From Chryseobacterium capnotolerans (GTDB lineage: Bacteria > Bacteroidota > Bacteroidia > Flavobacteriales > Weeksellaceae), in contig NZ_CP065589.1 in NCBI RefSeq assembly GCF_021278965.1, positions 3,353,001-3,417,000 on the forward strand: a DNA stretch of 64,000 nt, read 5' to 3'. The translations under genes were made by a program, and so were the position numbers. This document shows, piece after piece, positions 1 through 64,000 of this stretch; the stretch's first letter is position 1; each line of letters begins with the position of its first letter. The notes beneath the pieces are model-generated. The model saw only the letters and a list, made by a program, of their open reading frames with translations. It made no database searches and was not told the origin of the DNA.

Positions 1-220
1 TAAATTCTTTATAAGAACCATCCACATTACCACCCGCCCAGAATCCTGCATAAAAATGTTTGTAGTCCAAATGTAAATCTCCTGTATAGATAAATCCTGA
101 TGAGACTTCAATTCCACGCCATAAATGACTGTTTCGAAGCTGTAATGCTGAATGTATTTCCTGTGCCTTTAAAAAGGATACCAGAGTACAGGAAAAAAGT
201 AGTAAATAGATTTTTAACAT
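1..220 (-). CDS. Outer-membrane/exported protein, 5' part only
   Basis: Reading right to left from the ATG at 220, an open frame of 73 codons runs off the left edge. The first 20 or so residues form a signal peptide (MLKIYLLLFSC then a hydrophobic run ending in KAQ). The visible mature part (SHLWRGIEVSSGF, then FYAGFWAGGNVDGSY) alternates aromatic and small residues and resembles the start of TorF/porin-like beta-barrels. It lies downstream of the sugar permease on the same strand, so it may be the last gene of the sugar operon. The C-terminus is outside the window, and the barrel assignment is inference. Confidence 0.6.
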   Translation of the reverse strand, partial: MLKIYLLLFSCTLVSFLKAQEIHSALQLRNSHLWRGIEVSSGFIYTGDLHLDYKHFYAGFWAGGNVDGSYKEF

Positions 221-306
221 GATCAAAGTATTTTTTAAAGGTTATAATTATCCTGTATCCGATACTTGCATACAGGATAATTGATTGATTGAAAAAAAAT
301 ATATGA

Positions 307-1653
307 TTAGTGAATAAGGTCTTTTTCTCTTATACGCGATCCGAAGAGTGCATAAGTTAACATCAGCAATTCGCAGATTACTGTGAGCCACCAGGTCCAT
401 CTCCACGAACCTAAAATATCAGCCAGACCACCCTGAATAAGAGTAAATACAGCTCCTCCAAATACAGCTGAAATAAAAATCCCGGAAGCTTTTGAAGTAT
501 ATTTATGAAGTCCTTTTATCGAAAGGGTGTAAATACAACTCCACATCGATGAATGAAGAAGGCCTATTGCTACCAGAAACCATAGATTTTGCGTAATCAT
601 TGATATTAAAGCAAGAATGGCAGCAAGTATCGTTGTGGTGACCAGCTGAGTTCTTGCAGAAATTTTACTGAAAAAGCTTGATACTGCTCTTCCTACAAGA
701 AAACCGCCCCAATATAATGTTGACAATAATGCATGAATTCCAAGATCCAACCCTCCCACAATAATATCTGTTTTTCCGAAAAATGTAATCGGATGACCGG
801 AATCTACCAGTTCAAAGGCATATAAATTAATATTAGCTCCAATCGCCACCTCTGTTCCTACATAAAAAAAGATAGCCAAAACACCTAATACAAAATGTCT
901 GAATGACCAGATGCTTCTATCCAGTTTTTCTTCACCAACAATTCTGGTATGGGCAAGATCAGGAAGATGCAGCCTCTTGGTGATCATCATTACCGTTACT
1001 ATACAAACGATAAGAACTGAAAGGGGAAGCAGAAGCTGTCTGATCTCTATATTTTCAATGGAAATCCCGCTAAACATTACTACGGTCACAAAAAAAGGTG
1101 CAGAAGTAGTTCCTATGGAATTAATTGCAGTCAGAATGTTCAGACGTTGGACCGGCTGTGTTCCTTTCAGTTCATATGATGCAGCATAAGGGTTTACAAC
1201 AACCTGAATAATGGCAGCAGAAGTACCCATTAAATAAGATCCAATGACAAAAATGATAAATCCAAAAGGAATAACGGCGTCCTTAATATTGAATTTCGCT
1301 TCTGGATACTGACTTCCGAACCACGATGAACATAAATACATGAAAAGCCCGGAAATCATAAATAAAAGCCCCCTCAGAATTGTATTCTTATATCCAAAGG
1401 CATTGACCCATCTGCTGCCCAATGTTCCATTCAGAAGATATCCTAAAAAGAAGAAAAAAGAAATTAAAGTAGTAAATGTATTTTTAAGACTCCCTGCATG
1501 GCTCAGAAAGGTGAATTTAAGAGGTGCCTGAAGCTGTTCATTCACCGTAGTCAGAAAACCTACAATGAAATAAATAAACGTAATAATTGCAAACGGCAAT
1601 ATCGGATTATTCGTTTTATGATTGGAGGAAGTTATATTTGGATTGATTTGCAT
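307..1653 (-). CDS. FHS/FucP-type sugar MFS transporter
   Basis: The 448-residue protein has about 12 hydrophobic segments and the features of the fucose/glucose-galactose:H+ symporter family: FLTTVNEQLQAPLK in TM1, GYKNTILRG in the first cytoplasmic loop, and QVVVNPYAASYELKG with RLNILTAINSIGT in the central helices. It should import a sugar or sugar alcohol across the inner membrane. The start lies 6 bp after the stop of the mannitol-dehydrogenase-family gene, so the two are almost certainly one operon. That neighbour suggests the substrate is a hexitol, a ketose or a hexuronate derivative; the sequence does not decide which. Length is normal for the family. Confidence 0.88.
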   Translation of the reverse strand: MQINPNITSSNHKTNNPILPFAIITFIYFIVGFLTTVNEQLQAPLKFTFLSHAGSLKNTFTTLISFFFFLGYLLNGTLGSRWVNAFGYKNTILRGLLFMISGLFMYLCSSWFGSQYPEAKFNIKDAVIPFGFIIFVIGSYLMGTSAAIIQVVVNPYAASYELKGTQPVQRLNILTAINSIGTTSAPFFVTVVMFSGISIENIEIRQLLLPLSVLIVCIVTVMMITKRLHLPDLAHTRIVGEEKLDRSIWSFRHFVLGVLAIFFYVGTEVAIGANINLYAFELVDSGHPITFFGKTDIIVGGLDLGIHALLSTLYWGGFLVGRAVSSFFSKISARTQLVTTTILAAILALISMITQNLWFLVAIGLLHSSMWSCIYTLSIKGLHKYTSKASGIFISAVFGGAVFTLIQGGLADILGSWRWTWWLTVICELLMLTYALFGSRIREKDLIH

Positions 1654-1659
1654 GGCTTA

Positions 1660-3090
1660 TTATTTTGTGATTGATTGTAATACTGAAGCGATCCCTGCAT
1701 CTTTAATCTCCTCTACAAACCGGATATATAATTGTATAAATTGTTCAGAATCTTTCAGAAGTACTCCTTTAAAAGCGGATAATTCGAGAAAGTCATGTGA
1801 ATTTTCACTGCTGATAAGTTTTTTATCATCTTCCGTTAGCCAGGGTTCTCCTATTTCAAAAATATTACCCTGATCATCTCTTTTGTATTTAAGATAATGC
1901 CTGTAGGCTGCGATAAGAAAAGCAGGATTTGTAAGATCTGCCTGTGTCTTTATCATTTTATCAAGATTAGGAATGATATATACCGGAAATTTTGAAACTC
2001 CGTCAAAACATAAGCGGCTTACCTGGTCACTTACACTATGATTGGCAAACCTTTCGATAAGGGTTTCTTTATATTTCTCGAGATCCGTATTTTCAGGAGC
2101 AGGAACAAAAGGAGTAATGTCCCTGTCCATAAAAGTTCGTATAAGTTTCACAAGATTTTTATCTTCCATAGCCTGATCTACTTTACGGTATCCCATCAGA
2201 AATGCTGGATAAGATAATAAGGTGTGGGAAGCATTCAATAGGCTTAGTTTCATATTTTCAAATGCTGTTACATCATTTGTAAATTCTACTCCTGCTCTTT
2301 CCCAGGCAGGTCTTCCAGCTATAAAATGATCTTCTATGACCCATTGTACAAAGTCTTCACAGTACACCGGTGCATTATCATTTGTTCCGTTCAGTCTGTT
2401 TAATCTTTCGATATCTTCAGGAGTGGTAGCAGGTGTAATTCTGTCTACCATACTATTAGGAAAAGTAACATTCTGCTCTACCCAGGCTGCCAGTTCCTTA
2501 TCCTGAGCTCTAATAAACGCCATAAAAGCTTTTTTTGCTGTATTTCCATTGTGTTGAAGATTATCACATGACAGTATAGTGATGGCATCTCCACCTAGCA
2601 ATTTTCTTTGACGCAGCCCTTCAGCAATGAAACCAAATACAGTAGCTGGAATGGCGGGTTTGTTAAGATCATGTTTTATTTTTTCATCATCAAGGATAAA
2701 CTCACCCGTTTCTTTATCAAGGTTATATCCGCCTTCAGTGATTGTTAAAGTGATTAATCTGATAGCATTATCAGCGATCTTTCTCACCACCGCTTCTGGA
2801 TCTTCAACGCCCCAGATAAGTTCACGTAGTGATCCTATTTTATAAACCTCATCTTTTCCATTTCTACCACAAACAGTGAGTGAATAATTAAGATTCTGAG
2901 CTCTCAGGTTTTGCACAATCTTTTCATCTGAAGGTAGTAAACATACTCCACAAATTCCCCAGTTCTGTTGATCTTCATCATTCAACAATATATTGGTATA
3001 AAATTGCTGATGTGCCCTATGAAAATTCCCTACTCCGATATGTACAATTCCCGAACGAATATCAGAAGCATCATAATGATAATAAACCAT
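1660..3090 (-). CDS. Mannitol dehydrogenase family oxidoreductase
   Basis: The 476-residue protein belongs to the polyol-specific long-chain dehydrogenases (mannitol 2-dehydrogenase, fructuronate and tagaturonate reductases). The N-terminal Rossmann glycine motif is IVHIGVGNFHRAHQ (about residues 15-28). The C-terminal catalytic domain contains LLNASHTLLSYPAFLMGYRKV (about 285-305), where the conserved lysine and asparagine of the family are expected. It would interconvert a keto-sugar (acid) and a polyol with NAD(P)H in the cytoplasm. It is the first gene of an operon with the downstream permease, divergent from a LacI regulator. Whether it is MtlD-like or UxuB/UxaB-like cannot be told from the sequence alone. 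Confidence 0.85.
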   Translation of the reverse strand: MVYYHYDASDIRSGIVHIGVGNFHRAHQQFYTNILLNDEDQQNWGICGVCLLPSDEKIVQNLRAQNLNYSLTVCGRNGKDEVYKIGSLRELIWGVEDPEAVVRKIADNAIRLITLTITEGGYNLDKETGEFILDDEKIKHDLNKPAIPATVFGFIAEGLRQRKLLGGDAITILSCDNLQHNGNTAKKAFMAFIRAQDKELAAWVEQNVTFPNSMVDRITPATTPEDIERLNRLNGTNDNAPVYCEDFVQWVIEDHFIAGRPAWERAGVEFTNDVTAFENMKLSLLNASHTLLSYPAFLMGYRKVDQAMEDKNLVKLIRTFMDRDITPFVPAPENTDLEKYKETLIERFANHSVSDQVSRLCFDGVSKFPVYIIPNLDKMIKTQADLTNPAFLIAAYRHYLKYKRDDQGNIFEIGEPWLTEDDKKLISSENSHDFLELSAFKGVLLKDSEQFIQLYIRFVEEIKDAGIASVLQSITK

Positions 3091-3143
3091 ACCTATAAAT
3101 ATAAATTGTTAACAGATTAATTAATTTGTTAAATCTATATTAA

Positions 3144-3173
3144 CAGATAATTAATTAAATAGTTTTTTTACAA
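3144..3173 (-). promoter_or_regulatory. Probable promoter of the dehydrogenase-permease operon
   Basis: On the minus strand a TTG (complement of 3171-3173) is followed after 21 bp by TATCTG (complement of 3144-3149), an imperfect match to the flavobacterial TTG-N17-23-TAnnTTTG promoter. The two LacI-type operators lie immediately upstream of the -33 element. The -7 match is weak. Confidence 0.4.
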
Positions 3174-3181
3174 AATTTAAA

Positions 3182-3216
3182 TTGGGAACGTTCCCAAAAA
3201 TCAGGGAACGTTCCCA
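3182..3216. promoter_or_regulatory. Two tandem LacI-family operators
   Basis: TTGGGAACGTTCCCAA at 3182-3197 is a perfect 16-bp palindrome, and GGGAACGTTCCC recurs at 3204-3215. The dyad centres fall between 3189/3190 and 3209/3210, exactly 20 bp apart, or about two helical turns. A central CG step within an inverted repeat is typical of LacI/GalR-family operators. The sites lie between the sugar operon and the divergent lacI-type gene. A -7-like TATTTTTA for the regulator sits at 3234-3241, which places its -33 region inside the second operator and points to autoregulation. Confidence 0.85.
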
Positions 3217-3258
3217 ATTGCCTATTTTTTTATTATTTTTAGCAAAAAAACATGACCG

Positions 3259-4263
3259 ATGAGGCGTATTACGATTAAAGATCTGTCTAAATTTTTGTCA
3301 TTATCTACCTCTACGATCTCCAGAGCGCTTCTTAATGATAAAAACGTAAATGAGGAAACAAGAAAAAGGGTCTTGGATGCGGCAGAAAAACTGGGTTACA
3401 AACCGAACCTAACCGCTTTAAATTTACAATCCGGACAATCCAAAACTGTAGGATTTGTAGTCCCGGAAATGATTACCCCATTTTCATCGAAAGTGCTGAA
3501 AGGGATTCAGAATATTCTGTATCCACTTGGGTATAGAATCATTATTACACAATCAGATGAAGATCCGCTTATTGAAAGAAAAAACCTCCAGCTCATGGAA
3601 GAGTTTAATGTGGATGCTATTATTATCAATCTTTGTCATGAAACTCAAAATAATGATATGTATCAACATATTATGAATCAGGGAATCCCACTCATATTCT
3701 TCGACCGAATTCCTCATCCTTCACTTGATGTTTCAAAAGTAATTATTGATGATTATATTAAATCGTCATTAATGGTGGAATATCTTATTAAAACAGGAAA
3801 AAAAAGAATTGTTCATCTCATGGGACCTGCAGGTATTCAAAATGCTGTAGAAAGGATGAATGGCTATAAGCGTATTCTTATGAAATACAATATTTTTGAT
3901 GAAAACCTGGTTGTACATACGGAAGGCATGACTTTTGAACATGGGAAAAAAGCGGTCAAGCAACTCTTAACCAGAAATATACAGTTTGACAGTATTTTTG
4001 CATTCAGTGATACATTGGCAATGGGAGCTATGAATTTTCTTCTGGAACAAAAAATCAATATTCCTGATGAGGTTTCCATAGCCAGTTTTTCAGGAACTGA
4101 ATTATCCTCCATGGTATATCCACAACTGACCAGTGTACAACAACCCTTGGAAAAAATGGGTGAAGCTGCCGCCGCATTGGCATTGGAAAAAATCAAAGAT
4201 AGTACAGCTCCGAGCAAAACTGTTTTAATGGATGCAGAACTTGTGTACAGAGCTTCAACTTAA
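3259..4263 (+). CDS. LacI-family transcriptional regulator
   Basis: The 334-residue protein starts with a LacI helix-turn-helix (ITIKDLSKFLSLSTSTISRAL, then the hinge region GYKPNLTALNLQSGQSKTVGF at about 47-67). A periplasmic-binding-protein-like effector domain follows (VGFVVPEM, FDRIPHPS, FAFSDTLAMGAM, VSIASFSGTEL). It should bind the palindromes directly upstream and control the divergent permease-dehydrogenase operon in response to the imported sugar or a metabolite. The upstream ATG at 3252 is out of frame, so 3259 is the start. Length and domain order are normal. Confidence 0.92.
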   Translation: MRRITIKDLSKFLSLSTSTISRALLNDKNVNEETRKRVLDAAEKLGYKPNLTALNLQSGQSKTVGFVVPEMITPFSSKVLKGIQNILYPLGYRIIITQSDEDPLIERKNLQLMEEFNVDAIIINLCHETQNNDMYQHIMNQGIPLIFFDRIPHPSLDVSKVIIDDYIKSSLMVEYLIKTGKKRIVHLMGPAGIQNAVERMNGYKRILMKYNIFDENLVVHTEGMTFEHGKKAVKQLLTRNIQFDSIFAFSDTLAMGAMNFLLEQKINIPDEVSIASFSGTELSSMVYPQLTSVQQPLEKMGEAAAALALEKIKDSTAPSKTVLMDAELVYRAST

Positions 4264-4474
4264 AAGATTATTCTTAATGACTTATAAAGCTTGTCATCCT
4301 TTTTAGATATTTCATTATTTGAGCTTTATTTTTATTCTTTGCACTTCGGTATTTTTACATAAATACTTTAGTATAAAGCATAACACTAAAAGACAAAACA
4401 GACACCTAATCCTCTATAATTCAGATAATAGATCATTTGAATACCATTGCTCTGATTGGAAAATCCTATTTTAT

Positions 4475-4482
4475 TATCTTTG
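4475..4482 (+). promoter_or_regulatory. -7 element of lgt, very close to the start codon
   Basis: TATCTTTG matches the flavobacterial TAnnTTTG element exactly. Candidate -33 TTG triplets lie at 4456-4458 (16-bp spacer) and 4447-4449 (25-bp spacer), both just outside the usual range. The element ends only 5 nt before the lgt ATG at 4488, implying a leaderless or nearly leaderless transcript. Confidence 0.6.
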
Positions 4483-4487
4483 CAGGA

Positions 4488-5324
4488 ATGAATTTATTAT
4501 ATATCAATTGGGATGTAAATCCTGAAATCGTCAATATTTTAGGTGTTTCGATTAAATACTACGGACTGTTATTTCTGTCAGGGTTAGTTTTATGTTTTAA
4601 TATTGTAAAAAACATTTATAAAAAAGAAAATCTGAGTCCACAGGCACACGATGCTCTGTTTTCATATGCGCTTATCGGAATATTAGTTGGTGCTAGACTG
4701 GGACATTGTTTATTTTATGATTTTGATTATTATTCCCAGCATCCGCTTGAAATTTTCTTACCCATCCAGAGAGGTCCGGATGGTGCTTACCACTTTACCG
4801 GTTTTGCAGGACTTGCGAGTCACGGAGGTGGAATTGGTTTGATGATTATGCTGCTGATCTATGCCCGAAAGTTTAAAATTCCATTAATGACTGTTTTGGA
4901 CGCTATTGCGATTGTTCTTCCATTGGGAGGTGTTTTTATCAGACTTGCCAACCTTATGAACTCAGAAATCATAGGAACACCTACGAATGTTCCATGGGCT
5001 TTTATCTTCCACCAGGTAGATCATCTCCCGAGGCATCCGGCTCAGCTTTATGAGGCCATTTCCTATCTTATTATTTTCCTTCTTGTTTATCTTATTTACA
5101 AGAAAGATATCTTCCAAATCGGAAAAGGATTCTATTTTGGAATCAGTATTCTTTTAATCTTTATCATGAGAATTCTGATTGAATTTATAAAAGTAGATCA
5201 GGTAGAATTTGAACACGGAATGAGCTTAAATATGGGACAGTTACTAAGTATTCCTTTTGTTCTTCTGGGATTGTTCTTTATCATCAAAAGTATATTGGAA
5301 AAAAGAAAAATGAACACTGTATAG
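4488..5324 (+). CDS. lgt: Prolipoprotein diacylglyceryl transferase
   Basis: Lgt transfers diacylglycerol from phosphatidylglycerol to the lipobox cysteine of prolipoproteins at the inner membrane, the first step of lipoprotein maturation. The 278-residue protein starts MNLLYINWDVNPEIV. It has about seven membrane segments, the YYGLLFLSG segment, GARLGHCLFYD (a conserved Lgt motif), HGGGIGL and the late RHPAQLYE motif. The in-frame upstream ATG at 4437 is rejected because the -7 element at 4475-4482 lies inside that extension. Several lipoproteins encoded in this window (GldD, the adaptor, the outer-membrane factor) would be substrates. Confidence 0.93.
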   Translation: MNLLYINWDVNPEIVNILGVSIKYYGLLFLSGLVLCFNIVKNIYKKENLSPQAHDALFSYALIGILVGARLGHCLFYDFDYYSQHPLEIFLPIQRGPDGAYHFTGFAGLASHGGGIGLMIMLLIYARKFKIPLMTVLDAIAIVLPLGGVFIRLANLMNSEIIGTPTNVPWAFIFHQVDHLPRHPAQLYEAISYLIIFLLVYLIYKKDIFQIGKGFYFGISILLIFIMRILIEFIKVDQVEFEHGMSLNMGQLLSIPFVLLGLFFIIKSILEKRKMNTV

Positions 5325-5341
5325 TTTTTTCTTTAGATCAT

Positions 5342-5382
5342 AAAAAACTCACTGAAAGTTATTTTTCAGTGAGTTTTTTTTT
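5342..5382. terminator. Bidirectional intrinsic terminator, lgt / SDR gene
   Basis: A 10-bp stem CTCACTGAAA (5348-5357) / TTTCAGTGAG (5364-5373) with a 6-nt loop is flanked by an A-run on the left and a T-run on the right. It can therefore terminate both convergent genes. Confidence 0.85.
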
Positions 5383-5409
5383 GAGTTTTTTTTTAAATAA
5401 GTTCTTCAA

Positions 5410-6165
5410 TTATCTTGTTGTATACCCACCATTGGCAAAAATCGTCTGCCCTGTGATCCACCAACCGTCAGTGACTAAAAACTCTACCAATGGAGCAATG
5501 TCCTTGATATCGGTAAGCCCGCCCAATGCGGATGCTGATTTGTGGTAAGCTACTGCATCATCTGTTTCCTGACCGTAAAAGAAAGGGGTATCCATTGGCC
5601 CAGGCGCTACAGCCGTTACAGAAATTCCTCTGCCTCCAAACTCTTTAGAAGCAGCTCTTGTAAAATGCTCTACTGGTGCTTTTGCTCCTGCATATGTTGA
5701 ATACAATCCTGTATAAGCTGCCAGTAATGAAGTCACAATTGTACAGATTTTACCGTGGTCATTTATTTTTTTACCAGCTTCCTGTAAAAAGAAGTAGGCC
5801 GATTTTGAGTTCACATTGAACATGGTATCATATTCGGCTTCTGTAGTCTCTGAAAATGGTTTTTTCAGTACCATCCCTACAGTATTGATTGCAATGTCCA
5901 CTCCGCCAAAACGCGAAATGGTTTCATCAAAAAATTTAGCGATATTATCTACTTTGGTAAGGTCTCCCTGAAATAAAAATGCTTCAGCGCCCAAAGCCTG
6001 AACTTCTGCCAGTGTTTTTTCACTTTCGGCTCTTGAGCTTTCACTGTTATAGTGGATTGCCAGTTTTGCTCCTTTTGCAGCAAAATCTTTGCTTAGTAAT
6101 CCACCCAGGTTTTTACCACCTCCGGCTATTAAAACAACTTTTCCGTTTACATCTTGTGTTGACAT
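5410..6165 (-). CDS. SDR-family NAD(P)-dependent oxidoreductase
   Basis: Short-chain dehydrogenase of about 251 residues. It has the N-terminal nucleotide-binding motif VVLIAGGGKNLGG, NTVG in the central strand, a serine in IVTSLLAAYTG, the catalytic YAGAK pair (Tyr-x-x-x-Lys) and the late VAPGPMDTPFF segment. Substrate unknown. The start is placed at 6165 (MSTQDVNGKVV) rather than ten codons upstream, because the extension MFHQQLKIKK is not family-like. It is monocistronic: a convergent terminator lies downstream and a long non-coding stretch upstream. Confidence 0.85.
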   Translation of the reverse strand: MSTQDVNGKVVLIAGGGKNLGGLLSKDFAAKGAKLAIHYNSESSRAESEKTLAEVQALGAEAFLFQGDLTKVDNIAKFFDETISRFGGVDIAINTVGMVLKKPFSETTEAEYDTMFNVNSKSAYFFLQEAGKKINDHGKICTIVTSLLAAYTGLYSTYAGAKAPVEHFTRAASKEFGGRGISVTAVAPGPMDTPFFYGQETDDAVAYHKSASALGGLTDIKDIAPLVEFLVTDGWWITGQTIFANGGYTTR

Positions 6166-6605
6166 TTTTTTAATTTTTAATTGTTGATGAAACAAAGATG
6201 AACAATATCGATGGTCTCAACATGGTGAATTTTTCGGAAATTTAAGATGAGCTTCAATTTTGAGCTTAAAAATATCATAAAATTTATATAAACATATTTT
6301 TCTCAATATCATATTATCTGCCAGACAGATAGAGTTTAGATAGGGTTTAAAACATTAAACAAATGCTTAACTTTTCCAGCCTAAGTGAATTTTAGGCACA
6401 GCATTTGATGCTTTCCCACCCGTATTAACACACACCATTTCATTCTTAATATATTTTTTTAAATCCTCAGCTCACTGGGGATTTTTTGTAAAAATCATCC
6501 AATATGGCTTTATCACTCTGGGTATAAGGCTATCCGGGCTGGTTTCAATAAAATCCATTTCTGATAATCAATCATTTAAAAACAGATTTATTCATTTTAT
6601 TGTTG
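6166..6605. other. Non-coding stretch with RNA-like hairpins
   Basis: No convincing gene is seen here. It holds two structured segments. The first is a nested inverted repeat at 6360-6407: outer arms CAAATGC / GCATTTG, inner arms GCCTAA / TTAGGC. The second is a terminator-like hairpin at 6461-6487 (AAATCCTCAG / CTGGGGATTT with one mismatch, then a T-run). Together they could belong to a small plus-strand RNA, but no clear promoter was found. Confidence 0.35.
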
Positions 6606-6858
6606 TATATTTGCATATTATTAACCAAAGTCACTACTTTGTTTTCTGTGACGACTTAGAATATACGTATTCAGTCTTTGCTTTTTGAGCAGCCATATTT
6701 TTAACTTTTATTTTTCTACCCAGAACAATACTTGTCAGAATTTTAAAGCTCTGTATGATTAGGAAACCCCACAGCAGGAAACATCGACGGACTTTAAGGT
6801 CTAAGGCAGACCAGAGTGAACAATACAATTTATAGAAACTAAATACTAAAAATAATTT
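6606..6858 (+). promoter_or_regulatory. Promoter and long 5' leader of the cold-shock gene
   Basis: TATATTTG at 6606-6613 is a perfect -7 element; no good -33 TTG is seen. A start about 7 nt further on would give a leader of roughly 235-240 nt before the ATG at 6859. The leader contains CAAAG-TCACTA-CTTTG and AGTCAC...GTGACgACT pairings near its 5' end. Long structured leaders are typical of cold-shock mRNAs, so a temperature-responsive role is plausible but inferred. Confidence 0.5.
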
Positions 6859-7281
6859 ATGGCAGATTCTTTTTCTAAAAAGGAAAATTTCAAGAAAAAA
6901 ATTCAAAAGCAAAAAGAAAAGGCGCTAAGACGCGAAGAACGTAAAACGAACAACAACAAAGGAGCGGAGGACGTATTCATGTATGTAGATGAATTCGGAA
7001 GATTAACTTCTACTCCACCAGAACAAAGACAGGAAGTAAACCTTGATGATATTCAATTAGGGGCTGCTCCTATTATTGAGGAAGATCCAAGAAAAACAGG
7101 GATCGTTACCTTCCTTAGTGAAAAAGGATATGGTTTCATCACTGAAGATAATTCTAAAGAAAACATCTTCTTCCACAATAATAACTGTGTAGAACCGGTA
7201 AAGAAAGGAAACAAAGTTTCTTTTGAGAAAGAAAAATCTCCAAAAGGATTTTCTGCAGTTGAAATTCAGATTGTTAAATAA
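6859..7281 (+). CDS. Cold-shock domain protein
   Basis: The 140-residue protein has a lysine/arginine-rich N-terminus (KKENFKKKIQKQKEKALRRE) and a C-terminal cold-shock domain from about residue 75: TGIVTFLSEKGYGFITED (RNP1-like KGYGFI) followed by ENIFFHNNN (RNP2-like). It should bind single-stranded RNA or DNA. The domain is normal, but the basic, probably disordered extension makes it twice the length of a classical Csp; this architecture is known in Flavobacteriia. A promoter and long leader precede it and a terminator follows, so it is monocistronic. Confidence 0.88.
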   Translation: MADSFSKKENFKKKIQKQKEKALRREERKTNNNKGAEDVFMYVDEFGRLTSTPPEQRQEVNLDDIQLGAAPIIEEDPRKTGIVTFLSEKGYGFITEDNSKENIFFHNNNCVEPVKKGNKVSFEKEKSPKGFSAVEIQIVK

Positions 7282-7330
7282 GATCAACTTACTGCATTAT
7301 ATTGCAGATATGTTTTTAAATTATACAGAA

Positions 7331-7358
7331 GAGACCGTCTTAAAGATGGTCTCTTTTT
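7331..7358 (+). terminator. Terminator of the cold-shock gene
   Basis: GAGACCGTCT (7331-7340) pairs with AGATGGTCTC (7344-7353) with one G-U pair and a 3-nt loop, followed by five T. Confidence 0.85.
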
Positions 7359-7383
7359 AATATAAATAATATCAAAAGTAAAA

Positions 7384-7410
7384 GAAGCTGCCTCTTACTG
7401 AGACAGCTTC
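7384..7410 (-). terminator. Terminator of the RND efflux operon
   Basis: GAAGCTGcCTC (7384-7394) pairs with GAGaCAGCTTC (7400-7410). On the minus strand the stem is followed by a short T-rich stretch. It lies about 60 bp past the stop of the outer-membrane factor gene. Confidence 0.75.
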
Positions 7411-7472
7411 TTTCTTCGTCGTAAAAATAAAAAATGGTCGGTTTACAAACCGAAAAAATCATAAGGTATTTG

Positions 7473-8915
7473 TTAATTCAATTTTCCGCCTAAGGCTTTA
7501 AACAACAAAACATTATTTCTTGTATTCTGATGCTGAAACTGCAGCAAATCAAGCTCTGCTGTCAATTTACTTTTCTGTGAATTAATCAGTTCAAAATAAT
7601 TCGCATATCCCGTCAGATAAAGATCATTGGAAACTTCAACTCCGCGATCCAGAAAACCTACTTCTTCTGATTTTAATTTTAAAACTTTCTCGTAGATCTT
7701 AGTCTGTTTCAAAATAGACTGAAGCTCATTGAATGCAGTGGTAATGCTCTTCTGATAATTTAAAAAAGCAATTTCCTGTTCTTTACTGGCAACTTTAAAT
7801 TCATATTTCAGCTGCCCTTTATTAAAAACAGGAACCATTAATCCGCCCAAAAGCTGCCCTGCCAAGGAACTGGGTTTGAAAAATGTTTCCACAGAAAAGG
7901 AATTCATCCCAATTCCGGCTCCAAGGTCAATTTTGGGATAAAAAGCAGCTCTTGCCGCCTTTGCATCTGCCTGAGAAGCCTCCAGAACATAGTAATTGGC
8001 TGCTACATCCGGTCTTGAATGAATAACCGCTTCTACATTAATGGTTTTGTTTAAAACATCCATATTCGTAGGCATAAGTACTTTACCCCGTTTCACATCT
8101 CCACCATAACTTCCGGTTAAAGTGGTGATCGCTTGTTCAACGGTAACAATTTCTACCTTTATATGCTCAATTTCTGCCAGCCAGTTGTTATTCTGTGCTT
8201 TGAACTGTTGTACGGCAAGCTCGGTAGCCTTTCCCACTTCACGTTGTGCCAGAACAATTTCAAAGGCTCTCTGCTGAAGATTGTAGTTCTTCTGATAAAT
8301 AGCCAAACGGTTATCTAAAGCCACCAGCTGATAATATAGGTTGGCAATATCCGTGAAAAGCTCCACCTGAAGCAGCCTTAATCCTTCCGTAGAAGCCAGA
8401 TATTTTTTCTGGGCAGCAATCTTCTTATTTTTCAGCTTACCCCAGGCATCTATTTCCCAGCTGCTTCTTGCCCCTACCCAATAATTAGGGGTAAAGTCAC
8501 GGTTGATCTTCTGATCTTCCGTAATATTAGGAGAAAGATTGGTATCGTAATTTCCCACTCCTTCCATGGTATACTTCCCATAGCGGTTTCCGGCAACTTC
8601 TGCTCCTACTTCAAGAGAAGGCAAAAGATCCATTTTTGATCTCTGTAGAAAGCTATTGGCGATTTCTACTCTTTGCTGAGCAATCTGAAAATCGGGATTG
8701 GCCTGTACTACTTTATCAAAAAGCTCTAATAAATGAGCATCGGTAAAATAGGCTTTCAGATCAAATTGCTGAAATTCTCCTGAACTGGTAGTTTTTGCCG
8801 GAATTTCCGGAAGTGTCTGAGCCTTTTTGATATCAGCCACCTTTGGAACAGCACATGAAACTAAACTTAAGGCCGCTATACCGTATAATATATGTCTATG
8901 ATTTAATCTTTTCAT
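7473..8915 (-). CDS. RND efflux outer-membrane factor (TolC/NodT family lipoprotein)
   Basis: Outer-membrane channel of the tripartite pump encoded just upstream. Starting at the ATG at 8915 (MKRLNHRHILYGIAALSLVSC) the protein has about 480 residues with a lipoprotein signal ending in SLVSC. The body has two repeated TolC-like halves rich in long helices (VANPDFQIAQQRVEIANSFL near the start, LTAELDLLQFQHQNTRNN near the end). The start codon overlaps the last 20 bases of the pump gene, so the genes are translationally coupled. An alternative start nine codons upstream (8942) would lengthen the N-region and looks less likely for a lipoprotein. Confidence 0.9.
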   Translation of the reverse strand: MKRLNHRHILYGIAALSLVSCAVPKVADIKKAQTLPEIPAKTTSSGEFQQFDLKAYFTDAHLLELFDKVVQANPDFQIAQQRVEIANSFLQRSKMDLLPSLEVGAEVAGNRYGKYTMEGVGNYDTNLSPNITEDQKINRDFTPNYWVGARSSWEIDAWGKLKNKKIAAQKKYLASTEGLRLLQVELFTDIANLYYQLVALDNRLAIYQKNYNLQQRAFEIVLAQREVGKATELAVQQFKAQNNNWLAEIEHIKVEIVTVEQAITTLTGSYGGDVKRGKVLMPTNMDVLNKTINVEAVIHSRPDVAANYYVLEASQADAKAARAAFYPKIDLGAGIGMNSFSVETFFKPSSLAGQLLGGLMVPVFNKGQLKYEFKVASKEQEIAFLNYQKSITTAFNELQSILKQTKIYEKVLKLKSEEVGFLDRGVEVSNDLYLTGYANYFELINSQKSKLTAELDLLQFQHQNTRNNVLLFKALGGKLN

Positions 8916-11900
8916 CTTTCTTCTTATTTTCAAGTTTCGCAAAGAATATATACAATCCCGGAATCACTACCAATCCGAAAATAGTTCCGATTAACATTCC
9001 TCCTGCTGCTGCCGTACCAATGGAACGGTTACCGATTGCTCCTGCTCCAGATGCAATACACAATGGAATAAGTCCTGCTACAAAGGCAAAGGAAGTCATC
9101 AGAATAGGTCTAAGACGTTGTCTGGCACCTTCAATAGCAGCCGGAACAATATCATATCCCTGCTTATTTCTGGCCACCGCAAATTCTACGATCAGAATGG
9201 CATTTTTCGCCAAAAGCCCAATCAGCATGACAAGAGCTACCTGCGCATAAATGTTATTATCCAATCCTGCCATTACCAAAGCAATATAAGACCCGAAAAT
9301 TCCTGTCGGAAGGCTTAATAATACTGGCATTGGAAGAAGGAAGCTTTCATATTGGGCCGCTAATAGAAGATACACAAACAATAGACAGATCAGGAAAATA
9401 TACACGGTTTGATTTCCTGATAAGATCTCTTCTCTTGTCATCCCTGACCATTCAATATCAAAACCTCTCGGAAGGGTCTCTTTGGCTACACGTTCTACTG
9501 CTGCAATGGCATCACCGGAGCTGTAACCATCTGCCGGCTCTCCATTAATCATAGCCGACATATACATATTATATCTGGTTAATACTTCTGGTCCATATAC
9601 CTTTTCAATGGTAATAAATGTTGAAAAAGGAACCATTTCTCCTTTATCGTTTTTCAGATATAAATTCAGGATACTTTCAGGGGTATCTCTATGCTCCGGA
9701 CTTGCCTGAACCATCACTTTATACATCTGGCTGAAACGGATAAAATTGGTCGCATAATAAGATCCCAGCATGGTTTGTAAGGTAGACATCGCATTGTCTA
9801 CAGATATACCTTTCTTCGCTGCCATATCATAATCCACATTAATCATATATTGTGGGAAAGTGGCATCAAAGCTGGTAAAGTTGTTCTGCAGTTCAGGAGC
9901 TTCATTTAGCTTTTTAACAAAATTTTTGGTGATTTTATCGGTATTTTCAATGGTTCCTCCTGTTCTGTCCAGCATACGCAATTCAAAACCACTGGTATTA
10001 CCAAATCCTGGAACGGTAGGTGGAGCAAAGATCTCAATCTGTGCATCGGCTATTCCTTTTGTTTTTTCAGAAAGCTCTGTAATCAGATCATTAACTGAAA
10101 TGGATCTTTCTTTCCAATCTTTAAGGTTGATCATCGCCATTCCATAAGATGACCCTGCAATCTCTGTTACAATGCTATATCCTGCAAGCGTTGTTACGTT
10201 TTCTACTCCTTTTATTTTCTTCGCAATAACTGTTACTTCATCCAACACCTTTTCCGTTCTTTCTACGGTTGCTCCCTGCGGAGTGGTAACACTTACATAT
10301 ACCATTCCCTGGTCTTCCATTGGAATAAATCCGGTTGGAAGGAATTTACTTGTGACGAAGGTTAATCCTATAAATAAGAACAATAAACCGAAAGTAACCG
10401 TGGTTCTTGTCGCAAATTTTGATAGAATCCCAACATAACCATTAGTCAATCTTTCAAAGCCCGTATTGAAACTCTGGAAAGCCCTGTCAATGATGGTCTT
10501 CTTTTTATTGTGGTCATGAGGTTTTAAAATAATCGCACACAATGCCGGAGTAAGCGTCAATGCATTCACCCCTGAAATCACAATACTGATGGCCAGTGTT
10601 AATGAAAACTGACGGTAAAATACTCCCACCGGGCCATCCAGAAATGCCACGGGAATAAATACCGCAGACATTACAATCGTGATTGCTACTACTGCGCCTG
10701 CAATTTCTTTTGTAGCACTAATCGTAGCATCCATTGCATTCATCCCTTCTTCCATCTTTACATGGACTGCTTCCACGACGACAATGGCATTATCTACCAC
10801 AATTCCAATGGCCAATACCAAAGCGAATAATGTCAGCAGGTTTACCGAGAAATCCATCATATTCATAAAAGCAAAGGTTCCAATCAATGCTACAGGAACT
10901 GCCAATACCGGAATTAACGTAGAACGCCAGTCCTGAAGGAAAATAAATACTACAATTCCTACCAGAATAAAAGCCTCAATAAGAGTAGTCAGTACCGCAC
11001 TGATAGAAGCATCAAGGAATCTTGAAACATCGTACGCCATATTGAATTCCATTCCGGGTGGGAATGAAGAACCTTTTAGCTCTTCCATTTTAGCCTTTAC
11101 ACTTTCAATGACTTCGGAGGCATTGGATCCAGGTCGCTGTTTCATCATAATAGACGCAGAAGGTCTGCCATCAGTTTTGGAAACCATTCCGTAGTTCATC
11201 GCTCCAAATTCTACCTTGGCAATATCCTTAAGCTTTAAAATAGTTCCATCTACATCGGATCTGATCGGAACTTCCTCGTATTGCTTAGGCTCAAAGAATT
11301 TCCCTTTATATTTGATTACATACTGAAGCTGACTGGAAGTTTTTCCTGAGGTCTCTCCTACTTTTCCTGGCGCCGCTGAAATATTCTGCTTTTGTAATGA
11401 TGTGATCACTTCATCTGCTGAAATATTATAAGCTGCCATCTTCTGTGGATCAAGCCATACCCTCATGGAGTATTCTTTCTGCCCCATGATCTCTGCACGT
11501 CCTACTCCATCAATACGCTTCAGCTCCTGAAGAACGTTAATATCCGTGAAGTTATAAATGAACTGCTCATCCTGGCTCGGGTCTGTACTGGTAATGTTGA
11601 GGTACATCAGCATACTGTTTACCTCCTTTTCAGTAGTTACCCCGGCACGGATTACTTCTTCGGGAAGCTCATCCAAGATCGTTGTTACTCTATTCTGAAC
11701 GTTTACTGCTGCTACATCAGGGTCTGTTCCTACTTCAAAGAAAACCTGGATCAGGGTAAGCCCGTCATTGGAAGTTACCGTTGACATATAGGTCATTCCC
11801 GGCACACCGTTGATAGCTCTCTCTAGCGGAAGTGCAACCGCATTGGCGGATACTTCAGCGTTGGCACCGGTATATTTTGCTGTTACCGTTACTGAAGGTG

Positions 11901-12018
11901 GTACAATATCCGGAAACTGGGTAATCGGCATCTTCAATAATGCCATAATTCCCAGCAATACAAATAATATGGAAATAACCAACGAAAGAACCTTTCGTCT
12001 TATAAACATTTCTACCAT
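8896..12018 (-). CDS. RND efflux pump, AcrB/HAE1 family
   Basis: The 1040-residue inner-membrane permease has the full HAE1 layout: MVEMFIRRKVLSLVISIL as TM1, two large periplasmic domains and 12 membrane helices. It exports hydrophobic or amphiphilic compounds by proton antiport through the adaptor and channel encoded on either side. The TM4 segment reads LVLAIGIVVDNAIVVVEAVH. AcrB has VDDAI here, so the second proton-relay aspartate (Asp408 in E. coli AcrB) aligns with asparagine. The TM10 lysine is kept in LLAKNAILIVEFA. It is in an operon with the adaptor (28 bp upstream) and the outer-membrane factor (overlapping). Substrates are unknown. Confidence 0.93.
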   Translation of the reverse strand: MVEMFIRRKVLSLVISILFVLLGIMALLKMPITQFPDIVPPSVTVTAKYTGANAEVSANAVALPLERAINGVPGMTYMSTVTSNDGLTLIQVFFEVGTDPDVAAVNVQNRVTTILDELPEEVIRAGVTTEKEVNSMLMYLNITSTDPSQDEQFIYNFTDINVLQELKRIDGVGRAEIMGQKEYSMRVWLDPQKMAAYNISADEVITSLQKQNISAAPGKVGETSGKTSSQLQYVIKYKGKFFEPKQYEEVPIRSDVDGTILKLKDIAKVEFGAMNYGMVSKTDGRPSASIMMKQRPGSNASEVIESVKAKMEELKGSSFPPGMEFNMAYDVSRFLDASISAVLTTLIEAFILVGIVVFIFLQDWRSTLIPVLAVPVALIGTFAFMNMMDFSVNLLTLFALVLAIGIVVDNAIVVVEAVHVKMEEGMNAMDATISATKEIAGAVVAITIVMSAVFIPVAFLDGPVGVFYRQFSLTLAISIVISGVNALTLTPALCAIILKPHDHNKKKTIIDRAFQSFNTGFERLTNGYVGILSKFATRTTVTFGLLFLFIGLTFVTSKFLPTGFIPMEDQGMVYVSVTTPQGATVERTEKVLDEVTVIAKKIKGVENVTTLAGYSIVTEIAGSSYGMAMINLKDWKERSISVNDLITELSEKTKGIADAQIEIFAPPTVPGFGNTSGFELRMLDRTGGTIENTDKITKNFVKKLNEAPELQNNFTSFDATFPQYMINVDYDMAAKKGISVDNAMSTLQTMLGSYYATNFIRFSQMYKVMVQASPEHRDTPESILNLYLKNDKGEMVPFSTFITIEKVYGPEVLTRYNMYMSAMINGEPADGYSSGDAIAAVERVAKETLPRGFDIEWSGMTREEILSGNQTVYIFLICLLFVYLLLAAQYESFLLPMPVLLSLPTGIFGSYIALVMAGLDNNIYAQVALVMLIGLLAKNAILIVEFAVARNKQGYDIVPAAIEGARQRLRPILMTSFAFVAGLIPLCIASGAGAIGNRSIGTAAAGGMLIGTIFGLVVIPGLYIFFAKLENKKKDEKIKS

Positions 12019-12046
12019 AATAAGTTGATTTAAAGATTATGAAAGG

Positions 12047-13135
12047 TTAATACTTCTTTTTGATTTTAATAATATCACCATCCTTTAGGGACTGAGTACC
12101 TTCATAAATGATTAAATCTCCTTTTTTAAGACCACTTTCCACCATATAAGAATCTCTCAATGTGCTTCCGATCTTAATGTTTGTCATTTTCACTTTATTC
12201 TGCTTATCTACTACAAAAACATAGGTTTTATCCTGAATAGAGAATGTAGATTTTTGAGGAATCAAAATAGCATTATCCTGATTCTCAGAAATGATAAGCT
12301 TTCCTGAAGTACCATGCTTAATCAAGCGGTCTGGGTTCGGGAAAAGAACTTTATATCGGATAGACCCCGTAGTTCTGTCGATCTCTCCTTCAGCGGTCTT
12401 TAATGCACCGTTAAACTGATAATTCACTCCGTTTGGCAGCGTTAATTCAATCTTCTGATGATTTCCGATCTTATCATTGGCCAAAAGTTCAAAATACAGG
12501 TTTTCCGGGATCGAAAAGTAAGCATACACCTCATTAAGCTGGGATAAAGTGGTGAGTAATGTTCCGTTTTCAACTAAGCTTCCGTCTTTGTGTGGAATAA
12601 CGTCAATGACTCCATCAAAAGGAGCTGTGATCTTTGTAAAACTTACCTTCTGAAGTACAGCTCTTTTTTCAGCATCTGCAAAAGCATGTTTTGCCTGAGC
12701 GGACGAAAGCTTGGCTTTTACCAGTTCCAGTTCATTATTGGCTACAAATTTTTTAGCATGAAGACTCTGGATCTGCTTAAGTTCCACTTCGGCGATACGA
12801 ACATCAGCCTGAGTTTGTTTCAAAGCGGCATTAGCTTTTAAAAGTTCCATCTGTAACTCGGCATCATTGATTTTGAATAAAGGCTGCCCCTGATGAACAA
12901 ATTGTCCTTCATTCACATAAATATGCTGAATAATTCCACCGATTCGGGAACGCATCTCCACATTTTTTTTAGCCTGGATATCTGTCACAAACTGATTGCT
13001 CACCAAGGTATCTTTTTCCTTGATTTCCAGTACGGGAACTTCTTTTTCTTTTTGATTGTTTTTTTCCTTGTCCTTATTGCATGACACTGCGAATAATATT
13101 GCAAAGCTGCAAATTATTACATTTTTAAAATACAT
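12047..13135 (-). CDS. RND efflux periplasmic adaptor (AcrA/MexA-like lipoprotein)
   Basis: The 362-residue membrane-fusion protein has a lipobox at its N-terminus (IICSFAILFAVSC-NKDKEK). It follows the adaptor order: barrel-sandwich/lipoyl half (VEMRSRIGGIIQHIYVNEGQFV), alpha-hairpin (about residues 105-160, ALKQTQADVRIAEVEL), second lipoyl half (ITAPFDGVIDVIPHKDGSLV), beta-barrel and membrane-proximal domain. It links the AcrB-like pump to the outer-membrane channel. It precedes the pump gene by 28 bp. Confidence 0.92.
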   Translation of the reverse strand: MYFKNVIICSFAILFAVSCNKDKEKNNQKEKEVPVLEIKEKDTLVSNQFVTDIQAKKNVEMRSRIGGIIQHIYVNEGQFVHQGQPLFKINDAELQMELLKANAALKQTQADVRIAEVELKQIQSLHAKKFVANNELELVKAKLSSAQAKHAFADAEKRAVLQKVSFTKITAPFDGVIDVIPHKDGSLVENGTLLTTLSQLNEVYAYFSIPENLYFELLANDKIGNHQKIELTLPNGVNYQFNGALKTAEGEIDRTTGSIRYKVLFPNPDRLIKHGTSGKLIISENQDNAILIPQKSTFSIQDKTYVFVVDKQNKVKMTNIKIGSTLRDSYMVESGLKKGDLIIYEGTQSLKDGDIIKIKKKY

Positions 13136-13194
13136 TTTCGAATGTTTAGGTTATAAAATTTTCGTTAAAATAATTTGAAATTCAACAACTTAAA

Positions 13195-13527
13195 CTAGTA
13201 CAACTGGAGGAGATGGAGAAAGGATTTCACTCCACAAATTATGGAAACCGCAATCTCAGGAAGTATGATTTTCGGAGCAGCTTTCAAAACTGCAGAAAAA
13301 TCTCCTGCCGCAGGATCATCCTTACGTATCGAATGTTTTACAATTTTAGACGCTGCAGGCAATGCATGCGTGTTCATATCTGCTTCTTCGTAAACATCCA
13401 GTAAATGGATATTGTTTACATGAGGAATGTGAGGAATATTTTGCAGTGATTTTTCTGCCCAATTCGAATTGAAAAGGGTAAAAACCAGCATGATATAGAA
13501 ATAGAAAAATGACCTCAGACTTGCCAT
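13195..13527 (-). CDS. Small hypothetical protein heading the efflux operon
   Basis: A 110-residue ORF with an N-terminal hydrophobic stretch (SFFYFYIMLVFTLFNSNW) that could be a signal anchor, then a polar middle (SIRKDDPAAGD) and a hydrophobic C-terminus. No family was recognised. A perfect -7 element lies at 13571-13578 upstream, and the adaptor gene starts 60 bp downstream with no terminator between, so it probably leads the efflux transcript. It could be a small membrane accessory protein or a transcribed leader ORF. Its reality as a protein is uncertain. Confidence 0.5.
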   Translation of the reverse strand: MASLRSFFYFYIMLVFTLFNSNWAEKSLQNIPHIPHVNNIHLLDVYEEADMNTHALPAASKIVKHSIRKDDPAAGDFSAVLKAAPKIILPEIAVSIICGVKSFLHLLQLY

Positions 13528-13570
13528 GTCAACAGAATACTTAGTTTTTTAAGTAAAAACGATAGTGCTG

Positions 13571-13578
13571 CAAAAATA
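13571..13578 (-). promoter_or_regulatory. -7 element of the efflux operon
   Basis: The minus strand reads TATTTTTG, an exact TAnnTTTG match 43 bp upstream of the 110-codon ORF. No matching -33 TTG was seen at 17-23 bp. Confidence 0.5.
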
Positions 13579-13657
13579 GGAAATTTTGATGAACTTTCTT
13601 TCCTTTAATTGTTAAAAAAACTTAAACAATGCTGATAAAATCACGTTTTTTGATGAT

Positions 13658-13921
13658 TGATGAGATTCTTCCTCCATCAGAGCAGCAAAGTTCTTATTTA
13701 TTTTTCATCTCGCAGATTGATCAAATATAGCAGATATTAATTCTATACAATCCGTGGGATCTGCGGGAAATCATATTGAGATTCTTCCTGTGTCAGAATA
13801 CAAAGACCGTGTTTATTTTTTATCCCAATGATTGGGCTAATCCGGCTGATAACTTATATGTAAAATCTGCGGAATCTGTGGGATCTGCGAGAAATCATAT
13901 TGAGATTCTCCTTCATCAGAA
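13658..13921. repeat. Degenerate intergenic direct repeats (three copies)
   Basis: The 425 bp between 13528 and 13952 hold no gene beyond promoter sequence. A motif TGGGATCTGCGgGAAATC followed by ATATTGAGATTCTTC and a CATCAG/GTCAG end occurs at 13751-13798 and 13875-13921. A shorter copy of its 3' part (TGAGATTCTTCCTCCATCAG) lies at 13661-13680. Such elements are common in Chryseobacterium intergenic DNA; their function is unknown. Confidence 0.6.
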
Positions 13922-13952
13922 GAACAGACAACAAACAGTATATTAAAATCTT

Positions 13953-14405
13953 TTAAAACAACCTGCTCAGAACTCTTAAGCGATAATCAAAAATGTAATC
14001 CAATTTCTTTTTCACAAATAAAGAATGTGAAAATTCCCCCAAGAATCCCATAGGAAGCTCATAATTTATAGTATCTCTCATCAAAACACCTTCTTCGTTA
14101 GGAATGAACTCGTGATGATGGTTCCATAGCTTGTAAGGGCCTTTTCTTTGGAAATCAATAAAGCTTTTCTGAAAATCAACATGCGTAATCTCAGTCTGCC
14201 ATTTCATTTTAATTCCAAACAATGGAGAAACATAGTAATCGATGAGCATGCCTTCATAGATTGCATCATCTTCCATTTCGGTTAATACCGTAAACCCCAT
14301 ATCTTTCGGAGTAATTTCTGAAAGATTATTGGCTGATGAAAAAAATTTCCAGGCAGTTTCTATATCACAGTTCAATTGTTGTTCACGGAAAAGCGTATGT
14401 TTCAT
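13953..14405 (-). CDS. SRPBCC-family protein
   Basis: The 150-residue protein has the START/polyketide-cyclase-like fold of the SRPBCC superfamily: an N-terminal strand (HTLFREQQLNCDIETAWKFFSSANNLSEITP) typical of ligand-binding members, central strands (IDYYVSPLFGIKMKWQTEI) and a C-terminal helix (LFVKKKLDYIFDYR). Relatives are often annotated as cell-division inhibitors or cyclase/dehydrases. Ligand and role are unknown. It probably lacks its own operon partner, as the next gene upstream is 92 bp away. Confidence 0.75.
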   Translation of the reverse strand: MKHTLFREQQLNCDIETAWKFFSSANNLSEITPKDMGFTVLTEMEDDAIYEGMLIDYYVSPLFGIKMKWQTEITHVDFQKSFIDFQRKGPYKLWNHHHEFIPNEEGVLMRDTINYELPMGFLGEFSHSLFVKKKLDYIFDYRLRVLSRLF

Positions 14406-14496
14406 CTTACTTCTTTTTAATAATATACTACATCAGAACAGGCTTCCTTGAATTATCTTTCTTCTTATTACAAAAATAAGAGAACAAATTTAGTGT

Positions 14497-15180
14497 TTAT
14501 TTATAATGCTGGAAAATTCCAAAATCAGAAGGGGTCCAAAGGGCTGCCTTTTGTCCTGCAGCTTTCAACGCATCATTGCTCCAGGTATTGCAGGTATACA
14601 AGAAACTGTATGTTCCTCTGGCATCATAAAATGCATCATTATCACCATATACCGCATCGGTAGGAATCAGCATAAATTTTCCGTTCTGATCTCTATCGAA
14701 TTTATCTTCTACAAACCTGATTAAATTCTGATACTGGCTTCTGCTTATCATGATCATTTTACAATCTTCACCTTCTTTCATTGCATAATAATAAGTACAG
14801 TGCATGGCTGAATCACTTAACCAAAAAGCTGCTTTCACCGCTGTTGAAAATTTCAGATCAGCCCAGGTTGGCGTATCCAGATAAAATCCTTTATCTCCCC
14901 ATCCTATTCCGATATAGTTGTAATCTGTTTTCCTGGATTTTGTATCTGCAAAAGGAATCATCAGGCTCCAGTCCTTCAGATCATTCTTTACAGGCATTAC
15001 AATATCCGTATGAACACCATTGGTATAAATATAAATCGGAATATCTTTTTTCTCTCCGTCATCTTTAGCTGAAACCGGAATAAATGGGATCAGAAGCCCT
15101 AGAAGAACGTAAACAATTACAATTCCCAGAATAACTCCCAGAATTTTCAGTGCGTAAATTAATATGGTTTTCACAGTCAT
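14497..15180 (-). CDS. TIGR02117/DUF2459 family protein
   Basis: The 227-residue protein has an N-terminal membrane helix (ILGVILGIVIVYVLLGLLIPF) and the signature strings of the DUF2459 family: NGVHTDIVMP, IGWGDKGFYLDTPTW and TCNTWSNDALKAAG. The conserved Cys-Asn-Thr-Trp with the upstream His suggests a papain-like fold, but no activity is established for the family. The catalytic domain should face the periplasm. It is not closely coupled to the neighbouring SRPBCC gene. Confidence 0.85.
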   Translation of the reverse strand: MTVKTILIYALKILGVILGIVIVYVLLGLLIPFIPVSAKDDGEKKDIPIYIYTNGVHTDIVMPVKNDLKDWSLMIPFADTKSRKTDYNYIGIGWGDKGFYLDTPTWADLKFSTAVKAAFWLSDSAMHCTYYYAMKEGEDCKMIMISRSQYQNLIRFVEDKFDRDQNGKFMLIPTDAVYGDNDAFYDARGTYSFLYTCNTWSNDALKAAGQKAALWTPSDFGIFQHYK

Positions 15181-15221
15181 GTTTTTGAATAAAATTTAAT
15201 ATACAATTTTTCGTAAAAGTA

Positions 15222-15252
15222 TTTGTTTTAATCGAAAAAATGGCTATATTTA
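15222..15252 (+). promoter_or_regulatory. Promoter of the 26-codon basic ORF
   Basis: TTTG at 15222-15225 and TATATTTA at 15245-15252 are separated by 19 bp, an almost perfect flavobacterial promoter. The predicted start is about 14 nt before the ATG at 15273. Confidence 0.7.
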
Positions 15253-15272
15253 ATTACGAAATATTCACAAAT

Positions 15273-15353
15273 ATGCGTAAAAATACCAAATCCCAGAAAA
15301 GATTTAAAGTAAGAGTAAAAACTGCTCCAAAAAGAATACAAAAAAAACGTTGA
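15273..15353 (+). CDS. 26-residue, highly basic small protein
   Basis: The ORF starts MRKNTKSQKRFKVRV and ends in IQKKR. Twelve of its 26 residues are Lys or Arg and none is acidic. It has a well-spaced promoter 20 bp upstream and a strong terminator whose stem begins at its stop codon, so a short dedicated transcript is likely. The composition suggests binding to RNA, ribosomes or membranes. No family was recognised; it is not the ribosomal THX or L36 sequence. The transcript could instead act as a small RNA. Confidence 0.55.
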   Translation: MRKNTKSQKRFKVRVKTAPKRIQKKR

Positions 15354-15397
15354 TTTTCGGTGAGACTTTGATCTCCTGAAAATCAATTTTTCTTTTT
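15350..15397 (+). terminator. Terminator of the small basic ORF
   Basis: TTGATTTTC (15350-15358) pairs with GAAAATCAA (15378-15386), with an inner GAGA/TCTC pairing, followed by a T-rich run. The stop codon of the small ORF lies inside the left arm. Confidence 0.85.
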
Positions 15398-15540
15398 AGG
15401 AAAGACTTTTTAAACAGTTTATTCAGTTAAATCTACACCTCCTTAGCATTGAAAATCTAAGGGATGGTCGATTATCAGCTTTTGTTTGGAGTTTTAAAAA
15501 TTCCCAAAGCGGGAATCATCACCAAATATTTAGGCAAAAA

Positions 15541-16479
15541 TCAGTCTGAAGGCCGCTGTAAAAATTCAATATTTCTCTTCAGACCAGCAAATTTAGTCCT
15601 TTTCACGGGTGATTTCCTGAAGATCTCGGAGAAGATTTCCTGGGTAAGTTCTTTCCATTCTCCTTTTTTGAAATTCTTCAAAGCTTCATTGGGTTTGAAT
15701 CTGCTCTGCTGATGAGGTGCGGAAAAACGATTCCAGGGACATACATCCTGGCATATATCACAACCAAACATCCAGTCTTCCATTTTATTTTTGAAATGAT
15801 CCGGAATATCATTTTTCAGTTCTATGGTAGCATAAGAAATGCATTTACTTCCGTCAATGATCTTTTCAGAAACGATGGCATCGGTAGGACAGGCATCAAT
15901 ACATTTTCTACAGGTTCCGCAATGATCTGTGGTTTCATGATCGGCTGTAAGTTCCAGATCACAAATGATTTCAGCCAAGAAATAAAAAGATCCGTTCTGT
16001 TTGGTAATCAGATTTGCATTTTTCCCCACCCATCCGATTCCTGATTTTCTGGCCCAGCTTCTCTCCAGTACCGGTGCTGAGTCTACAAAAACTCTGAATC
16101 CGAATTCACCGATTTCCTCTTGCAATTCGGCGACCATTTCCCGAAGAATTTCTTTAATAACTTCATGGTAGTCTTCGGCGTAAGCATATTTTGATATTTT
16201 AAAATTCTCCAGAATGGAAATCTTTTCTTCAGGAAAATAATTGTAGGAAAGTGAAATTACAGATTTGGAACCTTCTACCAGTAATCTGGGATCAAGCCTC
16301 TTATCGAAATGATTTTCCATATACTTCATTTCTCCATGGCAGTTGTTTTTCAACCATTGTTCAAGGCGTGGAGCATCTTCCTCTAAAAAATCTGCTTTAG
16401 ATATACCACAACTCTGGAATCCAAAGCTTTTAGCCTTGGATTTTATCAGTTCGGAATATTTTTCAGCACCAGCGTTCAT
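15541..16479 (-). CDS. queG: Epoxyqueuosine reductase
   Basis: QueG performs the last step of queuosine tRNA modification, reducing epoxyqueuosine to queuosine with cobalamin and two [4Fe-4S] clusters. The clusters are visible as [12 protein letters not shown] and [11 protein letters not shown], preceded by the QueG-type segments [10 protein letters not shown] and [19 protein letters not shown]. About 312 residues from the ATG at 16479 ([13 protein letters not shown]). The track-style start at 16488 is only 5 nt from a minus-strand TAATTTTG element (16493-16500), so the inner ATG is preferred. It stands alone on its strand. Confidence 0.92.
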
Positions 16480-16650
16480 TAATTTCACACTGCAAAATTA
16501 AGATTATTTTATCAATCTTTAATTTTTGTCATCTTTATCCTCTATGTTCTTAATACCGCATTCTTTCTTAAATTTATACTTTCATTAAGATTTTTTTCAA
16601 AAAAAAATTACGTAATTTCGTCTATAATTTAATGTTTAAAACAAACAACT

Positions 16651-16950
16651 ATGTCTTTAATAGAAGTAATACAATCTGGAAATTATGAATTGATTGACGT
16701 TCGTGAGCCTATGGAGCTTGAAATGGACGGAAATATAGATGGTGCTAAAAATATTCCACTGGGTGAAGTAGAAGACAGACAGGATGAAATCCTTTCTATT
16801 GAAAAGCCGGTAATCTTGTTCTGCAGAAGTGGAAATAGAAGTGGAAAAGCATTAGAATATCTAAACGCTCAAGGATTAAAGGACGGTCACAACGGCGGAG
16901 GCTGGGCTGAGCTAAAGGCTGTACTTGAAGCAAACAGAGGAACTTTTTAA
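16651..16950 (+). CDS. Rhodanese-like domain protein
   Basis: The 99-residue single rhodanese domain opens with the family's ELIDVREPMELEMDGNIDGAKNIP pattern. The active-site cysteine is in ILFCRSGNRSGKALEYL. It carries or transfers sulfane sulfur in the cytoplasm; partner unknown. A terminator overlaps its 3' end and the HD-domain gene starts 27 bp later. Confidence 0.88.
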   Translation: MSLIEVIQSGNYELIDVREPMELEMDGNIDGAKNIPLGEVEDRQDEILSIEKPVILFCRSGNRSGKALEYLNAQGLKDGHNGGGWAELKAVLEANRGTF

Positions 16951-16967
16951 AAGTTCCTTTTTTTATA
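16939..16967 (+). terminator. Terminator overlapping the end of the rhodanese gene
   Basis: GGAACTTTT (16939-16947) pairs with AAAAGTTCC (16949-16957) and seven T follow. The stop codon of the rhodanese gene is inside the hairpin. Confidence 0.75.
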
Positions 16968-16977
16968 TCTTTTTATT

Positions 16978-17595
16978 ATGAATCTAAAAGATCAATTTGA
17001 GCAGCTTTGTGCACCTTTTACCAAGGATACTGACCTAGTCAATATCCTATGGAAAGAGATTGAAACAAAGTATACCGAAAAAGGAAGATATTACCATAAC
17101 CTACTTCATCTTGAAAATATGTTCAGGGAACTTGATGCTGTAAAAAACTATATTACTGATGGTACTGCAGTTTCTTTTTCTGTTTTCTATCATGATATTT
17201 TTTATAATGCAAGCTCCAAATCCAATGAGGAAAAAAGTGCTGCAAAAGCTACTGAAAGACTTGCCGAGCTGGGTTTAGAGCAAAGTAATATCAAGACTAT
17301 TTCGGATCAGATTCTGGCTACTAAACTTCATGAACAATCAGAAGATGAAGATACCAATTATCTTTTGGATGCAGATCTTTCCATTCTAGGGAAAGATTTT
17401 GAAACATATATGGATTATACCCATACAATAAGGAAAGAGTATTCTATCTATCCTGATCTGCTTTATAAACCCGGCCGAAAAAAGGTTCTTAAGCATTTTC
17501 TGGAACTCAACAGTATCTTTAAAACAGATTATTTTAAAGAGAAATATGAGAAACAGGCAAGATCAAATATTGCTGCTGAAATCCAAATATTATAA
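16978..17595 (+). CDS. Predicted HD-type metal-dependent phosphohydrolase
   Basis: The 205-residue protein has the HD-superfamily histidine/aspartate pattern: GRYYHNLLHLENM (about 35-47), VFYHDIFYNASSKSNEEKSA (about 70-90, the HD pair) and a later LLDADLSILG. Members are annotated as predicted metal-dependent HD phosphohydrolases with unknown substrate. It follows the rhodanese gene, but a strong terminator between them argues for separate expression or reduced read-through. A TATCTTTT -7-like element lies at about 16967. Confidence 0.85.
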   Translation: MNLKDQFEQLCAPFTKDTDLVNILWKEIETKYTEKGRYYHNLLHLENMFRELDAVKNYITDGTAVSFSVFYHDIFYNASSKSNEEKSAAKATERLAELGLEQSNIKTISDQILATKLHEQSEDEDTNYLLDADLSILGKDFETYMDYTHTIRKEYSIYPDLLYKPGRKKVLKHFLELNSIFKTDYFKEKYEKQARSNIAAEIQIL

Positions 17596-17601
17596 TAAAA
17601 A

Positions 17602-17623
17602 AGAGATGCAAATTTGCATCTCT
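17602..17623 (-). terminator. Palindromic terminator downstream of the GLPGLI gene
   Basis: AGAGATGCAAA pairs with TTTGCATCTCT as a perfect 22-bp palindrome. The minus strand continues into a T-run, so it suits the leftward GLPGLI gene; it may also stop the rightward HD gene. Confidence 0.65.
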
Positions 17624-17722
17624 TCACACATTCATATCAAACAAATATTTAATGATTGACATCATTAACTCTATACGTCATAAAAAAACAATTTTACTTT
17701 TCCCTTATTAGGTCTAGTTCAA

Positions 17723-18528
17723 TTATATTATTGTCTTTTTTATTCTTTCTTTGGCCAGCTGTTCTACTTCCCGAACAATTTCTGCTCCGGTACGGAAGTT
17801 ACCTGAACTATCCCGTTGGTCTGGTATCTTCCCTTCCATATAAAGTTGCCTTTCGCCAGCCCCTGGATCACTCCTGCCTTGCAAATAATATTTCTTAAAT
17901 TCCATAAGGGTAAATTCTCTCTCTTTTACATTCTGATAACGCTCCGGATATGAGTACTCATTGGGCAAATTGATAATCCCTATCAACTCATAAGCATGAC
18001 TTTTTGTAGCATCTTCAATTTTTACGATAAGTCCCGGAAGTCCATGAAATTTATAGGGTCCATCCTGAAAAGGAATATCCGGTGTAAACCAGGCTATCCA
18101 TTCTCTGCCTGCAAAATCCAATGAAGCCCTTTGGGTATTAAAATTTAAAATTTTCTGTTTATCTCCCAAAATTTTCCAATCCATTTTCCGATCATCTTCT
18201 ACTTTTATTTTCATTAAGGCAAAATTACCCATACTTTCAAAATAGGTTTTACCATCTTTTTTTCTATTCTATATAAAATATTCAAATCTGCTGGTGGCAT
18301 TATAAATTTCCCTTTATTTGAGGGAGCTATGATGGTAGAATCTGAAATATATTTTCGTTGGCTAAAAAACATAGATCGATCATTGGTAACATCCAATATC
18401 ATAAGTTCTTTAACTACATTAGCCTTATTGGTAGAATCCGGTATAAAGGTGTACTGATAAACGAATCTTTTATTCTGAGCAGGTACAACCTGAATAAACA
18501 AAATGAAAATAAGAATTATATTTTTCAT
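17723..18528 (-). pseudogene. GLPGLI-family protein, split by a frameshift
   Basis: Two overlapping frames on the minus strand together give a GLPGLI protein. The 5' frame (from 18528) has a signal peptide (MKNIILIFILFIQVVPAQ); the 3' frame (to 17723) contains the name motif YKFHGLPGLIVKIED. They join if the seven-base A run (T at 18257-18263 on the plus strand) had eight bases, restoring IEKKDGKTYFESMGNFALMK and 268 residues. GLPGLI proteins are exported proteins of Bacteroidetes with no known activity. The gene follows the GG-leader peptide gene by about 58 bp and may share its transcript. Sequencing error is as likely as real inactivation. Confidence 0.8.
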
Positions 18529-18542
18529 AATTTACACCGATT

Positions 18543-18572
18543 AAAAAAGTACAGTTGACACAATGTCAACTG
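18543..18572 (-). terminator. Hairpin between the GG-leader peptide and GLPGLI genes
   Basis: CAGTTGACA (18552-18560) pairs with TGTCAACTG (18564-18572) around a 3-nt loop, and the minus strand continues with six T. It ends 15 bp before the GLPGLI start, so GLPGLI is expressed either by read-through or from a promoter overlapping this hairpin (TACTTTTT on the minus strand). Confidence 0.7.
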
Positions 18573-18586
18573 CACTACAAAATTTA

Positions 18587-18763
18587 TTAGCTATCCAACA
18601 AAACCAATTGTGCACCTTCTACACAACTCACAGATTCACCCGGAGATGCTGTAATCGTTGAGCTACAGTTATCGGGTTGGCTTTTCCAACAACATTTGTA
18701 GGTACATTCTCCTCCTTTTACACTCTTCAAACCTTCTCTCGAAATTTTCTTTAGATTTTTCAT
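18587..18763 (-). CDS. Double-glycine-leader, cysteine-rich bacteriocin-like peptide
   Basis: A 58-residue ORF missed by length cut-offs. It starts MKNLKKISREGLKSVKGG, a typical Bacteroidetes/Chryseobacterium GG leader expected to be cut after Gly-Gly by a peptidase-containing ABC exporter. The mature part would have 40 residues with five cysteines (ECTYKCC near the start, NC, SC later), allowing disulfides or modification. It is followed by a terminator hairpin and then a GLPGLI gene. No exporter or immunity gene was recognised nearby. It may be a bacteriocin, a signal or another secreted peptide. Confidence 0.8.
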   Translation of the reverse strand: MKNLKKISREGLKSVKGGECTYKCCWKSQPDNCSSTITASPGESVSCVEGAQLVLLDS

Positions 18764-19141
18764 AATATTGTTTTTTTATTATTTATATCATTATTGACTT
18801 CATAAAAGTAAATTTAAACATATCACATTAATATGATTTTTATTGCGGATTTATTGCTTTTTTATTCATGCAAAAATCTAATAATCAGGTATTATGAGAG
18901 GATTAAAAACAATTTATGAATGATGAATCATTTGAATATTTCATTCAAAATCAATAAAATATCTTCTAAGCAAAAATGGAACTTCAAAATATTTTAATTA
19001 AAAAAAGATAGAACTCAATAAAATGCTGAAAATACAACTAAGGTATCAAACGGACCGTCTTCTATTTTTTATGTATGCAAATGATTTTAGCTATATACAA
19101 TATGTACAATAATTAATTTCAAAAACCTGTATTAAAAAACA
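18764..19141. other. AT-rich non-coding stretch upstream of the GG-leader peptide
   Basis: No gene or clear RNA is seen. It should contain the promoter of the leader peptide; the best -7-like string on the minus strand is TACTTTTA about 40 bp upstream of the ATG, without a convincing -33. Confidence 0.4.
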
Positions 19142-19170
19142 AAAAACACCTTGAAAACAAAGTGTTTTTA
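19142..19170 (-). terminator. Terminator of the alpha/beta hydrolase gene
   Basis: AAAAACAC and GTGTTTTT form the arms, and the minus strand continues into a T-run. It lies 23 bp past the hydrolase stop. Confidence 0.75.
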
Positions 19171-19192
19171 TTTTATATGAACAATAAATGTA

Positions 19193-19963
19193 TTATTTAT
19201 TATCAAGGAATTCTATTACTTTTTCCAATACCAGGTCTGGAACTTGCTTATGTGGTGTGTGCCCTATTCCAGGGATAATGTATTTCTCAGCAATCCCACT
19301 TACCTGAGTAACAGTTTTCTCCACTTGATCCAAAGTACCATATTCGTCGGCTTCTCCCTGAATAAACAGAAGCGGACAGATAATATCTTTCAACAGGTAC
19401 TCTATATTCCAGGATCTGTAATCATCACGAGTCCATGTTTCTGTCCAGGCTTTGAATAACATTTCTACCTTATCTCCATGGTATTTCTGAAGTCGCTCCG
19501 GCAGATTGGTAGTCTTATAAGCCTCCCAGGCATCATTAACTCCTTTTAAGGTTACTTCTTCCACAAAAATATGACCCGCTTCACAGATTACAGCGTCTAC
19601 TCTTTCCGGATATTTTGCCGCAGTAATTAAAGCAATGGTTCCTCCATCACTGTGTCCGAACAAAATAATATGGTCAATATTGAGTTGTACCAATAATTCA
19701 TTTAACAGATCTGCTTCCAGCTCCATATAATTCACCGGCCTTATGTGTGTAGGCATAGGATTAGATTTTCCATATCCTAAACGGTCATAGACCAGAACAT
19801 TGCATTGTACAGCTTCTGAAAGTTTGGCTGGAAAATCCCGCCAAAGCTGGACAGATCCAAGTGAATCATGCAAAAAAACAATGGTTGGTTTATTTTTGAA
19901 CGAATTGTAATATTCTGTATATAGTTTTTTCCCTTTTACATCAATGATTCTTTCCTCCATCAA
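19193..19963 (-). CDS. Alpha/beta hydrolase
   Basis: The 256-residue alpha/beta-hydrolase-fold enzyme has an oxyanion-hole region TIVFLHDSLGSVQLW, nucleophile elbow LFGHSDGGTIAL (Ser), an acid in IQGEADEYG and a late histidine in IPGIGHTPHK. The substrate is unknown. It lies 33 bp after the nitronate monooxygenase gene on the same strand, so the two probably form an operon. The second Met (19960) is an equally possible start. Confidence 0.87.
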   Translation of the reverse strand: MMEERIIDVKGKKLYTEYYNSFKNKPTIVFLHDSLGSVQLWRDFPAKLSEAVQCNVLVYDRLGYGKSNPMPTHIRPVNYMELEADLLNELLVQLNIDHIILFGHSDGGTIALITAAKYPERVDAVICEAGHIFVEEVTLKGVNDAWEAYKTTNLPERLQKYHGDKVEMLFKAWTETWTRDDYRSWNIEYLLKDIICPLLFIQGEADEYGTLDQVEKTVTQVSGIAEKYIIPGIGHTPHKQVPDLVLEKVIEFLDNK

Positions 19964-19996
19964 TTCAAATTATAATATTATATCTCCTGCAGCTTT

Positions 19997-20986
19997 TTAA
20001 AAAGAAGGCATTTTTATTTCTTCAAATTCCTTTAATAAATGAGTAAAGACTGTTTCTACCGGAAGGATATCATCAATCAAAGCTGAAACCTGACCTATTT
20101 CAAGCTCACCATCTTCCATATCGCCTTCAAACATTCCGCGTTTAGCTCTGGCTCTTCCTAATGAAGCAACCAATGCTTCTTTATTTCTTCCAGCCTGGTA
20201 GATGTCTTCCAGTTCACTGAAAAATTTATTTTTTACCATTCTTACCGGAGCAAGTTCTTTTAGCGTAAGATGAGTATCTCCTTCCTGAAGTTCTGTAATT
20301 TTCTTTTTCCAGTTCTCATGTGCACTTGCCTCTGTAGTCGCTGCAAAACGGGAACCGATTTGTACACCGTCAGCTCCAAGAATCATTGCTGCCTTCATCT
20401 GAGACCCTAAAGCAATTCCTCCAGCTGCAATTAACGGTTTCGAAATATGTTTTCTAACATTTGGAATAAGGCAGAATGTTGTAGTCTCATCTCTACCGTT
20501 GTGCCCTCCGGCTTCAAATCCTTCCGCTACTACAGCATCTACTCCTGCATCTTCACATTTTACGGCAAATTTGGTAGAAGAAACTACGTGGGCGACCTTT
20601 ATCCCTTCTTTTTGTAAGGTCTCTGTATATGTTTTCGGATTTCCGGCTGATGTAAAGACAATCTTTACACCTTCTTCCAGAATAATCTGAATGATTTCTT
20701 CAATATTAGGATACAACATCGGAACATTCACTCCAAAAGGCTTATCTGTAGCCTGTTTGCACTTCTGAATGTTTTCTCTAAGGATATCAGGATACATACT
20801 TCCTGCTCCAATTAACCCTAGTCCACCACAGTTGGAAACGGCTGATGCCAGTCTCCATCCGGAATGCCAGATCATTCCTGCCTGGATAATCGGATATTTG
20901 ATATTAAAAAGTTCTGAAATTCTATTTTGGCTGGCCTGCATATCATGTAATTTTTTTGCTGAGTTGAAATCTATAAAATTGCTCAT
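19997..20986 (-). CDS. Nitronate monooxygenase family flavoprotein
   Basis: FMN-dependent 2-nitropropane dioxygenase/nitronate monooxygenase family, 329 residues. Motifs: KYPIIQAGMIWHSGWRLASAVSNCGGLGLIG at the N-terminus, AEGFEAGGHNGRDE in the middle (the family's catalytic-histidine region) and PLIAAGGIALGSQMKAAMILGADGVQIGSRF for FMN phosphate binding. It would oxidise alkyl nitronates; other FMN roles exist in the family. The Met at 20941 (MQASQNRISELF) could be the true start, since the preceding 15 residues are not conserved-looking. Operon with the downstream hydrolase. Confidence 0.88.
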   Translation of the reverse strand: MSNFIDFNSAKKLHDMQASQNRISELFNIKYPIIQAGMIWHSGWRLASAVSNCGGLGLIGAGSMYPDILRENIQKCKQATDKPFGVNVPMLYPNIEEIIQIILEEGVKIVFTSAGNPKTYTETLQKEGIKVAHVVSSTKFAVKCEDAGVDAVVAEGFEAGGHNGRDETTTFCLIPNVRKHISKPLIAAGGIALGSQMKAAMILGADGVQIGSRFAATTEASAHENWKKKITELQEGDTHLTLKELAPVRMVKNKFFSELEDIYQAGRNKEALVASLGRARAKRGMFEGDMEDGELEIGQVSALIDDILPVETVFTHLLKEFEEIKMPSF

Positions 20987-21065
20987 GTTGTAAAAATACT
21001 AAAAACAAAGGTTGTCAAGCACCTATATCCATTAAAAAAATCATTACAAAAGCAACTAAATATCA

Positions 21066-21563
21066 CTATTTCCTATACTGTTCCAAAGCTGTATCTATCA
21101 GAAAACTGATCTTAAAAAAATTCTGAACTAATTCACCTATGTTTTCCTGTATTTTATCCATTTTCAAGTCAACCCAGCCCTGCATTAATGTCAATGGACC
21201 GTATTCAACATCTACATTGGGCCAATCTTTTTGATATTTCGCAAATTTATCTCTAAAATCTTGTGCAAATTTCCTGCTGGATAATGCATAATTCTTTAAT
21301 TCTCTAAGCTTTAGAGCATGGATATTATAATACATCCTTTCTTCCTGAATCGTTTTATCATTGATCCATATTGAAAAGAAAATTCGGCCTAAAGACTCTA
21401 ATGGCGACGTCAGGTCTGAGGACCATTCCGGTTTATAAATTTTAAGAGCAACAGAGTCCATAACAATAGTAACAGATAATTTTAACCCATTACTATCAAG
21501 TTTTTCCTGAAACTCGTTTGTTATAGCCGAGTGAAATTTATTCAGATAAAAATCGTAATCCAT
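21066..21563 (-). CDS. Hypothetical protein, 165 residues
   Basis: No family was recognised. The protein is soluble-looking, mixed alpha/beta at the N-terminus (LKLSVTIVMDSVALKIYKP) and helical further on (LRELKNYALSSRKFAQDFRDKFAKYQKDW), with no signal peptide. It sits between the nitronate monooxygenase and surA genes, separated from each by more than 70 bp. It is accepted as real because of its length and typical composition. Confidence 0.65.
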   Translation of the reverse strand: MDYDFYLNKFHSAITNEFQEKLDSNGLKLSVTIVMDSVALKIYKPEWSSDLTSPLESLGRIFFSIWINDKTIQEERMYYNIHALKLRELKNYALSSRKFAQDFRDKFAKYQKDWPNVDVEYGPLTLMQGWVDLKMDKIQENIGELVQNFFKISFLIDTALEQYRK

Positions 21564-21675
21564 CTTTTCATTTTTGTAAAGTTATCAAATAATTCTATCC
21601 ACTGTACAGGTGCTGAATATCTGCTTAAAACTATCACAAGGAATTATTTTATTTGTAACCATAACTTTTCAGGCA

Positions 21676-21706
21676 CAAAAAAACCTTCAGAAATCCTGAA
21701 GGTTTT
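21676..21706 (-). terminator. Terminator of the surA-like gene
   Basis: AAAACCTTCAG (21680-21690) pairs perfectly with CTGAAGGTTTT (21696-21706), with a T-run beyond it on the minus strand. It begins 5 bp past the stop codon. Confidence 0.9.
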
Positions 21707-21710
21707 GATT

Positions 21711-23078
21711 TTATTTTTTGATTGATTCTTTCTTCCAGTTGGATTTAAAGTTACAGTTATCGTAACGTCCGTCGATGGAGATGAAAGTAGTTGGCAATTT
21801 GGAGTTAACAAACTTCTCAACCATTTCGTTTTTCTTTTTATTGAGCGCCATCTGCTTGATTCTGCTAAAGTCTGTTTCCAGAGTGATCTGGTGTGAAGGA
21901 ATGACATCATCAAGTTTAATGATTTTCACAGCTTTTCTTCTATTATCTTCATCTTCAAAAGCCGTTGTAATATCCCCTTTATTCAGACCAGCCAATTCGT
22001 AGCTGATTGTTCCAGGGATACTTTCTCTTTCAATTTTATCAGAACCGTCGCCACCAGGAATGATACCAGCATTGAATTTAGTTCTTTTATCATCTGAGAA
22101 CTTGAACGCTGCATCTTTAAATGTCATCTTTCCGTCAACAATTAAACCTCTGATGCTGTCTAATTTTGCTTTCGCCATTTTCAGTTCTTCATCAGTAGGA
22201 GTAGCTTTTAAAAGAATATGTCTTGCATCATACACTTTACCTGATCTCTTCAATAGCTGAATGATGTGGTATCCGAATTCAGATTCAATAGGATCTGAAA
22301 TTTCGTTTTCCTGAAGATTTAATGCTGCAGCTTCGAAAGGCTTCACCATCTGTCCTTTGTTGATGTTTTTATATAATCCACCATTAGAAGCAGAACCTTC
22401 ATCTTCAGAATAAATTCTCGCCTGGCTTTCAAATGTTTCTCCGCCAAGAATATCCTGCTTGATCTTTTTCAGTCTGTTGATAAGATCTTGCTTGTGAGCT
22501 TCCGTTAAGGTAGGATACATCATGATCTGGGCTAAAGTAACTTCATCTTTTACCTGTGGCAGCTGCATTTTATACATATTATAAAAGTCAGTTACCTCAT
22601 TAGGAGTAACGTCTGCTTTATCTGTAACTCTCTGGTATTTTGCCTGTCCGTAATATTGATCCGTATCGATTTTCTCGATAGCGTTTTTCATTTCGTAAGA
22701 ATTTCTGAATTTATAAGCCGCTAATAGTGATTTTTCATCCGGAAATTGAGAAAGCAACTGACGGTATTTTTGATTAGCCTGCTCTTTGATTGCAGCAGAA
22801 CGGTTTTCAATTAACGTATCTTTTTTTGCTTCGTATACAAGAAGTTTGTTGTTGATAAGGCTTTCAAGGAACTCACATTTATCTGTGTTGCTGGCTCCCT
22901 GTTGTTTCCCATAATTCATCTGCTCCGTAACATCTGATTCTAAAACAATTTCATTTCCGATCACAGCAGCAATACCATCCACTAAATCTCCTGGTTTAAG
23001 CTGGGCGTTCATCATATTAGAAGAAAATATCATGATGAAAATCCCAAGAAGATAAGTGATTTTTAGTTTATTTGTCAT
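21711..23078 (-). CDS. SurA-like periplasmic peptidyl-prolyl isomerase
   Basis: The 455-residue exported foldase starts with a signal peptide (LKITYLLGIFIMIFSSNMMNAQ), has a SurA N-terminal helical domain (VDGIAAVIGNEIVLESDVTEQ) and two parvulin domains. These are visible at ARIYSEDEGSASNGGLYKNINKGQMVKPFEAAA with GYHIIQLLKR, and at ARHILLKATPTDEE through FKFSDDKRTKFNAG. It assists outer-membrane protein folding. It ends the cluster mutY-gldD-pfkB-surA but has its own promoter (23099-23130). Length matches Bacteroidetes SurA homologues. Confidence 0.9.
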   Translation of the reverse strand: MTNKLKITYLLGIFIMIFSSNMMNAQLKPGDLVDGIAAVIGNEIVLESDVTEQMNYGKQQGASNTDKCEFLESLINNKLLVYEAKKDTLIENRSAAIKEQANQKYRQLLSQFPDEKSLLAAYKFRNSYEMKNAIEKIDTDQYYGQAKYQRVTDKADVTPNEVTDFYNMYKMQLPQVKDEVTLAQIMMYPTLTEAHKQDLINRLKKIKQDILGGETFESQARIYSEDEGSASNGGLYKNINKGQMVKPFEAAALNLQENEISDPIESEFGYHIIQLLKRSGKVYDARHILLKATPTDEELKMAKAKLDSIRGLIVDGKMTFKDAAFKFSDDKRTKFNAGIIPGGDGSDKIERESIPGTISYELAGLNKGDITTAFEDEDNRRKAVKIIKLDDVIPSHQITLETDFSRIKQMALNKKKNEMVEKFVNSKLPTTFISIDGRYDNCNFKSNWKKESIKK

Positions 23079-23098
23079 TTTACTATTTTAACAAGTTG

Positions 23099-23130
23099 CA
23101 AATTTAGAATTCTTAACGAAATTCACTCAA
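23099..23130 (-). promoter_or_regulatory. Promoter of the surA-like gene
   Basis: The minus strand has TTG (complement of 23128-23130), a 21-bp spacer and TAAATTTG (complement of 23099-23106). It ends 20 bp before the start codon. Confidence 0.75.
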
Positions 23131-23164
23131 TTTTTTATTATAAATATTTCTTAAAAAGACTTAT

Positions 23165-24088
23165 TTACTGCAGTTCAACATCAAATGTCGTCAATTCTTT
23201 AAATTGTCTCAATCTGCCGAACATATCTGATTCGTTTACTTCTTCTATTCTTTGTGTTCCGAATTTTTCTACAGTGAAAGAAGCCATTGCAGATCCCACG
23301 ATTAAAGCAGACTTCATTGTATCAAAATCAATTTTGCCTTTTTTAGCAAGGTAAGCGGCAAAACCTCCTGCGAAAGTATCTCCAGCACCGGTTGGATCAA
23401 AAACATCTTCCAATGGAAGTGCAGGGATTGCAAATACTTTATTGTCATGGAAAAGTAAAGCTCCGTGCTCTCCTTTTTTGATGATTACATATTCAGGTCC
23501 CATTGTGTGGATCTTCTTAGCAGCTTTTACCAGAGAATATTCTCCTGAAAGTTGTCTTGCTTCTTCATCATTGATGGTAATTACATCAGTTTTAGCAATC
23601 ATATCCATCAAAATATCCCACGCACAATCCATCCAGAAATTCATGGTATCAAGAATCACAAGCTTAGGACGGTTGTTCATTTTTTCCAATACGGATAACT
23701 GAACTCCAGGGTGTAGGTTACCAAGTAATAAAATTTCAGCATCCTGCATTGAATCCGGGATTTTCGGGTCAAAGTTCTCCAATACGTTTACTTCGGTAGC
23801 TAAAGTATCTCTGGTATTAAGGTCATTGTGATATTTTCCTGACCAAAAGAATGTTTTTCCTTCTTTTACGATTTCAATTCCTTCGATATTTACGTCTCTG
23901 TTTGTAAACATATCAAGGTGTTCCTGTGGAAAGTCTCCTCCTACTACAGAAACAATACCGGATTTAACGCCTAAAATAGATGAAGTGATCCCAATATAAG
24001 TAGCAGCTCCGCCTAAAATTTTGTCCGTTTTACCAAATGGTGTTTCAATTGCATCAAATGCAACACTTCCTACAACTAAAAGTTTCAT
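23165..24088 (-). CDS. PfkB-family carbohydrate/nucleoside kinase
   Basis: The 307-residue ribokinase-fold enzyme has the N-terminal GGAATYIGITSSILG substrate-binding segment and the C-terminal PfkB signature DPTGAGDTFAGGFAAYLA (anion hole and catalytic Asp). It phosphorylates a sugar or nucleoside with ATP; the substrate is not evident. It lies 27 bp downstream of gldD, probably in the same transcript. Confidence 0.9.
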   Translation of the reverse strand: MKLLVVGSVAFDAIETPFGKTDKILGGAATYIGITSSILGVKSGIVSVVGGDFPQEHLDMFTNRDVNIEGIEIVKEGKTFFWSGKYHNDLNTRDTLATEVNVLENFDPKIPDSMQDAEILLLGNLHPGVQLSVLEKMNNRPKLVILDTMNFWMDCAWDILMDMIAKTDVITINDEEARQLSGEYSLVKAAKKIHTMGPEYVIIKKGEHGALLFHDNKVFAIPALPLEDVFDPTGAGDTFAGGFAAYLAKKGKIDFDTMKSALIVGSAMASFTVEKFGTQRIEEVNESDMFGRLRQFKELTTFDVELQ

Positions 24089-24115
24089 ATATTTTTCAAT
24101 GTATATTAAAAGTAA

Positions 24116-24673
24116 TTATTTTTTCCATTCAAAAGAGTCCAGCATGTGCTTCATATCGTTTTTGATATAGTTCACTGCAGGAGCCAGAGAGTCCGGTTTC
24201 GGTCTCGTATTAAAGTATAAGTAACCAGTCACGAAGTGTTTCGTGCTGTCTGTAATGTAAAATTGAAGATTGGAAGCGCTCTGCCCTTTCAGTTCATAAA
24301 AATTCCCGTAAACTTTCTTTTCAGGGTATTCAAAGGATTTTGTATCTATGGAACTGGCTTTAATGGTATGTTCATATACCATTTTTTCAGCTTCTTTGAT
24401 ATGTTCTGCAAAGTCGTTCTGTATCGGATAATAGGTTACAAAAACCTTTGCTTTCATTTGAGGGTAGTTCAGATAATACCAGCACGGTTTTTTCGCTGCG
24501 GTAATATTAGCAAAATCCGAATACTCGAAGGTATAGGCGCAGTTGTTTTCAAACTTTTGATATTTCGGAGCCGGATATTCCAGACGCAGTTCTCCGTAGG
24601 GTTTCGGAACCGGGTCTTTTCCACATGAAATTAAAAGCAGTGATACAAAAATAAAAATGACTTTTTTAATCAT
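24116..24673 (-). CDS. gldD: Gliding-motility/T9SS-associated lipoprotein GldD
   Basis: GldD is a lipoprotein required for gliding and associated with type IX secretion in Bacteroidetes. The 185-residue protein starts MIKKVIFIFVSLLLISC-GKD (lipobox) and has the family's KPYGELRLEYP motif near the N-terminus and KPCWYYLNYPQMKAKVF in the middle. A start five codons upstream (24688) is rejected because a -7 element (24678-24685) overlaps it. In Flavobacterium, gldD normally sits with gldE, ssb and mutY; here mutY is directly upstream and neither gldE nor ssb lies between. Confidence 0.9.
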   Translation of the reverse strand: MIKKVIFIFVSLLLISCGKDPVPKPYGELRLEYPAPKYQKFENNCAYTFEYSDFANITAAKKPCWYYLNYPQMKAKVFVTYYPIQNDFAEHIKEAEKMVYEHTIKASSIDTKSFEYPEKKVYGNFYELKGQSASNLQFYITDSTKHFVTGYLYFNTRPKPDSLAPAVNYIKNDMKHMLDSFEWKK

Positions 24674-24677
24674 TTTG

Positions 24678-24685
24678 CAAAAGTA
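24678..24685 (-). promoter_or_regulatory. -7 element just before gldD
   Basis: The minus strand reads TACTTTTG, an exact TAnnTTTG match, ending 4 nt before the gldD ATG at 24673. That would give a leaderless transcript. Confidence 0.5.
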
Positions 24686-24717
24686 CAAATTAGATTTCAG
24701 ATTTCGGAAGACAAATT

Positions 24718-25752
24718 TCAGTCTTTCAATGAGTTTTGAATGTAATTTTCCAGAGGCTTCGGAAAGGATTTTTCATGAGAACCCTCAACATCGGTAATCT
24801 GGTATTGATTTTCAGTAATAAAACGATTCCACATATCTTCTGAAGGTACCTCAACCTTAAATATTTCAATGCTTAAATTCTTATGGGTCAGTTTGTGGGT
24901 AACCGTTTTTGCACCAGTAATAAAAGGTTCCATTTCAGAAGAAATAGAAGATGGAAATTCAAATAATTTTTTCCAGATAAAGTCGTCTTTTCTCTGGCGG
25001 ATAAGAAATTTACCATTTCTCTGAACAAAATAATAGGTTAAAGCAAGATCTTCAGCCTTTACTTTTTTTGTTTTAACAGGGTAATCTGAAATTTTTTGTA
25101 AAGAAAAAGCAAGACAGTCTTCATTTATCGGACATTCTCCACATAATGGATTTTTAGGTTTACAGATTTCTGAACCGATATCCATCATCGCCTGATTGAA
25201 ATCTCCAACGTTATCCGGCATTATCAAGGTTGCCAGCTCTGAAAAATAAGTAAAAGCCCTAGAGTTTGAAATATCAAAATCGTCAGCAAAGAAACGACTG
25301 AGAACCCGGTAAAAGTTACCATCAACGGCTGGCATTTTTCCATCAAAACAAATGCTTGAAACAGCTGCAGCCGTATATTTACCAATTCCTTTCAGTTTTA
25401 AAATTTCTTCGTACTGATTGGGAAATATACCGTCGTAATCATTCATAATCTGCTGAGCAGCTTTATGAATATTGATCGCTCTTGAATAATATCCTAAACC
25501 TTTCCAATAAAGCAAAACTTCATTTTCCTCAGCTTCAGCCAAAGTTTTTACATCCGGAAATCTTTTAATGAAATTATTATAATGGTTAAGCCCCTGATTA
25601 ATTCTTGTCTGCTGAAATACAATTTCACAGATCCAGATTTTATAAGGATCTTTTGTCTGTCTGAAAGGCAGATCTCTTGCATTATTGCGATACCATTCCA
25701 AAAGCCTGTTTCCTACATGAAGAAACTCTGAAGCTGTATTATTCTTTTCCAA
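24718..25752 (-). CDS. mutY: A/G-specific adenine DNA glycosylase
   Basis: MutY removes adenine mispaired with 8-oxoguanine. The 344-residue protein has the catalytic Glu in ICEIVFQQTRINQG, the helix-hairpin-helix LKGIGKYTAAAVSS, the catalytic Asp in VGDFNQAMMDIG, the [4Fe-4S] ligands C-x6-C-x2-C-x5-C in CKPKNPLCGECPINEDC, and a C-terminal NUDIX-like 8-oxoG recognition domain. It precedes gldD by 44 bp. Its promoter has TATCTTTG at 25815-25822 and the leader carries a short hairpin. Confidence 0.94.
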   Translation of the reverse strand: MEKNNTASEFLHVGNRLLEWYRNNARDLPFRQTKDPYKIWICEIVFQQTRINQGLNHYNNFIKRFPDVKTLAEAEENEVLLYWKGLGYYSRAINIHKAAQQIMNDYDGIFPNQYEEILKLKGIGKYTAAAVSSICFDGKMPAVDGNFYRVLSRFFADDFDISNSRAFTYFSELATLIMPDNVGDFNQAMMDIGSEICKPKNPLCGECPINEDCLAFSLQKISDYPVKTKKVKAEDLALTYYFVQRNGKFLIRQRKDDFIWKKLFEFPSSISSEMEPFITGAKTVTHKLTHKNLSIEIFKVEVPSEDMWNRFITENQYQITDVEGSHEKSFPKPLENYIQNSLKD

Positions 25753-25772
25753 AAACCAATCAATTTAAGTCG

Positions 25773-25822
25773 CGAAGAGGTTTTATCTCTTCGTCCTGCA
25801 TTATTTCAGGAACGCAAAGATA
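25773..25822 (-). promoter_or_regulatory. mutY -7 element and leader hairpin
   Basis: TATCTTTG on the minus strand (25815-25822) is a perfect -7. In the roughly 55-nt leader, CGAAGAG (25773-25779) can pair with CTCTTCG (25787-25793). No -33 TTG was found at the expected distance. Confidence 0.5.
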
Positions 25823-25830
25823 GGTTTATT

Positions 25831-26298
25831 TTATTTTTTCTTCACAGAATATACAGACGCCCCTCTTAACCATTGGTATTTCAGATTTCTGTCCTTAGCA
25901 ATAAAACGATACCCATTCAGCTTTTTCAGATATAAGTACATGGAATCTTCTTTAAGTTTTATCTTGTGTGGAGATAAAAACATCATTGGCATTTCCAACG
26001 TAGAGTCTCTTACTGTTTTTACAATTCTGCCTGATTTTACTTTATAAAGGAAAAACGGTTTTCCACGCCCCTTTGAACTGTCTGCCAGTTTTACTTCCGA
26101 GCTTGCTAACACCAGTTCACTGCCATCAAAGCATTCTTCTGGACTCATGATATAAGCTTTTCCTTCCTGACGTTCATCAGCAAAAAGATCTTCCTCATAT
26201 TGGCCAGGGCTCTGATATTTTTTTTCACAGCTTATCAAAAATACCATCAAGGCGAGTGGCAGGCCAATGGCAAGTTTAATATTCATTTTAATATTCAT
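25831..26298 (-). CDS. Hypothetical lipoprotein downstream of tssC
   Basis: From the Met at 26298 the protein has 155 residues. It begins with MNIKMNIKLAIGLPLALMVF, then LISC-EKK, a clear lipoprotein signal. The mature part is charged, with no recognised domain (SPEECFDGSELVLASSEVKLAD; a C-terminal YRFIAKDRNLKYQWLRG). The longer in-frame start (26391) would run through the tssC terminator and overlap tssC, so it is rejected. It may be expressed by read-through from tssC; a link to type VI secretion is only positional. Confidence 0.7.
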   Translation of the reverse strand: MNIKMNIKLAIGLPLALMVFLISCEKKYQSPGQYEEDLFADERQEGKAYIMSPEECFDGSELVLASSEVKLADSSKGRGKPFFLYKVKSGRIVKTVRDSTLEMPMMFLSPHKIKLKEDSMYLYLKKLNGYRFIAKDRNLKYQWLRGASVYSVKKK

Positions 26299-26310
26299 AG
26301 GTATTGGTAG

Positions 26311-26342
26311 AAAAAAACCGATGTAAAAAATGCATCGGTTTT
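26311..26342 (-). terminator. Terminator of tssB-tssC
   Basis: AAAACCGATG (26314-26323) pairs with CATCGGTTTT (26333-26342), with a T-run beyond on the minus strand, 22 bp after the tssC stop. Confidence 0.85.
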
Positions 26343-26363
26343 TATATTTAAAATAAGGTATTA

Positions 26364-27728
26364 TTATTCCTGAGTGTATTGTGCATCCCATTCGTTACCA
26401 TCATCTCCTTTATGTCCGTCTAGTTTAATAACGAAACTTTTTGTAGGGAAATAAGGCGTCATACGGATATCCAGCCATACTCTGTCTTTGTTTACTCTAT
26501 CCTGTTCGAAACGAACAATCTTAAATTTCTCGATCAATTTGTCCGGTCCTTTGATATTGTCAAGGAACGTTACAATTTGTCTTCTCAAATCGTCTTCGTT
26601 TTTAGCATTCCAATTTTCGAAAGCTCTTCTGTTCAGGAAGTCTAGTAATACTTTAGTTACATAGTCGAATACACGAACTACTGAATACGTCTGAAGACCG
26701 ATGTTGTCTCCTGTAAATAATGTCTTTGCAGAGAAAGCCATAATTTTACCATATTCGTTAACCATTGGTACAAGACCCATTTTTTCCAATTGAGAAATTT
26801 CACTTTTCTTCAATTCGAATTTTACAGCGTCTACTTCGTTGATATTACCGTGTTTCTTACCTGCTGCTACCTGAGACATTAATGTCTTGTGGATTTTACC
26901 TGCTAATGAAGTGGATGGTGGAAGTTCTACGTTTTCTTCTTCTCCTACTTCTTCAGCTTTTCCTCGTCCTACTAGCCAGTTACACGTCATGATCACGTTA
27001 CTTCTGTGAAGTTCACCCCCTGTAAGGTTGGCAGAATGGAATAAGTCTACAACGTCATCGGGTTTATCAAGGTTAGCAAAGTCTGTAACCATCATCACTT
27101 TGTTCTCGTTACAGATTTTAGCCCACTTTTCAACAACTTTATTAGATCCTAAGTATCCAGGAATAGCAAGAAGTGAGTAATTATCTCTAAGATCTAAACG
27201 GTCGTAGTAATTTTTGAATTCTTCAGCAATGGCATCAATGAATAAAGGATTATCTAAGTCTGAAACCTGATCAAGGCTTGCATTCACAATACTTACGTTA
27301 TCCACTTTATCCAATTCTGTATTTTTATAGAATTGAGCTACAGTTCTGTAGTTGGTTTCTAACATACGAACTGCATCCAGTGTATTTTTAAGATTTTTCT
27401 TTAAGTTTTGATCAGCCTGTTGTGCTTTGGTTTTGCATGTATCTGCCATTTTATCAGCAGATTCACTACCTTCCAAAAGGTTTACCCAAAGGTTAATCTT
27501 TTGAAGAAGTTCTTTTCTTTCTTCTGATTTATTGTTATCGTTAAGGAAGATTTCTTTCCTTGCTTTTCTAGTTGGGTTCATATTGGCGATACCGTCTACA
27601 ACGGATTCAACAAAGCCAAAACCTCCCATTTTATTGAGCTCTGCAAGCGGGTTGCCCTTTGGCTGCCCCGAGTGCTGCTGCTGTTGTCCCTGCTGCTGGC
27701 TTTCTTGCGCCTGTAATTTGCTATCCAT
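26364..27728 (-). CDS. tssC: Type VI secretion system (Bacteroidetes subtype) contractile sheath large subunit TssC
   Basis: The 454-residue protein belongs to the TssC family of the Bacteroidetes-specific T6SS (DUF5458 type). TssC forms the contractile sheath with TssB in the cytoplasm. Recognisable parts are the N-terminal KGNPLAELNKMGGFGFVESV, the ANLTGGELHRSNVIMTCNWLVG segment and the C-terminal SFVIKLDGHKGDD. The first 30 residues are unusually Gln-rich. It lies 20 bp downstream of tssB. No other T6SS core gene (hcp, tssE, tssF, tssK, clpV) was recognised in this window. Confidence 0.88.
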   Translation of the reverse strand: MDSKLQAQESQQQGQQQQHSGQPKGNPLAELNKMGGFGFVESVVDGIANMNPTRKARKEIFLNDNNKSEERKELLQKINLWVNLLEGSESADKMADTCKTKAQQADQNLKKNLKNTLDAVRMLETNYRTVAQFYKNTELDKVDNVSIVNASLDQVSDLDNPLFIDAIAEEFKNYYDRLDLRDNYSLLAIPGYLGSNKVVEKWAKICNENKVMMVTDFANLDKPDDVVDLFHSANLTGGELHRSNVIMTCNWLVGRGKAEEVGEEENVELPPSTSLAGKIHKTLMSQVAAGKKHGNINEVDAVKFELKKSEISQLEKMGLVPMVNEYGKIMAFSAKTLFTGDNIGLQTYSVVRVFDYVTKVLLDFLNRRAFENWNAKNEDDLRRQIVTFLDNIKGPDKLIEKFKIVRFEQDRVNKDRVWLDIRMTPYFPTKSFVIKLDGHKGDDGNEWDAQYTQE

Positions 27729-27748
27729 GATTTAATGTAAGTCTTTAA

Positions 27749-28195
27749 TTATTTTTCAAGTTCTTGTGCTACTTCTTTCAATACTTCGATGAACGCCGCT
27801 CTTGTCTGATCGTTCTCCAGCATATTACGAAGAATTTTATTGGTTTTCAACTGACGTACAATTTTGTTGTACTGCTCCTGTTCCATGCTCAGCTGCTGAA
27901 GATAGTCAGATTTCTGAGTAAGGCTTTTAGGAGTAAAGTCTCCAAGATTTTGAAAACGGAATTCTTCGTCAACCAATCCTCCGTCTTCTGTTTCATGCTG
28001 TACTGCTACAGAAGGCTGAAAGTGTCTGAACACATCTTCCACAGTTTTTAATCCTGTTACAATTTCAGGGGTATAAGATTCTTCTGTTGTAAGCTGGCTT
28101 ACTATCAGTGATTTATTTTCCTGTATTTCCTGAATAGCTTCATTAGCGTCTACTTTTACTTCGTTTCCGCCAACACCATAATTAAACATTGCCAT
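27749..28195 (-). CDS. tssB: Type VI secretion system sheath small subunit TssB
   Basis: The 148-residue protein matches the Bacteroidetes TssB pattern: a short N-terminal strand, KTVEDVFRHFQPSV, DEEFRFQNLGDFTPKSLTQKSDYL (the conserved sheath handshake region) and a C-terminal helical tail (AAFIEVLKEVAQELEK). It pairs with TssC, encoded 20 bp downstream. The second Met (MFNYGVGG) could be the start. Confidence 0.87.
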   Translation of the reverse strand: MAMFNYGVGGNEVKVDANEAIQEIQENKSLIVSQLTTEESYTPEIVTGLKTVEDVFRHFQPSVAVQHETEDGGLVDEEFRFQNLGDFTPKSLTQKSDYLQQLSMEQEQYNKIVRQLKTNKILRNMLENDQTRAAFIEVLKEVAQELEK

Positions 28196-28677
28196 ATTAT
28201 TATTATTTTGAGATTTACTATTTTGGTTTGGATCTGTCTTTTAGCAATTTACAGATAAATCAAATAAATTACGAATCCAAAGTTTAAATTTAAAAAAAAA
28301 CTGTAACATACAAAATTTTTCTTAAATTATTTAATTTCCCCTACATTTATTCAACATAAAATCAACATTTTACAATGTCACTAAGCTATGAAAAAATAAA
28401 TAAACTTAAGCGAGTCAGAATTAGAAATTAATATTATTTGGTCTGAGGATAGAAAAGGAGAATAGAAGTTACGCATATCAAGGTTTAAAATCTTGATATG
28501 CATAGAAAAAAGTTCATTAGAAATGCTTTAAATTCTGTTTTAATTTCAATAGCTGTCTCTTTCCAAGTCCTGACATCATTAAAAAACGAAATACCTTATG
28601 CTGAACTTATATTAAAATAAGAACTTCTGCAACCTGAGGAAGAAATTTTGTTTATATTTAAATCAAGAAAACAGAAT
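28196..28677. other. AT-rich divergent intergenic region with an orphan hairpin
   Basis: The 480 bp between tssB and the rightward kinase-like gene contain no convincing ORF. A perfect 10-bp inverted repeat GCATATCAAG (28473-28482) / CTTGATATGC (28492-28501) stands alone without a T-run. No clear TAnnTTTG promoter for tssB was found. TATATTTA at about 28653 may serve the rightward gene. Confidence 0.45.
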
Positions 28678-29724
28678 ATGAAAGATGTAAAGATTGCATT
28701 CAGAAAACCCATATATCCTGTTTCAGAAGCATTACAACAGTATTTGGAAAAGCATAACAGAACTACCAAAATTAAATTTCTGTATGAGGATTTGTTACGA
28801 TTCACAGATAGTGTAAATATTCTGGACAAAGACGGCAAAGATACTTTATGGCTTGGCGTAATGTATCCTGAATATGAGTTTAAAGAAATAGAGGCTAATT
28901 TAAATAAGATCTATACCCTTCTTCATTCTGACGGTGATGAAGCTACTTTACCTTATCTGACGGTGGATACAATAGATTTCTGTACTTTCGGAAATTCTAA
29001 ACCTTTTCGAATTCGGGTAAGAAATATTCTGAATGACAATTACACTAATTTTTATATTAAACAGGCGGATGCTTCCCGAATATACGGACTGGAGCTAGAG
29101 GATCTGCTTTCCCCCAACCGAATTAACTTCCTGATTTACAAAAACACTTTGATAGAAGAGCATATCTTAGGTATTCCCGGTGATGTGTTTATTCAGAAAC
29201 ATTTACCCCAGTGTACAGAGTTGGAAAAGGCACAGATTTCTAAGGAGTTTGTAAAATTCAATGAACGTTGTCTCATTGGCTTACTCGGTGATATGCGTTC
29301 TTATAATTATGTGGTCATTCCCATACACGATTTTGATCAGGTTATTTATAGAATCCGCCCCATCGATTTTGACCAGCAAAGCTACGAAGGGAATCTGAAG
29401 GTTTATCTTCCCCAGTATTTCAAAGAAAATAACTTGATGGTCACTATGGTAATGGAAAAACTAAAGCCAAATTCTATAGAACAGTATCGTAAAGAGGTGC
29501 GTTCACAAATTGTAAAAAGAGTCACCAGCAGCAAAAACAGGTTTGATGAACTTATTTCTATTATGAAAAAGGAAAATATTGCACCAGAAGCTCATATTAC
29601 AGAACTCAAAACAGCTTTGCAAAAGCTTACCTATGATGTCAATTTCAAATATTGCAAAACGATGGGAGATATTATAGAAACCGGAATAAAGTTCGTTATC
29701 CGGAATTATAAAAAAGCATATTAA
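28678..29724 (+). CDS. Unknown protein with kinase-like motifs
   Basis: The 348-residue protein starts at the ATG at 28678; the TTG ten codons upstream is less likely. No family is recognised by name. A kinase-like order is visible: NFYIKQADASR (possible beta-3 Lys, about residue 130), LLGDMRSYNYVVIP (catalytic-loop-like GDxxxxN, about 215) and YRIRPIDFDQQSYEG (DFD metal-binding-like, about 235). This resembles APH/HipA-type folds. The C-terminus is helical (SKNRFDELISIMKKENI). It is divergent from tssB; function and any T6SS link are unknown. Confidence 0.7.
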   Translation: MKDVKIAFRKPIYPVSEALQQYLEKHNRTTKIKFLYEDLLRFTDSVNILDKDGKDTLWLGVMYPEYEFKEIEANLNKIYTLLHSDGDEATLPYLTVDTIDFCTFGNSKPFRIRVRNILNDNYTNFYIKQADASRIYGLELEDLLSPNRINFLIYKNTLIEEHILGIPGDVFIQKHLPQCTELEKAQISKEFVKFNERCLIGLLGDMRSYNYVVIPIHDFDQVIYRIRPIDFDQQSYEGNLKVYLPQYFKENNLMVTMVMEKLKPNSIEQYRKEVRSQIVKRVTSSKNRFDELISIMKKENIAPEAHITELKTALQKLTYDVNFKYCKTMGDIIETGIKFVIRNYKKAY

Positions 29725-29725
29725 G

Positions 29726-29760
29726 AAAGAATCCGCCTCTTATTCGGAGACGGATTCTTT
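29726..29760. terminator. Bidirectional terminator, kinase-like gene / first M13 gene
   Basis: AAAGAATCCGcCTC (29726-29739) pairs with GAGaCGGATTCTTT (29747-29760). It is A-rich on the left and T-rich on the right, so it suits both convergent genes. Confidence 0.85.
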
Positions 29761-29787
29761 CTTTTCTAACAATTCTTTTGGTATTTC

Positions 29788-31884
29788 TTACCAAATTTTT
29801 ATTCTGTCCTCAGGAGTTTTATACATTTTATCACCTGGTTTGATATCAAATGCCTTGATAAATGAATCCTGGTTCACCAAAGGCCCGAATGCTCTGTACA
29901 TTCCCGGAGAGTGCGGATCTGTTTTCACCTGGTTAATCATATATTCGTTGGTTGCTTTTGTTCTCCAAACGGTAGCCCAACTCATAAAGAATCTCTGATC
30001 CTGAGTGAATCCACTGATTTTTCCTGGATTTCCTTTATCTTTAAGATACATTTGAAGAGCATCGTAAGCTACTGCTACTCCACCTAAGTCACCAATATTT
30101 TCTCCACTTGTAAATTTACCGTTCACAAAGCTTCCTTTTACAGGCTCATAGGCACTGTACTGAGCTGCTAACTGAGCCACTTTTGCATCAAAGTTCTTAC
30201 GATCAGCATCCGTCCACCAATTGTTAAGGTTTCCATCACCATCGAAACGAGAACCACTATCATCAAAGCCGTGAGAAATCTCATGACCGATTACAGCTCC
30301 GATTCCACCGAAGTTTACAGCTGCATCTGCTTTAGGATTGTAGAAAGGGGGTTGAAGAATGGCTGCCGGGAATACAATTTCGTTGTTTGATCCGCTATAG
30401 TAAGCATTTACTGTTTGCGGGGACATTCCCCATTCTGTTTTATCTACGGGCTTTCCTACTTTATCTAAGTTTCTTTGGTATTGCCAAGCTGATACATTTT
30501 GTAAATTAGCATATAATGATCCTCCTTGTTTTGGAGATTCTACTTTTAATTGGCTATAATCTTTCCATTTATCCGGGTAAGCGATCTTTACTGTAAACTT
30601 GGATAGTTTTTCCTGAGCTTTTACTTTTGTTTCAGGAGACATCCAATCAATATTGGCAATGTGGGTTTTGAATGATTTTAAAAGGTAATCAATATAAGTT
30701 TCCATCTGCTGTTTTGCTTCCGGAGTAAAGTATTTCTCTACATATAATTTTCCAAATGCTTCTCCAAGAACACCATTCACAAGCGTTAAACCTCTTTTGT
30801 TCATAGGACGCTGCTCTTTTTGCCCTTGTAGATCTTTTGCATAGAAATCAAATCTGATCTGCTCAAGATTTTCGTCTAGGTTACTTGCATTACCATTAAT
30901 CAGGTGATATTTCAGGTAGTCTTTCAATAAAGGTAAGTTTTTCTGCGTGATAAACTGATCCATATTCTGGTAGTATTTCAGTTCTCCGATGATTACCCTG
31001 TCTGTATTTACTCCTGCATCTTTAAGATATTTTGCAAGATCAACGTTTTTCACTACTCCTGATAATTCAGAAACATTTTTAGGATTGTATCTTAAATTAG
31101 CATCTCTGTTCTGCTCCAATGTCAGTAAATAATTGGCCAGTTGTTTTTCAAAATCTACTACATTCTGTGCCGCCTGAGTAGCGTTTTTATAGCCTAAAAC
31201 ACCGAATAGTTTTCCAACATAAGCCTGATATTGCCCTAATGTTTTAGTATTAGCTTCGTTTACTTTCTGATAGTAATCTCTTCCTAAACCAAGATCCGGA
31301 CCACCAAGATATACAGCGTTCATTTTGGAGTTTTTCATATCTGCTCCGGCTCTCCATCCGTAAAAGGAGTTATCTCCTATTTTTGTAGCTTCTAAAAGAT
31401 ATTTCTGGAATTCATTAAGATTTTTAATGGCATCAATTTTTGCAAGATCTGCTTTGATAGGATTTAATCCGTCTGCATTTCTTTTCGCTGTATCCATAAA
31501 AGATGCGTAAAGACTCTGGATTTTCTGTCCTTCAGAACCTGCCGCATAGTTTTCGGTAAGGATTTTATTCAAAATATCCAATGAAGCATCATCCACATTT
31601 TCTCTCAAAGCATTGAAAGACCCCCAATTGGCTTTATCTGAAGGAATCTGAGTAGTTTTCACCCAATTTCCATTCACATAGCTAAAAAAGTCATCCTGTG
31701 GACGGACACCTTTATCCATATAAGATAAATTGATTCCTTCCTCTTTTACTTCTTCTTTTGCAGGTGTTGCAACTTTTGCAGCAGCCTCTGTTTTTGTCTC
31801 TGTCCCTGCAGTTTTTGCTGCACCACACGAATTTAGCAATACAATACCTGAGAAGGCAAGTATACCAATATTTAGCTTTTTCAT
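29788..31884 (-). CDS. M13 family metallopeptidase, paralogue 1 (lipoprotein)
   Basis: Neprilysin/PepO-type zinc peptidase. From the Met at 31884 it has 698 residues and a lipoprotein signal (MKKLNIGILAFSGIVLLNSC-GAA). The zinc site is IGHEISHGFDDSGSRFD, with the third ligand in GENIGDLGGVAVAYDAL; NAYYSGSNNEIVFPAAILQPPF is the family's substrate-binding segment. It cleaves peptides, probably in the periplasm or at the cell surface. It is the most diverged of three tandem paralogues and has an Ala/Glu/Lys-rich linker after the lipid anchor that the others lack. Confidence 0.93.
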   Translation of the reverse strand: MKKLNIGILAFSGIVLLNSCGAAKTAGTETKTEAAAKVATPAKEEVKEEGINLSYMDKGVRPQDDFFSYVNGNWVKTTQIPSDKANWGSFNALRENVDDASLDILNKILTENYAAGSEGQKIQSLYASFMDTAKRNADGLNPIKADLAKIDAIKNLNEFQKYLLEATKIGDNSFYGWRAGADMKNSKMNAVYLGGPDLGLGRDYYQKVNEANTKTLGQYQAYVGKLFGVLGYKNATQAAQNVVDFEKQLANYLLTLEQNRDANLRYNPKNVSELSGVVKNVDLAKYLKDAGVNTDRVIIGELKYYQNMDQFITQKNLPLLKDYLKYHLINGNASNLDENLEQIRFDFYAKDLQGQKEQRPMNKRGLTLVNGVLGEAFGKLYVEKYFTPEAKQQMETYIDYLLKSFKTHIANIDWMSPETKVKAQEKLSKFTVKIAYPDKWKDYSQLKVESPKQGGSLYANLQNVSAWQYQRNLDKVGKPVDKTEWGMSPQTVNAYYSGSNNEIVFPAAILQPPFYNPKADAAVNFGGIGAVIGHEISHGFDDSGSRFDGDGNLNNWWTDADRKNFDAKVAQLAAQYSAYEPVKGSFVNGKFTSGENIGDLGGVAVAYDALQMYLKDKGNPGKISGFTQDQRFFMSWATVWRTKATNEYMINQVKTDPHSPGMYRAFGPLVNQDSFIKAFDIKPGDKMYKTPEDRIKIW

Positions 31885-31916
31885 TGAAGATAATTTTTGA
31901 TTATACACAAACTTAT

Positions 31917-31924
31917 CAAATATA
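31917..31924 (-). promoter_or_regulatory. -7 element of M13 paralogue 1
   Basis: The minus strand reads TATATTTG, an exact -7 match 33 bp upstream of the start codon; no good -33 is visible. Confidence 0.5.
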
Positions 31925-32063
31925 CAAAGTTTAATGGTAAGTGATGAAGGATAATTGATAATTAATGAGAATAATAGTGAGTTTTGAGGTTTAATTTTAA
32001 GGGTAAGGGTTAATGGGGTTCATTATTTTAATTTTGTATAGGGTTATTGTATGGGTGTGAATG

Positions 32064-32161
32064 AACCACCCCGTCAAAAATTCAAAGAATTTTTGACCCC
32101 CCTCCGGAGGATGGGAATGATGGCAGTCATTCCTTATTGATTTTGATTAAAGTAGTTTGTA
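32064..32161. repeat. Interspersed repeat with palindromic head, copy A
   Basis: A ~98-bp element starts AACCACCCC, followed by the inverted repeat GTCAAAAATTC-AAA-GAATTTTTGAC (32073-32097), then CCTCCGGAGGATGGGAATGATGG and a TTATTGATTTTG tail. A second copy lies at 58284-58380, about 87 percent identical by eye. This element, plus the terminator at 32177, fills the gap between the first two M13 genes. Confidence 0.75.
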
Positions 32162-32176
32162 GGTTCTCATGTATAA

Positions 32177-32208
32177 CAAAAAAAACCGCTCATTGCTGAA
32201 CGGTTTGT
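32177..32208 (-). terminator. Terminator of M13 paralogue 2
   Basis: AAACCG / CGGTTT arms around TCATTGCTGA, with a long T-run on the minus strand. The sequence is nearly identical to the terminator of paralogue 3 at 34431. Confidence 0.8.
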
Positions 32209-32213
32209 CTATT

Positions 32214-34265
32214 TTACCAGATTTTAATTCTTTCTTCCGGTGCTTTGTATAGTTTGTCTTCTTTTTTCACATCGAAAGCATTATAAAACGAATCAATATT
32301 AATTAATGGAGCAAAACTTCTGAGATACCCTGGTGAGTGTTTATCAATTTTGATCTGAAGAAGAAGGTATTTTTCAGGTGCTTTTGTTTTCCATACAGTA
32401 GCCCAGCTCATAAAAAACCTTTGGCTCTGAGTAAAACCGCTGATCTTTCCTGGATTTCCTTTGTCTTTTAAATACATCTGAAGAGCATCATAAGCTACCG
32501 CTACTCCACCCAAATCTCCAATATTTTCACCATTCGTATGGATTCCGTTGATGAAAGATCCTTTTACCGGTTCATATTGGGAGTATTGTGCGGCAAGAGC
32601 TTTTGTTGCTTTCTCAAAATTGGCCTTATCTTCAGGCATCCACCAGTCTACTAGATTTCCGTTGCCATCAAACTGAGCTCCCGAATCATCAAATCCGTGG
32701 CTCATTTCGTGACCAATCACAGCCCCAATTCCTCCGAAATTGACAGCCGCATCAGCCTTAGGGTTAAAAAACGGTGGTTGGAGGATGGCTGCCGGAAATA
32801 CAATTTCATTGTTCACCGCTCTATAATACGCATTTACAGTTTGTGGAGTCATTCCCCATTCTGATCGGTCAACTGGTTTTCCGATTTTTCCCAGCTTTTT
32901 ACTATAGTTCCATACAGCAATATTCTGAAGATTGTTGTATAATGAACTTCCCGGAATAATTTCTAAAGCTGAATAATCTTTCCACTGATCAGGATAGCCT
33001 ACTTTTACACTAAATTTATTAAGCTTATCCATGGCTCTTTCTTTAGTGACTGGTGACATCCATGTTAAATTTTTGATGTGAATTGCGAAACTTTTCTTTA
33101 AATAATCAATAAGCTCAACCATCTGGGCTTTGGATGCTGCAGGAAAATATTTTTCAACATATAGCTTTCCAAAAGCTTCTCCTATATTTCTGTTAATTAA
33201 TTCAAGACCTCTTTTATTCAAGGCTCTCTGTTCTTTCTGCCCGAATAAGTATTTTCCAAAGAAATTAAAATTAATAGCATCCAGCTTTTCACTTAAATAG
33301 GCTGCATTTCCATTAATCAGATGAAATTTCATATAATCTTTAATCACGGGAAGGTTTTTCTCATTGACTAACTGATCCATATTTTTATAATAGTTCAGTT
33401 CTCCGATAATTACTTTATCTGTGTTTACTCCTGCTTTTTTAAGATAGGCAGGAAGATCTATTCCTTTTACCAGACCCGAAAGCTCAGCCATAGTCTGTGG
33501 ATTGTATTGAAGAGTATTATCACGACTCTGTTCATTAGTCAGATAAGTTTTTGCAATACTTTTTTCATACTCTACAATTCCTTTTGCAGCTTCATCTGCA
33601 TTAGTATATCCTAATTCTTTGAGTAGTAAAGCTACATACTTTTGATATTCCGCAAGGGTTTCCGTATTCTTCTCATTGACTTTCTGATAATAGTCTCTCC
33701 CCCAAAGACCTAAAGCCGGAACTCCTAAGTAAACGGCATTCATCTTGGAATTTTTACGATCTGCACTTACAGACCAACTATAGAAATTGTTATCTCCGTC
33801 TTTTGTTGCAGAAATCAAATAATTCTGAAGATCAGTAAGGTTTTTAATGACATCAATTTTATTCAATTTTTCTTGAATAGGTTTGATTCCGTCAGCATTT
33901 CTCTTCTGCATATCCATATAAGAAGCATACAGATCCTGAATTTTTTTCCCTTCACTTCCTGTAGTAAATTTGTCTGTTAAAAGAGAATTCAGAATTGTCA
34001 TAGAGTTGTTATCCGTATCTTCTGCGAGCTTATCAAAGCTTCCCCAAGCTGGTTTATCTGAAGGGATTTGAGCTGTTTTCATCCAGGTTCCGTTCACATA
34101 ATTATAAAAATCATCTTGTGGACGTACTGAAGTATCCATTGCAGCAAGGTCTAGCCCACTGTCTACAATGCTTACCGCTGTTTTAATAGTTTTAACCTGT
34201 GCATTCACCAAATTCTGAGTGCAGATCCCTGTGAGTAAGGATAGGGAAAGTATCAGTTTTCTCAT
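32214..34265 (-). CDS. M13 family metallopeptidase, paralogue 2
   Basis: The 683-residue zinc peptidase has a cleavable-type signal (MRKLILSLSLLTGICTQNLVNAQ), the zinc motif IGHEMSHGFDDSGAQFD, GENIGDLGGVAVAYDAL and NAYYRAVNNEIVFPAAIL. It is closely related to paralogue 3, sharing whole segments such as RPQDDFYNYVNGTWMKTAQIPSDK. Unlike paralogue 1 it lacks a lipobox. It was probably produced by tandem duplication with its terminator. Confidence 0.93.
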   Translation of the reverse strand: MRKLILSLSLLTGICTQNLVNAQVKTIKTAVSIVDSGLDLAAMDTSVRPQDDFYNYVNGTWMKTAQIPSDKPAWGSFDKLAEDTDNNSMTILNSLLTDKFTTGSEGKKIQDLYASYMDMQKRNADGIKPIQEKLNKIDVIKNLTDLQNYLISATKDGDNNFYSWSVSADRKNSKMNAVYLGVPALGLWGRDYYQKVNEKNTETLAEYQKYVALLLKELGYTNADEAAKGIVEYEKSIAKTYLTNEQSRDNTLQYNPQTMAELSGLVKGIDLPAYLKKAGVNTDKVIIGELNYYKNMDQLVNEKNLPVIKDYMKFHLINGNAAYLSEKLDAINFNFFGKYLFGQKEQRALNKRGLELINRNIGEAFGKLYVEKYFPAASKAQMVELIDYLKKSFAIHIKNLTWMSPVTKERAMDKLNKFSVKVGYPDQWKDYSALEIIPGSSLYNNLQNIAVWNYSKKLGKIGKPVDRSEWGMTPQTVNAYYRAVNNEIVFPAAILQPPFFNPKADAAVNFGGIGAVIGHEMSHGFDDSGAQFDGNGNLVDWWMPEDKANFEKATKALAAQYSQYEPVKGSFINGIHTNGENIGDLGGVAVAYDALQMYLKDKGNPGKISGFTQSQRFFMSWATVWKTKAPEKYLLLQIKIDKHSPGYLRSFAPLINIDSFYNAFDVKKEDKLYKAPEERIKIW

Positions 34266-34430
34266 AGTATTAACTTTACAACAGATAAGTACATATTGAT
34301 TTACAATTCGTTACACTATCCATGAATAATTATCAATATTTCCCTTCGTTTTACTAAAAATTATACTAAAAGTTACAGTTAAAAGTTTATTTTGAATGTC
34401 TTTTTGATTCCTAAAACCACTCCTTTAAAA

Positions 34431-34461
34431 CAAAAAAACCGCTCATTGCTGAACGGTTTGT
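34431..34461 (-). terminator. Terminator of M13 paralogue 3
   Basis: Same hairpin as at 32177-32208 (AACCG...CGGTT around TCATTGCTGA) with a T-run on the minus strand. Confidence 0.8.
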
Positions 34462-34466
34462 TTATT

Positions 34467-36524
34467 TTACCAGATTTTAATTCTTTCTTCCGGTGCTTTG
34501 TATAGTTTGTCTCCTTTTTTCACATCGAATGCTTTGTAGAAGGCATCAACGTTGATTAGTGGACCAAAACTTCTGAAGTAACCCGGAGAGTGCGGGTCTG
34601 TCTTCACCTGGTTAACCATGTATTTTTCACTTGATAAAGTTCTCCAAACGGTTGCCCAGCTTAGGAAGAATCTCTGATCCTGAGTAAATCCACTGATTTT
34701 CCCTGGGTTTCCTTTATCTTTTAAGTACATCTGAAGGGCATCATAAGCGATATTTACACCCCCTAAGTCAGCAATGTTTTCCCCATTTGTAAAAGTACCG
34801 TTTACAAATGTTCCTTTTACAGGCTCATACTTGTCATATTGAGAAGCTAAAGCTTTTGTCGCTTTTTCGAAGTTAGCTTTATCTTCCGGAGTCCACCAGT
34901 CTACCAAGTTACCATCTGCATCGAACTGAGCTCCTGAATCATCAAATCCGTGGCTCATTTCGTGACCGATAACAGCACCAATTCCTCCAAAATTCACAGC
35001 TGCGTCAGCTTTAGGGTTGAAGAATGGCGGCTGAAGGATCGCAGCAGGGAATACGATTTCGTTATATACCGGGTTGTAATAAGCATTTACAGTCTGTGGA
35101 GTCATTCCCCATTCTGTTTTATCAACTGGTTTTCCAACTTTAGCTAATTCTCTGTTGTATTGCCATTCGCCAATGTTCTGAAGGTTTTTGTATAGCGTAC
35201 CTCCTTTAGCTTCAGAAAGAATTTCTAATTTTGAATAGTCTTTCCATTTATCTGGGTAAGCCACTTTTACAGTGAATTTGTTCAACTTCTTAAGAGCTTT
35301 CTCCTTAGTAGTAGAAGACATCCACGCTAAATTATTGATATGAACTACAAAACTTTTCTTTAAGTAGTCGATCAATTCTACCATCTGGGCTTTAGCTTCT
35401 GCCGGGAAGTATTTTTCAACGTATAGTTTACCAAAAGCTTCTCCTAAGTTTCCATTGATTAATTCATAACCTCTTTTGTTTAAAGCTCTTTGTTCCTGCT
35501 GACCTCTTAGGTATTTACCATAGAATGCAAACTTCATATCTCCTAGTTTTTCACTTAGATAAGATGCTGTTCCGCTGATCATATGGAATTTCAGATAATC
35601 TTTAATCACAGGAAGATTCTGTGCATTGACCAGTTTATCGAAATTTTTATAGTAATTCAATTCTCCGATAATTACTTTATCTGTATTTACCCCAACTTTT
35701 TTAAGATAAGCAGGAATATCAACTCCTTTTACCAAAGCTGAAAGTTCAGCCATAGTCTTAGGGTTATACTGAAGAGTATTATCACGGCTTTGCTCATTAG
35801 TTAAAAGCGTTTGTGCAATACTTCTTTCATAGTTTACAATCCCTTTTGCTGCTTCATCAGCATTTTTATATCCTAATTCTTTCAGCATGGAAGCTACATA
35901 TTTCTGATATTCAGCAATAGCTTCTGTATTTTTTTCATTTACTTTCTGGTAATAGTCTCTTCCTAATCCAAGAGAAGCATCTCCTAAGTAAACAGCATTC
36001 ATATTAGAATCCTTCAAGTCAGCATATACTCCCCATCCGTAGAAAATATTTTCACCTTCTCTTGTTACAGAAATAAGATAGTTCTGAAGGTCAGCCATAT
36101 TTTTGATCGCATCAATTTTATTCAGGTTTTCCTGAATAGGCTTAATTCCGTCAGCATTTCTCTTCTGCATATTCATATAAGATGCATATAGATCCTGGAT
36201 TTTTTTACCTTCACTTCCGTCTGTAAACTTATCTTTCAAAAGAGAGTTCAGGATAGTCATGGAATTGTTATCCGTATCCTCAGCCAATTTATTAAAGCTT
36301 CCCCAAGTTGCTTTATCAGATGGAATTTTTGCTGTTTTCATCCATGTTCCACTCACATAATTATAAAAATCATCCTGTGGGCGTACTGAAGTATCCATTA
36401 AGCTAAGGTCTAAACCTTTATCTGTATTGTTTACTGCTACTTTAGCAGCTGTGCCTTGTGCACTCATCGTGTTTTGAGAGCAGATCCCTGCTATTAGAAA
36501 CAAAGAAAGCGTTAGTTTTTTCAT
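34467..36524 (-). CDS. M13 family metallopeptidase, paralogue 3
   Basis: The 685-residue zinc peptidase has a signal peptide (MKKLTLSLFLIAGICSQNTMSAQ), the zinc motif IGHEMSHGFDDSGAQFD, GENIADLGGVNIAYDAL and NAYYNPVYNEIVFPAAIL. It is first in the tandem array with its own promoter (36585-36612). All three paralogues keep the catalytic residues, so all are probably active and may differ in substrate or location. Confidence 0.93.
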   Translation of the reverse strand: MKKLTLSLFLIAGICSQNTMSAQGTAAKVAVNNTDKGLDLSLMDTSVRPQDDFYNYVSGTWMKTAKIPSDKATWGSFNKLAEDTDNNSMTILNSLLKDKFTDGSEGKKIQDLYASYMNMQKRNADGIKPIQENLNKIDAIKNMADLQNYLISVTREGENIFYGWGVYADLKDSNMNAVYLGDASLGLGRDYYQKVNEKNTEAIAEYQKYVASMLKELGYKNADEAAKGIVNYERSIAQTLLTNEQSRDNTLQYNPKTMAELSALVKGVDIPAYLKKVGVNTDKVIIGELNYYKNFDKLVNAQNLPVIKDYLKFHMISGTASYLSEKLGDMKFAFYGKYLRGQQEQRALNKRGYELINGNLGEAFGKLYVEKYFPAEAKAQMVELIDYLKKSFVVHINNLAWMSSTTKEKALKKLNKFTVKVAYPDKWKDYSKLEILSEAKGGTLYKNLQNIGEWQYNRELAKVGKPVDKTEWGMTPQTVNAYYNPVYNEIVFPAAILQPPFFNPKADAAVNFGGIGAVIGHEMSHGFDDSGAQFDADGNLVDWWTPEDKANFEKATKALASQYDKYEPVKGTFVNGTFTNGENIADLGGVNIAYDALQMYLKDKGNPGKISGFTQDQRFFLSWATVWRTLSSEKYMVNQVKTDPHSPGYFRSFGPLINVDAFYKAFDVKKGDKLYKAPEERIKIW

Positions 36525-36584
36525 TATGATAACAATTTATACAATATGTATGATTTATTTCTTATTTGTTACTTTTTTGTGAAA

Positions 36585-36612
36585 CAAATTTAAACAAATA
36601 CAATCAGATCAA
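36585..36612 (-). promoter_or_regulatory. Promoter of M13 paralogue 3
   Basis: The minus strand has TTG (complement of 36610-36612), a 17-bp spacer and TAAATTTG (complement of 36585-36592). Confidence 0.65.
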
Positions 36613-36650
36613 GATAAGAATTTATAAATTGGATAGGCCTGAAGCTAGAT

Positions 36651-36778
36651 GTTGGAAGCTGGAAGTTATAAAAGCCATAAAGAATAACTACTCTATTTCT
36701 TTATCTTCTTTCAAGTAGTTTAGAGCAACATTCAGTAATATTACAACTAAAAGTAACTCCTAACTTCCAGCTTCCAAC
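36651..36778. repeat. Element with perfect 18-bp inverted ends
   Basis: GTTGGAAGCTGGAAGTTA (36651-36668) and its exact complement TAACTTCCAGCTTCCAAC (36761-36778) bracket 92 bp. Degenerate CTTCCAGCTTCCAAC-like repeats continue to about 36815, just past the end of the next gene. It looks like a non-coding interspersed repeat or a MITE-like remnant. No ORF is present. Confidence 0.65.
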
Positions 36779-36816
36779 CTCTATCCTCCAGCTCCTATCT
36801 TCCAGCTTCCAACCTT

Positions 36817-39800
36817 TTAAGTCGTTGCGATCTCTTTTACATTTCCTGTACGTTTCAGGAAGCCCCACGACTGCATTTCGCCTTTCAATGCTTTTCTTAA
36901 ACTTTTAAATAATACGATATACATCAGCCATCTATACCCGAATCTTTGCGGAATGATATAGAGCAGATTCACTAGTTTTTCCCGCTGCATAATAAATGCT
37001 ATTAAGGCAAGGGATGCGTCCACCAAAAGAAAGATCAGATAATAACTGAATATCTTGCCCCCGTTTCCTGATAAAATCCCCAAGAACATGATTACATCTG
37101 CCAATGGTGAGAAAAATGGAATGATATATTGGAACAGCAAAATATTCGGCATTGCCCAAAGTCCCAATCCTTTATATTTAGGATTAAGGAAAGTCTGTCT
37201 TTGTTTCCAGAACATCTGCATGATTCCGTAGGTCCAGCGGAAACGCTGTTTAAGGAACTGTTTTACCGTTTCTGGGGCTTCCGTTACAGCAACAGCTCTG
37301 TTTTCATTGGCAACAGTATATCCGGCTTTTAAAATTTTCACGGTAATATCACAATCTTCAGCCAGTGTATCAGAAGAATACCCTCCCGCTTCAAGAATCA
37401 CAGATCTCTTAAACGCTCCAATAGCTCCAGGAATAACAGTAATTGCATTAATGTTTGCATACGCCAGTCTGTCAAAATTCTGGCTTGTGGTGTATTCTAT
37501 TGCCTGCCATTTGGTCAGCCAGTTTACGGTATTCCCTACTTTTACATTCCCTGCTACTGCGGCTATTTTTTCTTCAGAGCCGGCATTCAGGAATCTTGCG
37601 ATCAGATATTTCACAGCGTCCTGCTGCAGTTTGGTGTCTGCATCTATACAAACTACATATTCAGCATCCGTCTGTGATATTCCAAAGTTTAAGGCTGTAG
37701 CTTTTCCACCATTCGTTTTGGTGAATATTTCTAATTTCGGATGATCCGGAAATGCTTCTTTAGCTTTTTCATACGTTGAATCTTTACTTCCATCGTCTAC
37801 CATGATGATGTTAAAGTTCGGATAGGTTTGCTTTAAAAGGTTATTCAAAGAAGAAACAATATTCACTTCTTCGTTATAAGCTGGTACAATGATAGAAACC
37901 TTTGGATAAGATTCAAGGATTGGAAGTTCACTCAGCTTTTTCTCTTTTTTTCTTTCTTTAAAAGCCCAGTAAGCCATTAATAATAATCTTATCAACCCCA
38001 ACACAATGAAGATAGTAAACAAGGCAACCAAAAAGTGGCTCACTCCATAGATGATGGTTGCCAGCACCAGATTAAGCTGCATGATATAATAAGCTTTGGT
38101 TTTAGGAACTTCAGGCATCAGCTCGCTTTTGCTCTTGTGTAGAATACTGGTAAGATTGGTAAAATGATAGCCTTGTTTTTGAAGGCTTGGAATCAAAATC
38201 TTCAACGCTTTTACGGTTTCTTCCCTTGTATCTCCACCAGCATCATGAAGCAATATGATATTCCCTCTCTGCTGCTTAATCCCAGCCATTACCCGTTTTA
38301 CAATTTCATCTGCTTTTATTCCTGGCTGCCAGTCTTCAGGGTCAATATTTTCTCCGATATCCAGGTAATTTTGCTGTCTTGCCAATGCTACCGGAATAAT
38401 CTCTTCTGAAGTGGTGGGCTCAGAGTCTGCGTTATAAGGAGCACGGAAAAGAATTGTACTGTGTCCTGTTATACATTCTATCAGCAGTCTGGTCAGTTTC
38501 ATTTCAAGTAAAGCTCTTTCCGGACTTACTTTCGCTACATTTTCGTGGGTAAAGGTGTGATTTCCTATTTCGTGACCTTCACGATAGATTCTTTTAACCA
38601 GCGGAAGGTTCTTTTCTGCATTTAACCCTACCAAAAAGAAGGCGGCCGGAACATGGTATTTGGACAATATATCTAATACCTGAGGAGTATAAGTTTCATC
38701 CGGTCCGTCATCAAATGTCAATACTAATTCTTTCTGCGGGGCACTTCCATATTTTTTCACTTCGTAAGAACTTGGATAGGTAATATAGTTCTCATCAGTA
38801 ATGATTTTCTCTTTCGGATCTACCTCCACAGCGATTTTTCCATCATGAGGGGTATTCAAAACATCCAACACTTCACCATCTCCAATGTAATCTACCATGG
38901 TCTGTCCTTTTACATTTTCCAGCGTTTTCAAATTCAACTTAGAAAGCCCTGCAAATGTAAGATCCTTATCATAGTAATTCCAGACTCTGCTGTCCTCACT
39001 CCCTAATCTCCACAATGCTGTTCCTGCCAACGGATATTCCGATGCAAAACGCATGGTATTAAAAATAGACGCTGCATCATTGAAAAATACGGTATGGGTA
39101 TTATTTTTGGAATCTGTATAAGAGTAATTCAGGTTAAAGGTATTATCATTAAAATCTATAACCGCTTTACTGGCACTTGCTTTGGTGATCGCCTGCATGT
39201 ACGTTACGGAAGTATTGTCATCTTTGTTGGAACTCCAGTCATATCCATACGCTCCCAGTCCAAGAATAATTTTGTGAGGAGAAGTTTGTTTAACAATTTT
39301 ACCTGTCTGAGCTTCGATCCATTTCTGTGAAGAGACAGGCCCGGCATCACTTCCCGCTGAATATTCATCATAGGCCATCAACACAAAATAGTCTACATAC
39401 GGATCTAGTCTAGGGATATTGTAATCATCATTATCCGTCATAATATCCATTGTTACAAGTAATTGATTCTGTTTGAATGTCTCTGAAAGCTCTTTCATGA
39501 AGGCAATCAGATTTTCATCAGAATTAAGGTTCATATCTTCAAAGTCAATATTAATACCTTTGAAATGATATTTGAGACACTGCTGGGTAAGCTTTTGGAT
39601 AAGAGCAGTTCTTTTCTTTGGATCATTCAAAACTTTCCCCAGTCCCTCGGCACGGAATTCCTGATTAGAATTATTGCTCAGAATAGGCATAGCTGCCACT
39701 CCTGTTCTTTTGATGATTTTATATCCTTCGGGGTCAACATTGGTCTTCAAGTCTCCTGTTTTAGGATCAAGAAAAAACCATTCAGGAAACACAAGATTGA

Positions 39801-40215
39801 CATGTCTGATGTTTCGTTTTAAAGACATCAGAGACTGCGGATCCCATGCTACATAGAATGCGGAACGAATTCCCCCAGGAAACTGAGCCCAGTTTCTATT
39901 TTGATTTTTATATCGTTCTGCTCTTGCTTTTTGAATCTTGGCAAGATTGGTATGAATGTTTTTTTCAGAGATAAAGCTTCTGAAACCTTTATATTCTTTA
40001 GAAATTTTATTCTCCTGAAGGTAAGGTTTATTGGCCGTAATAACAGCTTTATAATCTTCTTTGAAAGGAATTTTTGGACTTCTGTCCAGGGTCATCATCA
40101 GGCCTAACGCTAACAGAAGGAGCGCCGCAACGAAAATAAAGATACGGCTGCCCCATTGTACGCTTTTCCAACGTTTCTTGTTGTTGGTCTGAAAAATCTG
40201 TTTGGAATTTTCCAC
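36817..40215 (-). CDS. GH18-like / polysaccharide deacetylase / GT2 fusion protein
   Basis: The 1132-residue protein joins three enzymes. After a membrane helix (residues 24-42), a GH18-like domain (about 115-420) carries GINIDFEDMN with the catalytic Glu at about 226. A NodB deacetylase follows (TFDDG at 500-504, zinc His in GNHTFTH at 551-557, RAPY at 591-594, LLHDAG at 655-660). After two membrane helices, a processive GT2 synthase has PAYNEE, DDGS (807-810), DAD (858-860), AEDCD and QRFRW (990-994), then C-terminal membrane helices. The set of activities parallels PgaB plus PgaC of poly-GlcNAc synthesis. The product polysaccharide is inferred. Confidence 0.88.
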   Translation of the reverse strand: MENSKQIFQTNNKKRWKSVQWGSRIFIFVAALLLLALGLMMTLDRSPKIPFKEDYKAVITANKPYLQENKISKEYKGFRSFISEKNIHTNLAKIQKARAERYKNQNRNWAQFPGGIRSAFYVAWDPQSLMSLKRNIRHVNLVFPEWFFLDPKTGDLKTNVDPEGYKIIKRTGVAAMPILSNNSNQEFRAEGLGKVLNDPKKRTALIQKLTQQCLKYHFKGINIDFEDMNLNSDENLIAFMKELSETFKQNQLLVTMDIMTDNDDYNIPRLDPYVDYFVLMAYDEYSAGSDAGPVSSQKWIEAQTGKIVKQTSPHKIILGLGAYGYDWSSNKDDNTSVTYMQAITKASASKAVIDFNDNTFNLNYSYTDSKNNTHTVFFNDAASIFNTMRFASEYPLAGTALWRLGSEDSRVWNYYDKDLTFAGLSKLNLKTLENVKGQTMVDYIGDGEVLDVLNTPHDGKIAVEVDPKEKIITDENYITYPSSYEVKKYGSAPQKELVLTFDDGPDETYTPQVLDILSKYHVPAAFFLVGLNAEKNLPLVKRIYREGHEIGNHTFTHENVAKVSPERALLEMKLTRLLIECITGHSTILFRAPYNADSEPTTSEEIIPVALARQQNYLDIGENIDPEDWQPGIKADEIVKRVMAGIKQQRGNIILLHDAGGDTREETVKALKILIPSLQKQGYHFTNLTSILHKSKSELMPEVPKTKAYYIMQLNLVLATIIYGVSHFLVALFTIFIVLGLIRLLLMAYWAFKERKKEKKLSELPILESYPKVSIIVPAYNEEVNIVSSLNNLLKQTYPNFNIIMVDDGSKDSTYEKAKEAFPDHPKLEIFTKTNGGKATALNFGISQTDAEYVVCIDADTKLQQDAVKYLIARFLNAGSEEKIAAVAGNVKVGNTVNWLTKWQAIEYTTSQNFDRLAYANINAITVIPGAIGAFKRSVILEAGGYSSDTLAEDCDITVKILKAGYTVANENRAVAVTEAPETVKQFLKQRFRWTYGIMQMFWKQRQTFLNPKYKGLGLWAMPNILLFQYIIPFFSPLADVIMFLGILSGNGGKIFSYYLIFLLVDASLALIAFIMQREKLVNLLYIIPQRFGYRWLMYIVLFKSLRKALKGEMQSWGFLKRTGNVKEIATT

Positions 40216-40304
40216 GATTTTAAAATTTTAATGAATGATTCTCAAAAAGTGTGAAAAACCCTTTGAAAATTCATTAAAAAAAAATTAAAAAATCAGTCTT
40301 ATGT

Positions 40305-41555
40305 TTATTGATTTATTAAAAGTCCTACAAGGTCCTGAATCACCTTTTGTGAAACAAAATTCATAAAATCAACTCTTTCCAGATGAGGCATATATAATTT
40401 TGAGGTAACTTCCTGGTTATTGATCCGTATTGTATAAAAAACCGTTCCTATATCTTTGCCATCTTCTCCTTTTCCCGGGCCCGCCACTCCGGTAGTAGAA
40501 AGGGAAATATGAGTATCAAACAATTCCTGGCATCCTTTTGCCATTTCCTGTGCCACCTGCTCACTAACTACGGTAAACTGATCTACCGTTTCTCTGGAAA
40601 CATTTAAAATTTTTATTTTTTTCTCCGTAGCATAGGCAACCATTCCACCCAAAAAGTATCTTGAACTTCCGCCAACTGAAGTAATCATTTTCGCCAATTC
40701 TCCTCCGGTACAACTTTCCGCTGTTGAAATAGTAAGTTTTCTCTCAGTAAGAATTTCTGCCAGGATATTTTCAATTTTATCTTCAGATGTAGCAATTACA
40801 TTTTCTTTTATAAGCGGAAGTAATTTTTGAATTTCATCTTCTGTCTGTTGTTTTAATGCTTCTTCATTTTCTCCGGATGCTGTTAATCTCAATTTAACCC
40901 GGGTTCCCACCGGAAGATAGGACAACGAAATATTTTCAGGAAGAGCAAGCTCCCAGTCTTCAATAGTATCAGCAAGAATACTCTCCGGAATTCCTACCAC
41001 AGAAACAATTCTTGAATGGATATAATTAAGATTGAATTTTTCCTGTAAATAAGGAATAATCTGATCTTTAATCAATGGTTTTACCTCATAAGGAACGCCT
41101 GGTAAACTGTAACTCAGCTTTCCGTTCAGTTCCATCATCATGCATGGTGCTGTACCAAAATGGTTTTGAAAAACAATAGATTTTGTAGGAACAAAGGCCT
41201 GTTCTTTATTTCTTTCCAGGATATCTGTCCGTCCGCGTCTTTCCATATATCCTTTAAGATGATTAAAAGTGACTTCATCAAGGGCAATTTCATCGTTGAA
41301 AAACTCAGCTAATGCTTTTTTGGTTTTATCATCTCTTGTAGGTCCCAGACCTCCGGTGGTAACAACCAGATCTCCCAGTTCAAAAGCTGTACTTAATGTA
41401 TTTTTAATCGTTTCAATTTCGTCTGAAATCGTAAAGATCTGTACAACCTTTATTCCGATATTCTTTAGTTCAGTGGCAATAAAATTGGAGTTTGTATCTA
41501 TTGTATTTCCAGAAAGGATTTCGTCACCAATAGTGATGAGGACTGCTTTTTCCAT
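40305..41555 (-). CDS. cinA: CinA-like competence/damage-inducible protein (NMN amidohydrolase)
   Basis: The 416-residue protein starts MEKAVLITIGDEILSGNTIDTN, the MoaB/CinA N-terminal domain, with TTGGLGPTRDD following. The C-terminal nicotinamide-mononucleotide amidohydrolase domain contains ISTAESCTGGELAKMITSVGGSS and TGVAGPGKGEDGK. It would salvage NMN and, by the N-terminal domain, hydrolyse ADP-ribose-type compounds. The start eleven codons upstream is rejected because it lacks the family's beginning. It is divergent from the next gene. Confidence 0.92.
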   Translation of the reverse strand: MEKAVLITIGDEILSGNTIDTNSNFIATELKNIGIKVVQIFTISDEIETIKNTLSTAFELGDLVVTTGGLGPTRDDKTKKALAEFFNDEIALDEVTFNHLKGYMERRGRTDILERNKEQAFVPTKSIVFQNHFGTAPCMMMELNGKLSYSLPGVPYEVKPLIKDQIIPYLQEKFNLNYIHSRIVSVVGIPESILADTIEDWELALPENISLSYLPVGTRVKLRLTASGENEEALKQQTEDEIQKLLPLIKENVIATSEDKIENILAEILTERKLTISTAESCTGGELAKMITSVGGSSRYFLGGMVAYATEKKIKILNVSRETVDQFTVVSEQVAQEMAKGCQELFDTHISLSTTGVAGPGKGEDGKDIGTVFYTIRINNQEVTSKLYMPHLERVDFMNFVSQKVIQDLVGLLINQ

Positions 41556-41633
41556 ATATAAGATTCTTGAAAAAAAATTCTCCTGCAAATGACGGAAAAA
41601 TATGTGGCTGCGACAATATAAATTGATTTTTTC

Positions 41634-41641
41634 TATTTTTG
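41634..41641 (+). promoter_or_regulatory. -7 element of the 157-residue acidic protein gene
   Basis: TATTTTTG is an exact TAnnTTTG match, ending 19 bp before the ATG at 41661. Confidence 0.5.
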
Positions 41642-41660
41642 ACGGAAATTAGTTAAAGTT

Positions 41661-42134
41661 ATGTCTAAATATGATGATGCCTCATGGCATTATGGTGGTG
41701 ATTTTCCTGAAGGACTTCCTCAGAAAAACGGAGCCACACACACTGGTATGTTCCTGAATTGGTGCATCCATAATGATCTGATCTCTGATGAACTGAAGGA
41801 AGATAATGAAGAAGAAATTGAAAAAGTAAAACGAAGAGAAATTACGGGTGCTGAATTTATCATGGATTCTTGTGACGGAAAATTCTCGGAATATGATCTG
41901 AATGATCTTGGAAACAGCTTTGCAAAAGATTATTACGCAGATGATACCGATTTTGGAAACAGATACAGTTCTTTTGCAGATGATTACGTAAATCTTTTTG
42001 ATACCAAGGCAGAAGAAAACGATTATGAATATGAAACCTTCTATCACATTGAAGATACTTATGAAAATTATGATCTGATGAAGCAGGTCATTGATTATCG
42101 TTTTGAAGAATGGAAGGAATATATTAAAGGATAA
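41661..42134 (+). CDS. Conserved hypothetical acidic protein
   Basis: The 157-residue soluble protein begins SKYDDASWHYGGDFPEGLPQKNGATHTGMFLNWC, a strongly patterned N-terminus that suggests a conserved family, followed by very acidic, aromatic-rich sequence (KDYYADDTDFGNRYSSFADDYVNLF). It has no signal, membrane segment or known catalytic motif. I recognise the type but no function. Confidence 0.75.
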   Translation: MSKYDDASWHYGGDFPEGLPQKNGATHTGMFLNWCIHNDLISDELKEDNEEEIEKVKRREITGAEFIMDSCDGKFSEYDLNDLGNSFAKDYYADDTDFGNRYSSFADDYVNLFDTKAEENDYEYETFYHIEDTYENYDLMKQVIDYRFEEWKEYIKG

Positions 42135-42160
42135 AATATAAAGTGCATATTTAATTATTA

Positions 42161-42275
42161 TATTCTGTCATCCTGAATGTAATGGATTGAAATGAAGAAT
42201 CTAAGTCATACATGTGATTCTTCTTCGTCAGAAATCCAAGATTCGACGTAGTCAATGACATTGATAATGACTATA
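42161..42275. repeat. Interspersed repeat remnant
   Basis: TGTCATCCTGAATGTAATGG followed by GAAATGAAGAATCT, and later GATTCTTCTTCGTCAG, resembles the common Bacteroidetes intergenic repeat with the TCATTCTGAA...GAAGAATCT pattern. No gene is present between 42135 and 42330. Confidence 0.45.
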
Positions 42276-42289
42276 TATTTCTAAAAATA

Positions 42290-42322
42290 AAAGGCAAATC
42301 TGCAATAGTATGATTTGCCTTT
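42290..42322 (-). terminator. Terminator of the lipocalin gene
   Basis: AAAGGCAAATC (42290-42300) pairs with GATTTGCCTTT (42312-42322). It lies 9 bp past the restored lipocalin stop codon, which supports that stop. Confidence 0.75.
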
Positions 42323-42330
42323 CTACTTTT

Positions 42331-42872
42331 CTATTGATTATGGTTTACCCAGATCAACTCATCCGTATTATAGCCAATCTTTCTGGCTTTTTCAATGAAA
42401 CGTTGTCTGATGCTTTCCGGGATGGTAGTGGTTCTGGAGAGGATCCACAGATATTTTAGGCTGCTTCCTGCTACCAGAGCATATTGATAATCTTCATCAA
42501 TGTCAATGACATTATAACCGGCCCATATGGGTTTAAAAAAGATACTTTAAGCCGGGCTTCAGTGGAATCTTTAACAAATTTAGCTTCCCCAATAGACTCA
42601 TTCCATACTTTTTTGATATAATCATACCCTTTATTTCTAACCTGAATACTCCCATTAGGATTTTCTGAATATTCTGCAGTGACGTTATTCATGTTTTTCT
42701 CAAATCTATAATCAAAACGGGCAATTTCGTACCATCTTCCGAGATATTTTTTAACATCAAAATTCTTTACTGCCACCGCTCCCCTCGGAATTCCTACAGA
42801 ATATGAATGAAAAGCAATATAGGCTAAAGCTCCCAATGAAACGGGAAGAATTATTTTGTGAAAGGTTTTCAT
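42331..42872 (-). pseudogene. Bacterial lipocalin (Blc-like), split by a frameshift
   Basis: The 5' frame from 42872 encodes a signal-like N-terminus and the lipocalin signature VKKYLGRWYEIARFDYRFEKNM. After KVSF it runs into a wrong frame and stops at 42471. Restoring one T in the six-T run (A at 42535-42540 on the plus strand) gives VSFFKPIWAGYNVIDIDEDY, LVAGSSLKYLWILSRT and a stop at 42331, 180 residues in all. That is the full Blc C-terminus. Lipocalins of this type bind lipids at the outer membrane. The C-terminal half is intact, so a recent mutation or a sequencing error is likely. Confidence 0.88.
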
Positions 42873-42946
42873 AACAGAAATATTTTGTGTGATTCTGATA
42901 AAAACGTCAAAAATAGTGCCTTTGGGTTGTTAAGGAACGATAAATT

Positions 42947-43681
42947 CTAGGAAAAGACCTTCAGAAAATTATCTTTAAAGCTTCCTGAAACCTCAATTTC
43001 AGTATCGTCAGCCAGCATCACTGTTCCGCTTTTATGGTAAGATTTAACGAAAGATGTATTGATGATATGAGAACGGTGAACTCTTACAAAAGGATTTTCC
43101 AAAAGATCATCAAAATGTTTCAAAAATCGGCATACCATTTTTTTTGAACCATCCGTAAGATACACCTGAGTAAAGTTTCCGTCTGCCTGAAGTCTTACAA
43201 TATCCTCTGTTTTCACCACATCAAAACCTTGTAAAGTAGGAAGAATAAGCTGTTGTTTTTCGGGTTTTAATTTCAAATTTTCCAATAGAATTTTATTCCG
43301 GTTCAACTCTTCTTTTTTTTCAAGGCTCTCAACTACTTTATTTACGGCCAGAATGAGTTCCTGAATGTCAATTGGTTTCAGAATATAATAACTTGCAGAT
43401 TTATTTAAAGCCTGTAAAGAATACTGTGAAAATGCAGTAATAAAAATAGTCTCATAGGAAAATTCTTTCGTAGCTTCCAATACATCAAAAGCGTTCCCGA
43501 AAGGCATTTCTACATCTAAAAAAACCAATTGGGGTTGTTTCTCTGCAATCAGGGGTACAGCTTCTTTAATATTTTCCGCTTCACCCAGAATTTCTACCTG
43601 CGGGCAGTATTTAGTAAGATAGCTTCTCAATACTTCTCTTGCTATCAATTCATCATCTACGATTACAGCTTTAATCTTCAT
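42947..43681 (-). CDS. LytTR-family response regulator
   Basis: The 244-residue regulator has a receiver domain (VDDELIAREVL, phospho-Asp about 56 in LVFLDVEMPFG, conserved Lys in YYILKPIDI) and a C-terminal LytTR DNA-binding domain (about 140-244: VRLQADGNFTQVYLTDGSKKMV, FVRVHRSHIINTSFVKSY). LytTR proteins bind paired direct repeats. It is the last gene of a same-strand run that starts with the histidine kinase at 47525. Three paired CACCAAGT repeats nearby are its likely targets. Confidence 0.93.
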   Translation of the reverse strand: MKIKAVIVDDELIAREVLRSYLTKYCPQVEILGEAENIKEAVPLIAEKQPQLVFLDVEMPFGNAFDVLEATKEFSYETIFITAFSQYSLQALNKSASYYILKPIDIQELILAVNKVVESLEKKEELNRNKILLENLKLKPEKQQLILPTLQGFDVVKTEDIVRLQADGNFTQVYLTDGSKKMVCRFLKHFDDLLENPFVRVHRSHIINTSFVKSYHKSGTVMLADDTEIEVSGSFKDNFLKVFS

Positions 43682-43765
43682 TGGATTTAAATATTAGGTT
43701 GCAGGTATAGGTTGCAGATGCAAATTAGGAATATTTGATCAACCCCGCAATCTTCCTAATACAAC

Positions 43766-44182
43766 TCATATTCTTTTCCATTTCCAGGCATATATTACAA
43801 TCAATATCGTGATGATGCATTCCACTGCTGCAAGAAAAACATAGAATAGATACCATTCTGAAAACGATGAAATGCCAATAAGCAGCATCACCACAGTGAA
43901 AAAGATTCCGAAAGCAATATTGAGCATCCTGTTGATAGCAGGTTTCAGAATAAGGGAAAGAAATACCATGACGGCTGGTATTGCCAGGGCTACCGCAGCT
44001 ATTAATAAATTCAATGGAGTATTCAATAGATTATGCCCATCCACAAGCCCCTGAGTTTTCCCGGGAGTATATAACTCGAAGTAATCGCCGTATAAATAAC
44101 ATAATGTAACAGAGGTCCAGAGGCCGGCAAGTATAACCTTCACGTTTACTGGAATATTTTCAAATTGGGTAGAATTATTCAT
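43766..44182 (-). CDS. Small four-helix membrane protein (DUF6326-like)
   Basis: The 138-residue protein has four predicted membrane helices (VKVILAGLWTSVTLCYLYGDYF, LLIAAVALAIPAVMVFLSLIL, MLNIAFGIFFTVVMLLIGIS, FYVFLAAVECIITILIVIYAW). The family assignment is tentative and the function unknown. It starts 6 bp after the DUF4386 gene ends, so the pair is co-transcribed within the two-component locus. Confidence 0.75.
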   Translation of the reverse strand: MNNSTQFENIPVNVKVILAGLWTSVTLCYLYGDYFELYTPGKTQGLVDGHNLLNTPLNLLIAAVALAIPAVMVFLSLILKPAINRMLNIAFGIFFTVVMLLIGISSFSEWYLFYVFLAAVECIITILIVIYAWKWKRI

Positions 44183-44188
44183 GATATA

Positions 44189-44899
44189 TTAGTTTTGCTG
44201 ATGCATATTATTAATAGATTTACTTTTCACTCCTGCAATCAGCAACCACAGACACATTCCTATTTCTCCTATTGAAGCGGGCAATGTGACATATCCTGAT
44301 ATTGCATACTCCGAAAAATCAGAAATCATAGTTCTTCCAAGAACATTCATGATATAACCCCAACAGCCCAGCATTAAAAAAACACCTAAGATTTTGGGTA
44401 AAAAACCGGATCTGTACACTAAGTAACCGAATGGAAATAACCAAAGTCCCCAGAAAACCTGAACAATTAAAATTCCTTTATTATAATTGCTCAGCAGAAG
44501 CATCACCTGAGCCTGTAACTGCTTAGCATCAAATACTTTTAAATAATCAGCCCCCTCAACAATGGTAAGTACAGAAAACTTACTTTGAAGATTCATAAAT
44601 GAAATAGGAACGCTTATGATCGCAAAAATCACCATCAATCTTGCCGCATTTTTATGAGTTCCTTTTAGTAACTGATACAAAACCAAAGGAAGTAATGCAA
44701 AAGCAATATAGCAAAGCATGCTGCTTGCAATACCCGATCTGAATAGAGAAACGGATGAAGAAATATGACGAAAAGTAAGTCCCGGATCTTCCCATACAAT
44801 AAGCTGTGAGGGTACATACATTAGGCTGTAAAAGCCGGTGATGATGACAACAAGATAAATAAATCCTGCTAATCGTGCTGTTTTATTATTGATATTCAT
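44189..44899 (-). CDS. DUF4386 membrane protein
   Basis: The 236-residue protein has six membrane helices and matches the DUF4386 pattern: NNKTARLAGFIYLVVIITGFYS at the N-terminus, FRSGIASSMLCYIAFALLPLVLYQLL and a late SGFLPKILGVFLMLGCWGYI. Function unknown. It lies between the kinase and regulator genes of the LytTR system, so it may be an accessory sensor or a target. Confidence 0.82.
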   Translation of the reverse strand: MNINNKTARLAGFIYLVVIITGFYSLMYVPSQLIVWEDPGLTFRHISSSVSLFRSGIASSMLCYIAFALLPLVLYQLLKGTHKNAARLMVIFAIISVPISFMNLQSKFSVLTIVEGADYLKVFDAKQLQAQVMLLLSNYNKGILIVQVFWGLWLFPFGYLVYRSGFLPKILGVFLMLGCWGYIMNVLGRTMISDFSEYAISGYVTLPASIGEIGMCLWLLIAGVKSKSINNMHQQN

Positions 44900-44998
44900 C
44901 TGATTAGTTTTATACTAATAAGACAATATTTATATCATTTTGGTTACACTAAAAAGTAATTATAATAAAAAATTTCTTTAGAATACCATTTTGGAAAA

Positions 44999-45724
44999 CT
45001 ATTGATATTTTCCGTTTTTGAATTTCAGTGTTTTATAGAATGTTTTTGAAGTTTCTTTTTGTTCACATTCTCCTTTTACTTCTTTGTTTATGGTAGTTAC
45101 AGAAATCGTCTTAATTGTAAGATCTGTAAAATTATTCGTTTTGGATGCATCCATCATGATGTAAGAATGATCATCTTTAAACTCACCGTTGCATCGGGTA
45201 TCCCACTCCCCTGTTGTAGAATTTAATTCAAACTGATCAAGAACTTTTTTCAGGGTTTTCCCTTCCGGATAATACATTGATATGGTACCGGAAGCATAAG
45301 GGTTGGGCTTACTGCTTCCTACAAAATCTGCTTTTACTCCAAAAGCACGAACATTCGGGCTGATATTATACAGTCCGGTATCAATGGCAAAGCTTCTTAG
45401 GGTTATAGCATCAGAATTCAATTCCGTAGGATCAAGATATTTGTTCTTTATGATTCCTTTGCTGTCTGTGATTAAAATATAGTTCTTGACTGTAAAAACA
45501 TAATCTTCTTCCTCCTGGCTCATAACCATTGGAATGACTGAAATATAGGAATCTTCAGCATTAGGCATTTTCTTTTCAGTACAAAGTTCTTCTCTGATCT
45601 TGGTTTTATCCAGTTTCAGGCTTTTAAGAATATGAGTCAGTCTGATACTGTCAACATCCTGGGCAGTTACCATTCCAGAAAAGAAACTAACAATCAAAGT
45701 GAATAGAATTATATTTTTTTTCAT
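44999..45724 (-). CDS. Exported hypothetical protein in the two-component locus
   Basis: The 241-residue protein has a signal peptide (MKKNIILFTLIVSFFSGMVTAQ) and no recognised domain; two cysteines appear near the middle and end (TRCNGEF, GECEQKE). It starts 10 bp after the histidine-kinase stop, so it is translationally close to the kinase and may act with its periplasmic or sensing function. Confidence 0.75.
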   Translation of the reverse strand: MKKNIILFTLIVSFFSGMVTAQDVDSIRLTHILKSLKLDKTKIREELCTEKKMPNAEDSYISVIPMVMSQEEEDYVFTVKNYILITDSKGIIKNKYLDPTELNSDAITLRSFAIDTGLYNISPNVRAFGVKADFVGSSKPNPYASGTISMYYPEGKTLKKVLDQFELNSTTGEWDTRCNGEFKDDHSYIMMDASKTNNFTDLTIKTISVTTINKEVKGECEQKETSKTFYKTLKFKNGKYQ

Positions 45725-45734
45725 GGTATTATTT

Positions 45735-47525
45735 TTATGCCATATTAATATGAATAGTAACCAAAACCCCGCTATTATTTTCCTTATCTTTTACAGAACA
45801 AGCAATATCTTTTTTATACAGATCATTCAATAGCTGAGTTCTTTCCAGTGTATTTTTCATTCCCCTTCCTTCGCGGATTTTCTGATGGTGGGTTTTCTGT
45901 TTTTTACTTTCCTCAATTCCTATTCCGTTGTCTTCAATAGTGATCATTAGATATTTATCCCTTTTCTCAAAGCTTAATTTTAAAAATCCTTTATCTGTTC
46001 TGTAACGCAATCCGTGCCAGATAGCATTTTCAAGGAACGGTTGTACCAGCATTCCCGGAACCTGCAGGTTTTGCATATTCAGGTTCTTATCTACGTCAAT
46101 TTCATAATCAAATTTATCTGCAAAACGTGTTTTTTCCAGTGCCAGATAGTTTTGTAAAAGATCCAGTTCCTGTTGAAAAGGGATAAAATCATCTGTAGAG
46201 TTTTCCATCACCCCGCGCATCAGCTTTGAGAACTTGGTCAGATATTGATTGGCTTCCAATTCGTTATTCGTGGCAATGAAGTGATTGACACTATTCAGAC
46301 TGTTGAAAATAAAATGGGGATTCATTTCCCGTCGAAGCGACTGGAGGGCTATTTTCTTATTTTTGATCTGAACTTTTTTCAGGGTTCTGAAAATGAAAAT
46401 AATCAAACCTGTCAACAGAATCAAGGCCCCGATCAGCCCATAATTGAAAACATTTTTCTTGTGAATAAGCTCATCCTTCAGCTCTTTTTCTTTCTCCAGC
46501 TGTGAAATTCGCTGTTCTGTATCTTCCAGAATCTTATTATCTACAAGGCTTCTGTCTTTGGAAACCAAGTCAGGAAGCTTACCTAAAAAATCTCTGTATA
46601 GCTGAACTGAAGCCTCTACATTTCCTGAAATAGCATACAGGCTGTCCAATTTCTTTACGCTTTTCTGCGCTTCCAGGGTATGCCCTTTGTCCAACGCTAT
46701 TCCGTAGGCATTTTTTAATAGATCGGCAGCCTCTTTGGGATCATTTTTCTTGATATAGATATCCGCCAGCTCTTGAATCTGATTAACTTTCTCCTGAGAG
46801 TTATCTTTTACAAAATCTTCCTTTAGAACTTTCTTTTTAGCTTCAATAGCTTTATCAAAGTTTTTATTTTCTACGTAAAGATTGGCCAGCTTCTGATTAA
46901 TTTCCAGTGCTTGCTGAGGAGATTCTTTTTTAGAAATTTTATAGGCTGCATTAAGGTTTTCTTCAGCTTTGGCAACATCTTTCTGCTGGATATTGATATC
47001 TGCCAATTGGCTGTAGCCTATTGCAACATCAGCCTGCTCATTTTCCTTTTTGCTTAAATTAATATTATTCTGAATGGCCTCTGCTTTCACTTCAGGTGCT
47101 GGAGAAGAAAGCCTTGCTGCATCATTTGAATTAACGGCCCTGCTTTTTGTACTATAAGACATCTCTGCTGCCATATTGTAATTACTGATAGCCGGGGTAA
47201 TTTTATTTTGTTTTTCCTGAGATTGGGCTAATCTTCGGGTAACGATTTCCAGATTTTTCTTATCATTTAGATTCTGATAAAGATTTTTAGCTTTAATCAG
47301 ATACTCTTCACTTTTAGCATAATTTCCCTGGCTGTAATAATCATTAGCCATCCCAACATAAGCATCAGCAACCCCTTTATTGTCATTTTTATCTACTGCT
47401 CTCTTCAATTTCGCGACAGCTTTCACTGCCTGCGAAACCTTCGTAGTATCCTGTGCTGAGAAGTAATTCCCCATCATCAATATTGAAATAAACAGTATTT
47501 TAAAAACTAATTTCACGGATTTCAA
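45735..47525 (-). CDS. TPR-containing LytS-type sensor histidine kinase
   Basis: The 596-residue protein has a signal peptide (VLFISILMMGNYFSAQ region), a large periplasmic TPR array (about residues 40-310, e.g. ADAYVGMANDYYSQGNYAKSEEYLIKA), a coiled coil, one membrane helix (about 358-380) and a His_kinase domain. The phospho-His is in RREMNPHFIFNSLNSVNHFI and the ATPase has LENAIWHGL and EDNGIGIEESK. It is the cognate kinase of the LytTR regulator encoded four genes downstream. The TPRs suggest sensing through protein or peptide partners in the periplasm. Confidence 0.92.
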   Translation of the reverse strand: MKSVKLVFKILFISILMMGNYFSAQDTTKVSQAVKAVAKLKRAVDKNDNKGVADAYVGMANDYYSQGNYAKSEEYLIKAKNLYQNLNDKKNLEIVTRRLAQSQEKQNKITPAISNYNMAAEMSYSTKSRAVNSNDAARLSSPAPEVKAEAIQNNINLSKKENEQADVAIGYSQLADINIQQKDVAKAEENLNAAYKISKKESPQQALEINQKLANLYVENKNFDKAIEAKKKVLKEDFVKDNSQEKVNQIQELADIYIKKNDPKEAADLLKNAYGIALDKGHTLEAQKSVKKLDSLYAISGNVEASVQLYRDFLGKLPDLVSKDRSLVDNKILEDTEQRISQLEKEKELKDELIHKKNVFNYGLIGALILLTGLIIFIFRTLKKVQIKNKKIALQSLRREMNPHFIFNSLNSVNHFIATNNELEANQYLTKFSKLMRGVMENSTDDFIPFQQELDLLQNYLALEKTRFADKFDYEIDVDKNLNMQNLQVPGMLVQPFLENAIWHGLRYRTDKGFLKLSFEKRDKYLMITIEDNGIGIEESKKQKTHHQKIREGRGMKNTLERTQLLNDLYKKDIACSVKDKENNSGVLVTIHINMA

Positions 47526-47571
47526 ATCTTTAGTGCAAAGTAAGTAAAACTTTATCGATCAGCATCTATCC

Positions 47572-47602
47572 TTCACCAAGTCAAAATATAATTTCACCAA
47601 GT
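47572..47602 (+). promoter_or_regulatory. Paired CACCAAGT direct repeats, site 1 (LytTR-type)
   Basis: TTCACCAAGT occurs at 47572-47581 and again at 47593-47602, a period of 21 bp. It lies in the divergent region between the histidine-kinase operon and the amidohydrolase gene. A TATATTTA element starts 12 bp after the second copy (47614-47621). The same pair precedes two other genes nearby. Confidence 0.75.
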
Positions 47603-47659
47603 TTGCTTTTCTCTATATTTACCTGATAACCAACTGCATTTTAAAACCGTTTACAATTT

Positions 47660-47693
47660 TTGATTCGATCGAATAAGGCTTTATGTATATTTG
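47660..47693 (+). promoter_or_regulatory. Possible promoter of the amidohydrolase gene
   Basis: TTG at 47660-47662, a 23-bp spacer and TATATTTG at 47686-47693, ending 20 bp before the ATG at 47714. The repeat pair is about 58 bp upstream of the -33, so a second promoter at 47614 may be the regulated one. Confidence 0.6.
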
Positions 47694-47713
47694 TACTTCA
47701 CTTAAAAGAGACC

Positions 47714-49468
47714 ATGAAAAAATTTCAGTTACTATTGGCTTTGGTTTGTTGCTTTGGTGGTATCAAAGCACAGACTTATATTCAAAATGTTAACATAGCT
47801 GATGTTATCCATAAAAAAATGATTCCTAACCAAACAGTGATCATTACTGATGGCCTCATTACTGCTATTAAATCCAATAAACAGGTGAAAATCCCTCAAA
47901 ACTCGCATATTATCAATGGTAAAGGAAAATATCTCATTCCCGGAATGACTGATTCGCATATCCATTTTTTTCAGAGTGGTGGATTGTATACAAGACCCGA
48001 TGCACTTAATCTGAAAAAACATGTTCCCTATGAGCAGGAAATCAGCTGGGCGCATCATCATATGGAGAATTTCCTTCAATATTATTTGCGGTCAGGAATT
48101 ACTTCTGTAATTGATCCCGGGGCTACCTATAATTTTCTTACACTCCGTGATTCCTTAAAAAAGAAAGATGATCTTCCTTCTGTATATATGTCAGGCCCTC
48201 TTATCACGACATATGAACCGGAAGCTTTTAAAAATCTTGATAAAGACGAACCTTTTAAACTGGCACTAACTGTTGAAGATGCAAAAAAGTATGTTCAGGA
48301 ACAGCTTCCATATAGGCCTGACTTTATCAAAATATGGTACATCATATTGGAAAAAGATCCTCAAAAAGCAAAAGAGCAGACTAAAAAGCTCGAGCCTGTG
48401 ATTAAAACCATTATTGAGGAATCCCATAAGAACAATTTAAAAGTTGCTGTTCATGCCACAGAACGCTTTACAGCCGAAACCGCAGTTCTGAACGGAGCCG
48501 ATTATCTGGTTCATAATATCGAAGATGAAATAGTTTCTGATGATTTTATAAAACTTTTAAAATCTAGAAAAATAGTCCTTTGTCCTACCCTGACTGTATC
48601 TGACAACTATTATGACACCTATGGCCAAAAGAAGCATTACAACACCTATGAACTGGAAAACTCCAATCCGAAAAGTATTGGTTCAATCTACGATCTGAAG
48701 CATCTGGAAGAGACTGCTGATTCAACATGGATTAAAAAATATAAGGTAAGATTTAACTCACAACAGATCAAAACTTATGTTTCCAAAGTGGATTCTATCC
48801 GGGAGGTCAATTTAAAAAGGCTTGCAGATGGAGGGGTAACGATTGCAGCAGGTACAGATGCAGGAAATATAGGAACCCAGCATGCCTCTTCTTTTATGGA
48901 GGAACTTAATGCGATGAAAGAAAGTGGACTGAGCAACTGGCAGATTCTGCAGTCAGCCACAATTAACCCAGCAAAAATCCTTAATAAAGAGGCGCAATAT
49001 GGCAGTATTGAAACTGGAAAAACCGCGGACCTTGTTCTTCTTAGTGCCGATCCCATTGAAGATCTGAACAATTTAACCAAAATTGAAACTGTTATCAAGA
49101 ACGGCAAGACGTTCGATCCTCATAAAATACTGAAGATTACCCCTGAGATACTTGTACAGCAGCAGGTAAATGGCTATAATGCACGAAATATAGATGCTTT
49201 TCTTGAACCCTATGCGGAAGATGTTGAAATCTATTCATTTCCCAATACTTTGCGAAGTAAAGGTAAAGAAAGTATGAGAAAAACATATGAAGCACTATTT
49301 AAAAAGGTGCCGGACCTGCATTGTGAGATAAAACAGAGAATCATTAATCGTAATATGGTTATTGACAAGGAAAGTGTTTCCGGAATAAAGCCTGGTCAGA
49401 AGATAGAAGCTACTGCGATTTATGAAATTAAAGACCATAAAATTTCAAAGGTATATTTCCTTTATTAA
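47714..49468 (+). CDS. Exported amidohydrolase with C-terminal SnoaL-like domain
   Basis: The 584-residue protein starts MKKFQLLLALVCCFGGIKAQ (signal peptide); the ATG 18 codons upstream is rejected because a -7 element lies in that extension. The amidohydrolase core has MTDSHIHFF (metal His), FIKIWYI (possible carboxylated Lys), VAVHATE and LVHNIED (His) and AAGTDAG (Asp). From about residue 485 a SnoaL/NTF2-like domain follows (NARNIDAFLEPYAEDVEIYSFP). It hydrolyses an unknown amide or lactone in the periplasm and is a predicted target of the adjacent LytTR system. Confidence 0.88.
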   Translation: MKKFQLLLALVCCFGGIKAQTYIQNVNIADVIHKKMIPNQTVIITDGLITAIKSNKQVKIPQNSHIINGKGKYLIPGMTDSHIHFFQSGGLYTRPDALNLKKHVPYEQEISWAHHHMENFLQYYLRSGITSVIDPGATYNFLTLRDSLKKKDDLPSVYMSGPLITTYEPEAFKNLDKDEPFKLALTVEDAKKYVQEQLPYRPDFIKIWYIILEKDPQKAKEQTKKLEPVIKTIIEESHKNNLKVAVHATERFTAETAVLNGADYLVHNIEDEIVSDDFIKLLKSRKIVLCPTLTVSDNYYDTYGQKKHYNTYELENSNPKSIGSIYDLKHLEETADSTWIKKYKVRFNSQQIKTYVSKVDSIREVNLKRLADGGVTIAAGTDAGNIGTQHASSFMEELNAMKESGLSNWQILQSATINPAKILNKEAQYGSIETGKTADLVLLSADPIEDLNNLTKIETVIKNGKTFDPHKILKITPEILVQQQVNGYNARNIDAFLEPYAEDVEIYSFPNTLRSKGKESMRKTYEALFKKVPDLHCEIKQRIINRNMVIDKESVSGIKPGQKIEATAIYEIKDHKISKVYFLY

Positions 49469-49509
49469 CTATTATCTTTCCCCGTTTACGAATATAAAAT
49501 ATACTTTAT

Positions 49510-49540
49510 AAAAGACAGTTTCTATATGAACTGTCTTTTT
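49510..49540 (+). terminator. Terminator of the amidohydrolase gene
   Basis: AAAAGACAGTT (49510-49520) pairs with AACTGTCTTTT (49529-49539), followed by further T. Confidence 0.85.
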
Positions 49541-49554
49541 TTATGTATCCAGTA

Positions 49555-49585
49555 TCCACCAAGTGAAAGCCTTCTTCCACCAAGT
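49555..49585 (+). promoter_or_regulatory. Paired CACCAAGT direct repeats, site 2 (LytTR-type)
   Basis: TCCACCAAGT at 49555-49564 and 49576-49585, a 21-bp period. The -7-like TAATTTTA at 49613-49620 begins after a 27-bp gap, and the SIMPL gene starts at 49654. Confidence 0.8.
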
Positions 49586-49653
49586 CTTCCAATTTCCGGC
49601 TCCAGATCTGCCTAATTTTACATCAGTAATTAAAAATTTAAAAACAAGAAATT

Positions 49654-50328
49654 ATGAAATTGAAACATTTTTTATTAATCGGAATTGTAACACTGGGAAG
49701 TTTTGTAAACGCTCAGGAAGTAAAGAAAAACGGAATTGAAGTAACAGGTGTTGCTGAAATGGAAGTAGAACCGGATGAAGTGATCTTCAACATCGGAATA
49801 AAAGCAGATAACAAAAACGATCTTGCAGACAATGAAAAGAAGATGTTCGATATTCTGAAGAATGCAGGAGTAAAGAATGAGGATATCAAATTCAAGTCGA
49901 TGTACCAAAACATTTATGCCAAAAATGGGAAGTTTTCTAAGAGCTATGAGTTTAAAGCCAGTGCAAAATCAAACCTGAGCAAAGTATTTGAAGACCTGAA
50001 CCAGAAATGGGTAAGCAATCTGAGTATTTCAGAAGTAAAAAATACCAAGATTGCGGACTTTAGAAAAGCTGTAAAGATTAATGCTTTAAAAGCTGCGAAA
50101 GAAAAGGCAGATTATCTGTTGGAAAGCATGGGCAAAAAAGTGGGTAATGTTCTTGAAATTGTAGAGATTGAAGATTATACCAGCGACACAGTGATGCCGG
50201 TTGCCTACAAAAGCAGAATGAATAATGTACAGCTTGAAATGGCAGATGCTCCGGTAGATTTTTCTTTTGACAATATCGAAAATATCAAACTGAAATACAG
50301 CATCAAAACAAGATACGAAATCCTTTAA
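49654..50328 (+). CDS. SIMPL-domain (DUF541) exported protein
   Basis: The 224-residue protein has a signal peptide (MKLKHFLLIGIVTLGSFVNAQ) and one SIMPL domain: IEVTGVAEMEVEPDEVIFNIGIK at the N-terminus, a Lys-rich helical middle and the conserved RKAVKINALKAAKEKADYLLESMGKKVGNVLEI. SIMPL/Oxidative-stress-defence proteins are periplasmic with poorly known roles (E. coli YggE is linked to oxidative stress). Preceded by repeat pair 2 and followed by a terminator, so it is a single-gene unit. Confidence 0.9.
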   Translation: MKLKHFLLIGIVTLGSFVNAQEVKKNGIEVTGVAEMEVEPDEVIFNIGIKADNKNDLADNEKKMFDILKNAGVKNEDIKFKSMYQNIYAKNGKFSKSYEFKASAKSNLSKVFEDLNQKWVSNLSISEVKNTKIADFRKAVKINALKAAKEKADYLLESMGKKVGNVLEIVEIEDYTSDTVMPVAYKSRMNNVQLEMADAPVDFSFDNIENIKLKYSIKTRYEIL

Positions 50329-50341
50329 CATTAACAGATTT

Positions 50342-50376
50342 AAAAGAGGCTGCCACATTGTTGGCAGCCTCTTTTT
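50342..50376 (+). terminator. Terminator of the SIMPL gene
   Basis: AAAAGAGGCTGCCA (50342-50355) pairs with TGGCAGCCTCTTTT (50362-50375). The sequence is very GC-rich for this genome. Confidence 0.9.
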
Positions 50377-50423
50377 GTTTGCCACGAATCCACGAATACA
50401 ATAACTCCCAATAGTTTGCAGCC

Positions 50424-50472
50424 TATGTGAAACCTAGATGGTTAAAAAAATAAAGCACATAGGTTTCACATA
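50424..50472. repeat. 13-bp inverted repeat element
   Basis: TATGTGAAACCTA (50424-50436) and TAGGTTTCACATA (50460-50472) are exact complements around a 23-nt AT-rich loop. It resembles other imperfect ACATAG/TAGGTTT elements in this window (53460, 60164). Confidence 0.6.
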
Positions 50473-50535
50473 ATTTTTGAAGCTTATTTATAAAGCCATT
50501 CGTCCATTAGCAGTTAAAAAACATGAGGTTATCTG

Positions 50536-50566
50536 CTCACCAAGTGAAAACCTATCTTCACCAAGT
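50536..50566 (+). promoter_or_regulatory. Paired CACCAAGT direct repeats, site 3 (LytTR-type)
   Basis: CTCACCAAGT at 50536-50545 and TTCACCAAGT at 50557-50566, a 21-bp period. The -7-like TAATTTTA at 50594-50601 follows after 27 bp, exactly as at site 2. The surrounding 65 bp also match site 2 closely. Confidence 0.8.
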
Positions 50567-50625
50567 ATCCCAAATTCCAGCCTTCAATACAGGTAATTTT
50601 ACTTCATAATTTAAAATAATAAACG

Positions 50626-52225
50626 ATGAAACGCTATCTTTTAATCACTCTATTTTCAGCAGTCCTCTTTAAGGCACAGGAAATAAAAAAGGAAATAGAG
50701 ATAAAGCAGGCTACCGTATTTCTTCAGGGAGCCAAAGTCTTCGGAAGCACTACAATCAGTCTTCAAAAAGGAAAAAATAAGGTAAGAATTGTCAATCTGC
50801 CCAATAATCTGGATGAAAATACTTATAAAATCAATCTTGAAAAAAACACGACACTCCTATCCATTACTCCACAGAGTAATTTTTTGAAAAGAAGATCAGC
50901 TTTCTGAAGGTGAGAAAAAGCTGGATGATGAGAGAAAAAAGCTTCAAAGACAGGTAAGCCTGTTAGCGATCCAGATTAAAAATCTTACCGGAGAACAGAA
51001 TATCATCAATGATAATCTAAAAGTATCTACCAACGACAAGTCTACTCCTCAGGAACAGCTTATTAAACTTACTGAGTTTTACAGAAAAAGAATGCTGGAA
51101 ATCGACAACCAGGTCTTTATACTCAATGAGCAGAAAAGTACACTGGACGAAAGCATAGCCAAACTCAATAAACAATCTGACGAGGAACAAACGCATAAAA
51201 ATACCAATCGAAAAGAATTATTGCTTGAAATCCTTGCTGATAATGACACCAGCCTAAACTTGGGAGTCAGCTATATTGTTTCTGATGCAGGCTGGATTCC
51301 TTCTTACGATCTACGGGCTGAATCGGTAAAGAAACCTCTTGAAATGGTTTACAAAGGAAAGATCTATCAAAAAACCGGACAGGACTGGAAGAATATCAAG
51401 TTGTTTGTCTCAACCTACAGACCATCATACAATCAGGATCGCCCTATTCTTTCGCCATTATATGTTGCAGAATATACAGCCCATAATCCAATATTGGAGG
51501 TTGCTGATTACCAATCTAAAAAAGAATCTGCATTAATGAATGCTTATCAAATGAGACAGGAAATAGCTGCAAAACCAAGCCAGATCCCAATAGCTTCTGT
51601 TTCCGATAACCAGATGAATGTGATCTATGAACTGAATTATAACCAAACCATTGTAAGTCAGGAAAAAGAACAATATGTGATTCTGGATAAAAAACAAATT
51701 GATGCTGCTTACAAATACCATACAGTTCCAAAGATAAATAACCAGGTCTTCTTAATGGCTTTTGTAAAAAACTGGCAAAACCTCAATCTCATTAATGGGG
51801 AAGCCAATATTTATTTTGAAGATAATTATATCGGAAAAACCAATATTACCAGCAATTATGTGAAGGATGAATTCCCAATCTCTCTTGGCGTGGATGAAAG
51901 AATCACGGTAAAAAGAATCAAACTGGAAGATAAAGCTTCTCAAAAACCGATGAACTCCAATAAATGGGAAACTGAAACCTATCAGATCAGCATCAGAAAT
52001 AACACCAAAGAAAGTATTGAACTGGAAGTGCTGGATCAGCTCCCAATCAGTGAAAATTCTAAAATATCAGTGAAAGCTATAGAAACCGGAGGCGGAAACC
52101 TTGATGAAAAAACAGGAAGCATTCTTTGGAAAAAAAATATAAGTTCCGGTGGTTCTGATAAGATCAACTTCTCTTATGAGATTAAGTATCCGAAAGATAT
52201 GCAGATTCAATATTACAGCAGATAA
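50626..52225 (+). pseudogene. Mucoidy-inhibitor-A-like DUF4139/DUF4140 protein, frameshifted
   Basis: The 5' frame (50626-50907) has a signal peptide (MKRYLLITLFSAVLFKAQ) and the DUF4140 domain (IKQATVFLQGAKVF). The 3' frame, open from 50891, gives a coiled-coil region and DUF4139 (YIVSDAGWIPSYDLRAES, IYQKTGQDWKNIKLFVST). Removing one A from the run at 50887-50890 joins them as NFLKEDQLSEGEKK, 532 residues. Function of the family is unknown; the name comes from a Pseudomonas locus. It is preceded by repeat pair 3 and followed after 18 bp by the VWA gene. Error or real mutation cannot be separated here. Confidence 0.85.
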
Positions 52226-52243
52226 CCTATAAAAAATAATAAT

Positions 52244-53432
52244 ATGACAACTTTAAAAATCTTAGCCATTGCAGCCGCTTTTTTAAACTCCGGTGTAACA
52301 GCACCCCTTAGCTGCTCGAAAAGTGATTCAGACAACAGAAACTTAACCGTACAAAATGCTTCTGTGCCCACAGTAAATACAATATCAAAGGATAATAAAA
52401 TCCAGGTGGCTCTTTTACTCGATACTTCCAACAGTATGGATGGATTGATTGACCAGGCAAAATCCAGACTCTGGAACATCGTGAATACATTAACCACCTT
52501 AAAGTACAACGGCCAGGCCCCACAAGTAGAAATTGCTCTTTATGAATATGGAAATGACGGCCTCCGGGATGAAAACTATATCCGTCAGGTCACTCCTCTT
52601 ACCCAGGACCTTGATCTGGTTTCTGAAAAATTATTTGCCCTAAGAACCAACGGCGGAAGTGAATATTGTGGGGCTGTGATTCGCGATGCTGCTTCTAATC
52701 TGAATTGGGATGGCAACGAAAAAAAGTATGAAATTGATTTATATTGCAGGTAATGAGCCCTTCAATCAGGGAAAGATTAACTATAAAGAAGTGATCTCAA
52801 AAGCAAAAAATAAAAATATCTATACCAATACCATTTTCTGTGGAAGCCGTGAAGAAGGAATCCGGGACTACTGGCAAAACGGTGCTACAACCGGAGGTGG
52901 GAAATACTTTAATATCGATAGTGACAAAAAGGTTATTTATATTGAAACACCTTATGATATCAGAATTGCCAAATGCAATGCCAAATTGAATGACACCTAT
53001 ATGTATTATGGAAACCGTGGTTCTGAATATAAGATGAAACAAATTGCCCAGGATAAAAATGCAGAAGTACAATCTGTTTCTAATCTGGTAGAAAGAACTG
53101 TTTCCAAATCAAAAAAGAATGCCTACAAAAATGAACATTGGGACCTGGTAGACAAAGCTGAAAAAGATGACCATTTTATTGCCAACATGAAAGAAAGTGA
53201 ACTTCCTGATGAACTGAAAGGGAAAAGCAAAGAGGAAATTAAAAAGTCGGTGGCCATAAAATCGGCAGAACGTGAAAAGATCCAAAGAGAAATCGGTGAA
53301 CTTTCTAAAAAACGTCAAATCTATATTGACGATGAAATGAAAAAAAGAGGAAATGATGATTCTGATGATCTTGGAAAGGCCATTGAAAGCTCTATACAAG
53401 AATTAGCTAAAAAGAATGGATATAGCTTGTAG
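52244..53432 (+). pseudogene. VWA-domain lipoprotein, frameshifted
   Basis: The 5' frame encodes a signal ending in TAPLSC-SKSD (possible lipobox) and a von Willebrand A domain with the MIDAS motif LLLDTSNSMDGL. It leaves frame after WDGNEK. The 3' frame continues MKLIYIAGNEPFNQG, TIFCGSREEGIRDYW and a charged, helical C-terminus. Removing one A from the seven-A run at 52719-52725 joins them (NEKSMKLIYIAGNEPF), 395 residues. VWA proteins bind ligands with a metal ion at the cell surface. It forms an operon with the DUF4139 gene. Confidence 0.85.
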
Positions 53433-53459
53433 CAGATGGTTTAACACGCTGTGAAAATA

Positions 53460-53517
53460 AAGTACACTTAGGTTTTGAATCTTTTGATTTTTCTGCTTAA
53501 GTGTACTTATTTTTTTC
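53460..53517 (+). terminator. Terminator of the DUF4139-VWA operon
   Basis: AAGTACACTTA (53460-53470) pairs with TAAGTGTACTT (53498-53508) over a 27-nt loop, followed by a T-run. The long loop makes it less certain than the other terminators here. Confidence 0.6.
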
Positions 53518-53545
53518 AATAATTTAGTTCATAATTAAAGGTGTA

Positions 53546-54751
53546 CTACCTCCCAAACTTAAAATATCTGGATAATGGATGTTTTTTACCCTTCATAAAC
53601 AAAGAAGTCATTTCCATTCCCGTTACTGAAAAAGTAATTCCGTTTCCTCCAAATCCCAATACAAAGTAAGAATTTTTGAATTTGTGATGTTCTCCGATAT
53701 AAGGAAGCCCGTCCTTTGTTTCTCCAAAAGTTCCTGCCCATACAAAATCGGGATAGAAGTGATAATCCGGTTTTATTTTCTTCAAATTCTTTAAAATTTC
53801 TTTTTCTTTTTTATTGAGAATAGCATCGCGCTTTTTAGCATCATAAAAGTCTTCATCACCGCCGCCTATCAATAATCTGCCATCATCAGTAGTCCGCATA
53901 TACAGGTAAGGATCATCAGTATTCCAGACTAAAGTACTGGTGATATTTTTAAATTTGTCTTTATCTACCTCAGAAACCACAGCATATGTACTTTTCAGAT
54001 TAACGAAGTTTTCTTTCAATAAATTTTTGCTTTCATAACCGATACAATAGATGATTTTCTTCGCTTTAATCTGAAAACCGCTGTCAACTTTAGCAATATT
54101 AAAACCCTTATGATATTCTACTTCCACCATTTCAGTTTTATCAAATATCTTTAATCCTTTTTTTACATTATGCTTAAATAATTCATGAGCAAACTGAAAA
54201 GCGTCAATACTACCGCCTTGCTTAGATAGGATTCCACCATAAGTATTTTCAAATCCAAACTCTTTCAGAACCTGATCTGAATTGAGCCATTGAACATCAA
54301 ACCCTGCCTTTTTCCTGGCTTCATATTCTTTCTTTAACCATTCAACATCTTTTTTCTTCGAAGCAAAATACAAGGATTTTTTACGTTTAAATCCTGCATC
54401 AGAGCGTACTTTATCAACTAGTGCTTCAATGATATCAATCGCCTCTGAACAAGATTTATAACTTGCAATGGCACCTTTTTCTCCTATTTGTTTTATTAAT
54501 TCATAAAGGGGAATATCTATTTCATACTGAAGCATTGAAGTAGTAGCAGAAGTACTTCCATTACAAAGCTCGCGCTGATCAATGAGAATGGTTTCATAGC
54601 CGTCTTTTATCATTTGATGGGCAATAAGACTTCCTGTAATTCCACCGCCAATAATTAAAACATCACAGTTTTCATCTGATTTTAAAGATGGATAAGTAGC
54701 GATCAAGCCATTTTTTAAAAGCCAAAAAGGTTCATTTGATTTGAGATCCAT
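53546..54751 (-). CDS. FAD-dependent oxidoreductase (DAO/DadA family)
   Basis: The 401-residue protein has the FAD-binding DVLIIGGGITGSLIAHQMIKDGY (about 30-52), RELCNGSTSATTSMLQYEID, a central GGSIDAFQFAHEL and a C-terminal GLPYIGEH / FVLGFGGNGITFS segment, the order of D-amino-acid-oxidase-fold enzymes. It oxidises an amine or amino acid; the substrate is unknown. It stands alone on its strand between two rightward genes. Confidence 0.85.
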   Translation of the reverse strand: MDLKSNEPFWLLKNGLIATYPSLKSDENCDVLIIGGGITGSLIAHQMIKDGYETILIDQRELCNGSTSATTSMLQYEIDIPLYELIKQIGEKGAIASYKSCSEAIDIIEALVDKVRSDAGFKRKKSLYFASKKKDVEWLKKEYEARKKAGFDVQWLNSDQVLKEFGFENTYGGILSKQGGSIDAFQFAHELFKHNVKKGLKIFDKTEMVEVEYHKGFNIAKVDSGFQIKAKKIIYCIGYESKNLLKENFVNLKSTYAVVSEVDKDKFKNITSTLVWNTDDPYLYMRTTDDGRLLIGGGDEDFYDAKKRDAILNKKEKEILKNLKKIKPDYHFYPDFVWAGTFGETKDGLPYIGEHHKFKNSYFVLGFGGNGITFSVTGMEMTSLFMKGKKHPLSRYFKFGR

Positions 54752-54865
54752 ATTGATATTTTACATTAAAAATAACAATATTTATACCTTTTTAACAATT
54801 CATGGAGGATTTATGGTTTAATTATTGTTGGCTTATTAAATTCCAACCACCATAAAATATTTACT

Positions 54866-55246
54866 ATGATAACAATTATTCCAGAAGCCCCGGAGAATGT
54901 TGCGGCTTTCAATGCAACCGGAGAATTGACGAAAGAAGATTTTGAAAAATTGGTAATTCCGCATGTGAAAGAGAAAGTAGACCAATTTGGTGAGCTGAAT
55001 TATTTACTGTATTTGGATACCGATCTGGATAAGTTTACCATGGGAGCATGGCTTGAGGACCTCTTGCTTGGATTAAAAAACCTCACAAAATGGAACCGGG
55101 CAGCCATCGTTACAGACAAAGAAGGTGTACAGAATTTTACTGAAATTTTCAGTGTTCTGATGCCGGGAGAGTTTAAATCTTTCCCAAAAGAAAATTTATA
55201 CAATGCCCTTTATTGGTGCAAAAACGGTGATGAAGTGGAAGCTTAA
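54866..55246 (+). CDS. SpoIIAA-like/STAS-related protein
   Basis: The 126-residue soluble protein has the SpoIIAA-like pattern: VAAFNATGELTKEDFEKLVIPHVKEKV, LLYLDTDLDKFTMGAWLEDL, WNRAAIVTDKEGVQNFTEIFS and a late MPGEFKSFPKENLYNALYW. Proteins of this kind are small and of unclear function, sometimes linked to stress. It is single-gene with a terminator at 55264. Confidence 0.8.
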   Translation: MITIIPEAPENVAAFNATGELTKEDFEKLVIPHVKEKVDQFGELNYLLYLDTDLDKFTMGAWLEDLLLGLKNLTKWNRAAIVTDKEGVQNFTEIFSVLMPGEFKSFPKENLYNALYWCKNGDEVEA

Positions 55247-55263
55247 TCAGCCTAATACAATGA

Positions 55264-55296
55264 TAAAAGACTGTCTCAAAAAGGCAGTCTTTTTTA
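55264..55296 (+). terminator. Terminator of the SpoIIAA-like gene
   Basis: AAAGACTGtCT and GgCAGTCTTT around a CAAAAA loop with a T-run. Confidence 0.8.
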
Positions 55297-55385
55297 TATA
55301 TCCCAATCAATACCAAACAGATACGTAAAAATACCTAATGATAAAATTGGTACATTCTACTGTAATTATATCCCATAACGGTGAG

Positions 55386-55393
55386 TACATTTG
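55386..55393 (+). promoter_or_regulatory. -7 element of the lectin gene
   Basis: TACATTTG is an exact -7 match, 27 bp before the ATG at 55421. No -33 TTG at 17-23 bp. Confidence 0.5.
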
Positions 55394-55420
55394 TAATGTT
55401 AACCAACAAATACTTACACC

Positions 55421-55765
55421 ATGTCAACATTCAAAACAAACATTATTGCAGGACCACTTTGGAGCAATGACGAAGCACAAAAATTAGGGCCACGTATTGC
55501 GGCCGCACACTTAGGAAAATTTACCGGACAATGGACTACCATTGTAGAAGGACAAATGAGCGTTATAGAAGTAGAATTAAATACTGAACCAACGGGAAGT
55601 ACAGAATATACTTTAAACGTATTGGCGGGACCTATCTGGAGTGATGAAGATGCTAAAGCGATCTGTCCAGCTATCTGTGCATCGTACGGTGGCACATGGA
55701 ATGGACAATGGACAACAGTTGTAGAAGGCAAAATGAGCGTTTGCAGCTGTGTATTCAAATTCTAA
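55421..55765 (+). CDS. MVL-type mannan-binding lectin, two tandem domains
   Basis: The 114-residue protein is two homologous halves. Half 1 has IIAGPLWSNDEAQKLGPRIAA and GQWTTIVEGQMSVIEVEL; half 2 has VLAGPIWSDEDAKAICPAICA and GQWTTVVEGKMSVCSCVF. This matches the Microcystis viridis lectin (MVL), which binds oligomannose and chitobiose cores. No signal peptide is present, so it is cytosolic or released on lysis. Half 2 carries four cysteines that half 1 lacks, a departure from MVL. Monocistronic, with its own promoter and terminator. Confidence 0.9.
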   Translation: MSTFKTNIIAGPLWSNDEAQKLGPRIAAAHLGKFTGQWTTIVEGQMSVIEVELNTEPTGSTEYTLNVLAGPIWSDEDAKAICPAICASYGGTWNGQWTTVVEGKMSVCSCVFKF

Positions 55766-55792
55766 ACTGAAAAGAATAATGTATTAATTAAA

Positions 55793-55840
55793 AAAAGCTG
55801 TCTCAAAAGTCAGTTTCAGGATTTTGGGACAGCCTTTTTT
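55793..55840 (+). terminator. Terminator of the lectin gene
   Basis: AAAAAGCTGTCtCAAAA (from 55795) pairs with TTTTGgGACAGCcTTTTT, flanked by A and T runs; probably bidirectional with the MFS gene end. Confidence 0.8.
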
Positions 55841-55885
55841 ATGCATTAAATGTTGTACTCTCGCAGATTCAAGAGAGTGCTCTTT

Positions 55886-57088
55886 TTATTTATCGCAGGA
55901 AACACATTCTGCCACAGCTTCTTCTTCATTAGCTGTTTGTGAACCATAGAGATACATATATCTTACACTGATGGCAAACCCAATAAAGGTCATTCCTACT
56001 CCTACCAACGAAGGATAATTGTATGGCAATCCATATTCCAAAGGAATTCCACCAAAAAAAGCTCCCATTGCATTCGCAATATTAAAACCTGCCTGCATAA
56101 ATGCGGCAGCCATCATTTCACTTTTCGGAGCGGCTTTCATCATCATAATATTAATAGGTGCTGCAATAGACATTGACAGTGCACCGCACATAAAGGTCAA
56201 TATGAAAGCAATATTCTGATGCTCGGAAAGTAAAAATACGCCCACCAGAGAAATCATCATTAAAAAAATCAGAAGTGCACAAGTCTTTTCCGGGCCTAAT
56301 TTATCTGAAATAATCCCTCCGGCAAGATTACCAACCACCATTCCGGCGCCGGCAAGAACCATGACGTAAGCCATCTGGCTGCTCTCCACTCCGGAAATCA
56401 CTGTCATTAAAGGGGTAATATAACTCAACCATGTGAAAAGTCCCCCAAATCCAATTGCTGTAATCGCCAACACAAGCCATGACTGCTTCTTTTTCAGGAA
56501 TTTCAGCTCTTCCAGGAAATGGGTATTCTGATTGGCTTCCGTTGCAGGGAGCCATAGCTTTAAAAATAACAGAGCAAAAACACCAATCAAAGCTACAATC
56601 GCAAAATAGAGCCTCCAATGGAAAGTATGTCCGATATACGTCACCAGAGGAACCATTACCAGATTGGCTACAGTAAGTCCAGTAAACATCATCGATATAT
56701 AAAAGGCCTCCTTCCCTTTTCCAGCCATTTTAGCAGCGACCACTGTTCCTACCCCAAAGAAAGCTCCATGAGGAAGTCCAGACATAAATCTGATGATCAA
56801 CATTGTTCCATAATTGGGAGCAATAGCAGAAAGGCCATTAAATAAAGTGAAAAGGATCATAAAAGCAATCAGAACCTTTTTAGGAGGAAATTTCACTGAA
56901 TATCCGATCAGAATAGGTGCTCCAATTACCACTCCCATAGCATAGGCAGAAATCAGGTGTCCTGCTTGCGGAATTGTAATTTCAAGTGTTTTTGCGATGT
57001 CCGGTAATAGTCCCATAACGGTAAACTCCGTAGTTCCTATTCCTAATCCGCCAATCGCAAGCGGTATTATTCGTTTATCAATCTTCAT
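55886..57088 (-). CDS. MFS transporter, DHA1/AraJ-like
   Basis: The 400-residue permease has 12 membrane helices and DHA1 motifs: IGGLGIGTTEFTVMGLLPDIAKTL in TM1, GYSVKFPPKKVLIAF (motif A region) and RFMSGLPHGAFFGVGTVVAAKM in TM4. It resembles arabinose-efflux-type (AraJ) drug/metabolite exporters. The C-terminus carries Cys residues (AECVSCDK). The AraC regulator encoded divergently 178 bp upstream is its likely regulator. Confidence 0.9.
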   Translation of the reverse strand: MKIDKRIIPLAIGGLGIGTTEFTVMGLLPDIAKTLEITIPQAGHLISAYAMGVVIGAPILIGYSVKFPPKKVLIAFMILFTLFNGLSAIAPNYGTMLIIRFMSGLPHGAFFGVGTVVAAKMAGKGKEAFYISMMFTGLTVANLVMVPLVTYIGHTFHWRLYFAIVALIGVFALLFLKLWLPATEANQNTHFLEELKFLKKKQSWLVLAITAIGFGGLFTWLSYITPLMTVISGVESSQMAYVMVLAGAGMVVGNLAGGIISDKLGPEKTCALLIFLMMISLVGVFLLSEHQNIAFILTFMCGALSMSIAAPINIMMMKAAPKSEMMAAAFMQAGFNIANAMGAFFGGIPLEYGLPYNYPSLVGVGMTFIGFAISVRYMYLYGSQTANEEEAVAECVSCDK

Positions 57089-57266
57089 TGTATATTCTTT
57101 TCTGAATTAATATGTTAAAATTAAAAATGGTGAGCCATCTTTATTTTTGAAAGTGCAAAATTCGAAAGAAATATTGGATTTCACACCTCTTTGAATGATA
57201 AAAATTTGCTCCATATTAACCTTTTTATTTAATTTTATCTATACAAACAATCAAATCAGAACAAAA

Positions 57267-58172
57267 ATGAAGATTCAGAAAGAAATCATAGCGTTTGAAA
57301 AAGGAAAATCGTTCAAGATATTCGCTCCCAGTCTGAAAAATTGTTTTTTCTGGCATTATCATCCTGAAATAGAACTGGTATACGTAGAAGCCTCCAATGG
57401 AATCCGGCATGTTGGGAAAAATATTTCCGGTTTTACAGATAGTGAACTTCTGCTGATTGGAGCTAATGTACCGCATCTTAATTTCGACTATGGTATACAG
57501 ACAGAATGTAAACAGTTGGTCCTGCAAATGCGGGAAAACTTTCTTAACGATATCATTCTTCCGGTTCCTGAATTTGAGAATATTAAAAATCTTTTAGAAC
57601 GTTCTTATCTGGGATTATCTTTCTCTGGAGAAACCAAAAGGATTGTTGTTGAAAAACTTCAGATCCTTAAGAATAAAAACTCCTTTGAATCTTTAATGGC
57701 ATTAATTGAAATTCTGCAGATGTTGGCCCAATCCACGGAGGTACATGAGCTGAATAAGGAAGATACAAGGATCAAATGGTTTCTGAATGACAAGATCAGG
57801 ATGGGAACCATCTATGATTATATTCATGAAAATCATGATAAAAAGCCCAATGTGAATGAAATTGCCCAAATGGTCAGCTTAAGTACCCCCGCTTTCTGCC
57901 GGTATTTTAAAAAGCAAACCAATATGACTTTCACAGATTTTGTCAATAACTACAGGATCAATCAGGCTAAAATATTTCTATTAAAGGATTCTTCTGTAAC
58001 AGAAGTTTGTTTTCAGGTAGGTTTTGAAAGTCTTTCCTATTTTAATAAACTGTTTAAACAGCATACGGGAGAGACCCCATCAGAATTCAAGAAAAAACAT
58101 TTTAAGCCTATTGAGATCAATGGACGGATTGGTGTGATTAATAGGGAGTCTTCCTGTAATAAAGGGTTTTGA
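57267..58172 (+). CDS. AraC-family transcriptional regulator
   Basis: The regulator has an N-terminal cupin-like ligand domain (FWHYHPEIELVYVEASNGIRHVG, LIGANVPHLNFDYG) and a C-terminal AraC double HTH (VNEIAQMVSLSTPAFCRYFKKQTNMTFTDFVNNYR, VTEVCFQVGFESLSYFNKLFKQHTGETPSEFKKK). From the ATG at 57267 it has 301 residues; an in-frame ATG at 57195 would add a hydrophobic 24-residue N-terminus not typical of the family. It is divergent from the MFS gene and probably controls it. Confidence 0.88.
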   Translation: MKIQKEIIAFEKGKSFKIFAPSLKNCFFWHYHPEIELVYVEASNGIRHVGKNISGFTDSELLLIGANVPHLNFDYGIQTECKQLVLQMRENFLNDIILPVPEFENIKNLLERSYLGLSFSGETKRIVVEKLQILKNKNSFESLMALIEILQMLAQSTEVHELNKEDTRIKWFLNDKIRMGTIYDYIHENHDKKPNVNEIAQMVSLSTPAFCRYFKKQTNMTFTDFVNNYRINQAKIFLLKDSSVTEVCFQVGFESLSYFNKLFKQHTGETPSEFKKKHFKPIEINGRIGVINRESSCNKGF

Positions 58173-58283
58173 TATGATCCCAAGATTTATATTTTATAAG
58201 CTTACCTGGCTGCTTTTATTTTCCCACAGATGACACGGATTTTCACAGATGTTTGGGAATAATTTTGATATCTGAATGTTATA

Positions 58284-58380
58284 AACCACCCCGTCAAAAA
58301 TTCTTTGAATTTTTGACACCCTCCAGAGGAAGGGAATGATGGAGGTCATCCCTTATTGATTTTGGTTAAAATAGTTCGTA
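58284..58380. repeat. Interspersed repeat with palindromic head, copy B
   Basis: Same element as at 32064-32161: AACCACCCC, GTCAAAAATTC-TTT-GAATTTTTGAC (58293-58317), CCTCCAGAGGAAGGGAATGATGG and the TTATTGATTTTG tail. The loop trinucleotide is the complement (TTT versus AAA) of that in copy A. Confidence 0.75.
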
Positions 58381-58389
58381 TGTGCCGCC

Positions 58390-58444
58390 CTATTACCTAT
58401 TACCTATTACCTATTACCTATTACCTATTACCTATTACCTATTC
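58390..58444. repeat. Heptanucleotide tandem repeat (CTATTAC)
   Basis: Seven perfect head-to-tail copies of CTATTAC (58390-58438) and a partial eighth. It lies in the convergent gap between the AraC gene and lipA, not in a promoter or coding region. Copy number is expected to vary between strains. Confidence 0.9.
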
Positions 58445-58450
58445 TATCAA

Positions 58451-58483
58451 AAAATAACCGCCCATTACTGAGCGGTCTTTATT
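58451..58483 (-). terminator. Terminator of lipA
   Basis: ACCGCcC and GaGCGGT around ATTACT, with AT-rich flanks that give T-rich sequence on the minus strand. It ends next to the lipA stop codon. Confidence 0.7.
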
Positions 58484-59350
58484 TTAGTGAATATGTTTTT
58501 CTGCATGGTAAGAACTTCTTACAAGAGGAGAGCTTTCAACATGTCTGAAACCTAAACTTCTTGCAAAATCACCCAACTCATCAAATTCCTCAGGAGTAAT
58601 AAATCTCTTTACAGGAAGATGTTTTTTAGTTGGCTGAAGGTATTGTCCAAGAGTGATAACATCCACATTAGCATTTCTGATGTCTTCAATGGTCTGGAAG
58701 ACCTCATCTTTAGTTTCTCCTAAACCAAGCATTACCCCTGTTTTAGTTCTTCTTTGCCCAGCTTCTTTTAAATATCTTAAAACCTCAAGACTTCTTTCAT
58801 ATTTTGCCTGAATTCTCACTTCTCTGGTCAAACGTTTTACCGTTTCCATGTTGTGAGAGATCACTTCCGGAGCTACATCTACCAATCTGTCAATATGTTT
58901 GGTGATTCCCTGGAAGTCCGGAATTAATGTTTCCATTGTGGTCCCCGGAGAGATCCTTCTTACAGCATTTACTGTTTCTGCCCAAAGGATAGATCCCATA
59001 TCCTTCAGATCATCACGGTCTACAGAAGTAAGAACGGCGTGTTTAATCTTCATTAATTTGATAGAACGGGCCACTTTTTCAGGTTCATCCCAGTTTACAT
59101 CAAGCGGTTTTCCTGTTTTTACTCCACAGAATCCACAGCTTCTTGTACAGATATTTCCTAAAATCATGAACGTTGCCGTACCTTCTCCCCAGCACTCTCC
59201 CATATTGGGACAGCTTCCGCTTTGGCAAATAGTGTTTAATTTATATTTATCAACCAAGGTTCTCAATTCCCTGTAGTTCTTTCCGGTAGGAAGTTTTACA
59301 CGAATCCACTTTGGTTTTTGAACGGTAGTATCTTGAACTAAATTTTCCAT
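58484..59350 (-). CDS. lipA: Lipoyl synthase
   Basis: LipA inserts two sulfurs into octanoyl groups on lipoyl-dependent enzymes. The 288-residue radical-SAM protein shows the auxiliary cluster ligands [13 protein letters not shown] and the radical-SAM motif CTRSCGFC (about 55-75), then [22 protein letters not shown] near the C-terminus and RSSYHAE. Length is normal. Good promoter at 59368-59400. Confidence 0.95.
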
Positions 59351-59367
59351 TTCTAAAATTGAAGTTC

Positions 59368-59400
59368 AAAGTTAAGGAATTTTTAATGGAAACCATCAAC
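59368..59400 (-). promoter_or_regulatory. Promoter of lipA
   Basis: The minus strand has TTG (complement of 59398-59400), a 22-bp spacer and TAACTTTG (complement of 59368-59375), 17 bp before the start codon. Confidence 0.75.
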
Positions 59401-59464
59401 CAGAGAAATTGATGAAACTTATAATTCAAAATATCATTGTACATTTAGGCCTAAAACCTATCCC

Positions 59465-60094
59465 ATGAAAAAATATTTTCTCCTTTTATCAATTACTTTC
59501 AGCACCTATTTTTTTGCTCAAAAACAGTTCCAGCCGGAAGGTTCCACTGTTCTTCAAACCGTAGATGGAGATTTGGATGGCGATAAAATTCCCGAAAAGG
59601 TAATTGTCTATAACACCAAAGATGCGGGTGACCTTGGTGAAATCCGGGAAATTCAAATCTTGAAAAAGGTTAATGGACAATGGATAATTCTTGAAAAATC
59701 AACCAATGCTATTCTCGATAGCGAATCCGGAGGTATCATGGGGGACCCCTATTCAGGAACCAGTATAGAAAAGGGAATTCTAATCATCAATCATTTTGGT
59801 GGCAGCAGCTGGAAGTGGCAGTATACTGATAAATACAGATTCCAGAATGGGCATTTTGAATTGATAGGCCATACTTCAAGTTCAGGAAGGCCGGGAGATT
59901 ATATTCAAAATGTAGACTTTAACCTTTCTACAGGACAAATTAATTTCACAAACGAGGTTGATAACATTCAAGAATATGGTCCTTCCCAAAAGGAAACATA
60001 CATTAAAAAAGGAATCAAGATCAACCTTCAGAACAGAAATGATAAAAGTATAAAAATTAAACTTCCTAAAACCAAGGCCGAAATTTTCATATAG
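59465..60094 (+). CDS. Exported hypothetical protein with FG-GAP/VCBS-like start
   Basis: The 209-residue protein has a signal peptide (MKKYFLLLSITFSTYFFAQ), an Asp/Gly calcium-loop-like motif (VDGDLDGDKIPEKVIVYN) and a mostly beta body (SSWKWQYTDKYRFQNGHFELIGHTSS). The motif resembles VCBS/FG-GAP repeats, but only one copy is seen. Role unknown. Confidence 0.72.
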   Translation: MKKYFLLLSITFSTYFFAQKQFQPEGSTVLQTVDGDLDGDKIPEKVIVYNTKDAGDLGEIREIQILKKVNGQWIILEKSTNAILDSESGGIMGDPYSGTSIEKGILIINHFGGSSWKWQYTDKYRFQNGHFELIGHTSSSGRPGDYIQNVDFNLSTGQINFTNEVDNIQEYGPSQKETYIKKGIKINLQNRNDKSIKIKLPKTKAEIFI

Positions 60095-60163
60095 TTTGTT
60101 ACAAATGTTAAGAAGCGCAAAGACGCGAGTTTTCTTTTACAGGCCATAGAGAAGGCCCAAGGA

Positions 60164-60227
60164 TTTTATCTATTGTATCTATGTAGTTCAAAAAACTTTC
60201 AAACCACATAGATACAATAGGATAAAA
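60164..60227. repeat. Large imperfect inverted repeat
   Basis: TTTTATCTATTGTATCTATGT (60164-60184) pairs with ACATAGATACAATAGGATAAAA (60206-60227) with one bulged base; a 21-nt loop lies between. It sits between the FG-GAP-like gene and the convergent sigma gene. A preceding GCGCAAAGACGCG string (about 60116) is another common repeat type. Confidence 0.65.
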
Positions 60228-60271
60228 ATATTCGGGAGCTCGTGGCAAAACTATCGTTTTCTATAACAATT

Positions 60272-60832
60272 TTAATTGTCTTCAAACTCATTATTTTTCA
60301 AGAGCTCAGCAAGTACTTTTTTAGCCCGCATCACACGAACTTTTGTATTGGCAACAGAAATTCCCAGTTCTTCGGCTATTTCCTTGATGCTCTTTTCTTC
60401 AAAAAATCGCAGCTTAATGATATCTTGATAATTGGCATCCAGAGATTCGATGGTTTTAATGATCTTCTTTTGCTCTTCTTCCGAAATCAATAGTTCTTCG
60501 GGAGATTTTGCATATTGATTTTTAACCTCATCCAGATTTTCAACGGCATCCTCGTTTTCACGGTTCTTTTTCCTCCAAAAATCAATGACGGTATTTTGAG
60601 CAATCGTCAGAATCCAGGTTTTAAACTGAAAATGTGGATCGAACATATCCAATTTCGATAATACTTTAGAAAAGACATTCACAGTGATCTCATCTGCATC
60701 ATTTTCATCTTTCACTTTTTTCATTACAAAAGAGAAAACATCCACCCAAAAAACATTGATGAGTTTAGTCTGGGCCTTCTGGTCTTTATCTTTGGCCTTT
60801 TGAATGAGCAGGAATAGCTGTTCGTCGTTCAT
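60272..60832 (-). CDS. ECF-type RNA polymerase sigma factor
   Basis: The 186-residue sigma-70-family factor has region 2 (TKLINVFWVDVFSFVMKKV, DPHFQFKTWILTIAQNTVIDFWRKK) and region 4 (LDANYQDIIKLRFFEEKSIKEIAEELGISVANTKVRVMRAKKVL). The start is placed at the third in-frame Met (MNDEQLFLLIQ, 60832). No anti-sigma gene is adjacent, which is unusual for an ECF factor. Its regulon is unknown. Confidence 0.9.
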   Translation of the reverse strand: MNDEQLFLLIQKAKDKDQKAQTKLINVFWVDVFSFVMKKVKDENDADEITVNVFSKVLSKLDMFDPHFQFKTWILTIAQNTVIDFWRKKNRENEDAVENLDEVKNQYAKSPEELLISEEEQKKIIKTIESLDANYQDIIKLRFFEEKSIKEIAEELGISVANTKVRVMRAKKVLAELLKNNEFEDN

Positions 60833-61003
60833 TAATAACAAATATAGATTATTTGGGTTGAAAATGCAAAGCGGAACCCTATCAATGGTGAATTTTGCTT
60901 CGTAATTGAATAGCCAGTCAGGAAAATACCCGTTTTATTTGTTATCTCAATGCTTTTTACCATTTCCCTCCTTCCTCTTTCAACTTTATACTTCTGAATT
61001 TAT

Positions 61004-61011
61004 TATCTTTG
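61004..61011 (+). promoter_or_regulatory. -7 element of tyrS
   Basis: TATCTTTG is an exact -7 match, placing the transcript start near 61018 and the ATG at 61040 in a short leader. The apparent upstream TTG start at 61009 lies inside this element and is therefore excluded. Confidence 0.7.
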
Positions 61012-61039
61012 CAACTTAAAATTTTAAAGAAAAAAATCA

Positions 61040-62334
61040 ATGAATTCCTTTATAGAAGAACTGAATGGCGTGGTCTGTTTGCTGATATGATGCCTGGAAC
61101 CGATGAACAACTGAATAAAGAGGTAACTACTGCATATATTGGTTTTGATCCAACGGCCGATTCTTTACATATCGGAAGTCTTATTCAGATAAAAATTTTA
61201 GCACACTTCCAGCAGCATGGCCACAAGCCGATTGCTTTAGTAGGTGGAGCTACAGGAATGATAGGTGACCCGTCCGGAAAATCGGCAGAGAGAAACCTTT
61301 TGGATGAGGAAACGCTTTTACACTATGTAGACTGCTTAAAGAACCAGCTTTCAAGATTCCTTGATTTTGCGGGGAATGAGCCGAATAAAGCGGAACTTGT
61401 TAACAATTACGACTGGATGAAGAATATTTCTTTCCTTGATTTTGCTAAAAATGTTGGAAAGAATATCACGGTAAACTACATGATGGCTAAGGATTCTGTA
61501 AAGAAAAGATTTTCTGGAGAATCTGGTGCAGACGGGATGAGTTTTACAGAATTTACTTATCAATTGATCCAGGGATATGATTTCCTTCACCTCTATCAAA
61601 ACAACAATGTGAAGCTTCAGATGGGAGGTTCTGACCAGTGGGGAAATATCACTACCGGAACAGAATTAATCCGTAGAAAAGCTCAGGGCGAAGCATTTGC
61701 CTTAACTGTTCCTTTGATTACAAAAGCTGATGGTTCTAAATTCGGAAAGTCTGAAAGTGGAGAAAACTATTGGTTGGATAAAAAGAAAACCTCTCCATAT
61801 AAATTCTACCAGTTCTGGTTAAATGCTACGGATGAAGATGCTGAAAGATTCATCAAATTCTATACATTCCTAGGAAAAGAAGAAATTGAAGCTTTAATTG
61901 AGGAGCATAAAACTGCTGCTCATGAGAGAAAGCTTCAGAAAAAATTAGCGGAAGAAGTAACTGTTTGGGTACACGGAAGAGAAGAATACGAAAAAGCACT
62001 TAAAGCTTCTGAAATTCTTTTCGGCCGCTCTACAGCTGAAGATTTGGTAAGCCTTGATGAAGAAACTTTCCTTGAAGTTTTTGACGGAGTTCCACAAAAA
62101 GAAGTAGCAAAAGCTGATGTTTTAGGGATAAATATTATTGACCTTCTTTCTGAAAAATCAGGATTTCTAAAATCTAAGAGTGAGGCTCAGAGAGAAATCA
62201 AAGGAAACTCAATTTCTGTTAACAAACAAAAAGTAAATGATACTTATACAGCTAATGAAACAGATCTTATTGATGGCAAATTCTTATTGCTTCAAAAAGG
62301 GAAAAAAAGCTATTTCATTGTAAAGGTTATTTAA
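61040..62334 (+). CDS. tyrS: Tyrosyl-tRNA synthetase, apparent frameshift near the start
   Basis: TyrRS charges tRNA-Tyr. The body is complete: [20 protein letters not shown] (HIGH-like), a KFGKSES motif (KMSKS-like) and a C-terminal S4-like domain ([19 protein letters not shown]). The ATG at 61040 gives MNSFIEELN and then a stop, while [16 protein letters not shown] is in another frame. One T inserted at 61066 (AAT TGG) restores the expected [14 protein letters not shown] and about 431 residues. As the gene is normally essential, a sequencing error or a downstream start (ATG at 61087) is likely. Confidence 0.88.
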
Positions 62335-62349
62335 TTTTTAATACCATAT

Positions 62350-62385
62350 AAAACCGGCGCTGAGATGAATCTCAGCGCCGGTTTT
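62350..62385. terminator. Bidirectional terminator, tyrS / desaturase
   Basis: AAAACCGGCGCTGAGAT (62350-62366) pairs with ATCTCAGCGCCGGTTTT (62369-62385) as a perfect 17-bp stem. It is the strongest hairpin in the window and suits both convergent genes. It closely resembles the hairpin at 63577. Confidence 0.93.
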
Positions 62386-62410
62386 ATATTTTGAAATCTC
62401 AATTCTGACT

Positions 62411-63457
62411 CTATTTTGAATATTCCCGAAAGCGGTTGGCTCTTCTGAAAGTTCCCAGATCATTAAAACGGACTCCATATTTTTTCAACACTTCCTGTGC
62501 CTGTTTTCTTCCGATATGACGGACATAAAATGTCTCGTTGACTACAAAATGATGAATGCTGTGTGTCCATCCGAAAAAGAAACAAAACACCTGCATAGGA
62601 AAAGTCCACCAAACATTCAGTACCTGTGTCTGTTCAATAACATTCCCCTCTTCAACATCGCCGAAATAATGCATATTGGAAGTTATAAAATGTAAACAGA
62701 ACTGTCGCAGCAGGTTCGGTAGAAGAATTGTATAAGTAACGAAGCTTAAGCTGTTCAATACATTTTCAATATAAGAAGGGAAAGCAAAATCTGTCATAAA
62801 CTTTGCATTAATCCAATTCAGCAGTAAATCTGCAAAAAAGAGGTATAAAATTACATGAGCAGCAATAGTCAGGGGGATCAAACCCAGAAATGCAATCCGT
62901 TTCAAGGTGGAAGAGGTTTCATCTTTAAGGTTTCCGTTCTTTACCTCCGCGTCCATATCCTTAAACATTTGCTGAAGACGCAAAAGCCCGCCTAAAACAA
63001 TATCTGCAGTCGTTAATAATCGTTTAAACGACCAACGTTCACCATTTGTTACTCCACGTTCTTCCACATCGTGTAATGTTCCTGAAAATTTATGATGATG
63101 GTAATGTAATGTTCGCCTGATCCACGGGTTGATAGTCAGTGGACGCAAAATCCATACACTGAAAAGCATAAAATGATGTACCGGCTTTTGTTTTTTAAAG
63201 TAAAGCCAATGAATAAGATCATGCTCAATCTCGTGAAGAACTCCCATAAAAAAGGCATTCATAATGATCATCAACCAAGTTGGTATAATAGCTTTATACC
63301 AACCTACAGATGCAGCAATAATGGCAATAATTGAAAGTAAAAATATAGAAAACCCAATGCTGTTCTGCCTCTTCAATAGAGGATATTGTTCTTTAAGCTC
63401 CTGATAGGATTGATTAATTTCTTTCCTTATCTGTCTCGATTTTTCCTGATGTTTCAC
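62411..63457 (-). CDS. Fatty-acid desaturase
   Basis: The 348-residue membrane di-iron desaturase has three histidine boxes (HEIEHD, HYHHHKFSG and HSIHHFVVNE) and about four membrane helices. It introduces a double bond into membrane acyl chains. It lacks an obvious partner and lies between two similar terminators. Confidence 0.9.
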   Translation of the reverse strand: MKHQEKSRQIRKEINQSYQELKEQYPLLKRQNSIGFSIFLLSIIAIIAASVGWYKAIIPTWLMIIMNAFFMGVLHEIEHDLIHWLYFKKQKPVHHFMLFSVWILRPLTINPWIRRTLHYHHHKFSGTLHDVEERGVTNGERWSFKRLLTTADIVLGGLLRLQQMFKDMDAEVKNGNLKDETSSTLKRIAFLGLIPLTIAAHVILYLFFADLLLNWINAKFMTDFAFPSYIENVLNSLSFVTYTILLPNLLRQFCLHFITSNMHYFGDVEEGNVIEQTQVLNVWWTFPMQVFCFFFGWTHSIHHFVVNETFYVRHIGRKQAQEVLKKYGVRFNDLGTFRRANRFREYSK

Positions 63458-63576
63458 AATTTGGTGATTTTGTAATCAAAAATAATAAATTATACAATTA
63501 CTCAACACATAAATAATTACTAATAAAAATAATACACTAAGAAAATAATATGAATAACATTACATTTAACTAAAAT

Positions 63577-63611
63577 AAAACCGGCATTGAGATAAATCTC
63601 AGTGCCGGTTT
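63577..63611 (-). terminator. Terminator of the right-edge lipoprotein gene
   Basis: AAAACCGGCATTGAGAT (63577-63593) pairs with ATCTCAGTGCCGGTTT (63596-63611) with one G-U pair. It follows the leftward lipoprotein gene and is a near copy of the hairpin at 62350. Confidence 0.85.
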
Positions 63612-63637
63612 ATTTATTTTGAAAGTATTATTAGTTT

Positions 63638-64000
63638 TTAAAATACATAACTTGCAGAAGCAGATAAATACTGGCCGCTGGAAGTTCCTTCTTTTTTCAA
63701 TTCCCCATCTACCCATATCTGAACCTTTAAAGTAGAAGATGCATTAGCTCCTACAGCATTTACTGCTACATTTGCATTATATGAACCTTTTTCTGCAGTA
63801 ACTTCAGGGCTTGACCATGTTGTTCCGCTAAGGCTTGAAGCTGTAGTAGGATTACCATCAATTCCATAGACTGCTACATCTATATCAGCTCCTGAAGAAG
63901 CGATTGCTTTAAAAACTACTTTATGGCTCTTCCCTGCTCCATTTACGTTAGGGGTATCATCGTCATCTTTACTGCAAGAGGCTACAAATCCCATTAACAC
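63638..64000 (-). CDS. Lipoprotein, 5' end beyond the window
   Basis: The 120 codons visible run to the right edge. The end of a lipoprotein signal (GFVASC-SKDDDD) is seen, followed by a beta-rich Ala/Ser/Gly domain (DIDVAVYGIDGN, STLKVQIWVDGELKKEG) resembling small Ig-like or MmpS-like secreted domains. The true start lies outside the window. Family not recognised. Confidence 0.7.
   Translation of the reverse strand: MLMGFVASCSKDDDDTPNVNGAGKSHKVVFKAIASSGADIDVAVYGIDGNPTTASSLSGTTWSSPEVTAEKGSYNANVAVNAVGANASSTLKVQIWVDGELKKEGTSSGQYLSASASYVF

Follow-up and report, generated by a model that had tools for sequence, protein, structure and literature searches.

Three pairs of direct repeats in the genome of Chryseobacterium capnotolerans are putative operators of the TPR-kinase/LytTR response-regulator system encoded beside them, and appear to lie upstream of promoters to which RNA polymerase would be recruited. 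We give this reading a probability of roughly 0.8. There is strong support for an operator function in the adjacent two-component system from comparison of the loci of its relatives, where the repeats, their distance to the promoter and the genes behind them recur together. The window referred to throughout is the whole stretch of 64,000 nucleotides that was analysed.

Results

Repeat pairs in the window and in the genome

The initial annotation had described three exact pairs with a 21-bp period on the plus strand in intergenic DNA, and their coordinates and spacing are all confirmed: the six repeats of the paired words at 47572/47593, 49555/49576 and 50536/50557 are present on the plus strand, and each pair consists of 10-nt repeats with an 11-nt gap (period 21 bp) between listed genes. 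The annotation had also likened them to the direct repeats of LytTR regulators, and this likeness holds, the dimensions falling within the 9–11 nt repeats with 11–13 nt between them that are given for LytTR sites in the available part of PMC4847170. The features of the locus are as follows.

42947..43681, minus strand: response regulator of 244 aa with a receiver and a LytTR domain, proposed binder of the pairs
44999..45724, minus strand: protein of the kinase operon, whose ortholog in locus L204 belongs to the PA3715 family (NF052451, above cut-off)
45735..47525, minus strand: sensor kinase with TPR repeats, one apparent membrane segment (by eye), His_kinase (PF06580) and HATPase_c
47536..47543, minus strand: -7-like box of the kinase operon, TTACTTTG, 30 nt from pair 1, with one mismatch to TAnnTTTG
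47572..47602, plus strand: pair 1, TTCACCAAGT at 47572-47581 and 47593-47602, candidate operator of the oppositely directed kinase-regulator operon
47686..47693: -7-like box of the amidohydrolase gene, TATATTTG, 83 nt behind pair 1
47714..49468, plus strand: amidohydrolase, neighbour of pair 1
49555..49585, plus strand: pair 2, TCCACCAAGT at 49555-49564 and 49576-49585, candidate operator of SIMPL
49613..49621, plus strand: predicted -7 box of SIMPL, TAATTTTAC, 27 nt behind pair 2
49654..50328, plus strand: SIMPL (DUF541) protein, putative target behind pair 2
50536..50566, plus strand: pair 3, CTCACCAAGT at 50536-50545 and TTCACCAAGT at 50557-50566, candidate operator of MuiA-VWA
50594..50602, plus strand: predicted -7 box of MuiA-VWA, TAATTTTAC, 27 nt behind pair 3
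50626..52225, plus strand: MuiA family gene (DUF4140/DUF4139), putative target, broken here into two frames (50626-50907 and 51092-52225)
52244..53432, plus strand: VWA gene, putative target behind MuiA, split between the frames 52244-52753 and 52710-53432

An exact search of the window for CACCAAGT-N13-CACCAAGT returns three pairs and 100 dinucleotide shuffles return none, in agreement with the earlier observation that the paired motif occurs nowhere else in the window; with up to three mismatches a single further place appears, at 16737-16765 on the minus strand, which is unconvincing (0.40 expected). The annotation had proposed a genome-wide search for the same pattern as a check, and across the whole genome (one contig, 5,357,258 bp) the three pairs of the window are the sole matches at up to two mismatches, the reversed control pattern having one. 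Weaker sites elsewhere in the genome, beyond the reach of a mismatch-pattern search, may exist.

Consensus and spacing of the putative operator-promoter module

Eighty named loci were taken from the scan with the regulator, nearly all from Chryseobacterium and one from a Weeksellaceae bacterium. When at most one mismatch per repeat is allowed and the spacer signature is required, every one of the 80 contains at least one pair, and none of their 204 sites lies within any of the 18 reference genes compared. Together with the window these loci (81 loci, 1.69 Mb) hold 370 exact octamers, whose direct spacings up to 60 bp are 21 bp in 144 cases, 42 bp in one and nothing else; no inverted arrangement within 60 bp is found among them. 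At up to one mismatch there are 169 unique sites, and the 166 kept after removal of three whose spacer lacks the S-A-A-A start give the profile YYCACCAAGT-SAAA-N7-TTCACCAAGT-YT; downstream comes a -7 box, at a distance from the pair of 27 nt in 118 sites and of 28 nt in 24. One of the three removed sites is chance-like and the other two (L007, L080) look genuine. In the full set of 195 unique pairs from the 81 loci, the distance from the pair to the start of TAnnTTT is 27 nt for 132 and 28 nt for 35, each other position accounting for 0 to 4.

The -7 box of the module agrees with the sigma-A consensus of F. psychrophilum, TAnnTTTG, placed at -12 to -5 in the available part of PMC9723704, and on that basis the octamers would lie at about -68 to -40. 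Of the 164 unique target promoters, 8 have the trinucleotide TTG at the -33 distance, where shuffles lead one to expect 20; of the 56 unique kinase promoters 26 have it, with 5.7 expected. A pair followed by a -7 box, usually with no -33 element, is in its predicted arrangement the layout of an activator-dependent promoter. An inner dyad, GTGAAA-N6-TTTCAC, was considered as a true palindromic site and rejected, because its base frequencies are asymmetric (C stands at position 8 in 21% of sites, G at position 21 in only 1%; A at position 11, in 94%, stands opposite T in only 51%) and inverted octamers within 60 bp are absent.

Genes behind the pairs

Across the loci the genes behind the pairs encode SIMPL and a second protein with a SIMPL domain, MuiA (DUF4140/DUF4139), VWA and a second VWA protein, one protein of 191 aa, one of 117 aa that resembles a lipoprotein and, in a single case, a rhodanese-like protein. 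Counted by target gene over 207 sites in 81 loci, the -7 box stands at 27 or 28 nt as follows.

SIMPL, 75/86; MuiA, 37/38; VWA, 17/17; second SIMPL, 18/20
191-aa protein, 10/10; second VWA, 7/7; rhodanese, 1/1; lipoprotein, 2/5

Combined, the known targets other than the amidohydrolase have it in 167 of 184 sites; sites with no known gene have it in 2 of 5. SIMPL and the DUF4139 (MuiA)-VWA pair, which had been proposed as members of a LytTR regulon, are thus well supported as putative targets, and their activation by the regulator is likely from the arrangement of their promoters. The same comparison speaks against the proposal that the amidohydrolase is also under LytTR control: the fixed -7 spacing is found at only 1 of its 18 sites, and the gene is therefore best described, as far as its predicted promoter goes, as a neighbour and not a regular target. 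Judged by eye from their N-termini, the predicted targets look exported. The MuiA ortholog in L204 is a single frame of 532 aa, and that of the VWA gene is a single frame of 395 aa in L204 and L222.

Pairs stay with their targets also where these have moved away from the regulator. In genome G004 the regulator and kinase occupy 585-588 kb, and SIMPL is found on the same contig at 2,601-2,603 kb, with two pairs close to it; SIMPL of G029 lies about 210 kb from the regulator and MuiA of G075 about 19 kb from it, in the reverse of its usual orientation, both with the pair retained; and in the fragmented assembly of G175 the pair and MuiA are on a different contig from the regulator. Because pairs accompany targets moved by up to 2 Mb, the association of pair and target does not come from linkage only.

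The kinase-regulator operon

All 83 candidate pairs at the kinase face away from it. The distance from the start of the pair to T(A/T)nnTTTG on the kinase strand is 29 or 30 nt in 82 of 84 loci (the window, 80 named loci and three of other genera), with L239 and L242 departing from it; the second base of this box was loosened after TTACTTTG had been noticed in the group to which the window belongs, and with the strict TAnnTTTG the box is found at 29 or 30 nt in 51 of 79 loci. Since this spacing is so widely kept, pair 1 is likely to be mainly a candidate operator of the kinase-regulator operon, that is, a site of autoregulation. Control of the system's own operon had been put forward earlier as a mere possibility, and the support for it exceeds that estimate.

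The regulator matches PF00072 with 60.1 bits and PF04397 with 44 bits, both over cut-off, and the catalytic part of the kinase matches PF06580 with 77.2 bits, also over cut-off. LytS-type kinases have a sensor part of multiple membrane helices. The kinase of the window shares the catalytic His_kinase domain with the LytS/YpdA type but has no such LytS-like part: its Pfam matches include no membrane sensor domain, and its N-terminal part consists of TPR repeats. In a Foldseek comparison with the PDB, an AlphaFold2 model of the regulator (mean pLDDT 79.3, pTM 0.49) is matched best by full-length ComE (4cbv; E 3.2e-11), with a TM score over the whole chain of 0.41 and an rmsd of 19 A, so that the domain arrangement is unmatched; the LytTR-domain structure 3d6w is also among the matches. 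The best 50 VIA-align matches are receiver-domain proteins only, with no LytTR domain seen among them, and two sequence searches of the PDB mainly covered the receiver part in their best 60 matches. The 27 motif-positive regulators all share residues F170, M182, C184 and R185 of the window's regulator, and most of the 8 motif-negative ones differ there, a pattern confounded by relatedness, and we do not claim them as a specificity code.

Co-occurrence of the pair and the regulator

The comparison of related species that the annotation had suggested shows the pair tracking the regulator ortholog within the genus, in four genomes of other genera of the family and in a second family. The pattern is matched in 166 of 173 Chryseobacterium genomes (reversed control, 8 of 173, with one match each) and in all 163 that carry a regulator ortholog, the sites having been read among the matches listed. 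The ortholog set consists of 167 matches at E <= 1e-40 less four of paralog level, and includes G128 (E 2.5e-75, 75% complete). Seven of the ten genomes that have no regulator also have no match. The association within the genus has a Fisher probability of 1.5e-10, calculated over related species which are not independent. The seven genomes with neither regulator nor pair also have no SIMPL and no close MuiA, so the whole locus may have been lost as a block, in which case the co-occurrence would not be independent. The three remaining genomes do have a match: that in G107 is chance-like, and the other two assemblies are fragmentary, G020 being in 370 contigs and G135 in 600 (73% complete). The G107 match and the second matches in G102 (C6) and G170 (C3) have no spacer signature and were set aside as chance-like.

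Outside the genus but within the family, 10 of 147 genomes have a match, which is chance level (reversed control, 11 of 147). The regulator was looked for in those 10 and in 40 of the other 137 genomes and was found in four (G175, G201, G206, G236), all among the 10, and it is these same four that carry the spacer signature. The matches in the other six, which have no regulator (G255, G259, G260, G275, G278, G316), have no signature and were rejected as sites, being chance-like.

In a second family, genus g35, which is probably Flavobacterium, the ortholog is present in 23 of 121 genomes and is 64-69% identical. Within 5 kb of the regulator, 20 of these 23 have a local variant whose second repeat is CACCATTT, and the other 3 lack the variant; at up to one mismatch the variant is found in 16 of the 23 genomes with the regulator versus 0 of the 98 without it, where the 7 genomes with a match all have it at two mismatches (reversed control, 3 of 121). 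Detailed reading of 11 g35 loci showed a 21-bp pair in each, located in front of the VWA gene in ten and of a rhodanese-like gene in the eleventh. In a third family, the regulator of G520 is 46% identical and an exact pair again precedes VWA; it is one of nine distant regulators examined (44-49% identical), and at the other eight no pair was found.

Discussion

Proposed mechanism and alternatives

On the reading that we prefer, two regulator molecules, presumably phosphorylated, would occupy the two direct repeats, 21 bp being two helical turns, in the region from about -68 to -40 relative to the transcription start and so directly upstream of a promoter with a -7 box and usually no -33 element. 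From there the bound regulator would recruit RNA polymerase to SIMPL and MuiA-VWA, and in other species to further small, exported-looking proteins. Pair 1, facing away from the kinase, would adjust the expression of the system itself by way of the 29-30 nt to the kinase -7 box, and in many relatives its counterpart would serve a divergent target as well. The system would respond, we infer, to a signal from the envelope.

The pairs might instead be operators of some other DNA-binding protein, either another LytTR regulator or an unlinked factor, with the adjacent system a mere neighbour. The 19 LytTR domains of the genome lend this idea some weight, but the presence of the pair follows the ortholog of the window's own regulator, in the second family as well, and four genomes with a match of only paralog level (G012, G013, G109, G155; E about 1e-44 to 1e-46) have no pair, which makes the idea quite improbable. 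Also unlikely, if a little less so, is that the regulator binds the pairs but represses, its phosphorylation or dephosphorylation freeing the targets, and that it acts as a brake at the kinase promoter. The pairs at targets do not cover the promoter core but are situated upstream of it, and, like the depletion of TTG at -33 in the targets, this is what activation predicts; -33 and -7 elements are, however, frequent at the kinase promoter (26/56), which could therefore run unaided, and at the kinase operon specifically the regulator may repress. That the pairs arose by chance, or are dispersed repeats or an RNA leader element, has next to no probability, given their absence from shuffles, the 204 sites that avoid the reference genes, the lack of any Rfam match in 42000-54000 and a position upstream of the predicted transcription start; all that regulator-less genomes offer in its favour are matches at chance level.

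Relation to known LytTR systems

In Gram-positive bacteria the LytTR response regulators AgrA and ComE belong to quorum-sensing systems. Like the regulator of the window they combine a receiver with a LytTR domain and have the FhRhHRS signature described in the available part of PMC4227749, which is matched here by FVRVHRS at residues 198-204. LytTR operators share a geometry and have no common consensus, according to the accessible portion of PMC4847170, where the YpdA/YpdB system of Escherichia coli likewise has a LytTR regulator whose site, upstream of a target promoter, is made of two direct repeats, each about 10 bp long. As described there, the YpdB repeat is GGCATTTCAT, with one target (yhjX) and a pyruvate signal, and the present system differs in its repeat, CACCAAGT, its TPR sensor kinase, and its several targets together with its own operon. 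The LRS of Streptococcus mutans, in the part of PMC6193735 that was available, is autoregulated through direct repeats 11-13 bp apart immediately upstream of its operon promoter, as proposed here, but pairs its LytTR regulator with a membrane inhibitor protein; the partner here is a histidine kinase and the regulator has a receiver domain, which places the system outside the LRS.

A search of mostly open-access literature, by title and the start of the abstract, found no account of the regulon among the matches listed, and a search for the octamer likewise found nothing on this element by title among the matches listed. A coevolution study with Flavobacterium johnsoniae mentions mutation of a LytTR regulator, the locus going unnamed in the available part of its text (PMC10197871). 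The kind of system is a known one, and what is new, within the literature searched, is well defined: the regulon, the grammar of its operator and the link to SIMPL, MuiA and VWA.

The module is defined to base level in a phylum with unusual promoters, and its 166 unique sites offer material for reading specificity. It also connects SIMPL/DUF541, MuiA/DUF4139 and a VWA protein, which are widespread but functionally uncharacterised, with one regulator, so that a role common to them could be tested by removal of a single gene. As a tentative wider picture, for which the odds are somewhat unfavourable, the TPR kinase and LytTR regulator might constitute an envelope-surveillance regulon of the Flavobacteriales, set over a shifting collection of small, probably exported proteins that share one task, with one asymmetric operator acting on two divergent promoters, head-on to the target and tail-on to its own operon. 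The shifting collection in that picture comprises SIMPL, MuiA, VWA and lineage-specific proteins.

Variation in the repeats and the regulator

Across the loci of g35 (L174-L184), the genus of a second family with an ortholog of the regulator, the second repeat of the pair is mostly CACCATTT in place of CACCAAGT, and the 21-bp period is retained. In the regulator alignment, residue 203 is K in the g35 loci versus R in the Chryseobacterium rows. A simple code between this residue and the sequence of the second repeat is ruled out by the third-family genome G520, in which K203 is found and yet both repeats are CACCAAGT.

A rhodanese-like gene lies behind a pair in one Chryseobacterium locus and one g35 locus, and from this placement is a predicted rare additional member of the LytTR regulon:

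L073:5597-5625, pair before the gene, Chryseobacterium
L175:6617-6645, pair before the gene, g35

Gene organization in the window

42471-42872, lipocalin gene, shortened (133 aa)
43766-44899, genes for DUF6326 and DUF4386 membrane proteins, an insertion separating kinase from regulator
44999-45724, gene of a conserved protein, between kinase and regulator
50626-52225, MuiA gene, in two frames
52244-53432, VWA gene, in two frames

In the relative L204, the lipocalin, MuiA and VWA genes are single frames of 179, 532 and 395 aa, respectively. Because the three broken genes cluster in a one-contig assembly that is 95% complete, their condition is more suggestive of assembly indels than of true gene loss.

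The protein encoded at 44999-45724 is conserved in the kinase-regulator interval of many Chryseobacterium loci and may belong to the sensor system as its third component. It had no match in Pfam, and its L204 ortholog was assigned to the PA3715 family above the cut-off. The DUF6326/DUF4386 insertion is present also in L153 and L204, and these genes are missing from the interval in most of the 20 relatives compared.
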